Source of the DNA: a virus
Strand: one strand, 5' to 3'
IMG/VR virus record: IMGVR_UViG_3300020165_000039
Coordinates: 1-43,767 of that record
Length of the DNA stretch: 43,767 nt
Shown: in pieces, positions 1 through 43,767 of the stretch
Numbering within the stretch: the stretch's first letter is position 1
Layout: each line of letters opens with the position of its first letter
Notes under the pieces: generated by a model
What the model was told of the DNA's origin: nothing
Databases searched by the model: none
Seen by the model: only the letters and a program-made list of their open reading frames with translations
Position numbers and translations under genes: made by a program

Positions 1-1795
1 TAACGTATTCGCTAGTATTAGCGACCATCGTTCCACGCTTACCACCACCAAAAGCAAAATTAGGAATCGAAACAACCTTGGCGCTGGATGGCGCACCGCC
101 TACTCCGCGAGATACATCGCGAGATTCTGCAGCTATGTATCCACCAGCAGCTCTTTTTGTCTTTGGAGTAACACCTTTTTCGCCACCCCTTAACCCAGCT
201 CCGAAAAGCCCAGGAGTTACTGTGGCCGCAACTTTTTGGACTCTTGCTAAAGCTGCTGCTTGTTGGTTATAAATTTTTAAAAGCAACTGTTCTTGGGCTA
301 CCTTATTACCCTCAAGCGCTAAAATCTCTCTTTGAATATTTTCGTTTTGAAACAGTGTTTGAAGAACTGACTGTTGTAAAGCTTGTTGTTGTTGGGCGGC
401 TTTGTTTATACCCAATATTGATTTTAAAGAGCTGGCTCCAAATTTAGCTAAATCAAAGAAAAGTTTAAGAAATATAGCTCCGACAAGAGCAATTCCAGGC
501 CCCGTTAAAACACTACCTATACCTTTAATTAATCCTTGCGCAAACTTTGCACCGATACTGTCTCCCTGCAATATGTCTGTTATACCGCTAACTATAAAAG
601 AAAACGCCTTCAATATATCTTTTGCAGCATCCGTAAATCCAATATCTCCCAAAACAGAAGCTAATTTTTGCCCCCCTACGGTCAAATTGTTAATTAAAGC
701 CTCAAGTGTGTCATTTAGCTTCGCATTTTTTGAATCCAACGCGCCAGCTGCAGTTGCTGAAACTTGTAGAGCTTTAGCGAATTGGCTTTGCCCAGAATTC
801 AAATCCTCGACCAAACTAATTAAAATATCTCTTTGTCTAACTCCAGCAACTTTTTGGATAATGTCTCCAGCTTTAACACTCTTTAAACCCAGCTGATCGA
901 GTTCTACAGCTAGTTCTTTAAAAAGTGGTATAGCGTCCCTAACATTTCCTTGGGAGTCTAAAACCTGTATACCAAGTTCCTCAAGCGCCGCCAGAGTATC
1001 TGTCCTACCTAATCTTGCAAAAATAGTCTTAAAAGCATTACCAATAACAGCTCCGCCACGCTGCGTTCTTTCTTGAACTGTGGTTATTACCGCTAATAGT
1101 TCATCAAAATCTACACCAGCCACACGAGCCGAAGCCGATGCTCTCTCTAGTCCGTTAATTAAATCTTCCGTAGATACAGCGAACTTAGTATCAACCTCTG
1201 CTAATTTATCAGCGATTTGGGCTACATTTAACCCAGCTCCTTGAAAACCTTTTATTGCCGCAGTTAAACCGCCAACCGCTTTTTCTGCATCGATACCAGA
1301 AACTCGAACCAATTTTAATGCGACTCCAACTCTATTTAGAGACTCTTCAACACCTAAACCTTGACGGGCTAATTCCAAAGCGCCCTCGGCAACTTGATCA
1401 AAAGATGTCCCAGTTTGTTGGGCTACTTTGAATATTCCATTACCAAACTGTTCTAACTGTTTTTGAGTCCCACCAAGAATGGTGTTGATTTTTGCAAAGG
1501 TTGCCTCAACCTTGACGGTATTTGATACAAGAGCCCCAAATGCTTGAGAAAGTTTATTTATAACAGCTACAGATGCACCGAAAGCTAACACACGAGCATT
1601 CGACGCCTCTAGTGACTTTTGAAACTCTGAAGCCTGACCAGTTATCTTGCCAAGAGGTCGAGAAAGTTTATCTAATGACCTAGCTCCTCCGCCAAAATCA
1701 ACACCTTTGGCCTTAGATTGTATTCTAGCCAATGCCGCATCTACTTTTCTCGAATCAACTGGTGAAAATGTTACTGGTACTTTTGCCGTTGCCAT
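1..1795 (-). CDS. Tail tape measure protein (N-terminal part, truncated by window edge)
   Basis: The minus-strand frame is open from the ATG at 1793-1795 to the left edge, giving about 598 residues with no stop. The translation begins MATAKVPVTFSP and continues as long alanine/leucine-rich helices. A segment near residues 110-330 (QVAEGALELARQGLGVEESL, then AIKGFQGAGLNVAQIADKL and GGAVIGNAFKTIFARL) resembles the conserved core of TP901-1-type tape measure proteins (PhageMin_Tail family). A hydrophobic stretch near residue 450 (GPGIALVGAIFLKLFF) fits the membrane-active part of such proteins. The family sets tail length and is ejected with the DNA. The position directly downstream of the tail chaperone genes is the usual one. 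The start is supported by an AGTGTAA motif 9 nt upstream. Confidence 0.92.
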   Translation of the reverse strand, partial: MATAKVPVTFSPVDSRKVDAALARIQSKAKGVDFGGGARSLDKLSRPLGKITGQASEFQKSLEASNARVLAFGASVAVINKLSQAFGALVSNTVKVEATFAKINTILGGTQKQLEQFGNGIFKVAQQTGTSFDQVAEGALELARQGLGVEESLNRVGVALKLVRVSGIDAEKAVGGLTAAIKGFQGAGLNVAQIADKLAEVDTKFAVSTEDLINGLERASASARVAGVDFDELLAVITTVQERTQRGGAVIGNAFKTIFARLGRTDTLAALEELGIQVLDSQGNVRDAIPLFKELAVELDQLGLKSVKAGDIIQKVAGVRQRDILISLVEDLNSGQSQFAKALQVSATAAGALDSKNAKLNDTLEALINNLTVGGQKLASVLGDIGFTDAAKDILKAFSFIVSGITDILQGDSIGAKFAQGLIKGIGSVLTGPGIALVGAIFLKLFFDLAKFGASSLKSILGINKAAQQQQALQQSVLQTLFQNENIQREILALEGNKVAQEQLLLKIYNQQAAALARVQKVAATVTPGLFGAGLRGGEKGVTPKTKRAAGGYIAAESRDVSRGVGGAPSSAKVVSIPNFAFGGGKRGTMVANTSEYV

Positions 1796-1804
1796 ATAAC
1801 AATA

Positions 1805-1811
1805 TTACACT
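1805..1811 (-). promoter_or_regulatory. Putative late promoter motif AGTGTAA before the tape measure gene
   Basis: AGTGTAA reads on the minus strand and ends 9 nt before the ATG at 1795. The same heptamer recurs before other virion operons at a similar spacing. A promoter role is inferred. Confidence 0.5.
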
Positions 1812-1838
1812 ATTTTATTGATGTTTTTAAAAAAATGA

Positions 1839-2807
1839 TCAAAGTCCATGCAACTCCATCATATCTTTCATACTTAAAGTGCCACCCTTCTTTTTTATTT
1901 CGTCGGATAATATTATAGCGTCCTGGTCCTCCCTTTTGATTTGGTCTATGTCATCTTTGTTCGCCCCGAAATAAGTTGTACCATCTGCGTCTGTATTTTT
2001 GTTGGTTTTATTATCTTTTTGAGAATTGTAAAAATCAACCAAAAGTTCTGGATCTTTAGCGACGTGGTCTGGTATTTCTTTTTGACTATTCTTAAAGATA
2101 TTTAAAAAACCTCTAGAGTATGTTATCATTTTTAATTGAAATGATGTTAAATTTTTCAAGGGTTCGCCAAACACAGCTAAAACATCTTCAGCAAAAGGCA
2201 GGTATGGGCTAAAAAATGAAGATAGGACCGCGCTAGATATGTTTTGATCCGACATTCTCTTAAAGAAAACATTTTCTAAATTGGTGAGTTCGGTAGCCTC
2301 AGCAACATCTTCATAATTTAAATCTTCAAATGGTGACTTTTTAAACTCTGGATCTAAAAACAGGAGTTTTTCAAAAAAATCCTTATTTACTTTTTTATCT
2401 GCGTATTTTTCCGCTGTAAAACCTATTGATTTTTCCCTATCAAAAGATATAATATTTAATTTATCTTTTTCCGCGTTTATTAGTTTTTTGTGAATTTCTT
2501 TTTTTGAAGGCAACTCAATTTTAGATAAAGAAATTTCTAAATTTTCTATGAATTTCTTTTTCTCTCTTACCTCTTTCTCTGATTCTTCATCCCACATTCC
2601 TTCGTCTATAGCCATCTTCAAAGACTCTTCTTCTGACATTAACCCTCTTTTTTGAGCTTCAGACTTATAGTAATCTCTTTTTGCTAAAAGTTTTCTGGTA
2701 TCAAGTTGATGAAAATGTTTAACATAAATGGGGCCAAGGCTTGAATCCAAGACAGTGACCCCATCGAAAATTTCGACAATGATGTCGGCTAGCTCATCAT
2801 TATGCAC
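1839..2807 (-). CDS. Putative tail assembly chaperone (second, T-like position)
   Basis: 322 residues, soluble, rich in Lys, Glu and Asp, with no recognisable enzymatic motif. It lies between a smaller chaperone-like gene and the tape measure gene, where the second tail assembly chaperone of siphoviruses sits. It starts with GTG inside the last codons of the upstream gene (overlap 2800-2807), so the two are translationally coupled. The downstream frame is +1 relative to the upstream one. A programmed frameshift, common for tail chaperones, is therefore conceivable, but I see no standard slippery heptamer at AATCAAAAAGGTGC. Function rests on position. Confidence 0.55.
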   Translation of the reverse strand: MHNDELADIIVEIFDGVTVLDSSLGPIYVKHFHQLDTRKLLAKRDYYKSEAQKRGLMSEEESLKMAIDEGMWDEESEKEVREKKKFIENLEISLSKIELPSKKEIHKKLINAEKDKLNIISFDREKSIGFTAEKYADKKVNKDFFEKLLFLDPEFKKSPFEDLNYEDVAEATELTNLENVFFKRMSDQNISSAVLSSFFSPYLPFAEDVLAVFGEPLKNLTSFQLKMITYSRGFLNIFKNSQKEIPDHVAKDPELLVDFYNSQKDNKTNKNTDADGTTYFGANKDDIDQIKREDQDAIILSDEIKKKGGTLSMKDMMELHGL

Positions 2808-3537
2808 CTTTTTGATTCTTTACGAATTCTTTAATATCTTCTTGCTCGGCATCGTTGTTGTAAAACCAATAAGAGACAGCTAGCATCATTTCGGACAAAG
2901 CTTCTTTTTCAAACTTCTTGCCGTTTTCGTCTTTTTCGTACAAATCATTTAGTTGATCCTCATAAATTAATCCATCAAAAAATTCTCTTTCTTCTCCGTT
3001 TTCTAGGATTTTACCCAACTGCACTGTATACCACACAAGCATAGATCTCTCTGCGCGAGCGTCTGCGGTGTGTTCGTATACACCTTGAGCCGTCATTTCT
3101 ACATCAATCAAGCTTCTTCGGATATCTAAAACCTCAACCTCAAGATCCTCTATTTTCTTTTTATTTTTTTCTTTGTCTGTGGCTGTGAGCAGTTGAATTT
3201 CATTAGCGATCTCATTGCTTCTTTGAAGCTTTCTTATCATATCCTTTGTTTCTTCTTCAGTCAAATTACCTCCAGTATCAGCATATTTTTTTACAAGCAT
3301 GTCTTTTGTTACGATGCCTTTTTTAATATTTTTACTAAGTTCTACAGCATATTGAGACTCAGCTTCATCCACAATCCTGCGACCAGGTTTTTTAATAACA
3401 AATTCGACTGGAGTCTTTACTGTTTTGTTTTGCAAAATAGTTTCGATCTCTCCGCTTTCTTTGTTCGGGCGCTCTACTTCGACTTTTTTTGTCTCAGTCT
3501 TATTTACTTTAAATGTATAAATATATTTTGTTTTCAT
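2800..3537 (-). CDS. Putative tail assembly chaperone (first, G-like position)
   Basis: 245 residues, strongly charged. The N-terminal part looks like a beta domain (MKTKYIYTFKVNKTETKKVEVERP), followed by long helices with coiled-coil character around residues 95-140. No catalytic motif is visible. It sits two genes upstream of the tape measure gene and overlaps the next gene by 8 nt, as chaperone pairs do. It shares an operon with the 96-residue gene just upstream (4 nt gap). The role is inferred from gene order, not from recognised sequence similarity. Confidence 0.5.
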   Translation of the reverse strand: MKTKYIYTFKVNKTETKKVEVERPNKESGEIETILQNKTVKTPVEFVIKKPGRRIVDEAESQYAVELSKNIKKGIVTKDMLVKKYADTGGNLTEEETKDMIRKLQRSNEIANEIQLLTATDKEKNKKKIEDLEVEVLDIRRSLIDVEMTAQGVYEHTADARAERSMLVWYTVQLGKILENGEEREFFDGLIYEDQLNDLYEKDENGKKFEKEALSEMMLAVSYWFYNNDAEQEDIKEFVKNQKGA

Positions 3538-3541
3538 AATT

Positions 3542-3832
3542 TTAATTCTTAAATCTAAATTCGACTGTTAGATTTTCGACTTCATTATTATAATCCCTCA
3601 ACACGGAATTTCCAAGATCTAAAACTTTTTTTCTGTAGTTTGAGAAGTGATCTTCATCAAAATAATCAGACATTTCAATTAAAGAGTGGTATTCTTTAGG
3701 TATGTTGTCATACAGCTTTGTGAAATTAACCTCATGATGGGACTGTAAATCCTCCATCATGTTTAAAAACGATTTGAACAAAAAACGAATATAATAATCC
3801 GACCTGTCATTTAAAAAATCCTGAGCTTCCAT
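3542..3832 (-). CDS. Small acidic tail-region protein
   Basis: 96 residues, mostly helical, rich in Asp, Asn, Phe and Tyr. It is the first gene of the minus-strand operon leading to the tape measure gene. A TGTGTAA motif lies 19 nt upstream, the minus-strand arm of a divergent palindrome at 3851-3871. Function unknown. Its position suits a tail completion or chaperone-related protein, but I recognise no family. Confidence 0.6.
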   Translation of the reverse strand: MEAQDFLNDRSDYYIRFLFKSFLNMMEDLQSHHEVNFTKLYDNIPKEYHSLIEMSDYFDEDHFSNYRKKVLDLGNSVLRDYNNEVENLTVEFRFKN

Positions 3833-3850
3833 ACCTTAATCCTAATATTC

Positions 3851-3871
3851 TTTACACAAAAATTGTGTAAA
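3851..3871. promoter_or_regulatory. Divergent palindromic late promoter region
   Basis: TTTACACAA and TTGTGTAAA form a 9-bp inverted repeat around AAA. Each arm holds TGTGTAA, one per strand. The plus-strand arm (3864-3870) ends 8 nt before the ATG at 3879. The minus-strand arm (3852-3858) ends 19 nt before the ATG at 3832. The region separates two divergent virion operons. The promoter role is inferred from recurrence of the motif. Confidence 0.55.
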
Positions 3872-3878
3872 AGTAGAT

Positions 3879-4358
3879 ATGGCCATATCTTTAATTTCTC
3901 AGTCCCAAAAAAACACGATTAAATTAATCATCGACGACATTCACGAAACGTTTGCTAGAAATATAACAGTTTACCAAGATGGTGTGAAAACTTTAATAGC
4001 ATCAAGCCAGGAATATAACGGCATATATGGTAGAACTTACTCTGGGGAACCCAGCACATCAACAAGCTCGGTCGCTAATATAATTAAAGCTAGAATAAAA
4101 TATATAAATGCTAACGAAAGCTCACTAACTGACGGTAAAATTAAAAGTCAACTTGATATAGATCTAATTGATGGATCAGTTAGAATCACCGTAGATGCGG
4201 CTGGCTTTAATATTTTAAAAGAAGCAAAGAGGTGCGAATTTGAGGGTGGAAAATATGAGATAACAACGAAAGGTAACCCAACTGGCATATTTGGACCACA
4301 ATATTATCATTTTTATTTAAAACCAATAGAGGGTCTAGAAGACGCGCCTATAACATAA
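3879..4358 (+). CDS. Putative head-tail connector protein
   Basis: 159 residues, mixed alpha/beta, no enzymatic motif. It is the first gene of a plus-strand island inside the otherwise minus-strand virion region. It overlaps the next start (TAATG at 4356-4360), which indicates coupling. Connector or neck proteins of siphoviruses are of this size and lie between capsid and tail tube genes, as here. The start is fixed by TGTGTAA 8 nt upstream. No family recognised; the role is positional. Confidence 0.5.
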   Translation: MAISLISQSQKNTIKLIIDDIHETFARNITVYQDGVKTLIASSQEYNGIYGRTYSGEPSTSTSSVANIIKARIKYINANESSLTDGKIKSQLDIDLIDGSVRITVDAAGFNILKEAKRCEFEGGKYEITTKGNPTGIFGPQYYHFYLKPIEGLEDAPIT

Positions 4359-4945
4359 TGGCCTTAGATCGACAAATTATAGCTAGTTTAAAAAGGCAGA
4401 CTCCAAAAATAGTAAGGTCTGAAGTCCAAAAGCTAGGGAGGGCGGCATTCCAAAAGATTAAAAATAAAATGATTGCGGATTTTTTGAATCACCCAGTCAC
4501 TATTGAAATAAAACAAGGAATAAACTCTCAGAACATCAGCGAAACTCTTGGTGGGGCAACAAATTTATATTCATTTATAGGTTTTAATTCATCGTCAGAA
4601 GACCCCACGAAAGATATAGAAAACATTTTGCAACAAACAAATTTTGAGTTTGCCAAAATAATGAACAATTCAATTGAGTTTTCTATATATATCCCAAACG
4701 CAAAGGATGTTTTCGATGCAACGCCAATGCCCTGGGCTCCAGGAAGAAGTTGGGCTAAGGGTATAGAAACAGGAATATCTGGCTTAGGTTACTATTTAAG
4801 AGTCGAAAGGGACAATAGTAGATCTGGTCTTGGTATACAATCCCCAAGACAGGTCAGAAAAAAGGGGGCTAAATTCAAAAACACACAGTATATATCAGCC
4901 CTCCTTAATAAATATAAAAAAGAATTTGAGAACTTACAACTGTAA
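4358..4945 (+). CDS. Putative head-tail joining or tail completion protein
   Basis: 195 residues. The N-terminal 45 residues form a basic amphipathic helix (SLKRQTPKIVRSEVQKLGRA). A central domain has a Trp/Pro-rich loop (FDATPMPWAPGRSWAKGIE, about residues 122-140), and the C-terminus is basic. The layout recalls HK97 gp10-like joining proteins, which have a basic N-terminal helix, but I cannot confirm that. It starts on the stop codon of the preceding gene. Confidence 0.5.
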   Translation: MALDRQIIASLKRQTPKIVRSEVQKLGRAAFQKIKNKMIADFLNHPVTIEIKQGINSQNISETLGGATNLYSFIGFNSSSEDPTKDIENILQQTNFEFAKIMNNSIEFSIYIPNAKDVFDATPMPWAPGRSWAKGIETGISGLGYYLRVERDNSRSGLGIQSPRQVRKKGAKFKNTQYISALLNKYKKEFENLQL

Positions 4946-4946
4946 T

Positions 4947-4953
4947 AGTGTAA
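4947..4953 (+). promoter_or_regulatory. Putative late promoter motif AGTGTAA
   Basis: AGTGTAA on the plus strand, ending 9 nt before the ATG at 4963, just after the stop of the preceding gene. Same motif and spacing as before other virion genes. Confidence 0.5.
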
Positions 4954-4962
4954 ATATTTAAT

Positions 4963-5811
4963 ATGAAGCCACAATACCAACATGAATTAATGACAAGCTT
5001 TATGCTTTGGTTTGATCACGAACTTCTTCAAAAGGGAGAAGCTTATTCAAATCAAACAGGTTTGCTTTATTGTGGCGACGATTCAAGACTTCCAAGTTCC
5101 TACAAAGCTTATGCTAGTCCATACAAACAATGGGTAAACGATTCTTCGATATCTGGAGACACAAATCCAGTTATCCCAACATCCCTCAATGGTTACGACA
5201 GAACGGATAATATAATTTTTGATTTTGAAAACGGAAGAATCATAGAAACTGGCGGAGCTTTTGGCACAGATGAGGTTTTAAGTGGGACATTTGCCGTAAA
5301 AGATTTCAATATTTATTTAACAAACGAAACAGAAGAGGATTTAATTCTCGAAAATAAATTGCAATCAAATAGCAGATATTCAATGAACCCCAGTGGTGTA
5401 AAGCCTTACGATCAGATGACTCCAGCAATATTTTTAAATTGCGAATTCATGAGAAACGAAGGGTTTTCTTTTGGGGGCGAAGATAAAACAAACAATTCAA
5501 TTAAAGCAGTAATTCTAGCTGAAAATGAATATCAACTAGACGGAGCTTTATCTATTTTCGCAGATAGTGCTAGAAAATCTTTTGCAAAAATACCATTTTC
5601 CTCTCACCCTTCAACAGAGTATGGCGACGTAAAAAACGGATCTTACAATTATGTTGAATTAAGAAACTTGTATTTACAAAGCAACCCTTACTTTATTGAT
5701 GATGTTGTTGTCTCTAAATTTTCACAAAAAACACAATCATCTGTCCCTGGAGATATAAAAGTCGGGTTCATAGACTTTGAGGTATCTACTTTAAGATATC
5801 CCAGGTCTTAA
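4963..5811 (+). CDS. Tail-region structural protein of unknown role
   Basis: 282 residues, Asn/Ser/Tyr-rich and beta-strand-rich, with no signal peptide or membrane segment. The C-terminal part (DIKVGFIDFEVSTLRYPRS) looks like a beta domain. It stands directly before the probable tail tube gene, a place often held by a tail terminator or completion protein. I do not recognise the family. The start has an AGTGTAA motif 9 nt upstream. Confidence 0.55.
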   Translation: MKPQYQHELMTSFMLWFDHELLQKGEAYSNQTGLLYCGDDSRLPSSYKAYASPYKQWVNDSSISGDTNPVIPTSLNGYDRTDNIIFDFENGRIIETGGAFGTDEVLSGTFAVKDFNIYLTNETEEDLILENKLQSNSRYSMNPSGVKPYDQMTPAIFLNCEFMRNEGFSFGGEDKTNNSIKAVILAENEYQLDGALSIFADSARKSFAKIPFSSHPSTEYGDVKNGSYNYVELRNLYLQSNPYFIDDVVVSKFSQKTQSSVPGDIKVGFIDFEVSTLRYPRS

Positions 5812-5839
5812 TTTCACATTTCACATTTAAAACTTTTAA

Positions 5840-5861
5840 CTGTAAACAATACTAAAATATC
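5840..5861 (+). promoter_or_regulatory. Leader of the tail tube gene with a degenerate late motif
   Basis: CTGTAAA at 5840-5846 resembles the AGTGTAA motif but lies 16 nt before the ATG at 5862. No Shine-Dalgarno sequence is visible; the leader is A/T-rich. Confidence 0.3.
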
Positions 5862-6989
5862 ATGGCCAAAAATAGAGTTATTTATCAATCAGACGCGTTG
5901 TACGTCAGCAAATCAGTAAATTCTACTGGAAGCAACGACCACGCCCAACTTCGCAGAGTACAATCCGCGAATTATTCACTTAATATTAGTCGTCAAGACA
6001 TTAATCAATTCGGCCAGCTCGCTAGGCTCGAAGCTGTTATTCTTGAGGCTCCCACTGTGTCATTCGATATGTCTTATTATCTGGGTGATGGCTACAATGA
6101 GCAAGCTCTCAACTTTAAAAATAGCTCCACTCTTGATCAGGGATTTATTTCTGGTCAGATTTCCTCAACAAGTGGTCAAAACATTTACATTCTAACATCT
6201 CCAGAAGGTGTAGATGCAAATTTTTCTGAAACTAGTGAGGGAAACAGCACGATTGGCATAGGTAACGCATTCTTAACAGACTACTCTCTCGAAGCTTCTG
6301 TTGGCGGCATCCCAACAGTAAGTGTTTCTTTTGAAGGAACAAACATGAACGCTAACTCTGATATCAGCGGCAGTGATTCTGGTTTCTCTGGAATCTCTGG
6401 CGTGGGTATCGATCCAGAAGCTGGAACAATTATCGCCAATCAAAATAGCGGTATATCCTTCCCAGCTGCTGCTCAAGGCACTGGCACGAATGTTCCTACC
6501 GCTCTTCGCCCAGGAGATATCGCGTTATCCTTTGCAAATGCAGATGGCGACGCAGCCGTCAGCTTGGATGGCGCTGGCTCAGCGCATGTTCAAAGCGTCT
6601 CGATGTCCATCCCTCTTTCAAGAACACCGATTGATAGACTTGGGTCACGCTTTTCTTTTGCTCGTGTTGTTGATTTTCCAATCACGCCAACCTTATCTGT
6701 TTCTGCTATTGTTTCAGAAACAGAAGAAATGAGTTTAGCTGGCATCATTAATGATGACCAATTCATTGATGATATGCAAATTACATTCAAGGATAGTGAT
6801 ACTAATCAAACACCAAGAGCTGTTTATAAGATGACAAATCTTAAGCTCGATAGCCAATCGATTAGTTCGAGTATCGGTCCTAATAAGACTGTTGACCTTA
6901 CCTTCTCTCTTTCTATCGGCGGACCGACAGATACAGATAATAATGTATTCTTCTCTGGATCAAATGCTGTCTCTGTTCTTGGTAATTAA
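5862..6989 (+). CDS. Probable major tail tube protein
   Basis: 375 residues, rich in Ser, Gly, Asn and Thr, predicted mainly beta. Two related segments (TDYSLEASVGGIPTVSVSFE near residue 140 and KMTNLKLDSQSISSSIG near residue 325) suggest duplicated tube-fold domains. Similar wording (YAVSSSVGQLPQISFDLS) appears in the 265-residue protein at 20675-21472, suggesting paralogy. Base composition is more GC-rich than neighbouring genes and codons look optimised, as also seen in the capsid gene, which points to very high expression. A strong terminator follows. The assignment rests on composition, expression signs and position. Confidence 0.65.
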   Translation: MAKNRVIYQSDALYVSKSVNSTGSNDHAQLRRVQSANYSLNISRQDINQFGQLARLEAVILEAPTVSFDMSYYLGDGYNEQALNFKNSSTLDQGFISGQISSTSGQNIYILTSPEGVDANFSETSEGNSTIGIGNAFLTDYSLEASVGGIPTVSVSFEGTNMNANSDISGSDSGFSGISGVGIDPEAGTIIANQNSGISFPAAAQGTGTNVPTALRPGDIALSFANADGDAAVSLDGAGSAHVQSVSMSIPLSRTPIDRLGSRFSFARVVDFPITPTLSVSAIVSETEEMSLAGIINDDQFIDDMQITFKDSDTNQTPRAVYKMTNLKLDSQSISSSIGPNKTVDLTFSLSIGGPTDTDNNVFFSGSNAVSVLGN

Positions 6990-7062
6990 TACCCTCAGCT
7001 AGAGATAATAAAAATAATTTTGGGGGTGGAGCTAACGCTAAGAAGCCTCTAATATTTAAACT

Positions 7063-7092
7063 AAACCCCCTCTATTTTGAGGGGGTTTTTTT
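7063..7092 (+). terminator. Rho-independent terminator after the tail tube gene
   Basis: A 10-bp stem (AAACCCCCTC with GAGGGGGTTT), loop TATTTT, followed by a T run on the plus strand. It closes the plus-strand island and faces the minus-strand gene ending at 7169. Confidence 0.92.
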
Positions 7093-7168
7093 ATGCCCGC
7101 ACAAAAAACGCAACCCTTTTCAAGATCACGCTATCAGAGATAAACTCTGGGGGTAAATTATTTATCTT

Positions 7169-7612
7169 TTACGAAGCTTCAATACCGCCAACTTGCCTCG
7201 GGCTAGACTGATAGTTATTATAATTACCAACTAAACCCTGCATCTCGCTGTAAGCGTCCTGAGCGAGGCTTTTGTATACTTTGGACACTTCGTTCTTATT
7301 CACAAACGTAATGGCGTTATCACCATCTCTGACGCTTAGAATGTTGCCATTCGTGTCGTTAGCTATCCCGCGAACAGTGTTGCGGGTTTGTTTTGTGTAA
7401 TAATGGTAAAGATACATCTGCTGGTACACAGCTTTCTCTTCCAAAAGAAGACCAGATATATCCCCGCTCACACTGCAGAAGTTTGTATAAAGAACGTTGT
7501 TAAGTAGGCCCACATTGTTATCTAGCCACCCAGAAATTGATTCCACCGTAACTCCAGTAGAATCAAATTCATTTATATAAATTGAATTAGCTAAATCTCC
7601 AATGTTGCCCAT
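7169..7612 (-). CDS. Putative head completion / connector protein
   Basis: 147 residues, helical, Tyr/Asn-rich (KAVYQQMYLYHYYTKQTRNT near residues 60-80). Last gene of a three-gene minus-strand operon that begins after the capsid terminator. The start lies 1 nt after the stop of the upstream gene (TAAGATG). Size, helical content and position between capsid and connector genes fit a head-tail adaptor, but I recognise no family. Confidence 0.5.
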   Translation of the reverse strand: MGNIGDLANSIYINEFDSTGVTVESISGWLDNNVGLLNNVLYTNFCSVSGDISGLLLEEKAVYQQMYLYHYYTKQTRNTVRGIANDTNGNILSVRDGDNAITFVNKNEVSKVYKSLAQDAYSEMQGLVGNYNNYQSSPRQVGGIEAS

Positions 7613-7613
7613 C

Positions 7614-7889
7614 TTATTTGTTTTCTAATATTTTTTGTATCATTGCAGCCCTACGGCGAGCAACAAAAGGTATATTTAGTTCTACACATATTTTTACTAA
7701 CTGGTCAGAACTTTTGTTCTCCAAATCCTGAAGAGAGTAAGACTTTTTATCAAACTTATTCACTACTGGTTCAACTTTCTTGGGTTTTTTCTTAGTCTTT
7801 TTCGTTTTAGAAATTTCACCCTGCCCAGAACTATCGAGGCCGTTAGCGAACAACAGATCGTCCAATGTATTTTTTTCTTGGTTTTCCAT
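7614..7889 (-). CDS. Small protein with a SAP/HeH-like C-terminal motif
   Basis: 91 residues. Residues 30-47 are a Lys/Pro-rich linker (KTKKTKKKPKKVEP). The C-terminal 40 residues (LENKSSDQLVKICVELNIPF then RRRAAMIQKILENK) have the helix-extension-helix pattern of SAP/HeH nucleic-acid-binding motifs. The 218-residue gene next to it ends with a similar motif. Its start is 8 nt after an AGTGTAA motif. The precise role is unknown; a DNA-binding head or connector function is an inference. Confidence 0.6.
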   Translation of the reverse strand: MENQEKNTLDDLLFANGLDSSGQGEISKTKKTKKKPKKVEPVVNKFDKKSYSLQDLENKSSDQLVKICVELNIPFVARRRAAMIQKILENK

Positions 7890-7897
7890 ATAGTGTA

Positions 7898-7904
7898 TTA
7901 CACT
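7898..7904 (-). promoter_or_regulatory. Putative late promoter motif AGTGTAA (within a palindrome)
   Basis: AGTGTAA on the minus strand ends 8 nt before the ATG at 7889. It is embedded in the 13-bp palindrome AGTGTAATACACT (7892-7904). Confidence 0.5.
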
Positions 7905-7909
7905 AAAAA

Positions 7910-8566
7910 TTAACCACGTTTTAAATACTCTTGTTTCAATGCGGCAACCAATCTCACCCTATCAAAACTAGGTGTAAATCCCAGCCTCATAGCCATTTCC
8001 TGAAGTTCTGAAAGAGTTTTTCTTTTTATTTTTTCTTCAAAATCTTCGATAGAGTCAGAGGCTAGAACCTTAGCCTTAACATCTGTATGGGTACCAGTAG
8101 ATCCCCAATTACCACCTCTCCATTCATGAAATGCTTTAATTAAGGCTTCATCTTGGGTTTGCTGATCCGCAAAAACCCTTGTCGCTGTTTTTTCTGCAAG
8201 AGTAGCTTTTCCTACGGGACTCATTGACTCTAGTTTTCTTTTAAAAACTTTAGGGTTGCCAGTTCCAAATGGAGAGATTACGTCTACTCCCATTAATTTT
8301 TCCTTAGCTTCTATTTCATCAATTTCATCCCTACTCTTTCCATCTGAATACTTTAAATTTTGCAAAATATCAGCCTTTTGCATCTCCTCATTAATAATTT
8401 CATCGCTTTCGATTGCTGTTGAAACAATTTTTTTTGCAATTTTAGCGATTCCATCAAAATCTTTTTTATTTTCTATACGTGACTCCGAAACCAAATTTAC
8501 AGCTTCATCGCTACCATTATTAGTTACTTCTTTTCCCCCTTTGACTTGATTAGATAAATCTTCCAT
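7910..8566 (-). CDS. Virion-region protein with SAP/HeH-like C-terminus
   Basis: 218 residues. The N-terminal 110 residues are acidic and helical. The C-terminal 35 residues (KTLSELQEMAMRLGFTPSFD then RVRLVAALKQEYLKRG) match the SAP/HeH helix-extension-helix pattern. It is the first gene after the capsid terminator. A TATAAT box lies 4 nt before the ATG with no clear -35, again implying almost no leader. Function unknown; location suggests a head-associated or connector protein that contacts DNA. Confidence 0.55.
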   Translation of the reverse strand: MEDLSNQVKGGKEVTNNGSDEAVNLVSESRIENKKDFDGIAKIAKKIVSTAIESDEIINEEMQKADILQNLKYSDGKSRDEIDEIEAKEKLMGVDVISPFGTGNPKVFKRKLESMSPVGKATLAEKTATRVFADQQTQDEALIKAFHEWRGGNWGSTGTHTDVKAKVLASDSIEDFEEKIKRKTLSELQEMAMRLGFTPSFDRVRLVAALKQEYLKRG

Positions 8567-8599
8567 AAAATTATAATAAATTCAAAAAACAATAAATCA

Positions 8600-8629
8600 A
8601 AAAAAAAGCCGCCCCAAATGGGACGGCTT
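8600..8629 (-). terminator. Rho-independent terminator after the major capsid gene
   Basis: On the minus strand, AAGCCGTCCC and GGGGCGGCTT pair around ATTT with one mismatch, followed by eight T. It lies just after the capsid stop and separates it from the connector operon. Confidence 0.92.
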
Positions 8630-8651
8630 AGTTTTAAGTATTTAATCTGAA

Positions 8652-9743
8652 TTAAACAGTCACACCAACAAGTGCGCGGTTGTCAAGAACAACACGACCT
8701 TCTTCAAGACCACCGAAGTAACCGATCTTGTTTTGGCGGATGCTGTACTGATCATCAGCGATGAGGCTGAACTCTCCACCGTTTTCGCTGTCAACAGCTA
8801 CAGGGCGGATAAGAGCCTCACGGCTACGGTCGATACCAACAACGATTTGATCCGAAGCAGGAGTGAAACCACCACCAGCGGCTGCGCCGTAGATAGTATT
8901 GAACTTCTGTCCATCACCGAACTCATTAAGCTCAATAACATTGATGCCATAGAACTCAGGAGCGCCAGCAGCACGGTATGCTTCTTCAGCAATAACGTCT
9001 GCAGTTTGAACGTTAGAGTTAGCACCAGCACCAGGAGCAGCTTTAGTGTTGATTGGATTGTAAGCAATTGCACGAAGCTCTTCAACGATTTCAGGAGAAA
9101 CGATGATGTCAGTCATGCCACGGCCTTGACGAGCGTCAGGAGTACCACCAACAAAGGAAGTAACAATTCTCTTCGAGCGAGTCGAAAGAGCATTGAGGTC
9201 AGCCAAGGTGAAACGATCTGCTGTTTGAGCTGCGATAACGTGAGAAAGACCATTTGTGCTTGCTTCAGCAAGAGCTTTCATGATAACGTTAGCGGAGATT
9301 GTGTTTTGCTTGAGAAGAATCTCTTGAGCAACGCGAGTCATTGTCTTAGCGACAACGTCCATGCGGCTCTTAGCAGCATAACGGCGATCAAAGCTTACTG
9401 CGGAATCAAGGCTATAAGTAGCGATCTTGAGTTCAGCAGATGTTGGGAGAACTTCCGAAGTAGGAAGGCCACCAGCACGGCTTTGGCTATATACTTGAAC
9501 ATAATCTTCGTCAGAAATATCGAAATACAGATCCAATGGAATCGAAGGATTGTCATCAGCATTATACTGAAGAGTGGTGAAGAGGTTAGACAATGCTGGA
9601 GCATTGTTGATAACTTCTGCGAGAACAGGGCCAATGAATTCGGCAAGAGCAGTTTGTGCTTCATAGGCTACATCGCGATTGCGAGAAGCCATTGCTTTTA
9701 CGAGTTCGACTTGTTCGGGAGTGTTTTTTAAAGTAATTTTCAT
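8652..9743 (-). CDS. Probable major capsid protein
   Basis: 363 residues with composition typical of an HK97-fold capsid protein: an N-terminal helical region (EQVELVKAMASRNRDVAYEA), then beta-rich segments and an acidic, Ala/Gly-rich body. Base composition is clearly more GC-rich than flanking genes, with uniform favoured codons, marking one of the most highly expressed genes. It follows the protease-scaffold and decoration genes and is closed by a strong terminator, the standard capsid cassette order. No Shine-Dalgarno is visible; the leader is A/T-rich. I infer the fold and did not verify it. Confidence 0.85.
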   Translation of the reverse strand: MKITLKNTPEQVELVKAMASRNRDVAYEAQTALAEFIGPVLAEVINNAPALSNLFTTLQYNADDNPSIPLDLYFDISDEDYVQVYSQSRAGGLPTSEVLPTSAELKIATYSLDSAVSFDRRYAAKSRMDVVAKTMTRVAQEILLKQNTISANVIMKALAEASTNGLSHVIAAQTADRFTLADLNALSTRSKRIVTSFVGGTPDARQGRGMTDIIVSPEIVEELRAIAYNPINTKAAPGAGANSNVQTADVIAEEAYRAAGAPEFYGINVIELNEFGDGQKFNTIYGAAAGGGFTPASDQIVVGIDRSREALIRPVAVDSENGGEFSLIADDQYSIRQNKIGYFGGLEEGRVVLDNRALVGVTV

Positions 9744-9764
9744 ATTGTTAAATTCTTTTTTTTA

Positions 9765-10385
9765 TTAACCCAGCTTGACGACTACATAGTCACCAGCGAA
9801 TTGATCAGTAAGACCGCCTTGTGAGGCGCGAGAGCCAGTTCCAAGAATGGTGCCGAGAGAACCAGCAGCACCCGCAGTAGCAGGACCGACGGTGCCATCA
9901 CCAGCAACTTCGAAGCCGCCACCAATAGTGAAAACAGATGCTGCTCCACCTTCGATAGCATTTGCAGAAAGAGTGAAAATACCCTTAGTTGCAACTGGAA
10001 CACTTTGCCCAGGAAGAACAGCTTGAAGCTCCTCTTTCTTGGTTGTGTTATAAATGAGTTTTTCTCCATTTTCGTCAGCCTTAGCGGTTTGATTCAGAGT
10101 GAGTCCCAGAGGGAATTCACCAGAAGCAGCTGGGCTGATTTCAAGAGGATTAGTTGGGTACATGTCGCCGCCAACGAAAGGATAATCTGTCTTACCAAGA
10201 TAAGAATCACTACCATAAGTGATGGTATCTTGGTCGAGATTTCCGTCTGTTACTTTAACAAAAACGCCATTGGAACCTGCGCCATCACCAGTGGTGGACT
10301 CAAGTGCCGAAGCGGAGTTAAGAGCAAACATATTTACTACGTCATGCTCGTTATATTGTCTGAATGGGAGTAATCTTAATGCCAT
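9765..10385 (-). CDS. Probable capsid decoration / head-stabilising protein
   Basis: 206 residues. It begins MALRLLPFRQYNEHDVVNMF and is Gly/Ala/Thr-rich and beta-rich, with codon use as biased as the capsid gene. It lies 21 nt upstream of the capsid gene. Small decoration proteins encoded next to the capsid gene have this composition and the same need for stoichiometric expression. The motif NEHDVVN is seen in head decoration or fibre proteins of other phages as I recall, but this is not verified. Confidence 0.6.
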   Translation of the reverse strand: MALRLLPFRQYNEHDVVNMFALNSASALESTTGDGAGSNGVFVKVTDGNLDQDTITYGSDSYLGKTDYPFVGGDMYPTNPLEISPAASGEFPLGLTLNQTAKADENGEKLIYNTTKKEELQAVLPGQSVPVATKGIFTLSANAIEGGAASVFTIGGGFEVAGDGTVGPATAGAAGSLGTILGTGSRASQGGLTDQFAGDYVVVKLG

Positions 10386-10408
10386 AATTTTTTTAGTTTA
10401 AATATTTT

Positions 10409-11974
10409 TTATCCAAGGATGTTGTCGCGGCTAAACGCAGCAGCGAACTTTTCCTTTAAAGTTGTTTTTGAAGCTTGAGCTTCGTTATTGTTAGGAAGAA
10501 CAGTGTCAGTAGCTTCTGCATTTTCAAGAGCTTGCTCAACATCAACTTCTTCAGCAACCACCTCTTCAGTGATTTCAGAAGCTTCTACTGTAGTAAGACG
10601 CTTTTCAATTTCTGCTTCAACACGAGCTTTGATTTCATCTTCGATCTTCGCTTTAGCTTCTTTATTTTTAGAAGCCCAAAAAACAGCGAGTTCATCTTTG
10701 AAAGATGCGAAAGATTCTTCTGCATCATCAAGACCTTTAATCTTCTCAGCGATAAAAGCGCTATCGCTTTCTTCGAGATCATAAATAGAATCGATTTCTT
10801 CCATACGTGTATTGAAACGAGCGATAGCTTCTTCAGCTCTCTTCTCGGATTCAAAATCGCCAATGCGCTCTTGAGCTACCTTAAGTTCCTCTTTGATAGA
10901 TTCTACAGAATTTTGAAGCTCTTCTCTCGCAGCAGCGATTTCAGCCTTCTCTTTTTCCGCAGCCTCAAGGGAAGCTTGGTACTCGTCATCTTTTTGTTTA
11001 ATGGCTTCGGCAAAAGTCGAAGTCATGCCAGCGACTGCTTCTTCAGAAAATTTCTTTTCTGCGAGAGAGTCCTTTAATTCTGATAAGAGTGTTTCTAAGT
11101 CCATGATTTTAGTATTGTTTACAGTATTTTTTAAATTTTGTGAAATTTTGTCAGATATTTTTTGCAAATGCTTGGCCTGTCTTTGATTGGAGTTGGACAT
11201 AGACTCTTCTTTTTCGCTTTCCTCGTCCTCTTCCATATTATTGTCTTTTTCATATTCGTTGCTAATAAGACCTTTTACATTTGCGGCTGGCTTCATAGTA
11301 AAACCAATACCAAGTGGATACACATTACCAGTAATCAAGCGATAAACTGGGCGACCATCTTCAGTCATTCCTTTACCACCGAAACTTCTTAGCATGCCCT
11401 TCATTTCGCTTACCTTTTCTGGATCGGAAATTATTTCGGCGTCCTTTAAATTCTTACTACCGATAGCAATGCTGTATTCACTAAACCCAATTTCCCAACT
11501 TGCAGAAATTGTATTGTACATGCTGTTTTTCGGGTTAGTGCTATTTTCAAGCATATCAAAAAACTCTCTATCAACGGTTTTGTAAACGACTGCTCCAAGA
11601 GCAATATTAAATGGGTCTTTTTCATTTTCGTCTACATTAATTAAAACAGTGCTATCTGAATAATCACTGAATCCAGCATTAACAATATGCCCCACAACTT
11701 TCTTCTTGTTGTGTTCTATATTGGTTGGCTTATGAATGAATTGTTGTACAGATTCGATTGCGGTTTTGGTGTCGATGCCGTCTCCATTTTTATTAAACTC
11801 GTTTACAACAGCAGCATTAAACGCCACACCCATTAAGTCTATATTTTTTTCTAAATCTACAGAAGTGGGTATTAAAGATCTTAAATTTTCAATATTAGCT
11901 TTGCTTACATTGATGCCAGCTATATTTTCGCAGGCTTTAATCTCAAATTCGAAAGTTGTGGTATACTTATGCAT
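10409..11974 (-). CDS. Probable prohead protease-scaffold fusion protein
   Basis: 521 residues in two parts. Residues 1-240 form a globular domain with a His-containing segment (HKPTNIEHNKKKVVGHIVNA near residues 93-112) like that of phage prohead proteases. Residues 250-470 are long charged coiled coils rich in Glu, Lys and Ala, as in scaffolding proteins. The order portal, this gene, decoration, capsid matches protease-scaffold fusions. The start overlaps the stop of the 106-residue gene (GGATGCATAA), so translation is coupled. I cannot place a complete catalytic set with certainty. Confidence 0.6.
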   Translation of the reverse strand: MHKYTTTFEFEIKACENIAGINVSKANIENLRSLIPTSVDLEKNIDLMGVAFNAAVVNEFNKNGDGIDTKTAIESVQQFIHKPTNIEHNKKKVVGHIVNAGFSDYSDSTVLINVDENEKDPFNIALGAVVYKTVDREFFDMLENSTNPKNSMYNTISASWEIGFSEYSIAIGSKNLKDAEIISDPEKVSEMKGMLRSFGGKGMTEDGRPVYRLITGNVYPLGIGFTMKPAANVKGLISNEYEKDNNMEEDEESEKEESMSNSNQRQAKHLQKISDKISQNLKNTVNNTKIMDLETLLSELKDSLAEKKFSEEAVAGMTSTFAEAIKQKDDEYQASLEAAEKEKAEIAAAREELQNSVESIKEELKVAQERIGDFESEKRAEEAIARFNTRMEEIDSIYDLEESDSAFIAEKIKGLDDAEESFASFKDELAVFWASKNKEAKAKIEDEIKARVEAEIEKRLTTVEASEITEEVVAEEVDVEQALENAEATDTVLPNNNEAQASKTTLKEKFAAAFSRDNILG

Positions 11975-12287
11975 CCTTTTTCATTTTTTCAAGAATTGCT
12001 TTTTGTAAAGCTGCGGGGAGTTGCTTTTGTTTTTCTGTTAATCCACCCTCACCGACCTCATTCATCATAGCTCTCATTTTGTCGTACTGCGTTGAGCAGG
12101 CTGCGTAGGTTTCTTTGTCTCCCATTTCTGCTGTATCAATCAGAGCTTTATCATCCATAGCGCAAACACTCATGTATGATTTGTACATAGCTTCTTCTTT
12201 TTCGCTATATTTTTTAGCAATCGAGATTTCTATATCTCCGTTAGAGCGTTTTATATCCGCTACGAGTGGGGTTTTGATTTTTTTCAT
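11967..12287 (-). CDS. Small head-morphogenesis protein, unknown
   Basis: 106 residues, Lys/Met-rich and helical (MDDKALIDTAEMGDKETYAA near residues 45-64), with no known motif. It is tightly coupled: its ATG overlaps the portal stop (ATGA at 12284-12287), and its stop overlaps the next start. The placement between portal and protease-scaffold suggests a minor scaffold or head-assembly role. Confidence 0.55.
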   Translation of the reverse strand: MKKIKTPLVADIKRSNGDIEISIAKKYSEKEEAMYKSYMSVCAMDDKALIDTAEMGDKETYAACSTQYDKMRAMMNEVGEGGLTEKQKQLPAALQKAILEKMKKDA

Positions 12288-14236
12288 TTTGAATGGTGTA
12301 AAATTGCTGAAGGGTAAATCTCTAATCTGTGTGCTTCTGAAATACTAAGAACACCTTCCAGCGAACCTAGTTTTTCGATTTCACTAAAATCGTTTACACA
12401 AGAAGTAACGATTTCTGTCCAACTTTCTTTTTCTGACGCACAGATAACGGATTCACATAATTGGCTTATCATTTTTTCTTGGTTTTCGTTGAGAGACTCT
12501 ATGTTTAGTTTTTCTAGCATTTTTTCTTTAGCTATAGAATTCAATGCCTCTATTTCGTAAATAGTGCCTTGAATACTTTCTCTAGAAAATTGATCCTTAG
12601 AACCTTCTGGGCGACCAGACATACCTTTTGTTGGTTTGTCGGTTTTTTCTGGTTCTTCTTCGCCAGTTTCTGGGTCAATCATAGGAACTCCGCCAACTAT
12701 TGGGTTGAAATAACCTTTCTCTCTTTGTTCTACAAATTTTTCTTGAGCTTTTTCTAGGTTTTCTGCCAAAGGAAATTTTCCAGTTTGAAAAAGTTCCATT
12801 CCTTGCTCTGCGGTAATAAGACCAAGCTCCATAAGTCTTGTAGCGACTCTCATCAATTGAGTTTCGTCGCGTAAATCAATATCTTTAAACTTAACAGTCG
12901 GGTAGGATCTAAAACCTAAGTCTAAAGCAATTCTGCGAATTTCTGGCTGCAAAAAGTCTTGGATAAACGCCTCGCGAGCTTCCTTAAGTCTATCCAAAAA
13001 TACGCGAGTTTTCATTTCAGCGCCATTATACTTATCATCATTCAGTGCTATATTCTGTAGACCGTCTTTGATGTCTTGGTTAATAACTTCATACTTACCA
13101 GGGCCGACTACTTTATTGATATCTGGAATAACAAAATCTGCTTTTGTTGTGTAGTCGGAAACTAGAACACGGCCAACAGATTCGTTTTGGAAAAGGGTTT
13201 GCATAGCTTTTACATTGTTGGGATTAATACCTCCTTTGTCTGGCTCCGCTCCCATTGTGATCATAAGAATTACGTTCTCAACTGTCCTCATGATAGCTTG
13301 GTCCATCTTCTTCATTTCCATCTTCGCATTAATGTCTTCAAGAACTGGGTAACCGAACGGGATAGCGAATGGCTCGTAATCTTGTTTTTTATAAAAACTA
13401 TACGACATTTTTTCGTTTTTTAAATTTATTTGAAGTCCGTCTTTAAAATAAGCACCGTCCTTGATTTGTTTTTTAACTTCTGGGTCCAAGGCGTCAAACA
13501 CAGCCTTATCATAATCGTTTTTAGGACTAGCTAATCTTTCTATGTCGAACTCAGAAAGTATTTTTGCGTAACCTCCATCTTTTGTGTTAAATACAGTGCT
13601 ACGTTTAGCTACTATTTCAAAAGGATTTAAAACAACATATTTCAATGGAAACTTATTCAAAGAAGGTCCATCCGAAACCGTTTGGGAAAACTTTTTATAA
13701 TCTTCTATACTGAATTTGCCGTCTACTCTGTATAGGAAAATATTTCCACTTCTATAATACTCTCTAAAGTACTGATCTTTAAGATCCCAAATTTTAATCC
13801 TATCAAGAAGCTTTTCGAAAAATTTTCTAGAAGTTGAATTGCCGCCCTCTAAATAAAGTTCTGAATTAGCAAACTCTGACATCATGTCTATAGTATTTCT
13901 AAAAATAGGCACATTAGCGTAAGCCTTTTGGCAAAGTTCGATAGCGTCTCTTACATTGACCCCATCAGAAGCCATTTCATAAGGCAACATTCCAGCTCTA
14001 ATTTGACTAAACTTGTTAATAGGGGCCGTAACAGAAGATCTATTTATTCTTGTGCTTGTGGAAGACGATGAGAGGTTACTCACAGAACCAGATCGACTGT
14101 ACGACCCCTGGGAAACATGATATGCCGCGCCCGCTGTCATAGGTTCGACAACTTCTTGAGGTTTTTGAGCTTCTGGGGCAACCCTTTTAAAATTATTCCA
14201 ATACTCGGACTTTTTTGTGTATTTTCTTTTAGGCAT
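12284..14236 (-). CDS. Probable portal protein
   Basis: 650 residues, the size of large portal proteins. The N-terminal 90 residues are Ser/Thr-rich and low complexity (GSVSNLSSSSTSTRINRSS). Residues 95-130 (VRDAIELCQKAYANVPIFRN then TIDMMSEFANSELYLEG) resemble the start of the portal body, which often contains a 'region of N' pattern like this. The C-terminal half includes long helices (LRDETQLMRVATRLMELGLI near residue 457) expected for the stem and crown. It is directly downstream of the large terminase gene. The ring-shaped portal is the DNA entry channel and terminase dock. Confidence 0.78.
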   Translation of the reverse strand: MPKRKYTKKSEYWNNFKRVAPEAQKPQEVVEPMTAGAAYHVSQGSYSRSGSVSNLSSSSTSTRINRSSVTAPINKFSQIRAGMLPYEMASDGVNVRDAIELCQKAYANVPIFRNTIDMMSEFANSELYLEGGNSTSRKFFEKLLDRIKIWDLKDQYFREYYRSGNIFLYRVDGKFSIEDYKKFSQTVSDGPSLNKFPLKYVVLNPFEIVAKRSTVFNTKDGGYAKILSEFDIERLASPKNDYDKAVFDALDPEVKKQIKDGAYFKDGLQINLKNEKMSYSFYKKQDYEPFAIPFGYPVLEDINAKMEMKKMDQAIMRTVENVILMITMGAEPDKGGINPNNVKAMQTLFQNESVGRVLVSDYTTKADFVIPDINKVVGPGKYEVINQDIKDGLQNIALNDDKYNGAEMKTRVFLDRLKEAREAFIQDFLQPEIRRIALDLGFRSYPTVKFKDIDLRDETQLMRVATRLMELGLITAEQGMELFQTGKFPLAENLEKAQEKFVEQREKGYFNPIVGGVPMIDPETGEEEPEKTDKPTKGMSGRPEGSKDQFSRESIQGTIYEIEALNSIAKEKMLEKLNIESLNENQEKMISQLCESVICASEKESWTEIVTSCVNDFSEIEKLGSLEGVLSISEAHRLEIYPSAILHHSK

Positions 14237-14241
14237 AATGT

Positions 14242-14261
14242 ATTATAAGTTACTTTACACA
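14242..14261 (-). promoter_or_regulatory. Putative promoter of the portal-head operon
   Basis: The minus strand carries TGTGTAA (14261 to 14255) and, nearer the gene, TATAAT (14247 to 14242) ending 5 nt before the ATG at 14236. Either box would give a very short leader. Confidence 0.45.
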
Positions 14262-14287
14262 ATTTAAAAGTTACTTTTTTAACTTTT

Positions 14288-16138
14288 TTAAATAAACATA
14301 GGCGTAAAGCCTTGATTACTTTCTTCTGGTACATCCATCATGTCATAATAAATATTCATTCCCCAGTTGCCTAGTACCAGAGCGGAATAGGAATCCTTTC
14401 TTGGCCTATCCACTCCCTTCTGTCTTTTTAGGTTACTGGGTAAATCAAAACTTTGAGTACCACCATTAGAACTAGAAACTTGAATCAAAGCACATTCAGC
14501 CTTTGTTAAATCAATCATGTCTTTCTGGTGTTCTATAAATTCAATCATTTTTGCGCCAGCATTCTTTTCGTCTTCGTATTTAGAAAATTTCAAATCTTTT
14601 ATTGGTATTTTTTTAGCTCTCTGCATCGAATAATTGTCATCCATAGCTGTCGCTGCAAAATAAAGTCTTTTTCTGTCAAAAGCAGTCTGCAACATTTCGT
14701 TACCATTTCTAATCCAAACAGAAGTTGGTTTCCGTAAGTAACAGATAGTTTTATTTGAGACGTTGTAACCCCTCCTCGCTTCTTTTAGATCTTTTACATA
14801 ATCATGTGGGTTATCTAAACCAGCATCGAACATACCTATCTCTAATTTATCTTTCTTAAATAAATCACTTTCGTTGCAAGAGTTCATAAATTGAACACCA
14901 CCATTATAGTCACCCACAACCATAATTATGTTAAAGTGGTCAATAATATACTTAAAGTAAGTCATGTGCTTTTTTAGGTTTGTGCCAGGTAGAGCATAAC
15001 TATGCACAACAACACCTTTTTTTTCTTCTGGCATTAACTTAATAACCTGCATAGCAAAATCATCAGAAGCTTCAGATTCGGACCATGATGGGTCAAATGC
15101 TAGTATGTATTCAGCGCCCGCTTCCCCTGCAACCTCAACCGCTGGTGATTCCCCATCTTCAATAGTACATTCAGCCATCTTGCTTATCTTGAAATAACCA
15201 GCGCTGTCATCTGTGAATTGAGCATTAAATTCTCGATCAATTTGAGATTGACTCATAGTACCTCTTGCTTGGCTTATAAGATTTTCATCATATAAAGCTT
15301 TGGGAGCGCAATCATAGCTAAACTGCATAATACATCTTCTGCCTTGGTTTTTGGCACCAGGATTAAAGATCATATTTTCATAAGCCTGATACATTTTATA
15401 TAAATATTCAAACTTGTAGGATGCTGACGAAAGACCTATCATTTTATTAGAAGGCCACTCTGTACGCTCTTCCTCTGTCATTTTACCAGCGGCAATCATA
15501 GCGTCTTCTGCGTCGCTAATTTTTTGTCTTTCTTGTGGGTTTTCTACAACAGCCAAGAAAGGCATAATGACTTCATTCAAAACCTTTTCTGGCATAAGCA
15601 AAAGTTCGTCTACAATAATTCTTTGAAAACGGAAACCACGAAGTTTTTCACCATCTCCAAGTGGTAAAGCTGTAATTCTGCTTTTGCCTATCTGCATAGA
15701 CCACTCATCATTTGATTTACTAACCTTACCAATACACTGCCTAAATAACTCTGCTTTTTTGTCCAAAGATATATCTTCAATCTTGCGAAATATCATTTTT
15801 GATTGTCGAAAAGATTTTGAAATAATACCTATGTGAACTCCTTGGTTTATCATAGCGTCCAGTAAAGCGAAAATACCTGTAGAGAAGGATTTGGACATAC
15901 CTCGGGACCATATACCTAGAAAGTAATCATTCTCCATCATAGCCTTTACAGCCATGTGTTGAAAAGGAAACAACTCAACTCCAGTCAATAGTTCTGTTGT
16001 AAATGTTACATTTTCCTTTAAGAATTTATATAAATAATACTTAGCTTTATTATCTTCAAGGTAGCCATCGATATCTAAGATTTGTTTATTGATATCTTCT
16101 CTATCTAGGGGTTTTTGATTTCCTGTATCCCAACTCAT
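14288..16138 (-). CDS. terL: Terminase large subunit
   Basis: 616 residues. The ATPase half has a Walker A-like segment SRGMSKSFS (residues 78-86) and a Walker B segment RIIVDELLLMP with Asp177 and Glu178. The C-terminal nuclease half has acidic residues typical of the RNase H fold: ILAFDPSW (Asp349), SDDFAM (Asp359/360) and VVGDYNGG (Asp410). The enzyme pumps DNA into the prohead and cuts it. It is one of few genes here with a clear Shine-Dalgarno (AAGGAG, 5 nt spacing), consistent with internal operon translation. It overlaps the nuclease gene upstream. Confidence 0.93.
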   Translation of the reverse strand: MSWDTGNQKPLDREDINKQILDIDGYLEDNKAKYYLYKFLKENVTFTTELLTGVELFPFQHMAVKAMMENDYFLGIWSRGMSKSFSTGIFALLDAMINQGVHIGIISKSFRQSKMIFRKIEDISLDKKAELFRQCIGKVSKSNDEWSMQIGKSRITALPLGDGEKLRGFRFQRIIVDELLLMPEKVLNEVIMPFLAVVENPQERQKISDAEDAMIAAGKMTEEERTEWPSNKMIGLSSASYKFEYLYKMYQAYENMIFNPGAKNQGRRCIMQFSYDCAPKALYDENLISQARGTMSQSQIDREFNAQFTDDSAGYFKISKMAECTIEDGESPAVEVAGEAGAEYILAFDPSWSESEASDDFAMQVIKLMPEEKKGVVVHSYALPGTNLKKHMTYFKYIIDHFNIIMVVGDYNGGVQFMNSCNESDLFKKDKLEIGMFDAGLDNPHDYVKDLKEARRGYNVSNKTICYLRKPTSVWIRNGNEMLQTAFDRKRLYFAATAMDDNYSMQRAKKIPIKDLKFSKYEDEKNAGAKMIEFIEHQKDMIDLTKAECALIQVSSSNGGTQSFDLPSNLKRQKGVDRPRKDSYSALVLGNWGMNIYYDMMDVPEESNQGFTPMFI

Positions 16139-17052
16139 ATTTGCTCCTTATCTAAAAAATATTGTATATCTACATTCCAAAGTTTGTCGCCTAAATACAA
16201 AAGCTTGGGAATAATTTCTTCGCTATGTGTTCTGTTGTCAGTAAAAATAAATTGACAATTACCAGCGAACTCGTGTTGTATTGAAATCATATTAGAGAAC
16301 ACCCAACTCAGTTTCGGCGCTCTTCTACCTTTTGTAAAAATAGCTTCCTTTTCAATTGTTTTTATTGGTTTTTCTATAACTATATACATATAACTATCAA
16401 GCTCTACGCATCTTTTCATTTCTTTTCTAAACCTATCAACCTGCCCCCCAAAGGTAGATAAAAAATCGCCAGAACTCTTTCTATCTACAAATGTATTAGA
16501 AAAATCCTTACCGCCTAATGTGTAATCTCCAAAATCTAATTTTAAAATTTGGGATTTGGGAAATTCTAATGGCTGCTGCTCTCTAGTATCGATTAATACT
16601 TCGACATCGACATCTTCCTTAAACTCTTTAGGTATACCTTTATAAAATATTGGCTCAGCTCCCATTGCGTGGCAAGCTTTTGTATATGTGCCAAAATTCT
16701 CTTTAAAAACATCTAAGTCTGGCAATTGTCTTTTTAAAAGTTCAAGGTGGAACGGCGCATTTTTATAATTCTTTTGTTTGATTCTTCTTTTAGCTAATTC
16801 AATTATATATTCTTTAACCTCAGCGGGATCGGATTTTTTGCACCAAGCAACTAATTGAGATCTATTAATAAAGTCATTCTCAAAATACTCCTCCTTCTTT
16901 TTAAACGGGAGAGGGTTACCATTAAGTTTGTTGAAACGCGGGTAGTGTTTTACATAGTAATCTGCCACATAAATTTTATGAGCTTTAAGATGACCATGTA
17001 GGGATTTTTCGGAAGTAAATTCTGACCCGCACTCTTTGCATTTATAAGACAT
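16135..17052 (-). CDS. ERCC4-domain nuclease with N-terminal C2H2 zinc finger
   Basis: 305 residues from the ATG at 17052; a TTG at 17064 would add four. The N-terminus YKCKECGSEF...HGHLKAH has perfect C-x2-C-x12-H-x3-H spacing, a C2H2 finger. The C-terminal half holds the ERCC4 (XPF/MUS81) nuclease signature: VLIDTREQQP, LDFGDYTLGG, then VDRKSSGDF, matching the GDX(n)ERKX3D motif with Asp in place of the usual Glu. That family cuts branched or flapped DNA. It lies between a probable small terminase and TerL, suggesting a role in resolving DNA before or during packaging. Confidence 0.85.
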   Translation of the reverse strand: MSYKCKECGSEFTSEKSLHGHLKAHKIYVADYYVKHYPRFNKLNGNPLPFKKKEEYFENDFINRSQLVAWCKKSDPAEVKEYIIELAKRRIKQKNYKNAPFHLELLKRQLPDLDVFKENFGTYTKACHAMGAEPIFYKGIPKEFKEDVDVEVLIDTREQQPLEFPKSQILKLDFGDYTLGGKDFSNTFVDRKSSGDFLSTFGGQVDRFRKEMKRCVELDSYMYIVIEKPIKTIEKEAIFTKGRRAPKLSWVFSNMISIQHEFAGNCQFIFTDNRTHSEEIIPKLLYLGDKLWNVDIQYFLDKEQI

Positions 17053-18088
17053 CTTCAATACCAATCCCCAGCACTCTCGCCTTCCAAGCAGACATCCCCT
17101 CTAGACGCTGGGCTTCCTTTTTTATTACTTGTTTTTGCATTTCCGCTATCTTGACCATATTTTTTCTTTCCTCTTCTTCTTGAAATAATTGGACAATAGA
17201 TAAAAATGATGCTGTGTCCTTTTGTTGGTTCGCTAAACGCGTACCACGGTCACCCTGCAGCTTCTTTGTTAGATTTTCTATACGGGTCTCGCATTGATGG
17301 TATTCAGAGCTTTTGGCTTTGATAATTTCCGCTAAACGGACGGTCATTTCATCTTGGTGACCAGCATCCTCAAACATCTCGTTTAATTTTTGCAAATGGC
17401 CAGTAATTAACTCTAAGTTAATAATTTCCTTGCCCACATTCATATATAAATTAAGTTCGTCAGCAGTTAGGTCTGGCTTGTCCCAAGTAAGTCGTATAAA
17501 TTCTTGCTCGAATAACTCTTTGTCTCTGGGGCTGATATAATTATTAACAATAGCGACAAATCTAGAGTTACTAAGATTTATCCGCAGTTTATCGCAACAA
17601 GTGCGCGCTGTCCTAGATAGCTTTCCCTCTTCCAGTCCGACACCAGTTGAGTCATTAATCTTTTTAATTAATCTGGAGATGGCTTGCGGCGCGATATAGT
17701 TTCCAGAAGAATCTTGTCCTTTTTCCTTTTCCTCTTCTCTTTCTTGGTTAACCAGCTCGTTAATAACACGCCACTCTTTAGATAGTCTCTTGGTTGTTCT
17801 ATTGAATATTATATCAGCTATTTCGGACGTATTCATGCCGTCCATCTTGAGTTCTTCTATTTCAGATAATTGTTCTTCCGTAAGATTTATTTCTTCCGCC
17901 TTATTGTGCTTTGTCGTTTTTGCTTTGTAACCGTTTTTTGCTAGAAACTTTGTGACCATACGGCCTTCTTTGGATCGCCCATCGAGCTTATCATCTTCAA
18001 ATACAATTCTCGTGATATTGATGATATTGGGATCAGACCTAAAACTTTTTAATATTAAATCTTTTTGCTCCTCGGATAAATTTATCAT
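17042..18088 (-). CDS. Putative terminase small subunit / DNA-binding protein
   Basis: 348 residues, highly charged. Residues 70-110 (LTEEQLSEIEELKMDGMNTS then EIADIIFNRTTK) look like a helix-turn-helix. Residues 195-320 are helical with coiled-coil character (EIIKAKSSEYHQCETRIENL). The position two genes upstream of TerL in the same operon, the HTH and the helical oligomerisation-like region fit a small terminase. Length is above average for the family. It overlaps the sigma factor stop (ATGA at 18085-18088) and the ERCC4 start. A different DNA-binding role is possible. Confidence 0.5.
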   Translation of the reverse strand: MINLSEEQKDLILKSFRSDPNIINITRIVFEDDKLDGRSKEGRMVTKFLAKNGYKAKTTKHNKAEEINLTEEQLSEIEELKMDGMNTSEIADIIFNRTTKRLSKEWRVINELVNQEREEEKEKGQDSSGNYIAPQAISRLIKKINDSTGVGLEEGKLSRTARTCCDKLRINLSNSRFVAIVNNYISPRDKELFEQEFIRLTWDKPDLTADELNLYMNVGKEIINLELITGHLQKLNEMFEDAGHQDEMTVRLAEIIKAKSSEYHQCETRIENLTKKLQGDRGTRLANQQKDTASFLSIVQLFQEEEERKNMVKIAEMQKQVIKKEAQRLEGMSAWKARVLGIGIEDVL

Positions 18089-18756
18089 AATATATCCCTT
18101 TCTTCTAAAATTTGCTTAGCCTTAACGTGAAATATTTTTTTAAGATTTTTGATCTGCTTGTAGCCAGCCGATCTTTTTTTCTCGTTTGTTTTAAAACCCA
18201 AATACTTAGCTACCTCTTCATCACTTTTGTTTTCAACAAACAACATTTTAAAAGCCCCAAAAAGTCTATCATTCAAATGGGGTCTCATAGCGTTGGTTAG
18301 ATTTTTTGTAGCCTGCTCTAAATCTACAAAGTTGTCTTGCTTAGATTTCAGTTCATAAGAATGGTTTTCCATTGTAACAGCGAGCTTAATATCGTAGGCT
18401 GACTTTTTCTTTAATTCCCATTGTCTGTATTCTGCACAACTGCCTTCCTGAATACCACTTTTTGTTTTTGAGCATCCATCACCACCGTTGTTAAATTTAC
18501 ATCTTAAGCATGGGCGCACGAAATTTCCATAATGATTTCGCAATAAGTTTTTGAATTGATTAGATACAACTCTGTTTAACCAAGGTTCTACGGATTTAGA
18601 CTGGTCCCACAAATGCCATTTTTTATATATGTGGGTCATAATGATTTGTTTTATATCATCATAATCTATCGAAGCTACAGCATCTAAATCCCACTTTGAT
18701 CTTTTTCTTTCTAATGCAGTTTCTACCTCTTTTATTTTATCTTCAAAAGAATGCAT
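18085..18756 (-). CDS. Phage RNA polymerase sigma factor (sigma70-like, putative late sigma)
   Basis: 223 residues. Residues 30-76 resemble sigma region 2 (IDYDDIKQIIMTHIYKKWHL then WLNRVVSNQFKNLLRNHYG), including the Trp/Asn/Arg-rich helix that binds the -10 element. Residues 164-210 resemble a region 4 helix-turn-helix (FKMLFVENKSDEEVAKYLGF then KKRSAGYKQIKNLKKIF). Between them is an insertion with Cys83, Cys86, Cys95 and Cys107 that could bind zinc. By analogy with T4 gp55 it would redirect host polymerase to late genes. It is coupled to the zinc ribbon gene (TAATG overlap). It may read the AGTGTAA motif found before virion operons. Confidence 0.75.
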   Translation of the reverse strand: MHSFEDKIKEVETALERKRSKWDLDAVASIDYDDIKQIIMTHIYKKWHLWDQSKSVEPWLNRVVSNQFKNLLRNHYGNFVRPCLRCKFNNGGDGCSKTKSGIQEGSCAEYRQWELKKKSAYDIKLAVTMENHSYELKSKQDNFVDLEQATKNLTNAMRPHLNDRLFGAFKMLFVENKSDEEVAKYLGFKTNEKKRSAGYKQIKNLKKIFHVKAKQILEERDIL

Positions 18757-19070
18757 TATAAATCACTTATATCTTTTACATTCCTCTGGCGTCTCTTGGG
18801 CGCTTGATTGCCTCCAATAGAGCCTATTGTTTGTTGTACGCTTCCGCCAAAATCTTCAATCTCATATTCTAGCTTGGAGATATTAGGAATAAAATCAGCA
18901 TTAGTATAACCGTCTGCGTCTTCCACAGATTTTGCCGTTACATTTTTAGTAACGGTTTTAGCTTTAGCTTTTTTTTCACCCGATATAGCGGCCCCACAGC
19001 TGGGGCAAAAGTTAGGAGGGTTGAATTTGTATTCTAGTTTATTTCCACAATCAAAACAAAATTTAGTCAT
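18756..19070 (-). CDS. Zinc ribbon protein
   Basis: 104 residues. An N-terminal zinc ribbon (FCFDCGNKLEY then FCPSCGAAI; CxxC-x16-CxxC) is followed by a Lys-rich linker and an acidic, probably disordered tail. First gene of the sigma-terminase operon, overlapping the sigma factor start. Its pairing with a sigma factor suggests a transcription accessory protein, but that is inference. The minus-strand leader has a TATAAT box 6 nt before the ATG at 19070. Confidence 0.7.
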   Translation of the reverse strand: MTKFCFDCGNKLEYKFNPPNFCPSCGAAISGEKKAKAKTVTKNVTAKSVEDADGYTNADFIPNISKLEYEIEDFGGSVQQTIGSIGGNQAPKRRQRNVKDISDL

Positions 19071-19098
19071 ATCCTATTATACAATAAGATATTATTTT

Positions 19099-19794
19099 TT
19101 AAAATTTATTTTTTTCGAGCTTAGAAACTATGAATTTTAATATTTCACTTCTTTTGATATCCTCTACACCAAATCTTGTGCAGTGAATTCCTTTGTCTTT
19201 GGATTCTTGATCATCAAAAGCATCAAAGATATTAGAAAAACCACTATTACGAATATCGCTTTGCATCATATCGCCGCAAATAATAATTTTGGAATCTTCT
19301 CCAATTCTAGTGAGCACTGTCATTAATTCGCTGCGAGAAAAATTTTGAGCTTCATCAATAATAACAACTGCATCATTCCAATTAGACCCTCTAACAAAAT
19401 TTACTGGAATGCAATTTAACAGATTCTTTTCTTTCAAAATCTTTACATCTGATGAATGCATCATTTCCTCCAGCTTATCATAAAATGGGCCAGCAAATAC
19501 CGAAAACTTATCATCAATAGAGCCAGGAAGAGAGCCAAGGCTCTTTTCAGAACTTTCGGCTATGCTTCTGATATACAGGATATCCTTTTCGAGGTCGGCA
19601 TCCATTAATACCTGCAAGGCTGAATATACGGCCATGTAGGTCTTTGCAGTGCCAGCTGGTCCAGCTAGAAACATTAACTTAGTTTCTTCGCTTAACGCTG
19701 TTTTTAAAAAATCAACTTGATTTTGGGTAAATTTAAATTTACGTTCCTTGAATCTTATCTTATGACTCAGTTGTTTGAATTCTAAATTAGGCAT
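19099..19794 (-). CDS. phoH: PhoH-like ATPase
   Basis: 231 residues. Walker A GPAGTAKT (residues 45-52), Walker B VVIIDEAQNF (Asp147, Glu148) and a sensor-like segment KIIICGDMMQSD are all in place, diagnostic of the PhoH family. PhoH proteins are P-loop ATPases related to superfamily 1 helicases and are common in marine and freshwater phages; their phage role is unsettled, with RNA metabolism suspected. The start follows an AGTGTAA motif by 10 nt, so it is probably a separate transcription unit. Confidence 0.92.
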   Translation of the reverse strand: MPNLEFKQLSHKIRFKERKFKFTQNQVDFLKTALSEETKLMFLAGPAGTAKTYMAVYSALQVLMDADLEKDILYIRSIAESSEKSLGSLPGSIDDKFSVFAGPFYDKLEEMMHSSDVKILKEKNLLNCIPVNFVRGSNWNDAVVIIDEAQNFSRSELMTVLTRIGEDSKIIICGDMMQSDIRNSGFSNIFDAFDDQESKDKGIHCTRFGVEDIKRSEILKFIVSKLEKNKF

Positions 19795-19804
19795 TCACTG
19801 ACTG

Positions 19805-19811
19805 TTACACT
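19805..19811 (-). promoter_or_regulatory. Putative late promoter motif AGTGTAA before phoH
   Basis: AGTGTAA on the minus strand, ending 10 nt before the ATG at 19794. Confidence 0.5.
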
Positions 19812-19814
19812 AAA

Positions 19815-20666
19815 TTATTTAAGTAATTCTGTAATAGTTAAAGATCCTCTAGCTAAATCCCCACCAGCAATAGAAATATTCTCTGCCGTAATTCTGCCAT
19901 TAATAGGAGTGGAAAACAATGTTGTAGTAGAAGAATTTTTTATATCTATAGTTATATTTCCAGGATTTGATCCAGTTAACGGCACTAAGGCTTGAATATT
20001 ATCGCCTTGAATTTGTACATTTTGTTCTGCGGTTATTAACTCGACAACGCCTGGGTTATATCCACCAATTTCATAAACTGGAAAACGGTTTGCGTTAAAT
20101 TGGTATTGAATAGACTCAAACACAGAAAGATCACTCAATGGGGTTCCTCCAAAAGAAGAATAAGCTCCGTGACCATAGTTAGCAAAATTCAAATCATCAA
20201 TGACTCCAGCAGTTGTCTCGCCTGCAATTTTTCCACCCGCATTTTCTATTGTCAAAGGGTTGTAAATAGCGAAGTCGCACTGAACCAGAACTGGGGCGTA
20301 AGGAGAGAGGGTGTAGGAAAAAGAAGTCAAAAAAGCACCGCTCCCAGATATACCATCAGTATCGTCGCCAAGCCTAAATGTGGCTCCTAAGTCGCCCACA
20401 TCCCCAGTAAAATCAGTTGGATCGAACTCTGCGTTACTCACATAACAAGAAAAAGAAAGGGAAGAATTTGGTGGCCCAGCAAGATTAAAATTATCTCTTG
20501 TCGGGGTTTTCCCTAAAAGCCTAACTGGAGAAATGTTTGGGGTGTAGTTCAGTTGCACCTGCTGGCAAAATACCCCTAGGTTTCCTCCGTCAGCTGTTGT
20601 CGGTAAAGTATTACTATTTGGTTGCCCAAAATACAACGGTACGTCCTTATATGATATATATGCCAT
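19815..20666 (-). CDS. Tail-tube-like structural protein (paralog)
   Basis: 283 residues, beta-rich, Asn/Ser/Gly-rich. The pattern of alternating strands (GPPNSSLSFSCYVSNAEF then GAFLTSFSYTLSPYAPVLVQ) and the C-terminal AENISIAGGDLARGSLTITE resemble the neighbouring 265-residue protein and the probable tube protein at 5862-6989. It may be a tail tube variant, a tail-tip ring protein or a tube-fold adaptor. Similarity is judged by eye and is moderate. It has its own AGTGTAA motif 8 nt before the ATG. Confidence 0.55.
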   Translation of the reverse strand: MAYISYKDVPLYFGQPNSNTLPTTADGGNLGVFCQQVQLNYTPNISPVRLLGKTPTRDNFNLAGPPNSSLSFSCYVSNAEFDPTDFTGDVGDLGATFRLGDDTDGISGSGAFLTSFSYTLSPYAPVLVQCDFAIYNPLTIENAGGKIAGETTAGVIDDLNFANYGHGAYSSFGGTPLSDLSVFESIQYQFNANRFPVYEIGGYNPGVVELITAEQNVQIQGDNIQALVPLTGSNPGNITIDIKNSSTTTLFSTPINGRITAENISIAGGDLARGSLTITELLK

Positions 20667-20674
20667 AAGTATTA

Positions 20675-20681
20675 TTACACT
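20675..20681 (-). promoter_or_regulatory. Putative late promoter motif AGTGTAA
   Basis: AGTGTAA on the minus strand, ending 8 nt before the ATG at 20666. It overlaps the last codons of the upstream gene. Confidence 0.5.
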
Positions 20682-21472
20682 TTTTTATAGCCTTTATACG
20701 TTAATTCGGCAATAATGGTGTCGCTGACTCCAGCGCTCATACTCTCGCTCGCCAAACAACCGTTCTCTAGGGAAAATGTATTTAATACACCGCTGTCTCC
20801 GCTTATTTTTAATTCGATTGTTCTGTTTCTATCTTTTGAACCACTCAGAAATGAAAATGTTTCTTCTGGCTCATAGTTTTGAACTTCTATGGTTATTTGA
20901 ACTTCTTGAGTAATTGGGCCTATTATAGAAAGATGCGCTGGTGTTTCTTGTCCTAACCCATAAATAGGTTGAACGTCAAATGTTTCAGAAAAATTAAACG
21001 ACTGCACAGCGTTGGGTCCGCCTTTGTCAAATGTAACAATCAACCCCGATTCGGGTACGTTTTGAATATTATCCTCATTTAACGAAGACGATCTAATTGG
21101 GGCGCTGCTACCGCTCAGGCTGCCGTAAATAGATAAATCAAAGGAAATTTGAGGCAATTGTCCCACCGAAGATGAAACGGCATAACTATTTAAAACTGCT
21201 TGAGAAAAATCAACAAGATTGTCTCCATATTCGAATTGACCCGAAATATCGGTTAATCCTGTTAATTGTGTAACAAAATCACTGTTCAAAAGAAATTTAT
21301 CAATCGAAGCTGTAACTTGAGTTGGCCCATCTAATGTTTTACCCGCAAAATCATTGCCGAGCATAGAAACAGCAGATTCGCTCACGTTTTGTTGGAATGA
21401 AACATTTTGGACCCCCTGCAATAAAGTTCCGTTAATTATTATATGTTCTTCGTGAGATCCTTCTAGCGCCAT
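20675..21472 (-). CDS. Tail-tube-like structural protein (paralog)
   Basis: 265 residues with composition and motif order like a tail tube monomer: an N-terminal strand pair (HEEHIIINGTLLQGVQNVSF), a middle segment (YAVSSSVGQLPQISFDLSIY), and a C-terminal half repeating the pattern. That middle segment matches DYSLEASVGGIPTVSVSFEG of the protein at 5862-6989. Preceded by AGTGTAA 8 nt before the ATG. Probably a tail structural protein. Confidence 0.58.
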   Translation of the reverse strand: MALEGSHEEHIIINGTLLQGVQNVSFQQNVSESAVSMLGNDFAGKTLDGPTQVTASIDKFLLNSDFVTQLTGLTDISGQFEYGDNLVDFSQAVLNSYAVSSSVGQLPQISFDLSIYGSLSGSSAPIRSSSLNEDNIQNVPESGLIVTFDKGGPNAVQSFNFSETFDVQPIYGLGQETPAHLSIIGPITQEVQITIEVQNYEPEETFSFLSGSKDRNRTIELKISGDSGVLNTFSLENGCLASESMSAGVSDTIIAELTYKGYKKV

Positions 21473-21480
21473 AAATTACT

Positions 21481-21487
21481 TTACACT
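21481..21487 (-). promoter_or_regulatory. Putative late promoter motif AGTGTAA
   Basis: AGTGTAA on the minus strand, ending 8 nt before the ATG at 21472. Confidence 0.5.
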
Positions 21488-21521
21488 TTTTAATTTTTCT
21501 TTTTCCTTTTTTAAAAAAATA

Positions 21522-21623
21522 AGTGTAACACATATCGCCCCATCGCTTAATCGCGTGGATGCTAATTATACGGTCGTTCAAAACTTTGCCCCGAATTTCT
21601 TAAAGGATTTTCGGGGCTTTTTT
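21522..21623 (+). ncRNA. Candidate phage small RNA (late motif plus terminator)
   Basis: The plus strand has AGTGTAA at 21522-21528. About 60 nt later a terminator follows with no gene between: stem GCCCCGAA / TTCGGGGC at 21588-21617, then six T. If the motif initiates as at virion genes, the transcript would run from about 21536 to 21623, roughly 88 nt. It contains only a 14-codon reading frame (ATG at 21560). It lies between two minus-strand tail genes, so no coding reason for a plus-strand terminator is visible. Alternatively the hairpin is a weak bidirectional terminator for the minus-strand gene ending at 21622. Confidence 0.4.
21588..21623 (+). terminator. Rho-independent terminator, plus-strand orientation
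   Basis: An 8-bp GC-rich stem with a 14-nt loop, followed by six T on the plus strand. On the minus strand the tail after the stem is AAAGTTTTG, so termination there would be weaker. Confidence 0.7.
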
Positions 21624-22353
21624 ATTCTGGGTAAGTGTAGAAATCAGGCTGAGATAGTGTGAGTACGTCGGTCCAGTATTCTGGTTCAGCAGAAAATGTC
21701 ACATTTAAACCATCTATGGAGACGGTCCAATCCCCAAAGCCGAGTAATTCGCCACTTATATAAAAAGGTATTCCAGCAAAGTCGGTGGTATATTCAACAG
21801 CGGCGTCGTAATCGGGATCAGGATCAAGTGATGGATCATTGCCGAATGATCTTAAATACATGCTTGGAATAAAAGGAGTATCGGCTTCGAAGCCAATCGA
21901 ACCTTTAATCCCGTACCCAACAAAATTTGCTTCATCGGTTGTAACGCCATTATACATTTTTACAATCTCTATTTCCGCATGTGTTCGGTTAATCTCAGCG
22001 GCTCCTTGAGCTGCGCTCCATTTTGTAATCCTGTCTTTTGGCTGACCTAGATCAATAGGAGTTAATTCAATATACGGCGGGTCTACTGGGTCATCTATAT
22101 TTAAAATGATCGTGGCACTGCCCGCATTATATGAGCCAGTAACCCCATTGAAATTCCAGTGCAGCTTTACGGCATTAGTTAACGACAATGCAATTTCCGA
22201 ATCAGTTGGCGAGCTGCCTTTCTTGGTCCCTCCGAGTGTAGTCCAATAGTCGTAAGGCCTACCTTCGTCGCTTATAGTTAAGTCTACTTTTTCTAAGCAA
22301 TACGGAAATCCGTTACCTACCCCTAATGTTTTAAATTTTTCTGCTTCTGGCAT
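21622..22353 (-). CDS. Tail-region protein, unknown
   Basis: 243 residues, acidic, Asp/Pro/Tyr-rich and probably all-beta (LGQPKDRITKWSAAQGAAEI near residue 102). No catalytic motif recognised. It is at the end of the tail-fibre region and has its own AGTGTAA motif 8 nt upstream, so it can be transcribed separately from the fibre operon. Possibly a fibre-associated or baseplate protein. Confidence 0.5.
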   Translation of the reverse strand: MPEAEKFKTLGVGNGFPYCLEKVDLTISDEGRPYDYWTTLGGTKKGSSPTDSEIALSLTNAVKLHWNFNGVTGSYNAGSATIILNIDDPVDPPYIELTPIDLGQPKDRITKWSAAQGAAEINRTHAEIEIVKMYNGVTTDEANFVGYGIKGSIGFEADTPFIPSMYLRSFGNDPSLDPDPDYDAAVEYTTDFAGIPFYISGELLGFGDWTVSIDGLNVTFSAEPEYWTDVLTLSQPDFYTYPE

Positions 22354-22361
22354 AATATATA

Positions 22362-22368
22362 TTACACT
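22362..22368 (-). promoter_or_regulatory. Putative late promoter motif AGTGTAA
   Basis: AGTGTAA on the minus strand, ending 8 nt before the ATG at 22353; it overlaps the last codons of the gene upstream. Confidence 0.5.
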
Positions 22369-22894
22369 AAATGTCTTGCTCTAGTATTAGTTTGAATGAA
22401 TTTTGTTGTAGGATCAAATTGTTATCTTGTGACTGCAAGAAATCAACAAGTCCAGAAGTTGGTATATCACCGAAGAAGGCTAAAAAATCTATAGGTCTAA
22501 AACCAGCGTCAACTGGCCCTGTTATTTCTCCACCGAAATTATCAAGCTTTCTGTTGTACTCTTGCATTGCATGTATATACATGTGATAATTTTGAGAATT
22601 ACCTGTTGTATAAACTGACGAAAAATCAAATATTCTCTCTACAAAATTTCCAGAGTTAAGTTGCGTGATATTTTCACACGAATGTATTTCATTCCTAATA
22701 AAATGCAAACTTTCACTATTAGAGGGTAGACCTAAACCAAAGAATATTTCACTACCATCTTCGTTTAAAAAGAGACCTTCGTCATCTGTTAGGTAGTTTC
22801 CTTGTGAGGGCGGAGAGGTTAAACCAAAGAATATTTCACTGCCATCTTCGCTTAATATCAACCCTTCGTCATCTGTTAGATAGTCGTTACTCAT
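22367..22894 (-). CDS. Tail-associated protein with an N-terminal tandem repeat
   Basis: 175 residues. The first 55 residues contain two near-identical copies of a 20-residue unit (YLTDDEGLILSEDGSEIFFG and YLTDDEGLFLNEDGSEIFFG) separated by about 12 residues. The repeat is also visible in the DNA. The rest is unrecognised. Such short acidic repeats are often beta-hairpin units in tail fibre or receptor-contact proteins. It ends the operon that begins at 30475. Confidence 0.55.
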   Translation of the reverse strand: MSNDYLTDDEGLILSEDGSEIFFGLTSPPSQGNYLTDDEGLFLNEDGSEIFFGLGLPSNSESLHFIRNEIHSCENITQLNSGNFVERIFDFSSVYTTGNSQNYHMYIHAMQEYNRKLDNFGGEITGPVDAGFRPIDFLAFFGDIPTSGLVDFLQSQDNNLILQQNSFKLILEQDI

Positions 22895-22903
22895 TTTTTA
22901 AAT

Positions 22904-24835
22904 TTATATGATTACTATAGGTGCTTGGCTGTTATCAAATTTGCTTGTAAATGTGTAACTTGCAAATGTTTCGTTTGGTTTGTCGTCTATAATTATATAG
23001 TAATCTTCGCAGGAAGAACTACCAGGAGGCGAAAATGGGTCATCGTCTGTCACCTCAATTTTTTGACGCCTTTTTCTGCCGCCGAAATAAGATCTAATAA
23101 TATCATCCTTTGTATTTCCGTATAAAGCGTCATAATCTTCGCATTTTAATTCTGAAACTATAAGGCTTTCTTTTCTATGCTCAGCGCTTTTAAGATATGG
23201 AATGCGATCGCGCGACTCCACCTTTTTCAAAATCTCTCCATTCATGACAGTTACAATATCTTTTACAGTACGAAATCCAGCATATTCCAATACTGTTTTT
23301 GAGTTATGACCGAAATAATTGCTTGTTTCTGACGCGCCATCATTTGTCGCGGAATTATCGGAAACAGAAGGGTCAAGGGAATCACCCCTGAATAGTATCA
23401 CATCGCCTAGTGTTTGTTCTAAAGAATTTTTGTCTGAATATGGTAAATCGTATTCTTCTCTATAAAACGACTCAAAAGCTGAGTAAAGACTCCCAACCGA
23501 GCTTGGAATAGGCAATGGCGCAGGGGTATCGTTGTCATATATTCTTTGAACTTTCTCGAAAAACCCCCATTGCATTAGTCTAGATAAAAAATAAGACTTT
23601 GTTTGTTTTGCTTTGGCAAACTCTTGTTTGGTGTCTCTTGTTACCAGGCGCTCAGGTAGGATCGTCTTCCAATAATCTTTTGAAAATTCATAAAAAAGAT
23701 TATTGCATAGCCAGTTTTCAAAATATTTGCCCGCTTCTGGCGCAAACTGTTCAAGCCTACCGTTGCCCAGTCTTGCTCCTTGCTCCTCTAACACGGCGGC
23801 CTCCACACTCGAATGCACAATACCAATAGCATAAGATAATGACCCATATGGAAGCGGATGAGGAATTCCATCAATAAATACAAAAGGACACGCTCCAGCG
23901 GGTTGTCTTCGACCTGCGGGCAAATAGTGGGGACCATGTGCTGCTATTGATGTTAATCCAGGGTTTCCCGCCCAACTCTTATATTGTTCCAGGCCCTTGC
24001 CTGATTTATTAGAATCAATATCATCAGAACCCCAAAGACTTCGCCCTTTGGATGTAGGATCACAATGCAACGCATGAAGTAATTCATGGTAAATAGCATC
24101 GGGGCGATCTTCCTTTATGAAGGCAAAACTAACATCTGGTATGGACGAAATAGTAGTTACAATCCCATAATCCGAGGTATATATATGTCGCGGCACGATT
24201 TGCTCTAAATCTGGTTCTGCAAAGTAGTTCTCTATTGCTTCGACAGTTATCCGAATGTCATCGGTTAGCACAAAGCCGTCACTGCCTCCAGATTCAAGCT
24301 TTTTAACATCGTCCGAAAAATCCCCTGGGTGCAATTTACTAATTCCTGGATCGAAATTTTCAGCAGTCTCGACCGTATCAATAAAATAAATCCTATGTTC
24401 TCTAGGTATAAGAGCGCCAATACCATCCCAAAACTCTGCCACTATCTGCCTTACCAAGGGCCTGAGTCTTTTTGTGTTGTTGGGAAAATATAATTTTAAA
24501 TTACCAAAACTTTCTATTTCTAGTTCAAACGGGGTAGCCTCAAAAATGACTTCCCAATCGTCTGCTGGCTGGTCAAGTTCTACTGGATCAAAATTATCAT
24601 TATGTGGGCTACCCAAACCAAGATTTGGAATAAGATCTTTTCTTTCCACATTAACAGATCCCCCTATAACACGCACCGTGTTGTATACGTCGTAAACGCC
24701 ACCCCCTCCAGTAATATATCTTATCCGTATCCAGGAAGCACGGTGCTTGGATTTTATTGGTACGACGAATCCCATACCAGGGTAATCCCCCTTGGGTATC
24801 TTAAAAATTATTTGCTCGGTTTGATAATTACTCAT
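22904..24835 (-). CDS. Tail protein with HExxH metallopeptidase-like motif
   Basis: 643 residues. Residues 250-259 read HELLHALHCD: an HExxH zinc-binding motif with His257 or Asp259 as possible further ligand. The surrounding segment (RPDAIYHELLHALH) has the hydrophobic-helix pattern of zincin peptidases. The N-terminal 130 residues are beta-rich. It lies among fibre and tip genes in the 30475-22367 operon, so the protein is probably virion-associated and could cleave a host surface protein or process a tail protein. The catalytic assignment rests on this motif alone. A TATAAT box ends 5 nt before the ATG. Confidence 0.55.
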   Translation of the reverse strand: MSNYQTEQIIFKIPKGDYPGMGFVVPIKSKHRASWIRIRYITGGGGVYDVYNTVRVIGGSVNVERKDLIPNLGLGSPHNDNFDPVELDQPADDWEVIFEATPFELEIESFGNLKLYFPNNTKRLRPLVRQIVAEFWDGIGALIPREHRIYFIDTVETAENFDPGISKLHPGDFSDDVKKLESGGSDGFVLTDDIRITVEAIENYFAEPDLEQIVPRHIYTSDYGIVTTISSIPDVSFAFIKEDRPDAIYHELLHALHCDPTSKGRSLWGSDDIDSNKSGKGLEQYKSWAGNPGLTSIAAHGPHYLPAGRRQPAGACPFVFIDGIPHPLPYGSLSYAIGIVHSSVEAAVLEEQGARLGNGRLEQFAPEAGKYFENWLCNNLFYEFSKDYWKTILPERLVTRDTKQEFAKAKQTKSYFLSRLMQWGFFEKVQRIYDNDTPAPLPIPSSVGSLYSAFESFYREEYDLPYSDKNSLEQTLGDVILFRGDSLDPSVSDNSATNDGASETSNYFGHNSKTVLEYAGFRTVKDIVTVMNGEILKKVESRDRIPYLKSAEHRKESLIVSELKCEDYDALYGNTKDDIIRSYFGGRKRRQKIEVTDDDPFSPPGSSSCEDYYIIIDDKPNETFASYTFTSKFDNSQAPIVII

Positions 24836-24852
24836 TATATTATAGTTTGTTT

Positions 24853-26625
24853 TTAACCTCGTTCTTTGCGTACCAGTATATATCTCTGATGTTCAGAGAT
24901 ACCGTCTCTGCTTGTGTCTTGTTCTATTGTTGAGTCAACAGGATTGCTTCCTACACAGAAATCAACCCAAACAGCTTCCGCGTTGAAGTTTTTAGCTAAA
25001 GCGTCTTGATATTTTTGTGCACGTAAGCCTAAGTCTTGATGATCAAATGCTCTATTAGCACTCACATAGAAGTTATAATTAGTACGTCCGCCAGCTTCAT
25101 TCCAGCTTGCTACGTAATCCTGAACCTCCCCGTCTTCCACAACAACAGCTCTTTTACCTTCCAAAACACTTTGACCCACGCCAATGTTGTTTAAGTCTCC
25201 ATAAGGGACAAAGCCGAAATATCTCAATGCCTGCTTAACAGACATGTCGTATCCTTGTGAGTGAGGTAGTTTCATGTTTGGATGACATAATATATGTTTT
25301 TCAACTGAGTCGGTTGAGCCTGCGGGTTGAATGAGATATTTTTCCTTAGTGAATGTTCTTATTTCAACAACATCGTTATCGATATCTGACTCTAAATTAA
25401 GTTCTTCTACGGTGTCGGTACCAGGGTGATAGTGGGAAATGCGTACATCATCAAGGCCATTACTAAGCGTTCCATCATTAAACCCAACACCGATCATCGC
25501 CATCGCTTCTTTAGTCACAATATATCCTGGAGCTTGATAACCCTCTTGTGTCATATTCTGTCTTCGGTAGAAGTTTTCTTTAGTATTTGATTCGTTATAA
25601 GAAAGCACTTCTCTGTGCAGGGCTGGATGAGGAACTGGTTGGTTTAGTGGTCCGCCGACAATTTCTTGAACGAAGTAAAAATCAAAACATGTTACATTTT
25701 CAGCGTTGTATCCGCCCGCAAAATACCAATCTCTACCCCTGGACATCGGAGCGCCGACCACGTCATCAATTCCACAAAAACTCTGGTATTTACTCTTAAC
25801 CGCAGAGTTTGTACAAAAATTTCTTGTCCCAGCGCCATTTGCAAACGTTACTTGATTGCCTTGGGAGAAATTTGCGCCGTATCTATATGTTTTGAGAATG
25901 CCTCCCGTATACGCATCATACCCAAGAGTATTAAATACAGCCTTATACATAAAATTTCTTAGATGATTTGTATTTCCTAGTTGATTTTGCCACGCCGCAG
26001 AGCTCACGGAAAAATACATATTTAATTCTCCAAAGGAATCAGGCCAATTGTACGTGATTGGGGAGTTTAGAGGTGTAAGCAGAGTCAACTGCCAAGGAAC
26101 CGTGTCGGTACCGCCTTGCCCTAGAGAGAGCGTTACGCTTTGTCCGAATAAATTGCTTGCAAATGGAGTTGATTGTATAGCTGGGCTTATTATATTTTTA
26201 ACGTAAGCAAACGCTCCAGCTAAAGCGTGCATATTCGGGTCTCCGCCATTTATTATGGGGCGCTCACTATTTATAGTAAGAATACCACCGCGAAGATAAT
26301 TAGGGTTATCAGAAAAGTTTTCTGAGTTGCCATAAACATTGTAAGCAGGAAGCTCTACCAAATTACTAAAAGTGTTTGATACTACAGGGACAGTAGAAGT
26401 ACCTATCTCTACATTTCTGGCTGACAAGTTATTAAAATCTGGAAACTTAAAAATCTTCTCCGCGTTAGGCATCTCAATCGTTATTGGGTTAGAAAGCGTA
26501 GCCTCATGAGGTGTCAGCTCGTAATATTCATCGTTGATAAGATCGGCGTGCGCCACACCCATATCGACTAGTAATTGTTTTTGCGCGCTGGTTAATATTT
26601 TTTTGGTTATGTTTACTTCGCTCAT
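24853..26625 (-). CDS. Large tail tip or fibre protein, unknown
   Basis: 590 residues, rich in Asn, Tyr and Gly, with no signal peptide or membrane segment. An N-terminal helix (ITKKILTSAQKQLLVDMGVA) precedes a long beta-rich body. Six Cys are spread through the chain, unusual for this phage. It is co-transcribed with the 841-residue gene upstream; the start is 2 nt after that gene's stop. Probably a receptor-binding or tip protein. I recognise no family. Confidence 0.5.
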   Translation of the reverse strand: MSEVNITKKILTSAQKQLLVDMGVAHADLINDEYYELTPHEATLSNPITIEMPNAEKIFKFPDFNNLSARNVEIGTSTVPVVSNTFSNLVELPAYNVYGNSENFSDNPNYLRGGILTINSERPIINGGDPNMHALAGAFAYVKNIISPAIQSTPFASNLFGQSVTLSLGQGGTDTVPWQLTLLTPLNSPITYNWPDSFGELNMYFSVSSAAWQNQLGNTNHLRNFMYKAVFNTLGYDAYTGGILKTYRYGANFSQGNQVTFANGAGTRNFCTNSAVKSKYQSFCGIDDVVGAPMSRGRDWYFAGGYNAENVTCFDFYFVQEIVGGPLNQPVPHPALHREVLSYNESNTKENFYRRQNMTQEGYQAPGYIVTKEAMAMIGVGFNDGTLSNGLDDVRISHYHPGTDTVEELNLESDIDNDVVEIRTFTKEKYLIQPAGSTDSVEKHILCHPNMKLPHSQGYDMSVKQALRYFGFVPYGDLNNIGVGQSVLEGKRAVVVEDGEVQDYVASWNEAGGRTNYNFYVSANRAFDHQDLGLRAQKYQDALAKNFNAEAVWVDFCVGSNPVDSTIEQDTSRDGISEHQRYILVRKERG

Positions 26626-26627
26626 TT

Positions 26628-29153
26628 TTATGTTAGAGTTGTGCCAGATGGTATGTAGATATTTATACCTGAAGATTGGAAATTTATAGCGTCACCTGTT
26701 AATTCTAAAGTGGTTGTTACACCTGTAGTTAGATCAACATCACCAAATCCTCCGCTTATATCATAAGTTGTCAGAATATTGTATGTTTCGCCAGTTGCCT
26801 GTATAGTTGCCAAATTATCAACATTTCCGAACCTTTCGAAGCTTGTTTGTAAATTTGAATCTAATTTCGGTAAATAAGTATTAGAATCGCCCTCAAAATT
26901 TACATACTCTGGTATATATTCATAATAAGTTGAGCCAGAAACTAAATTACCAAATTCGAAATCCAAAAATAAACCACTCTTGGTTGTACTTTTTAAGTAA
27001 GCCCCACCGTTTAATTGCTTTATTATAACGTTTTCTTGAGCCGACGAATCAATGTTTACCCACCCACTTTCAAGACCTATAGGATTAACCCCTTGTTCCT
27101 CTGTTGGGTAATAATATCTGTTTTTGTTAGCGGCAAAATAAGTATTTATTCTAAAAAACTGATACCCTTCCAACTCAGATAAGAGATAACTGCGCGTTAT
27201 GGTTTCTGAAGATCCAACCACAGAAGCTTCAAAAAGTTCCCAATCATCACCCAGTGATCTAACCGCCTCTATATCAAAAATTAAATTTTCGGTATCATCT
27301 ATCGCAAGATTAAGTCTATAACCGCCGCCAGGATTCGTTATAGAGGAAGACATGCTAGCTTGAAAATTTGTTCTTACATCTGTACTTCTTAAAACCCAAT
27401 TCAAGTTTTCGTCATCATTTAAATATCTTTGCGCTCTTAAAGATTTTATATTACTGAAAGAAAAAGGAGGATTAGTTAATCCACCTGTATTTTGAATCCA
27501 ATCTGTCGTTTGTAGTCTTAATGTCGCTGATTGGTTGATTCCCTCGTTTAACAAAGTAAATTCATATTTTTCAGGTATATCTGTAACTGTGTCATAAAAT
27601 AATTCAATAGCTAAGTTTTCATCGGGTTCGTTTGCAACTTTATAAATTTTTCTAACATTGTCGAACGGGGTGGTTATATTGTCAAATTCTATTCCATAAA
27701 CAATACCATAATCTAGACCTGAAAGGGTGAGCTCGTAGTGACCCAAGCTAAATGTTAAATCTTCGTCATATTCTAAAGTCTCTGTTATACTTTGGACTGT
27801 TGGGTTAGATCCTCCAGTGGTAGCATACACAAATTCAAATCTACCATCTTCTGATAGATAAGCCATTCTTTCATTGTTTGCTGTTTCGTAGTGGTATTTT
27901 TGATTTAGTTGGGTTTCAGAAAAATGATCAGCAATCAAAGATCTTTGTGAAGTATATGATTTGTATGTTATTGTCGAATATGCATCGAAAGAAGTAGAAT
28001 AAAAACTAACAACTTCATCAAAAGGGTTAGATTCCGACAACGTAGAAACGACAATATCGTTTTCCAAGTATGAAGATTTAAAATTGTTGTAATCTATGCT
28101 TGATTTTTCAAAAGCAATGTCTACGGCGGCTATTTTTAAATAATTATTGGAAGCGTTTGTGCGATCCGCCCCTGAAGTTTTACCAATATCCATCATTATT
28201 CTATTAATAAATGTGGTTTGAGTAAAAATATTACCATTCTTCATTAGGGTGTTTGAGGCGTCTCCTTTTATTTCTTTAGCTACGTGATAATTAACATCAG
28301 AGTTTGATATCCTAACCTCGTCAGTTCCTATATCTGGTCCCGATTTTTTAATGCAATCTACTAAAAAATTATAACGTGTATCTATTAAATAGTTTGTATT
28401 ATATATAGCCTGAACTTGATCGGGAAACTCATCAATGATCACAGCTGGCCCTACCTGGTTGTCGTTAAACTCACCAATTCTAATTAACGACCCAAGATCA
28501 AAAGGACCGAAACGGTCAAAAAGACCGTTGGAGCTACTATCAGATAACGACCTATTAAAAACACTGTTTATATCGTTTATCGCGGCGGCAGATGCTTCGC
28601 TAAGACTAAGACCATCGATAGCAAAGGGATTGTCGTCTTTACGGTAAAGAGTGGTTAAGTGAGCGTGTAACGAAGACAGGTTTGAAAAAATAAGAGATAT
28701 AGGCTGTATCAAAGAATCAAATTCAAAGTGTTTGGGGTCTATGAATCTTTGAAGCGAATTAAGTGCCGTATCCTGATTTCTTATTGTTATGTAAGTGAGA
28801 TTAAGATTATCTATATTTTCACTAACTAGGTTTCTTGTTCTTTCTGAAATACTATAAGGCGGTTCAGGATCTATAAGAGTATTGCCTACCTCGTCTCTTA
28901 TTTCGGCTCGTTCAAAATTGGATTCGTCGTAAAATTGAATATAAACACTACCTGTCTCATAAGCGGAAGTCATATGAAAATTTGATACACTTACGATCGC
29001 CGCAACAGAAGACCCAGAAATGGTATCTGACTCCGCTAACTTATTAGACCCCGAAGTAGACATCGTTGTGTCACTTGTGTCTACTATAAAAAGATCGTCC
29101 CCAGAAATTATGTCATCCAGCGTTACTTCTTCTGTATCGTATATATTTGGCAT
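26628..29153 (-). CDS. Large tail fibre or tip protein, unknown
   Basis: 841 residues, Ser/Asn/Thr/Tyr-rich and predominantly beta, with many short repeats of aromatic-polar strands typical of phage fibres. The N-terminal 45 residues (YDTEEVTLDDIISGDDLFIV) resemble the virion-attachment ends of fibre proteins. The neighbouring 437-residue protein also begins with a short attachment-like segment. It is the second gene of the 30475-22367 operon. Confidence 0.55.
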   Translation of the reverse strand: MPNIYDTEEVTLDDIISGDDLFIVDTSDTTMSTSGSNKLAESDTISGSSVAAIVSVSNFHMTSAYETGSVYIQFYDESNFERAEIRDEVGNTLIDPEPPYSISERTRNLVSENIDNLNLTYITIRNQDTALNSLQRFIDPKHFEFDSLIQPISLIFSNLSSLHAHLTTLYRKDDNPFAIDGLSLSEASAAAINDINSVFNRSLSDSSSNGLFDRFGPFDLGSLIRIGEFNDNQVGPAVIIDEFPDQVQAIYNTNYLIDTRYNFLVDCIKKSGPDIGTDEVRISNSDVNYHVAKEIKGDASNTLMKNGNIFTQTTFINRIMMDIGKTSGADRTNASNNYLKIAAVDIAFEKSSIDYNNFKSSYLENDIVVSTLSESNPFDEVVSFYSTSFDAYSTITYKSYTSQRSLIADHFSETQLNQKYHYETANNERMAYLSEDGRFEFVYATTGGSNPTVQSITETLEYDEDLTFSLGHYELTLSGLDYGIVYGIEFDNITTPFDNVRKIYKVANEPDENLAIELFYDTVTDIPEKYEFTLLNEGINQSATLRLQTTDWIQNTGGLTNPPFSFSNIKSLRAQRYLNDDENLNWVLRSTDVRTNFQASMSSSITNPGGGYRLNLAIDDTENLIFDIEAVRSLGDDWELFEASVVGSSETITRSYLLSELEGYQFFRINTYFAANKNRYYYPTEEQGVNPIGLESGWVNIDSSAQENVIIKQLNGGAYLKSTTKSGLFLDFEFGNLVSGSTYYEYIPEYVNFEGDSNTYLPKLDSNLQTSFERFGNVDNLATIQATGETYNILTTYDISGGFGDVDLTTGVTTTLELTGDAINFQSSGINIYIPSGTTLT

Positions 29154-29161
29154 CTAATTTT

Positions 29162-30475
29162 CTAAAAAAGTTTTAATAAATTATCCTTTAATTGCGCATT
29201 GGTCATTGTATTTTTTTCAATACTATTTGAAGGATTGACGCGCCCAGATACCGTGTAGAACTTAATTAAATCAATATCTGACTGGTCTAAATGTCCGTTT
29301 TCATTAATATCGAAAGCATTTAAATTAATACCGCTTTCGATATAGTCTGATATTTCTTGGTAACCTGTTCTAGCATTTAAACCTGGCGAAAGATTGAGAC
29401 CCTGAATTAAATCATCTCCCGTGATACCAGAAAAATATCTCTCTAATAGAACTACGTCCTTTTCATAAGTAACGCTTCCGTTGCCGTCTATATCGAGGCT
29501 AAAAAGTGGTGCAGTAGGCTTGAATTCAGAAAGATCTCCGTCCCCATTAACCGCTACACCTGTTCTTGTAATCGGTGTTGCTGCAACTATGTTTGTTGAA
29601 AAATTTTGATCAAAAGAACAAGTACCCCTGCTTCCGCTTATTTTTTCGGTTACCTTGTTAACTGTAAAACTATTCAAAGAATATTCAAATATGACTGGAA
29701 TGTTTTGGCGATTACCATTAACAAAGCTAACAGGGCTATGTGTCCCAAAATTATCTGAATAACCCAACTCAACAGTTTCTGGTGTAAATGTCACCCCCAA
29801 ATCACCAGTATAGGATGAATAAAGATTTTGGCTACCCAAGTAGGTTATGCTAGCGTATTCTTTTAAGTTGATAGGTAAATTAGGATCAGCCTTAAATAAG
29901 TTGTCTATTTTCCCTAAACGATTATTCAGAATTACTGGACTCTCTTTTGTTTTTGTGTGGCGCAAATTTACAGATTTTGAAGCAGATAGGCCATTTTCAT
30001 CCAACAAATCAATATTTCCAAATTTTGGGTAAGACTCTTGCCCAGAAATCAGGTATAAGGTATTAGCCCCGTTAATCCCGTTTCTTATGCCCCAATGTCC
30101 ATCTGTATCAACTCTACTAATCATAAAGCTGTTTGAGTTTTGCCAGTATAGGTTATTGTCTTTTATTCCATAAAATTCATATTGCCCAGAAACTTCGGGT
30201 GCGTCTGATCCGCTTATAGTTATGGTCGCAGGTGTGTAATACAAAAAATCATTATCTGCATTGCCTTGAGACAGTTGTATGGATGAAGAGTTAAACCCCG
30301 AGATATCACTTCTACCAAATCGGTATTTATCAAGAACATTTGTGCTATCAACTTTAACTAGATTCTTGATTGATATCTTTTTTGCGGTCCTGGAGTCTTT
30401 ATTGATTAACAATGCGAAATCGTTAGGGTCTGAAGCAAAAGACTCGTTTAATTCTGATAATTTTTTCGTGGCCAT
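29162..30475 (-). CDS. Tail protein with dockerin-like calcium-binding repeats
   Basis: 437 residues. The N-terminus (KKLSELNESFASDPNDFALL) resembles the attachment segment of tail fibres. Near the C-terminus are two loops with the spacing of dockerin type I/EF-hand calcium loops: DIDGNGSVTYEKD (328-340) and DINENGHLDQSD (389-400), each followed by a helix. A third related segment, VNGDGDLSEF, lies at 309-318. Dockerins bind cohesins in cellulosomes; in a phage this could be a calcium-stabilised fold or carbohydrate-surface recognition. First gene of the fibre operon, with AGTGTAA 10 nt before the ATG. Confidence 0.6.
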   Translation of the reverse strand: MATKKLSELNESFASDPNDFALLINKDSRTAKKISIKNLVKVDSTNVLDKYRFGRSDISGFNSSSIQLSQGNADNDFLYYTPATITISGSDAPEVSGQYEFYGIKDNNLYWQNSNSFMISRVDTDGHWGIRNGINGANTLYLISGQESYPKFGNIDLLDENGLSASKSVNLRHTKTKESPVILNNRLGKIDNLFKADPNLPINLKEYASITYLGSQNLYSSYTGDLGVTFTPETVELGYSDNFGTHSPVSFVNGNRQNIPVIFEYSLNSFTVNKVTEKISGSRGTCSFDQNFSTNIVAATPITRTGVAVNGDGDLSEFKPTAPLFSLDIDGNGSVTYEKDVVLLERYFSGITGDDLIQGLNLSPGLNARTGYQEISDYIESGINLNAFDINENGHLDQSDIDLIKFYTVSGRVNPSNSIEKNTMTNAQLKDNLLKLF

Positions 30476-30485
30476 TATAACTGTT

Positions 30486-30492
30486 TTACACT
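30486..30492 (-). promoter_or_regulatory. Putative late promoter motif AGTGTAA before the fibre operon
   Basis: AGTGTAA on the minus strand, ending 10 nt before the ATG at 30475. It heads a chain of five tightly spaced genes down to 22367. Confidence 0.5.
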
Positions 30493-30600
30493 GAAATTAT
30501 AGTATTAAACCCGTTTGGTGGTAATAATATTTATTTCTTTCGAAAATTATTTTTATTTGCAACATAAAGGGAATTTTCCTATTGTAAAATACATTTACCC

Positions 30601-30628
30601 TTGACAACGGCGCACCTAGATGTAGTAT
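30601..30628 (+). promoter_or_regulatory. Early-type promoter, short leader
   Basis: TTGACA (30601-30606), 16-nt spacer, TAGTAT (30623-30628), then 7 nt to the ATG at 30636. A TATACA further on would give a 19-nt spacer. It diverges from the late fibre operon. Confidence 0.7.
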
Positions 30629-30635
30629 ACAGATC

Positions 30636-30869
30636 ATGATAATCGAAGAAATACGACACCTACTTGATGACGAAGCCATTGTACTTGATGGCCTAGACGA
30701 AGCAATTATGGGATATAGCCAAGATGGTTTGCTGATTTACGGCTACGACTTAATGCTCGATCTTTTTATGAAACAAAACGAATGGACACAGCTTGAAGCT
30801 GAAGAATGGATTGACTTCAATGTTTTGGGGCTTCTGAATAATGGTTTAGGTTTTGTTGTTTGTTTTTAA
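30636..30869 (+). CDS. Small conserved phage protein, unknown
   Basis: 77 residues, acidic, helical (EEIRHLLDDEAIVLDGLDEA then WTQLEAEEWIDFNVLG). Proteins of this pattern occur as unnamed small proteins in many large phages, as far as I recall; function unknown. First plus-strand gene right of the divergent point between virion and right-arm genes. Its ATG is 7 nt after the -10 box, so its mRNA would be almost leaderless. Confidence 0.7.
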   Translation: MIIEEIRHLLDDEAIVLDGLDEAIMGYSQDGLLIYGYDLMLDLFMKQNEWTQLEAEEWIDFNVLGLLNNGLGFVVCF

Positions 30870-30879
30870 ATTTTTTTTT

Positions 30880-30965
30880 TGCGAAGTAGCTCAGCGGTAG
30901 AGCAGGTGACCAGCAGCCTCGAGAAGGTCACTTGGTCGTAGGTTCGATCCCTACCTTCGCAGCCA
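30880..30965 (+). tRNA. Asn-like tRNA locus with an abnormal 14-nt anticodon loop
   Basis: Acceptor TGCGAAG pairs with CTTCGCA, followed by G and encoded CCA. D-arm (GCTCAGCGGTAGAGC) and T-arm (GTAGGTTCGATCCCTAC) are normal. T1, G73 and the TTGG extra-loop context recall bacterial tRNA-Asn. The anticodon arm is wrong: GGTGACC pairs with GGTCACT to give 7 bp, closing a 14-nt loop (AGCAGCCTCGAGAA) instead of 5 bp and 7 nt. No GTT anticodon is present. It is 11 nt longer than a standard tRNA. It may be a degenerate or decoy tRNA, or carry a sequence error. Confidence 0.6.
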
Positions 30966-30971
30966 TTTTAA

Positions 30972-31047
30972 GCATCCTTAGCTCAATCGGTAGAGCAGTT
31001 GACTTTTAATCAATTGGTTCTGAGTTCAAGTCTCAGAGGGTGTACCA
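30972..31047 (+). tRNA. tRNA-Lys (TTT)
   Basis: Full cloverleaf: acceptor GCATCCT / AGGGTGT (two wobble pairs), D-arm GCTCAATCGGTAGAGC, anticodon loop CTTTTAA with TTT, T-arm CTGAGTTCAAGTCTCAG, encoded CCA. Confidence 0.93.
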
Positions 31048-31048
31048 T

Positions 31049-31324
31049 TTAAGAGTAACTTTTAATAATAGCTACTACAACGCGATTAGAGATTATATTT
31101 TTTTTATATTTTTCGCACTTTCCGCTTGGGGTTATAACAAGCATACCATCAGTTGGCGTAAGGTTCTTGTATAGAATGTGGTCACCCTTATTTGCGTATA
31201 TTGTTTTTTCGCTGGCGACTTCATGCTGCATGTTTCCGTTCTCACATAGTATTTTGACGGCGTCTGTTTCTGGGGAAGCGAAAAGAGAGAAAGGGATCAG
31301 TAAAAAGAGTAGTAACTTGTTCAT
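31049..31324 (-). CDS. Small secreted protein with signal peptide
   Basis: 91 residues from the ATG at 31324; an upstream in-frame ATG at 31345 would add seven. It opens with a typical signal peptide (MNKLLLFLLIPFSLFASPET; cleavage probably after Ala-Ser near residue 17). The mature part is about 70 residues with two Cys that could form a disulfide. A TATTAT box ends 5 nt before the chosen ATG, favouring that start. It is the only minus-strand gene in the right arm and overlaps none. Function unknown; a periplasmic or envelope role is likely. Confidence 0.6.
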   Translation of the reverse strand: MNKLLLFLLIPFSLFASPETDAVKILCENGNMQHEVASEKTIYANKGDHILYKNLTPTDGMLVITPSGKCEKYKKNIISNRVVVAIIKSYS

Positions 31325-31400
31325 ACTACATAATAGAAAATTCAACTCAAAAAAACATCGAGTAAATCACGTATTTTTTCATCTTTATTTTCGTATTTCG

Positions 31401-31428
31401 TTGACAAAGCCCCAAAATGCCGTATATT
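31401..31428 (+). promoter_or_regulatory. Early-type promoter, short leader
   Basis: TTGACA (31401-31406), 16-nt spacer, TATATT (31423-31428), 8 nt to the ATG at 31437. Confidence 0.8.
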
Positions 31429-31436
31429 AACCCACA

Positions 31437-32039
31437 ATGTTGAAAGAACAAATACTAGAACTAAAATCAAAAGGTTTGAACCAAAAAGACATAGCGGAAA
31501 AACTTGACTGCTCGCCCTCCACAGTTTGTTGGCACTTAAACCCCGAAAAACAGCTAAAAAAATCTCGAGAAAGGAAGAAAAAGATTGCGCCGCACATTGT
31601 TAAGCTACAACGCAACATCTCTCGCTTTAATACAAACGAAACAAAAGAAAAACAAAAAAGAGAAACTAAAACGTTGACATTATCAGAGGCTTATGCCAAT
31701 GTTCGTTCAAGGCTAAAAGATTATGCCAAAAAACATAAATCAGATACAGAAAGGGCTAAAGTGGTAAACATAAAAATAGTAGCGGAAAAATATAACATCA
31801 CAGAACATAATACTAAGATTATTTGCAGATACACGGGCAAACTGCTCGACTGGACTAGACCAGAAGAATTTCAAATTGATCATATTATTCCCCGCTCCAG
31901 GGGTGGAGACAATACAATCGAAAATTTACAAATCATTTCTAAAAAAGCAAATCAAGCAAAAGGCGACATGACTCATGATGAATTCATGGTATTTATGAAG
32001 CAATGCTTAAATTATTGCTCCGATAGCTCAGCTGGATAG
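31437..32039 (+). CDS. HNH endonuclease with N-terminal helix-turn-helix
   Basis: 200 residues. Residues 8-35 form an HTH (SKGLNQKDIAEKLDCSPSTV), with a Lys-rich linker after it. The HNH domain is at about 128-185: CRYTGKLLDW, then FQIDHIIPRSRGGDNTIENL and a C-terminal MTHDEF. Asp148-His149 and Asn163 are the expected catalytic and metal residues. The layout is typical of homing-type nucleases inserted near tRNA genes. The last 8 codons run into the downstream tRNA-Arg gene, with the stop in the D-arm, suggesting insertion next to the tRNA. Confidence 0.88.
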   Translation: MLKEQILELKSKGLNQKDIAEKLDCSPSTVCWHLNPEKQLKKSRERKKKIAPHIVKLQRNISRFNTNETKEKQKRETKTLTLSEAYANVRSRLKDYAKKHKSDTERAKVVNIKIVAEKYNITEHNTKIICRYTGKLLDWTRPEEFQIDHIIPRSRGGDNTIENLQIISKKANQAKGDMTHDEFMVFMKQCLNYCSDSSAG

Positions 32040-32093
32040 AGCATCGGTTTTCTAAACCGAGGGCCGCAGGTTCGAGTCCTGCTCGGAGTACCA
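32017..32093 (+). tRNA. tRNA-Arg (TCT)
   Basis: Acceptor GCTCCGA / TCGGAGT (one wobble pair), D-arm GCTCAGCTGGATAGAGC, anticodon loop TTTCTAA with TCT, T-arm GCAGGTTCGAGTCCTGC, encoded CCA. Its 5' 23 nt overlap the 3' end of the HNH gene. Confidence 0.95.
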
Positions 32094-32110
32094 CTTTAAA
32101 CTTTACAACA

Positions 32111-32185
32111 GGACCCTTAGCTCAGAGGAAGAGCAAACCACTCATAATGGTTAGGTCGAGATATCGTAATTCTCAGGGTCCACCA
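32111..32185 (+). tRNA. tRNA with CAT anticodon (Met or Ile2)
   Basis: Acceptor GGACCCT / AGGGTCC, D-arm GCTCAGAGGAAGAGC, anticodon loop CTCATAA with CAT, encoded CCA. The T-arm is weak (GAGAT with TTCTC, one mismatch, loop ATCGTAA). It is not an initiator by its acceptor, which starts with a full pair. Whether C34 is converted to lysidine (Ile, AUA codons) cannot be read from the sequence. Confidence 0.85.
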
Positions 32186-32210
32186 ATTTAAAAAATAGAC
32201 TGAAATATTA

Positions 32211-32606
32211 ATGAAAAAAGAGATTTTAAAAAAACAAACAAAAAAAGCAAACTCTAGACGTAGGCCACAAGCATACGTGTACGTTATGAGTGGAGACAAT
32301 AGCGCTCCTTGTAAAATCGGTCATAGTATTAACCTCAAACTAAGAACAAAATCAATGCAAACTTATCAACCCACAAAGGTTCGAGTGCATTATAAAAAAA
32401 AATGTTCCAGTGTCTGGAGAGCAAAAAGGTTAGAATTTCTTGTTCATCGACACTTACAAGATCATAGGCTTATGGGCGAATGGTTTAATCTTTCGCCATA
32501 TAAATGTAGAAAAGCTATTGACGAAATGGTATCGAAATACAAATCTTTCACGTTGAAAGAAATGGACACCGTTCTTAATCTAAAAAAGAAAAAACAAAAA
32601 ATATGA
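32211..32606 (+). CDS. GIY-YIG family nuclease (T5orf172/Mug113-like)
   Basis: 131 residues. After a basic tail, YVYVMSGDNSAPCKIGHSIN (from residue 22) is the GIY-YIG-type start of the T5orf172/Mug113 group, with VYVM and KIGHS in place of classic GIY and YIG. Arg-Leu-Glu75 gives the expected catalytic Glu, and GEWF (89-92) is the conserved close of the domain. Such proteins are selfish or DNA-processing nucleases in phages. It follows the tRNA cluster and overlaps the next start. Confidence 0.8.
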   Translation: MKKEILKKQTKKANSRRRPQAYVYVMSGDNSAPCKIGHSINLKLRTKSMQTYQPTKVRVHYKKKCSSVWRAKRLEFLVHRHLQDHRLMGEWFNLSPYKCRKAIDEMVSKYKSFTLKEMDTVLNLKKKKQKI

Positions 32607-32815
32607 AACTAGCAACAGCAACATGGTGCGCTCCATGTAAAACATTAAAAGCCAGAATCGAAAGTTCTGGGGTAAAGGTCGAATTTAAAGATATGGATGT
32701 TGATCCCAATTTTTTTGCTCAAAATCACATTCGCACAGTACCCACGCTGGTGACGGATGATGGCGAACTTATTTTTGGGGCAAGCGCTATCGCGGAAAGG
32801 TTGGGCTTAGATTGA
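32603..32815 (+). CDS. Small thioredoxin/glutaredoxin-like protein
   Basis: 70 residues. WCAPC (Cys9, Cys12) is the thioredoxin active site and TVPTLV (Pro47) the cis-Pro loop. FKDMDVDP gives the expected strand between. It is short like phage glutaredoxins. Probable role: thiol reduction, for instance to feed ribonucleotide reductase, though no such gene is in the window. The start overlaps the GIY-YIG stop (ATGA at 32603-32606) and the stop overlaps the next gene. Confidence 0.9.
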   Translation: MKLATATWCAPCKTLKARIESSGVKVEFKDMDVDPNFFAQNHIRTVPTLVTDDGELIFGASAIAERLGLD

Positions 32816-33255
32816 CCGTGAGATATAAAATGGGAGATCCACACCCCGATAAATCTTTAGTTTTTTATAAATACAGAGGAACAAAAGAAAGATGGGTGTC
32901 TTATAAATGGCTTAAAGAACAAAGACTAAGAGCCTCCAAATCAAATAAAAAGCATTACAAAAAACAAAAAAGCTATTACATCGAAAAGGCTCAAACAAGA
33001 AAACTCAAAACAAAAAAAATAAACCTTTCTGATTTTAATAAAGAAAAAATAAAAAAAATATATGCCAGCGCCCAAGATGACCATGTAGATCATATATTCC
33101 CTTTAGTGCATCCTCACTTTTGTGGTTTACATGTTCCTTGGAATCTGCAAGTTCTCACGCCTTTTGAGAATCTCTCCAAAGGTAATAAAGTCGAAGCTTG
33201 TTATTTTAATATACTAGGAGACGGTACATTAAGGTTTGAGAAAAAGAGGGTTTGA
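32812..33255 (+). CDS. HNH endonuclease
   Basis: Up to 147 residues. The frame opens with TTG at 32812, with GTG at 32818 and ATG at 32830 as alternatives; the ATG is the most conservative start. The basic N-terminal half precedes the domain DDHVDHIFPLVHPHFCGLHV then PWNLQVLTPFENLSKGNK. This holds the Asp-His metal pair, a second His and the Asn-x8-Asn/Lys close of HNH nucleases seen in many phages. It ends a run of three overlapping genes (GIY-YIG, thioredoxin-like, HNH). Confidence 0.85.
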   Translation: MTVRYKMGDPHPDKSLVFYKYRGTKERWVSYKWLKEQRLRASKSNKKHYKKQKSYYIEKAQTRKLKTKKINLSDFNKEKIKKIYASAQDDHVDHIFPLVHPHFCGLHVPWNLQVLTPFENLSKGNKVEACYFNILGDGTLRFEKKRV

Positions 33256-33508
33256 TTTTTTTTGGGTTTTTATATGTGTGATATGTAGTAGATGCTTCGA
33301 TTCTGCTAAAAAGGGGGGAGGGGTACTTGCGCGGACGCTCCGCCGTTGTTTCCAATCGTGAAAATGTGTTGGGAGATTGAAAAAACTCTCCCCCCCGATT
33401 GTTCTGTGTTCTCTTGGGTCGCGTTTTTTGACAATGGGTGGGGGTCTGGCTGGCGGTAGGCACAAGGGGTATCCCAGAAAAATATTTTATTTTTTTTTCG
33501 ATTAGGGG
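33256..33508. other. Non-coding stretch before the small-gene arm
   Basis: No gene found in 253 bp. It has G/C-run patches (GGGGGGAGGGG at 33315; a C run near 33390) and one hairpin GGGAGA / TCTCCC (33371-33392) without a T run, so not a clear terminator. TTGACA at 33428-33433 has no fitting -10. Confidence 0.5.
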
Positions 33509-33536
33509 TTGACTTTGGGGATCATGCCTATATACT
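33509..33536 (+). promoter_or_regulatory. Early-type promoter, short leader
   Basis: TTGACT, 16-nt spacer, TATACT, then 10 nt (GTAAGGCATA) to the ATG at 33547. Confidence 0.85.
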
Positions 33537-33546
33537 GTAAGGCATA

Positions 33547-33723
33547 ATGAAGAACACAGAAAAACTAATCGCCGAAGCAATCGACCACCTAACTCAGTGC
33601 AACTACACGCACAACCGCCTACTAGGTGAAACACCTAGCCGCCTCGCCTTAATCTTTGGCGAAAAAAAAGTTGAGATAATGGAAAAAAACTTTGCCAAAA
33701 GCTTGACAATCGCACAAAAATAA
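33547..33723 (+). CDS. Small protein, paralog of the gene at 36482
   Basis: 58 residues. It begins MKNTEKLIAEAIDHLTQCNY and aligns along its length with the 60-residue protein at 36482-36664 (shared MKNT-KLIAEAIDHLT, then NR-L, K-V--MEK-F-KSLT--QK). Helical, charged, no known motif. Its ATG follows the -10 box by 10 nt. The codons for Ser-Leu-Thr near its end also form the TTGACA of the next promoter, so gene end and promoter overlap. Confidence 0.75.
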   Translation: MKNTEKLIAEAIDHLTQCNYTHNRLLGETPSRLALIFGEKKVEIMEKNFAKSLTIAQK

Positions 33724-33730
33724 CCATACT
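33703..33730 (+). promoter_or_regulatory. Early-type promoter inside the 3' end of a gene
   Basis: TTGACA (33703-33708) within the last codons of the upstream gene, 16-nt spacer, CATACT, 7 nt to the ATG at 33738. Confidence 0.8.
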
Positions 33731-33737
33731 GTATAAC

Positions 33738-33893
33738 ATGATAACAAATAAAACACCTACCTCCGCTACACTCGACAACGCTCAATGGGTTGAGATCTTA
33801 CAGATCGATTCACTCAACGGCTTCGCAATCGTCCGCGATGACGATGGTGGCGAGATCGAAGTATCTCTTAACCGCCTCGACAACGTCGAGTAG
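33738..33893 (+). CDS. Small acidic protein, unknown
   Basis: 51 residues; the C-terminal part AIVRDDDGGEIEVSLNRLDN looks like a small beta domain. No family recognised. The ATG is 7 nt after CATACT. Followed by a short (TCTAACC)4 tandem run. Confidence 0.65.
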   Translation: MITNKTPTSATLDNAQWVEILQIDSLNGFAIVRDDDGGEIEVSLNRLDNVE

Positions 33894-33924
33894 TCTAACC
33901 TCTAACCTCTAACCTCTAACCCTT
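33894..33924. repeat. Tandem TCTAACC heptamer run
   Basis: About four copies of a TCTAACC-type heptamer between two small genes. A similar degenerate run occurs at 38155-38180. Confidence 0.8.
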
Positions 33925-33931
33925 ACACACT

Positions 33932-34087
33932 ATGGAAATCACAAAAGAAATTAAAGTCTCATCAATCCTAACCGACGAAGTCTTGCGTCAAAAAGATGAG
34001 CTAATTGCTCAAGGCTTTAAACACGCCAACAATATCCGCGTTCGCGGTCGCGATGGTTACACGATGCTTTTCTTAAAAAAAGTTTAA
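33932..34087 (+). CDS. Small protein, paralog of the gene at 35581
   Basis: 51 residues. It shares most of its sequence (SSILTDEVLRQKDEL-AQGF, KHANNIR, YTMLF-KKV) with the protein at 35581-35736. The pattern of a helix then an arginine-rich strand (NNIRVRGRDGYTMLF) suggests a compact alpha/beta fold. Function unknown. It is followed in both places by a paralogous second gene, so the pair was duplicated as a block. Confidence 0.78.
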   Translation: MEITKEIKVSSILTDEVLRQKDELIAQGFKHANNIRVRGRDGYTMLFLKKV

Positions 34088-34104
34088 AAAACTTTGCGAT
34101 TAGC

Positions 34105-34132
34105 TTGACTTCCACCTCTCTTAACCTATACT
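34105..34132 (+). promoter_or_regulatory. Early-type promoter with conserved upstream block
   Basis: TTGACT, 16-nt spacer, TATACT, 7 nt to the ATG at 34140. The block ACTTTGCGATTAGC directly upstream recurs before other right-arm promoters. Confidence 0.88.
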
Positions 34133-34139
34133 GTATAAC

Positions 34140-34301
34140 ATGAACGATCAAATAAAACTATCTCGCGACTACTGGAACGCCCTCGACAACATGGATTACG
34201 AGTGGGCTGACTTCATGGAGTCTTGCTTAGAAGTCCGAGGCTTGCAACGCATAAGCAAAGAGGAACTTCAGTTGCTCTTATCTGTAGGCATAATCAAATA
34301 A
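34140..34301 (+). CDS. Small protein, paralog of the gene at 35788
   Basis: 53 residues. The segment YWNALDNMDYEWADFMESCL aligns with YWEAIARQDYEWSDFIDSCL in the protein at 35788-35967. Acidic and helical. Unknown function. Its 3' end forms part of a 29-bp near-exact repeat found again at 34525-34553. Confidence 0.75.
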   Translation: MNDQIKLSRDYWNALDNMDYEWADFMESCLEVRGLQRISKEELQLLLSVGIIK

Positions 34302-34303
34302 CC
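34275..34303. repeat. 29-bp direct repeat, copy 1
   Basis: Matches 34525-34553 with one mismatch. It encodes different reading frames in the two places, so it is not protein conservation. It contains CTGTAGGCATAAT, similar to the tail of the early promoter at 33534-33548. Confidence 0.8.
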
Positions 34304-34324
34304 AACCAACCAACCAGTAATACT

Positions 34325-34537
34325 ATGAACAACGGATACGAAATCGAACAAACCATGATCATTAACAACGCAGCCGATGCTGCTGAAACAATCCGCTGGG
34401 CGGCTGAGGGTGTCAAGCACGAGGAACTCCTCAATGCGATGTTCGACATCGTTGAGGGTTCGCATTGCGACCTCTACCTAGACCTTCTCGAGGCTGCTGG
34501 TCGGCGCGCCGCAGAGATGAGGAACTCTCATCTGTAG
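34325..34537 (+). CDS. Small acidic helical protein, unknown
   Basis: 70 residues from the ATG at 34325. Helical (NNAADAAETIRWAAEGVKHE then ELLNAMFDIVEGS), acidic, no known motif. The reading frame is open further upstream, but those codons overlap the preceding gene and lack its composition, so the ATG at 34325 is preferred. No canonical promoter directly upstream; it may be co-transcribed. Confidence 0.65.
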   Translation: MNNGYEIEQTMIINNAADAAETIRWAAEGVKHEELLNAMFDIVEGSHCDLYLDLLEAAGRRAAEMRNSHL

Positions 34538-34553
34538 GCATAATCAAATAACC
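34525..34553. repeat. 29-bp direct repeat, copy 2
   Basis: Second copy, spanning the stop codon of the gene ending at 34537 and the gap before the next gene. Confidence 0.8.
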
Positions 34554-34563
34554 GTTAGACATT

Positions 34564-34692
34564 ATGAAAGCATTCGATATCTTCGCAGTCATTCTCGTCG
34601 CACTCATCGCAACCATCACAGTCCTAACGGGCTTACGGTTAGACGATGAGGCACAGGACATACAGCAAGCGACGTGGCACATCGCTAACTGA
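34564..34692 (+). CDS. Small single-pass membrane protein
   Basis: 42 residues. Residues 3-22 are hydrophobic (AFDIFAVILVALIATITVLT), followed by an acidic tail. It could be an inner-membrane effector or small lysis-related peptide; no family recognised. A 79-bp double-hairpin repeat begins 4 nt after its stop. Confidence 0.6.
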   Translation: MKAFDIFAVILVALIATITVLTGLRLDDEAQDIQQATWHIAN

Positions 34693-34696
34693 GTTA

Positions 34697-34775
34697 CCTA
34701 AGTCGTTGAATACCAACGACTTACGCGCGCGGGGCGGGCCTGGCCGCGTAAGTCCTTGATACTCAGGCACTTACG
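34697..34775. repeat. 79-bp double-hairpin repeat, copy 1
   Basis: Two 29-nt imperfect palindromes flank a 21-nt GC-rich spacer. Unit 1 has a perfect 10-bp stem (TAAGTCGTTG / CAACGACTTA). Unit 2 is the most diverged (CAGGCACTTACG right arm). It starts 4 nt after a stop codon. Confidence 0.9.
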
Positions 34776-34824
34776 ACACATCTAATAAAAATGCAAATAA
34801 ACTTAAAAAAACTTTGCGATAAGC

Positions 34825-34852
34825 TTGACATCCCGACTCAGTCACCTATACT
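34825..34852 (+). promoter_or_regulatory. Early-type promoter with conserved upstream block
   Basis: ACTTTGCGATAAGC precedes TTGACA; 16-nt spacer; TATACT; then only 6 nt to the ATG at 34859. Confidence 0.9.
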
Positions 34853-34858
34853 GTAGGT

Positions 34859-35077
34859 ATGATTAAAAATAACACATACACAGTCACCACAGTCGAATTT
34901 TCTAGCACAGGCGAAATGCGCGAGCAGGTGCGCGACTTCCCCAAATGCCGTGAGGGTCTCGCCGAAGCTTACGCTTTCGCCAATCCTTGCGACGAGTGGG
35001 CGATCTGGTTCGGCGACGAGCTGGTGGACGACAGCTGCTGCACTCCTGCGAAACGGTGGCAGAGTAAACTTTTCTAA
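34859..35077 (+). CDS. Small protein, unknown
   Basis: 72 residues. An N-terminal strand pair (NTYTVTTVEFSSTGEMREQV) is followed by a helix and four Cys (FPKC, NPC, SCC), no clear zinc motif. More GC-rich than its neighbours to the left. Its ATG is 6 nt after TATACT, so the transcript is probably leaderless. Confidence 0.7.
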   Translation: MIKNNTYTVTTVEFSSTGEMREQVRDFPKCREGLAEAYAFANPCDEWAIWFGDELVDDSCCTPAKRWQSKLF

Positions 35078-35090
35078 CGCAATAACAATT

Positions 35091-35237
35091 ATGGAAACTT
35101 ACAAAATTATACGCTTCTACTTCAACGGTTCACCCCGCACAATCAAAAAAGGCTTGACACTTGAGGATGCGCAAGCCCATTGCCGCCGCGATGACACGCA
35201 CGGTGACGGCTGGTTTGACGGCTACGAACGCGAGTGA
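35091..35237 (+). CDS. Small conserved phage protein, unknown
   Basis: 48 residues from the ATG at 35091. METYKIIRFYFNGSPRTIKK then GLTLEDAQAHCRRDDTHGDG: this pattern (a strand, GLTLE-AQ-HC helix, acidic end) belongs to a small family I have seen in many phages with no assigned role. Codons upstream of the ATG overlap the previous gene and are not likely coding. A double-hairpin repeat starts at the base after its stop codon. Confidence 0.75.
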   Translation: METYKIIRFYFNGSPRTIKKGLTLEDAQAHCRRDDTHGDGWFDGYERE

Positions 35238-35316
35238 CGTAAGTCCTTGACAGTCAACGACTTACGCGGCCGAGGCCGACCCGCGCGCGTAAGTGCTTGA
35301 TACTCAACGACTTACG
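35238..35316. repeat. 79-bp double-hairpin repeat, copy 2
   Basis: Begins directly after a TGA stop. Both right arms are TCAACGACTTACG; left arms are CGTAAGTCCTTGA and CGTAAGTGCTTGA. Spacer CGGCCGAGGCCGACCCGCGC(G). Confidence 0.95.
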
Positions 35317-35361
35317 ACACAAAAAAAAACTTTAAAAAACTTAAAAAACTTTGCGATAAGC

Positions 35362-35390
35362 TTGACTTTTACGTTTCAGAATTATATACT
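35362..35390 (+). promoter_or_regulatory. Early-type promoter with conserved upstream block
   Basis: ACTTTGCGATAAGC precedes TTGACT; 17-nt spacer; TATACT; 6 nt to the ATG at 35397. Confidence 0.88.
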
Positions 35391-35396
35391 GCAAGT

Positions 35397-35555
35397 ATGA
35401 TAAAAATTAAGAATACTAAAGCTGAAACTCGCATCACTGAAACCATCAACGGCGTTACTCGCGGTTCTACGATCATTCATGATCGCGACCTCTATGAAAA
35501 AGAGTTGTTCGCTCGGATTAAGAAAATCAACAAAGCGTTAGCAGAAGAACGCTAA
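35397..35555 (+). CDS. Small basic protein, unknown
   Basis: 52 residues, basic. N-terminal strands (KIKNTKAETRITETINGVTR) then a C-terminal helix (YEKELFARIKKINKALAEER). It has the look of a small nucleic-acid-binding or host-interaction protein, with no recognised family. Leaderless-type start. Confidence 0.7.
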   Translation: MIKIKNTKAETRITETINGVTRGSTIIHDRDLYEKELFARIKKINKALAEER

Positions 35556-35580
35556 TCTCTAAACATTAAAATTACACACT

Positions 35581-35736
35581 ATGGAAATACAAAAAACAAT
35601 CAAAGTCTCATCAATTCTCACGGACGAAGTCTTGCGTCAAAAAGATGAGTTACTCGCTCAAGGCTTTAAGCACGCGAACAACATCCGCACTCGCGGGTCT
35701 GATCGTTACACGATGCTTTTCTTTAAAAAGGTTTAA
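35581..35736 (+). CDS. Small protein, paralog of the gene at 33932
   Basis: 51 residues, near-identical to the protein at 33932-34087 with changes mostly at the ends and a short loop (TRGSDR instead of VRGRDG). It opens the duplicated two-gene block. Function unknown. Confidence 0.78.
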   Translation: MEIQKTIKVSSILTDEVLRQKDELLAQGFKHANNIRTRGSDRYTMLFFKKV

Positions 35737-35753
35737 AAAACTTTGCGATAAGC

Positions 35754-35779
35754 TTGACTTGCCACTTCTTTAATATACT
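35754..35779 (+). promoter_or_regulatory. Early-type promoter with a short spacer
   Basis: ACTTTGCGATAAGC precedes TTGACT; TATACT follows after only 14 nt, shorter than the 16 nt elsewhere; 8 nt to the ATG at 35788. Confidence 0.75.
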
Positions 35780-35787
35780 GTAAGCAT

Positions 35788-35967
35788 ATGATTAACTACC
35801 ACGAACTACACGACCTCTCCTGCCAATACTGGGAAGCAATCGCCCGCCAAGACTATGAATGGTCTGACTTCATTGACTCATGCTTAGAGCGTGAGGGCGT
35901 AGAGCGTCTTCCTCGCGAAGATTGCGAAGAGCCTATCCTCGACCTTTCTCCTCTCGAAGTAAACTAA
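35788..35967 (+). CDS. Small protein, paralog of the gene at 34140
   Basis: 59 residues, strongly acidic. It shares the core YWEAIARQDYEWSDFIDSCL with the protein at 34140-34301 but has a longer acidic C-terminus (REDCEEPILDLSPLEVN). Second gene of the duplicated block. Confidence 0.75.
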   Translation: MINYHELHDLSCQYWEAIARQDYEWSDFIDSCLEREGVERLPREDCEEPILDLSPLEVN

Positions 35968-35980
35968 CCCAATAACGATT

Positions 35981-36304
35981 ATGACAAAAGCAATACTGAT
36001 TGACCCTTTTCTCCCCGCGATCTCAAGAGTTGAGGTTGACGGCTTCGAAGATATCCAACGCATGATTGATTGCCGTTGCTTTACCTGTGTGCGCTTTCCC
36101 GATGGTAAGCACGTTGCATACGTTGACGACGAAGGTCTCATTAACGATACGCGAGTGGGCGTTAGGTTTATCGATAAGATTTATCCCGATGCTTTGGCTG
36201 GGCGTATTCTTATCCTTGCCGACGACGGGCAAGGCGGCGACGCTGACTGCGATCTGACAGGCGCGGATGTCCAAGCGATGATAAAAGGAATCGTGGAATT
36301 CTGA
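35981..36304 (+). CDS. DUF3846-like protein
   Basis: 107 residues. MTKAILIDPFLPAISRVEVD, then GFEDIQRMIDCRCF, YVDDEGLINDT and AGRILILADDGQGG follow the DUF3846 layout: an IDP start, a GF-DIQ-MI-C helix, DDEGL and a GxxLIL strand. The family is common on phages and plasmids with unknown function. The start is 13 nt after the upstream stop with no promoter of its own, so it is probably co-transcribed with the gene at 35788. Confidence 0.75.
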   Translation: MTKAILIDPFLPAISRVEVDGFEDIQRMIDCRCFTCVRFPDGKHVAYVDDEGLINDTRVGVRFIDKIYPDALAGRILILADDGQGGDADCDLTGADVQAMIKGIVEF

Positions 36305-36320
36305 TAAAAAGCTTGACACC

Positions 36321-36399
36321 CGTAAGTTGCTGACTATCAACGACTTACGGGCGCAGGGCGGCCCTGGCCGCGTAAGTGCTTGGTATTCAACGACTTACG
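36321..36399. repeat. 79-bp double-hairpin repeat, copy 3
   Basis: Two palindromic units with right arms ATCAACGACTTACG and TTCAACGACTTACG, GC-rich spacer ending GGCCG. A TTGACA (36313-36318) lies just upstream with no clear -10. Confidence 0.93.
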
Positions 36400-36444
36400 A
36401 CACAAAAAAACTTTAACTTTTTTTAAAAAAACTTCGCTATTTAT

Positions 36445-36472
36445 TTGACCGCACCGAAAAATCTGTCATACT
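36445..36472 (+). promoter_or_regulatory. Early-type promoter, short leader
   Basis: TTGACC, 16-nt spacer, CATACT, then 9 nt (GTAAGCATA) to the ATG at 36482. Confidence 0.82.
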
Positions 36473-36481
36473 GTAAGCATA

Positions 36482-36664
36482 ATGAAAAACACGGATAAAT
36501 TAATTGCTGAAGCCATCGACCACCTAACGTATTCTAGCTACGTGCATAATCGCGAGCTTAGCCCCGAGATTGAACCTACTCGCTGGGGATTAATCTACGG
36601 CGCGGAAAAAGTCAATTTGATGGAAAAAATATTCGTAAAGTCATTGACAGCCAAGCAAAAATAA
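36482..36664 (+). CDS. Small protein, paralog of the gene at 33547
   Basis: 60 residues, MKNTDKLIAEAIDHLTYSSY, aligned end to end with the 58-residue protein at 33547. Both use their final Thr-Ala/Ile-x-Gln-Lys region to host the next promoter. Function unknown. Confidence 0.75.
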   Translation: MKNTDKLIAEAIDHLTYSSYVHNRELSPEIEPTRWGLIYGAEKVNLMEKIFVKSLTAKQK

Positions 36665-36671
36665 ACATACT
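36644..36671 (+). promoter_or_regulatory. Early-type promoter inside the 3' end of a gene
   Basis: TTGACA (36644-36649) lies in the last codons of the upstream gene; 16-nt spacer; CATACT. The ATG at 36717 is 45 nt further, so this transcript has a real leader. Confidence 0.75.
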
Positions 36672-36716
36672 GTAAGTATATAATTCTGAAACGTAAATAA
36701 AAACAAAAAAGAAAAC

Positions 36717-36983
36717 ATGAAACTAAACCTAATCCAAAAATCCGTTATGCTCGCACTCCGTGTTGTAGATCGCCCGATCTATGCCGAACTCACTTACCTA
36801 CGTAAGAAGGATAGCGTTGTCGCAAAGTATATCGTCAATCTTGCTAACGTAGAAAAGAGCGAGAATTACCTAATCACTTACGCTTTTGCCGAACTTGGCA
36901 AGCGTGGATCAATCCGTTCCTTCATCAAAGGAAACATTCAAAACGTTAAACTTGTTAAACGTGATTCTTCATTCGCTATATAA
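36717..36983 (+). CDS. Small basic protein, unknown
   Basis: 88 residues, basic. A helical start (NLIQKSVMLALRVVDRPIYA) is followed by strands and a Lys-rich C-terminus. No motif recognised. First gene of an apparent operon with the transglycosylase and the small membrane protein downstream (5 nt gap to the next ATG). Possibly part of the lysis unit, by position only. Confidence 0.65.
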   Translation: MKLNLIQKSVMLALRVVDRPIYAELTYLRKKDSVVAKYIVNLANVEKSENYLITYAFAELGKRGSIRSFIKGNIQNVKLVKRDSSFAI

Positions 36984-36987
36984 TAAC

Positions 36988-37449
36988 ATGAATAAGCTAA
37001 CTCTAATAAAAATTGCGTATGGTATCATGATCATGATCGCCATTCACCTCGTCTCAACCGCATTGCATGGTGCGACCATGACGGATCTTCTCCTTGCATT
37101 GGAGAAGGTCGAGTCTAACGGAAACGAGATTGCTTATAACGAAAGCGAAAAAGCTTTAGGTTGTTTACAAATTCGCCCAATCATGTTGGCTGACTATAAT
37201 CGCATCTATGGCACAAGCTTTACTCACGATCAAATGAAGAGCCGCTCGACTTCTCACTTGGTCGCAATCGGAATCTTTCACCACTACGGAAAATATATCG
37301 AACGTAATGGTGAGACAACGAACGCGAAACATCTTGCGTTTATATGGAACGGCGGCGGCTCAGCTTGGAAGCGTGTTAATAATCCAAGGGATGACCGAAA
37401 ACAAACCAACTTAGAAACTTACTGGAAAAAGGTTAGCAAAAATCTCTAA
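36988..37449 (+). CDS. Lytic transglycosylase-like endolysin with N-terminal membrane/signal segment
   Basis: 153 residues from the ATG at 36988. Residues 6-27 are hydrophobic (LIKIAYGIMIMIAIHLVSTA), a signal or signal-arrest-release anchor. The lysozyme-like domain follows: LALEKVESNGNEIAYNESEK with catalytic Glu42, GCLQIRP (58-64), and HLAFIWNGGG (115-124). These match the Glu, G-x-LQI and N/Y-G motifs of SLT-fold transglycosylases. It cleaves peptidoglycan. A small membrane protein follows, which suggests a lysis cassette. Confidence 0.8.
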   Translation: MNKLTLIKIAYGIMIMIAIHLVSTALHGATMTDLLLALEKVESNGNEIAYNESEKALGCLQIRPIMLADYNRIYGTSFTHDQMKSRSTSHLVAIGIFHHYGKYIERNGETTNAKHLAFIWNGGGSAWKRVNNPRDDRKQTNLETYWKKVSKNL

Positions 37450-37452
37450 ATC

Positions 37453-37590
37453 ATGAATATAAGAATAGACAAAACCTCGATGATTTGCATCACTGTAATT
37501 TGCTCAGTTTATATCGTTAGTAATGAGCTAGGCTGGATTGAAAAACTCTTTCGGTTAGCTGGCAGCCTTGGGATGGAACTGGTTCTATAG
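37453..37590 (+). CDS. Small membrane protein, possible holin
   Basis: 45 residues. Residues 9-23 are hydrophobic (SMICITVICSVYIVS) and the C-terminal half is amphipathic (EKLFRLAGSLGMELVL). It lies 3 nt after the transglycosylase gene, where a holin might be. It is shorter than most holins and has only one clear membrane segment, so the assignment is tentative. A double-hairpin repeat follows 4 nt after the stop. Confidence 0.5.
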   Translation: MNIRIDKTSMICITVICSVYIVSNELGWIEKLFRLAGSLGMELVL

Positions 37591-37594
37591 GCTT

Positions 37595-37673
37595 CGTAAG
37601 TCCCTGTAGGTCAACGACTTACGGGGCCGAGGCCGCCCCGCCGCCGCAAGTCCTTGATAGTCAACGACTTACG
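37595..37673. repeat. 79-bp double-hairpin repeat, copy 4
   Basis: Right arms both GTCAACGACTTACG. The left arm of unit 2 starts CGCAAG instead of CGTAAG. Begins 4 nt after a stop codon. Confidence 0.93.
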
Positions 37674-37708
37674 TAACAAAAAAAACTTTAATCTTTTTTC
37701 AAAAACGC

Positions 37709-37736
37709 TTGACAGCCGCACCAAAATTCTTATCCT
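37709..37736 (+). promoter_or_regulatory. Early-type promoter, short leader
   Basis: TTGACA, 16-nt spacer, TATCCT, 7 nt to the ATG at 37744. Confidence 0.85.
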
Positions 37737-37743
37737 GTATACT

Positions 37744-37914
37744 ATGACTATTACTGAATTAGATCTCCTCCACCGCGACCACGTTAACGCGTATCAAGCC
37801 GCTCTTCGCGACGGCGACCGTAGCGCGGTTGAATTTCACGACCGTCAGCTATCCAAGCTCGACGCGCAGATCATAGTTGCATCTCGCGACATTGATCTTT
37901 ATGACAAAGATTAA
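37744..37914 (+). CDS. Small protein, unknown
   Basis: 56 residues from the ATG at 37744, which directly follows the promoter. Helical and charged (MTITELDLLHRDHVNAYQAA then EFHDRQLSKLDAQI), like a short coiled coil. No family recognised. Codons upstream in the same frame overlap the promoter and repeat, so they are not used. Confidence 0.68.
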   Translation: MTITELDLLHRDHVNAYQAALRDGDRSAVEFHDRQLSKLDAQIIVASRDIDLYDKD

Positions 37915-37936
37915 TAATCTTTTTTTTCAAAATCGC

Positions 37937-37964
37937 TTGACAACCTCACCAAAATTCTTATTGT
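37937..37964 (+). promoter_or_regulatory. Early-type promoter, short leader
   Basis: TTGACA, 16-nt spacer, TATTGT, 7 nt to the ATG at 37972. Its spacer resembles that of the promoter at 37709-37736 (CTCACCAAAATTCT / CGCACCAAAATTCT), indicating duplication. Confidence 0.8.
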
Positions 37965-37971
37965 TTTAATT

Positions 37972-38157
37972 ATGACTACTACTACTGATTCCTTCTCTGA
38001 TTCTTCTTTTGACCCTTGGGCTAATATGTCCGAGGCTGACTTCGCTGAGTTCGAAGCCGATATGTTGCGCGAGCAACAGGAGCGTGAAAGCGCCGAGGCT
38101 ATGGCGCACGAAGCCATGCTGGAGCGCGAGCTTATGGCAAGCGGCGACTTTCGCTAA
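37972..38157 (+). CDS. Small acidic helical protein, unknown
   Basis: 61 residues. A Ser/Asp-rich start (TTTTDSFSDSSFDPWANMSE) is followed by a long helix rich in Glu, Ala and Met (FEADMLREQQERESAEAMAH). Strongly acidic; could act as a DNA mimic or protein-binding helix, with no evidence beyond charge. Confidence 0.65.
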   Translation: MTTTTDSFSDSSFDPWANMSEADFAEFEADMLREQQERESAEAMAHEAMLERELMASGDFR

Positions 38158-38180
38158 TCCCTAACCCGTAACCCCTAACC
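38155..38180. repeat. Degenerate CTAACCC-type tandem run
   Basis: Three imperfect copies of a CTAACCC-like heptamer after the stop of one gene; related to the run at 33894-33924. Confidence 0.6.
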
Positions 38181-38191
38181 ACACAAAAATT

Positions 38192-38398
38192 ATGGCTAAT
38201 CATTGCTTTTTCTGCGACACCCGCCGCCCTATGGGCGGGACTAACACCCTCGTTCTCGGTGGCGACTGGCTTGAGTTCTGCGAGCCTTGTGGCGACAAGG
38301 AGACTCTCACCAACCGCGACACGGGTGAGGTAAAGACCGTAGCCGAGGTCTTCGCCCTAGTCCGCGAAGAGAGAGAAGAGGAACTCATAAGTCCTTGA
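38192..38398 (+). CDS. Small zinc-ribbon-like protein
   Basis: 68 residues. CFFC near residue 5 and CEPC near residue 31 give a CxxC...CxxC pair typical of zinc ribbons. The rest is acidic and helical (VAEVFALVREEREEELI). The last codons and stop (ATA AGT CCT TGA) lie in the first arm of a double-hairpin repeat, so the repeat supplies the stop codon. Confidence 0.72.
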   Translation: MANHCFFCDTRRPMGGTNTLVLGGDWLEFCEPCGDKETLTNRDTGEVKTVAEVFALVREEREEELISP

Positions 38399-38464
38399 CA
38401 GTCAACGACTTACGGAGCCAGGGCCGCCCCGCGCGCGTAAGTCCTTGGTAGGCAACGACTTACA
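38386..38464. repeat. 79-bp double-hairpin repeat, copy 5
   Basis: Overlaps the end of the upstream gene by 13 nt. Right arms TCAACGACTTACG and GCAACGACTTACA. Confidence 0.93.
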
Positions 38465-38583
38465 GATGTTTCCAGAATGGAAATAACCTAAGCTTTTGAG
38501 TATTAGGTATTTACGCTATTTGCACTGTATTTGCGTTTGATTTGCGTTCGATTTCATTTGGCGCTAATTTGTTTCGGATTTGC

Positions 38584-38611
38584 TTGACAACCGATTCAAA
38601 ACGTCTATTGT
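38584..38611 (+). promoter_or_regulatory. Early-type promoter
   Basis: TTGACA, 16-nt spacer, TATTGT. The ATG at 38651 is 39 nt downstream, so this one has a short leader. The region 38465-38583 before it holds no gene and several TTTGCGTTTGATTT-like A/T-rich stretches. Confidence 0.75.
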
Positions 38612-38650
38612 ATAAGCTTAATCAACAATAAAACCAAACCAAAAAATACT

Positions 38651-39115
38651 ATGCCAAACTGGTGTCACACAACATTAAACGTAGAAGGATCTAAAGAACA
38701 AATCAAAGAGTTCAGCGCTCTGGTTTCGAGAGCTATTGAAAACAACAACAGCTTATGCAACGCTATTATACCAAGACCTGCAGCCGAAGAAGATAATTGG
38801 TATAATTGGAATATAACGAATTGGGGCAGTAAGTGGGATGTGACTGATATGTTTGTGGAATATGAAGACGACATAAACATCAATTTAACTTTTGCTACTG
38901 CTTGGAATGCTATTTTTCCTATCTTCGATGAATTGGTTAAGCGCGGCTTTAAAGTCAAAGCCGAATACCAAGACGAGGGATATATGTTTGCAGGTGAATA
39001 TGAAGATGGCAACCAAACAGACTTTGAAATAAAAATGTGTGAGCCTTGCCAAGAGCTTGACGAACCTAACTACGAATGCAAATGTGAAGGAAATGGGGTA
39101 ATGATCCTGCGATAA
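38651..39115 (+). CDS. Api92-like protein (DUF1281 / YubB ferredoxin-like domain)
   Basis: 154 residues. It begins MPNWCHTTLNVEGSKEQIKE, with the MPNWC-N start and GS-EQI helix typical of the Api92/DUF1281 family found on phages and plasmids. WNITNWGSKWD and SWNAIFPIFDEL-like segments (here TAWNAIFPIFDELVKRGF) match the conserved core. C-terminal CEPCQEL and CKCEG could bind metal. Family function is unknown. Cytosolic. Confidence 0.88.
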   Translation: MPNWCHTTLNVEGSKEQIKEFSALVSRAIENNNSLCNAIIPRPAAEEDNWYNWNITNWGSKWDVTDMFVEYEDDININLTFATAWNAIFPIFDELVKRGFKVKAEYQDEGYMFAGEYEDGNQTDFEIKMCEPCQELDEPNYECKCEGNGVMILR

Positions 39116-39142
39116 CCAAACAAAAAAACATAAAGAAAACAT

Positions 39143-39170
39143 TTGACATACGCCCAAAACGTGGCATAAT
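39143..39170 (+). promoter_or_regulatory. Early-type promoter with a long leader downstream
   Basis: TTGACA, 16-nt spacer, CATAAT. Unlike its relatives, it has about 150 nt between the predicted start and the ATG at 39328. Confidence 0.82.
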
Positions 39171-39176
39171 GTAAAA

Positions 39177-39327
39177 CATCATCGTTCTTTAACATTTAAC
39201 CTCACTTGGATCACGTATGTCTTAAAAGGACGTTCCCAAGTCAACTGGATTCGCGGCAGGACACAGCGAAGCGGGAGTTGCCACTGCTCTGGGGTTTCAC
39301 TTTCTACAACCACACTAAATAACCATT
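39177..39327 (+). ncRNA. Structured 5' leader with boxA-like element
   Basis: About 150 nt with no coding sequence. CGTTCTTTAACA at 39183-39194 matches the rrn boxA consensus (YGCTCTTTAACA) at 11 of 12. Then come an ACTTGG / CCAAGT pairing enclosing a small hairpin (GTCTT / AGGAC), a TTCGC / GCGAA hairpin and possible GGCA / TGCC and GCAG / CTGC pairings. It could be an antitermination leader, a cis-regulatory RNA or a stable ncRNA. I cannot match it to a named riboswitch. Confidence 0.5.
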
Positions 39328-39576
39328 ATGATTAATAACCTAACACCACGCCCAATCACACTTGAACTTTCAGAACTTGAAGCTCGCTCTGTCCGAGACG
39401 CAATCTCTTGCAAGATACGCGACGAGCAAAGCTATCAAGAAAAACTTAGAACTGTTCATGGTAAAAAATATCCGAATTTACACGCCACGAGTAAACAACA
39501 AGAAGCCGCATTAAGTAAGCTTCGAGACAAATTTCATAAAGTTTATACCTTGACTCGCTGGAATGAAAAGGTATAA
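39328..39576 (+). CDS. Small helical protein, unknown
   Basis: 82 residues, strongly charged and helical (LELSELEARSVRDAISCKIR then SKQQEAALSKLRDKFHKVYT). No known motif, perhaps a small coiled-coil regulator. It sits behind the structured leader, so its expression is likely regulated differently from neighbours. Its last codons host the next promoter. Confidence 0.7.
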   Translation: MINNLTPRPITLELSELEARSVRDAISCKIRDEQSYQEKLRTVHGKKYPNLHATSKQQEAALSKLRDKFHKVYTLTRWNEKV

Positions 39577-39577
39577 T
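39550..39577 (+). promoter_or_regulatory. Early-type promoter inside the 3' end of a gene
   Basis: TTGACT, 16-nt spacer, perfect TATAAT overlapping the upstream stop codon, 9 nt to the ATG at 39587. This supports 39587 rather than 39563 as the next start. Confidence 0.85.
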
Positions 39578-39586
39578 GATAAGACT

Positions 39587-39901
39587 ATGAACATACTAAA
39601 AAAAATAATCCGCCGCTTCACTAAAGCACAAAACACACCTATGACTAAAGACCAACTCCAAAACCTCATTGCCCAAACCAAGGGTAAATACTTCAGCCTT
39701 GCCTTCGAGAAGAACGACGGAAAGTTACGTGTTGTAAACGCACGAGAAAAAGACTTACGTTACATTAGCGGAGGCGAAAACAAACTATCCGACTCCCCTT
39801 ATGTTTCTGTGTTCGACCGAAACAAAAAGGGTTGGGTATCTTGCCGCCCCGAAAAGGTAAAGAAAATTTCGTGCGGCTCTACTGTAAACTTTATTGGTTA
39901 G
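39587..39901 (+). CDS. Phage SH3-like beta-barrel protein
   Basis: 104 residues from the ATG at 39587; an ATG at 39563 would add eight. After a basic N-terminal helix, the segment GKYFSLAFEKNDGKLRVVNA, REKDLRYISGGE, and YVSVFDRNKKGWVSCRPEKV follows the pattern of small phage SH3-fold proteins (K-F-T-KKDG-R, GG, YV-V-D--KKG-R-). Function of the family is unknown. A weak hairpin terminator follows. Confidence 0.72.
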   Translation: MNILKKIIRRFTKAQNTPMTKDQLQNLIAQTKGKYFSLAFEKNDGKLRVVNAREKDLRYISGGENKLSDSPYVSVFDRNKKGWVSCRPEKVKKISCGSTVNFIG

Positions 39902-39909
39902 TGTGTGTT

Positions 39910-39951
39910 GCCGTCTCGTCTTGTGGTTAGGGCGAGGCGGCTTAACTTTTA
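39910..39951 (+). terminator. Probable terminator hairpin
   Basis: GCCGTCTCG pairs with CGAGGCGGC over 9 bp (one wobble), 14-nt loop, then TTAACTTTT. The T run is imperfect. Confidence 0.65.
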
Positions 39952-40005
39952 AACCAAACTAAAAAATCTGTATGATGAGCTAAAATATAAAGAACACTTT
40001 GTTGC

Positions 40006-40033
40006 TTGACAACCTAACAAAAATAACCATACT
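40006..40033 (+). promoter_or_regulatory. Early-type promoter, short leader
   Basis: TTGACA, 16-nt spacer, CATACT, 7 nt to the ATG at 40041. Confidence 0.85.
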
Positions 40034-40040
40034 ACTAACT

Positions 40041-40382
40041 ATGCAAACAATAAACCTATCACTACACCGCTCCGAAGATGAACCTTTTGTTCAGAAATGG
40101 GAAGTCGCTCGCAAATGCGTGTTCTCTGTCAAGCTCCGCACTGATCACATTGATTATCCTGATGATCCTAAGAAGCTTGCTGAACTTTTGTTTCACGTAA
40201 CCAACGCACCGATTGAACTTATAACTAAAACGCACGAAAAAATTCTTTTGGCTTTGTGGGAGAACTGCTCAGACAAGGAAACTTTTTACTCTACAAGTGT
40301 TGGTGACGTTGTTAAGATTATCGACCACGAAGGAAAACTGACAACACTAATGTGCAAATCACAAGGATGGGAGGAACTATAG
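40041..40382 (+). CDS. Small protein, unknown
   Basis: 113 residues from the ATG at 40041, just after the promoter. Mixed alpha/beta: strands near residues 20-35 (EVARKCVFSVKLRTDHIDYP), helix KLAELLFHVTNAPIELITKT. No family recognised. The next ATG follows its stop by 1 nt, so both form one transcription unit. Confidence 0.7.
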   Translation: MQTINLSLHRSEDEPFVQKWEVARKCVFSVKLRTDHIDYPDDPKKLAELLFHVTNAPIELITKTHEKILLALWENCSDKETFYSTSVGDVVKIIDHEGKLTTLMCKSQGWEEL

Positions 40383-40383
40383 T

Positions 40384-40563
40384 ATGACACTAGAAGAAAT
40401 AGATAAATACGCTTACAAGCATTACGAGGTCGGAGGAGACTTTGTTGTAGAGTGCATGGAGAACGAAGAAAAACTATCCAGGTTTAAAACCTTGGAAGAT
40501 CTCAAACAATACATTGAGGTAAACCAAGAGTATAGACAAGAGATCGAATCGACAATCTGGTAG
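40384..40563 (+). CDS. Small acidic protein, unknown
   Basis: 59 residues, acidic. MTLEEIDKYAYKHYEVGGDF then VVECMENEEKLSRFKTLEDL: alternating helix and strand. Coupled to the preceding gene (TAGTATG). A double-hairpin repeat starts 5 nt after its stop. Confidence 0.7.
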   Translation: MTLEEIDKYAYKHYEVGGDFVVECMENEEKLSRFKTLEDLKQYIEVNQEYRQEIESTIW

Positions 40564-40568
40564 GATCG

Positions 40569-40647
40569 CGTAAGTCCCTGCTAGTCAACGACTTGCGGGG
40601 CTGGGGCCGCCCCCGCGTCGTAAGTCCTTGGTAATCAACGACTTACG
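40569..40647. repeat. 79-bp double-hairpin repeat, copy 6
   Basis: Right arms TCAACGACTTGCG and TCAACGACTTACG. It is followed by a segment that recurs after copy 7, with GCTTGTCAAG about 26 nt on. Confidence 0.93.
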
Positions 40648-40736
40648 CAACTTTTTTTACGGGTCTCTAGGTGAGCTTGTCAAGCATATAAGAGGAAAAC
40701 TTTTTTCTTTTTTCTTTCTTTTTTTTTGCGATTAGC

Positions 40737-40764
40737 TTGACAGACCGCAAATTTTTTCTTATGA
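40737..40764 (+). promoter_or_regulatory. Early-type promoter
   Basis: TTTGCGATTAGC precedes TTGACA; 16 nt later TTATGA. The ATG at 40809 is 44 nt downstream. Confidence 0.7.
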
Positions 40765-40808
40765 TGTAATCTCACAATTAAATAATAACCTAAGATAAAG
40801 TTAATACT

Positions 40809-41609
40809 ATGAACATCGAAACTACACACCCCGCAAATCAAGAACTCCTTCGCCTTAACGTGTGCGAATCTAAGCAGTGCGACTTCGCCGAAGTCCAAGC
40901 TGTCTCTACGCCCGAACCTTCCGAACGCTGGCATCCAGTTGCTCACGATGCGTTGGTGAGCCAGTTCCGCGAGTCTGTCGGCAACACCGATCTTGAGATC
41001 GTTAACGAACACCACGCTTTGCATCGTTATGGTCAACGCTACTTTGGCTTGTTCCAAGTCAAGGGTGTAGGTCGCAAACACGGCGACGAGGTCGGCACAG
41101 TCATGTGCCTACGCAACTCTCACGACAAGGCTTTCCGCGCTGGCATCTCTGCTGGTGATGCGCCTTTCGTTTGTTCCAACTTGATCTTCTCTAACGAGAT
41201 CGTGCTTGGTCGCCGTCACACTACCAACATCATGCGCGACTTGCCGCAAATCATTGCGCGTGCCATTGGTCAGCTTATGGAATCTTGGACTACGACTGAC
41301 AATCGTATCGACTCTTACAAGTCTTGCGGCATTGATGATCGTGTAGCTCACGATCTTATCTTGCGCGGCTTCCAAGCTGGCGCGTGTGGCAAAACTCAAA
41401 TTGCTGACATCCTCAAGCAGTGGCACGCTCCCGAACATGAGAACTTCGAGTCTCGTGATCTGTGGTCGCTTCAAAACGCGTTTACCAACGTGTGGCGCGG
41501 CAACACGCTCAACACCGCGAACCGCTCAAGCCAGCTTTACTCTGTGCTTGACACCTTCGCGGCTCACGCGAAGCCCGTCGATGGCGAGCTAGTCCTTAAC
41601 GCTTCCTAA
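40809..41609 (+). CDS. DUF932 family protein
   Basis: 266 residues. ERWHPVAHDALVSQFRESVG, HHALHRYGQRYFGLFQV, LRNSHDKAFRAGISAGDAPF, VCSNLIFSNE and the HT-NIM--L segment are the hallmarks of DUF932, widespread on phages and plasmids with unknown function. More GC-rich and codon-biased than neighbours, suggesting high expression. A strong terminator and then a double-hairpin repeat follow. Confidence 0.87.
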   Translation: MNIETTHPANQELLRLNVCESKQCDFAEVQAVSTPEPSERWHPVAHDALVSQFRESVGNTDLEIVNEHHALHRYGQRYFGLFQVKGVGRKHGDEVGTVMCLRNSHDKAFRAGISAGDAPFVCSNLIFSNEIVLGRRHTTNIMRDLPQIIARAIGQLMESWTTTDNRIDSYKSCGIDDRVAHDLILRGFQAGACGKTQIADILKQWHAPEHENFESRDLWSLQNAFTNVWRGNTLNTANRSSQLYSVLDTFAAHAKPVDGELVLNAS

Positions 41610-41617
41610 CGGTTGCC

Positions 41618-41649
41618 GCCTCACCCTTCGGGGTGGGGCTTTTTTTTTC
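41618..41649 (+). terminator. Rho-independent terminator after the DUF932 gene
   Basis: A 9-bp stem GCCTCACCC / GGGTGGGGC with a TTCG tetraloop and a run of nine T. Confidence 0.93.
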
Positions 41650-41660
41650 TGCTTGACATT

Positions 41661-41739
41661 CGTAAGTGCTTGACAGTCAACGACTTACGCGGCCAGGGCC
41701 GCCCCCGCGTCGTAAGTGCTTGATAGTCAACGACTTACG
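41661..41739. repeat. 79-bp double-hairpin repeat, copy 7
   Basis: Both right arms GTCAACGACTTACG; left arms CGTAAGTGCTTGA. This copy lies downstream of a normal terminator, so the repeat is not needed for termination there. GCTTGTCAAG recurs about 28 nt after it, as after copy 6. Confidence 0.95.
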
Positions 41740-41829
41740 CAACTCTTTTTACGCGCTGGTCGCTGGGCTTGTCAAGTCTTTTCTTTAGGTTTTTTTAAAA
41801 AGGTTTTTTTAATTTATTTTGAATATCGC

Positions 41830-41857
41830 TTGACTTAGGGTTGTGATAGAACATACT
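41830..41857 (+). promoter_or_regulatory. Early-type promoter, short leader
   Basis: TTGACT, 16-nt spacer, CATACT, 9 nt to the ATG at 41867. Confidence 0.85.
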
Positions 41858-41866
41858 GTAACACCT

Positions 41867-42574
41867 ATGAGTAAACTACTAAATAGCGGAAACGCAAAAA
41901 CCATCAAAGGCGAAAAACTTGGCTGGATCACTTTTGGTCTTCACCTTGCGCCTTTTAATCTAAGCGGAAAAAATGTTTGCGCCCATGCCTCGGCTGGATG
42001 TGCGGCGGCTTGTCTCAACACCGCTGGACGCGGCGCAATGGGTAATGTTCAAAGCGCACGAATTGCAAAGACGCAAAAATTCTTTGCTGATCGAACTGCT
42101 TTTACTTGGCAACTAGCTAAAGAGATTGGCAACGCAATAAAGCTTGCGGGCAAGAAAGGGATGAAACCTTGCTTCCGTCTCAACTTAACAAGTGACTTGC
42201 CTTGGGAAAATATCAAAGTGGAATCACACGGAAAAAAGCTTTCGCTTCTAGAGATGTATCCCGATGTGCAATTCTACGACTACACCAAAAGCTTTCCTCG
42301 GATGGTCGCTTACCTAAAAGGCGAAATGCCTAGCAACTACCACTTGACGTTTTCACGCAGCGAATGCAACGACGTGAAAGTTTCAATGATCGCTGAAATG
42401 GGTGGTAACATTGCCGCAGTGTTTCGCAATGAGTTTCCGAAATCTTGGCTTGATCTTGACGTTGTCAACGGCGACGAAACAGACTTACGCTTTTTAGATG
42501 GTAAAAACAAAATCGTTGGCTTACTGCAAAAAGGACTTGCCAAGAAGGACGAAACGGGTTTTGTTATAGGCTAA
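41867..42574 (+). CDS. Gp88-like phage protein
   Basis: 235 residues from the ATG at 41867; an in-frame ATG at 41843 lies upstream of the -10 box and cannot be used by this promoter. The pattern GWITFGLHLAPFNLSGKNVC, AHASAGCAAACLNTAGRG, TFSRSECND, and a C-terminal DLRFLD-KNKIVGLLQKG is that of the Gp88 family. Four Cys in the first 50 residues may bind metal. Function unknown; common in phages from aquatic environments. Confidence 0.82.
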   Translation: MSKLLNSGNAKTIKGEKLGWITFGLHLAPFNLSGKNVCAHASAGCAAACLNTAGRGAMGNVQSARIAKTQKFFADRTAFTWQLAKEIGNAIKLAGKKGMKPCFRLNLTSDLPWENIKVESHGKKLSLLEMYPDVQFYDYTKSFPRMVAYLKGEMPSNYHLTFSRSECNDVKVSMIAEMGGNIAAVFRNEFPKSWLDLDVVNGDETDLRFLDGKNKIVGLLQKGLAKKDETGFVIG

Positions 42575-42630
42575 TGATAATAATAATCTCAATCCTTCTA
42601 TTCCTTATAATAACAGCAAACCATGACTAA
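42574..42630 (+). CDS. Possible tiny hydrophobic peptide
   Basis: 18 residues, MIIIISILLFLIITANHD. It starts on the last base of the preceding stop (TAATG) and overlaps the next start by 8 nt, both typical of coupled genes. It could equally be chance in an A/T-rich junction. Confidence 0.3.
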   Translation: MIIIISILLFLIITANHD

Positions 42631-42829
42631 ATCAGAAAGATACCAACTAATAAAAAAAATCTATGAAATTAAAAACCAAAAATCAGAATACGGCGAAATG
42701 CCCCACAGCGACGAAGACTTGCAAGACGAGTTCTTACGCTTCGACACTAGCCTCGAAACTCTCTCACCTCAACAAGACTCTCGGCTATGGCAAAAAAGTT
42801 TTCTCCAAGAATTAATCTTCGGGAGTTAG
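42623..42829 (+). CDS. Small acidic protein, unknown
   Basis: 68 residues, MTKSERYQLIKKIYEIKNQK followed by an acidic stretch (EMPHSDEDLQDEFLRFD). Helical; no family recognised. Its last 43 nt overlap the next gene in another frame. Confidence 0.65.
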   Translation: MTKSERYQLIKKIYEIKNQKSEYGEMPHSDEDLQDEFLRFDTSLETLSPQQDSRLWQKSFLQELIFGS

Positions 42830-42930
42830 AAAAGACAATCAGAAAAGGGTTAGGCTTAATGCCTACCCGCCCCTTTCGTGATCGCTCAAAATACAATCGC
42901 AAAAACAAACACAAAAAAACAGACGACTAA
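42787..42930 (+). CDS. Very basic small protein, overlapping gene
   Basis: 47 residues, about 40 percent Lys and Arg (KKFSPRINLRELEKTIRKGL then RPFRDRSKYNRKNKHKKTDD). It overlaps the upstream gene by 43 nt, and its stop is 1 nt before the next ATG (TAAAATG), which supports it being real. Probably nucleic-acid binding by charge. Confidence 0.55.
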   Translation: MAKKFSPRINLRELEKTIRKGLGLMPTRPFRDRSKYNRKNKHKKTDD

Positions 42931-42931
42931 A

Positions 42932-43108
42932 ATGAACTACAATAAAAAATTCGGCTTCTACGACCCTAAAACCAAAAAAGCTCAAGTCTATGACGGCTCT
43001 AAGCGCACCCCTATCAATACCGTTGTAAATGGCAGGGTTGGCTTTAGCATACCAAAAATCTTTGACGGTAAATGCTCGCAAGCGCAGTTTGACAAACTGA
43101 TCTCATAA
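42932..43108 (+). CDS. Small basic protein, unknown
   Basis: 58 residues from the ATG at 42932. MNYNKKFGFYDPKTKKAQVY then VNGRVGFSIPKIFDGK: beta-hairpin-like and Lys-rich. Its TAA stop lies inside the first arm of the repeat at 43104, as in copy 5. Confidence 0.65.
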   Translation: MNYNKKFGFYDPKTKKAQVYDGSKRTPINTVVNGRVGFSIPKIFDGKCSQAQFDKLIS

Positions 43109-43226
43109 GTGCTTGAGCTTCAATGACTTAGGGATCGGCTAGAGTTCCCTAAGTCGCTGGTAGTCAACGACTTACGCGGCGGGGGCCGACCCCGCGTCGT
43201 AAGTGCTTGATATAGAACGACTTACG
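43104..43226. repeat. Double-hairpin repeat, copy 8, with an extra third unit
   Basis: A standard 79-bp pair (43148-43226) is preceded by a third, more diverged 29-nt unit (43104-43132) and a 15-nt linker. Unit C has right arm GAACGACTTACG. It overlaps the upstream stop codon. Confidence 0.92.
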
Positions 43227-43262
43227 TAAGTGAAGTTTTTTTAAAGTTTTTTAAAAATTCGC

Positions 43263-43290
43263 TTGACTTAACCAGTGGATAGTTTATATT
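43263..43290 (+). promoter_or_regulatory. Early-type promoter, short leader
   Basis: TTCGC precedes TTGACT; 16-nt spacer; TATATT; 7 nt to the ATG at 43298. Confidence 0.82.
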
Positions 43291-43297
43291 AGTTACC

Positions 43298-43459
43298 ATG
43301 ACACCAGAAGAAAGAAAAAAAGCCTGGGAGAATCTTAGCTCCCCTAAACCAGACTGGGAAACGTTCAAGCGAATGCTCCCGTCATGCAACAATCACCCAC
43401 TAGTAGTAAGAACATTATGGTTAAAGAAAAACAGCACAACAAGCGTCAAGATCGGGTAA
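43298..43459 (+). CDS. Small protein, unknown
   Basis: 53 residues, MTPEERKKAWENLSSPKPDW then ETFKRMLPSCNNHPLVVRTL. Basic, helical. Its 3' half overlaps the next gene in another frame. No family recognised. Confidence 0.62.
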   Translation: MTPEERKKAWENLSSPKPDWETFKRMLPSCNNHPLVVRTLWLKKNSTTSVKIG

Positions 43460-43767
43460 GAGTTTACCGCAACCTCAATAAGAAATGTCTGTCTGTCCAA
43501 TCTTGGGTGGCGGGCAAAGGGTGGCGCGTCACTGATCACGTTCAACACATCTTCTTAGACAACGCTTCTTTTAAAGTGTCGGAGGCTGGACGCAGAAGAG
43601 TCTTAGAACAAAAGAGAAAAAACGTTCACGCGTTTATAATCGGAGATAGAGTTGATCAGCCCAAGAAAACCCCGACCAAGAAAGTCAGATACAACCCTTA
43701 CGTATCGCACAGCTTTTTCTTTGAGGCTAGTCCTGCACGATACCCCGTTAAGGTAACCTCCGCAGAG
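43384..43767 (+). CDS. Conserved small phage protein (3' end cut by the window)
   Basis: At least 128 residues, open to the right edge. The ATG at 43417 (MVKEKQHNKR) is an alternative start closer to the conserved part. RVYRNLNKKCLSVQSW then DNASFKVSEAGRRRVLEQKR, KNVHAFIIGD matches a small-protein pattern (VY-NL-KK-SV, F-V--AGR-RVL--K-KNVHAF--G) that I recall from many phages with no known function. Confidence 0.72.
   Translation, partial: MQQSPTSSKNIMVKEKQHNKRQDRVRVYRNLNKKCLSVQSWVAGKGWRVTDHVQHIFLDNASFKVSEAGRRRVLEQKRKNVHAFIIGDRVDQPKKTPTKKVRYNPYVSHSFFFEASPARYPVKVTSAE

Follow-up and report, generated by a model that had tools for sequence, protein, structure and literature searches.

One copy of the heptamer AGTGTAA in a viral DNA stretch of 43,767 nucleotides (the window, analysed here as a whole) precedes no gene and is followed, on the same strand, by a short segment that closes with a hairpin and a run of T. 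Does this gap hold an RNA gene of its own and, if so, what would its product do? An earlier note had proposed a late small RNA of 88 nt, with packaging, antisense regulation and host targeting as possible functions. The case examined here is comparative and draws on motif placement, conserved structure, the lack of a conserved open reading frame (ORF) and the autonomy of the unit. On these grounds the segment is very probably a real RNA gene belonging to a previously unlisted family, and the best explanation as a whole, on balance a probable one, would be a stand-alone phage non-coding RNA gene that is expressed late and acts in trans. The features discussed are collected in Table 1.

Table 1 Features of the putative RNA unit and its surroundings (positions in the window unless a contig is named).
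Feature	Position	Strand	Details
Proposed non-coding RNA, about 90 nt	21534-21623	+	5' end placed by analogy with T4 late promoters
AGTGTAA, proposed -10-like promoter element of the RNA	21522-21528	+	GTGTAA kept in 28/28 copies
Hairpin 1	21540-21558	+	CCAU 21540-21543 / GUGG 21555-21558, bulge C 21544, GC/GC
Hexaloop of hairpin 1, UUAAUC (YUNR)	21547-21552	+
Linker, largely unpaired, carrying the ACGGUCGU block	21559-21587	+	From alignment and fold
Intrinsic terminator	21588-21623	+	Hairpin 21588-21617, then T6 21618-21623; from fold and stem covariation
Back-to-back AGTGTAA of the operon headed by gene 20675-21472	21481-21487	-
First gene of the divergent operon, tail region, 265 aa	20675-21472	-	No PHROG family matched
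Neighbouring gene, stop codon touching the terminator end	21622-22353	-	Not a conserved neighbour of the RNA
ECF-like sigma factor, 223 aa, candidate AGTGTAA reader	18085-18756	-
AGTGTAA sites 8-10 nt before an ATG	4947, 7898, 19805, 20675, 21481, 22362, 30486, 1805
Second small unit	L018: 12290-12440; L021: near 7747; L045: near 793; L060: near 1311; G001: near 81530	L021 -; L045 +; L060 -

The window contains nine copies of AGTGTAA where 6.1 are expected, a count that is not significant alone. Eight of them lie 8-10 nt upstream of an ATG that opens an ORF of at least 30 codons, a placement for which permuted hexamers, serving as the control, average 6%, and in a related record of 112.8 kb (G001) 17 of 30 copies precede an ATG, every one at 8-10 nt. 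The ninth copy in the window is the only one without a gene and heads the gene-less unit; because the motif stands without a gene there, it is more readily identified as a promoter. Both this copy and its minus-strand counterpart lie where the earlier note had placed them. At the motif sites of 91 genes the upstream DNA is merely A/T-rich and no -35 element is visible, so that late-type genes are preceded by a single -10-like motif, as in T4-type late promoter systems. Conservation, covariation and the presence of a sigma factor gene lend good support to the proposal that a phage promoter motif drives a stand-alone RNA unit. The lateness of that promoter is presumed from the genes that share AGTGTAA. 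If the motif is a -10 element, the mRNAs at the eight gene-bearing sites would have leaders of only about 2-4 nt, and late genes of this group would be expressed as nearly leaderless mRNAs, starting 2-4 nt before the ATG, under a phage ECF-like sigma factor. Elsewhere in the window, divergent genes at 3825-3880 share an inverted TTACACAAAAATTGTGTAA sequence that forms another back-to-back motif pair, and two similar blocks (33928-34062 and 35577-35711, minus strand) with GTGTAA copies in a near-identical context appear to be a duplication.

A candidate reader of the motif is encoded at 18085-18756. This protein matches sigma-70 region 2 in Pfam (24.1 bits, cut-off 24) and, between residues 29 and 191, resembles the model of the ECF superfamily (E = 2.6e-8, below the curated cut-off). 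Structure prediction reached modest confidence (pLDDT 68, pTM 0.35), and ECF and other sigma factors predominate among the Foldseek matches of the predicted structure (best E = 0.045); taken singly, the predicted structure and these fold matches are weak. The protein is conserved in 19 aligned relatives. Assignment to the gp55 family found no support: Pfam, PHROGs and NCBIfam gave no gp55 match, and the matches obtained are to ECF and sigma-70 models and to ECF structures. Recognition of AGTGTAA by a phage sigma factor is reasonably probable, the link between the two being correlative. The late promoters of T4, which span -13 to -6 (PMC1524935), likewise combine a short -10-like motif, no visible -35, late-type genes and a phage sigma factor (gp55). 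Unlike in T4, AGTGTAA takes the place of TATAAATA, and the candidate sigma factor is ECF-like with a region-4-like part.

By the same analogy, transcription would start near 21534 and yield an RNA of about 90 nt instead of the 88 nt proposed earlier. The folding energy of the segment is -26.8 kcal/mol (z = -2.68), a value equalled by none of 200 shuffles. The plus-strand terminator hairpin with its T6 is present as first described, with stem arms GCCCCGAA (21588-21595) and TTCGGGGC (21610-21617); a simple consensus terminator scan did not list the site 21588-21623, presumably because of its narrow loop-size rule. It had also been considered that the hairpin might serve only to terminate the minus-strand gene; the T-run is on the plus strand only, and the hairpin is therefore not a minus-strand terminator. 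The accompanying statement that all genes here lie on the minus strand holds for about 7.2-30.7 kb. No ORF of at least 50 aa occurs on the plus strand at 21522-21623 and none is common to the relatives, one of which (L105) has no ORF of at least 8 codons in the unit, which bears out the view that no plausible gene follows the motif.

The unit recurs in related viruses. Fourteen loci in viral contigs were reached through gene 20675-21472, and 13 of them carry the unit upstream of the homologue on the opposite strand (in L014 it is cut by the contig end); the remaining locus, L013, has the homologue without the unit. Pattern scans and a sigma-factor scan extended the unit, defined by GTGTAA, a hairpin with a YUNR hexaloop, a linker and a terminator, to about 40 IMG/VR contigs, a figure that includes some near-identical contigs. 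From these, 28 distinct copies were aligned, and every aligned copy has the motif and the hairpin-T6 terminator. The patterns by which some members were found prescribe GTGTAA and the greater part of the loop; members found via the sigma gene (L134, L142, L143, L152, L193, L196 and L197) still keep GTGTAA and the loop type. A covariance model trained without the window scores the window copy at 62.3 bits (E = 3.7e-10). The longer records bearing the unit hold one convincing copy apiece; a weak second model match in L016 (5747-5860) is terminator-like sequence beyond the tail gene and was rejected as a second copy, and L192 has merely a weak match at the corresponding place.

Other relatives, including some whose terminase is 84-87% identical, lack the unit at this site. 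In L013, L170, L172, L174-L178, L183, L187, L188, L190 and L198 other sequence is found there, often a co-directional gene, which on this comparison marks the unit as an accessory of part of the phage group. The libraries covered were Rfam 15, INPHARED phages, IMG/VR and one GTDB genome scan. No Rfam 15 family matched the window or ten relatives at gathering or relaxed thresholds, BLAST of the RNA against isolated phages in INPHARED gave only partial Listeria phage matches at the terminator end (query positions 71-108), and the tail gene 20675-21472 had no match in isolated phages as DNA or protein. The collections searched contain no cultured member of the group, and the RNA is not described in the open-access papers searched by title and abstract. 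The lone match in the GTDB pattern scan, L112, is identical in sequence to the viral L109 and lacks the hairpins, and 14-mer matches fall in tRNA genes (L027, L034 and others); both were taken as chance.

Fitted to the covariance model, the 28 distinct sequences have 92.7% of cells paired, with two-sided changes in 12 of 20 pairs. Covariation is 0.377, compared with 0.141 (sd 0.013) after shuffling; none of 500 shuffles reached it, and slid controls gave at most 0.09. A separate hand alignment of hairpin 1, from which bulge letters were omitted and in which bulge length was picked to favour pairing, gave 0.398 versus 0.154. The inner six pairs of this hairpin form in 120 of 120 cases on the plus strand and in 93 of 120 on the minus strand, with 36 G-U cells against 3 A-C, 20 of the G-U cells coming from the invariant U-G closing pair; the pairing suits a plus-strand RNA. 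The stems of hairpin 1 change, but its loop and bulge are strongly conserved in their letters: the hexaloop reads UNR in 28 of 28 copies and YUNR in 27, with a free fifth position. The conservation of hairpin and loop in relatives that the earlier note had named as a check is thus found, together with covarying stems. Identity in the core is 0.64, compared with 0.39 at four-fold sites of the nearby sigma gene, and exceeds the four-fold value in 117 of 120 pairs, which are not independent of one another. These comparisons point to what is likely a new family, yet one of a known kind, the phage sRNA. Since the folded shape persists in about 40 contigs whose neighbouring genes differ, the unit almost certainly serves some purpose in infection.

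The position of the unit is constant relative to an operon that itself varies. At all 28 loci the motif of the unit stands back-to-back with the promoter motif of a late-type operon, 24-63 nt away (36 nt in the window). The first gene of this operon has 23-76% identity to that of the window across loci and in L107 is a homologue of the PhoH-like gene 19099-19794; RNA identity does not track first-gene identity (r = 0.14). Beyond the terminator the genomes differ: in some an opposing gene ends there, and others have a gene with a GTGTAA of its own, a reversed homologue of 19815-20666, tRNA genes after TTGACA-like sequences, or other ORFs. With first genes and downstream neighbours so varied, the unit is, as judged from the compared genomes, autonomous of its neighbours. 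The antisense function suggested earlier is not supported in cis: the RNA is divergent from the tail mRNA, the strand opposite it holds nothing conserved, gene 21622-22353 is touched only at its stop codon, and the differing neighbours beyond the terminator therefore make cis-antisense control unlikely.

Several observations concern the neighbouring genes themselves. The predicted structure of the 20675-21472 protein is too poor to use (pLDDT 35). In the otherwise related phages L010, L011, L012, L015 and L110, the product of the homologous first gene has long insertions in its N-terminal part that differ from phage to phage, which points to domain swapping. Near the RNA, some genomes have a second small unit consisting of GTGTAA, a conserved ORF of about 21 codons (M[IL]IKTTE[MT]NNRPQSSIGAFVV) and a terminator hairpin, which possibly encodes a late micro-protein.

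Could the segment be something other than an RNA gene? It might act as a transcription insulator, the conserved hairpin and terminator serving only to stop a useless transcript that the divergent promoter cannot help producing. Promoters that are back-to-back at all loci and a terminator in every copy would fit this reading; it is improbable, as termination needs neither hairpin 1 nor its loop, yet both are conserved and covary, and conservation of the core exceeds that of four-fold sites. The fixed 8-10 nt between most motif copies and an ATG would equally suit a translation-start signal, the plus-strand copy then marking a very small gene. Here, however, no start codon lies at that distance, there is no family-wide ORF and base changes in the unit track base pairing, which leaves this reading very improbable. 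The presence of a single copy per record, at a junction of gene exchange, might indicate an untranscribed DNA element such as an origin, a recombination site or a packaging site, but G-U pairing is strand-asymmetric and the unit combines a promoter motif with a one-sided T-run, and such an element is extremely improbable.

Among functions for an RNA product, trans base-pairing is our leading guess, held tentatively, with protein binding next. Loops of the YUNR type can adopt a U-turn, which accelerates contact between RNAs (PMC6562991), and the hexaloop thereby suggests a trans-acting pairing RNA. When duplexes with phage gene starts were sought in two genomes, the RNA did no better than shuffled RNAs, which makes a host RNA or a protein the likelier partner; host targeting, one of the functions first proposed, is compatible with the candidate RNA. 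An RNA that binds host RNA polymerase, an RNA chaperone or a nuclease as a decoy or inhibitor, and does not pair, would agree with pairing targets in the phage no better than chance and with loop and bulge letters that are kept though stems vary; this is rather unlikely, given a loop that suits RNA-RNA contact and the lack of a match to known protein-binding families in Rfam. A structural or packaging RNA, carried in the virion or required for it, is suggested by the motif shared with structural-type genes and by the location of the unit at the head of a late-type operon. Against it, and against the phi29-type packaging RNA proposed earlier, stand a terminase of the ordinary large-subunit family, the absence of an Rfam match such as phage packaging RNA, and close relatives by terminase that do without the unit at this site, and we regard it as quite improbable.

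In the model that we favour, the trans-acting phage RNA, host RNA polymerase, probably with the ECF-like sigma factor of the phage, would start just 3' of AGTGTAA, acting as a -10-like element without a visible -35, and produce an RNA of about 90 nt ended by the intrinsic terminator. This RNA would fold into a short bulged hairpin with a U-turn-type YUNR hexaloop, a linker and a terminator hairpin, and would most likely act in trans late in infection, using its loop and linker to pair with a second RNA, probably one of the host. Transcription, sigma specificity, timing and trans action of the putative RNA are the steps that we infer. A more specific version is put forward with some doubt: a new family of phage RNA, made with the structural genes under a phage ECF sigma factor in a group that has no cultured member, would use its U-turn hairpin late in infection to capture an RNA or protein of the host, or would be taken into the virion. 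In this version it would be an accessory takeover RNA that keeps its one genomic site while adjoining tail genes swap.

Phage-encoded sRNAs, including VpdS, PreS, OOP and IpeX (reviewed in PMC12197685), are short non-coding RNAs, some with their own promoter and intrinsic terminator and several acting in trans on host or phage mRNAs. The present candidate differs in having no sequence or Rfam relation to them, in its late-type gene motif and in coming from a group without isolates, and both its transcript and its target are putative. Antisense RNAs with YUNR loops (hok/Sok and pIP501 RNAIII; PMC6562991) have the same YUNR-fitting hairpin loop, but the candidate has no overlapping sense gene and no complementary partner was found in the phage. 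The phi29 pRNA is likewise a small structured phage RNA near structural genes; the candidate is shorter, matches no Rfam family and accompanies an ordinary large-subunit terminase. The functions of only a few phage sRNAs are known; the candidate has comparative support typical of real RNA genes and offers a defined structure and loop as a test object.

Proteins with PEP-CTERM-like C-terminal tails are encoded beside the phage tail gene in L013 and L183 (747-1415, a match below curated family cut-offs) and were recognized by eye in L172 and L198. Those of L013 and L183 hint that the host is Gram-negative and has a sorting system for proteins of this kind; the tails are possibly a host clue or surface mimicry. 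In L192 the terminase gene (9186-13904) is apparently in three separated pieces, which suggests inserted elements such as introns or inteins. The window itself encodes a protein matching Pfam GP88 (41843-42574), as well as HNH and T5orf172 nuclease-type genes among four tRNA genes (31437-32185).
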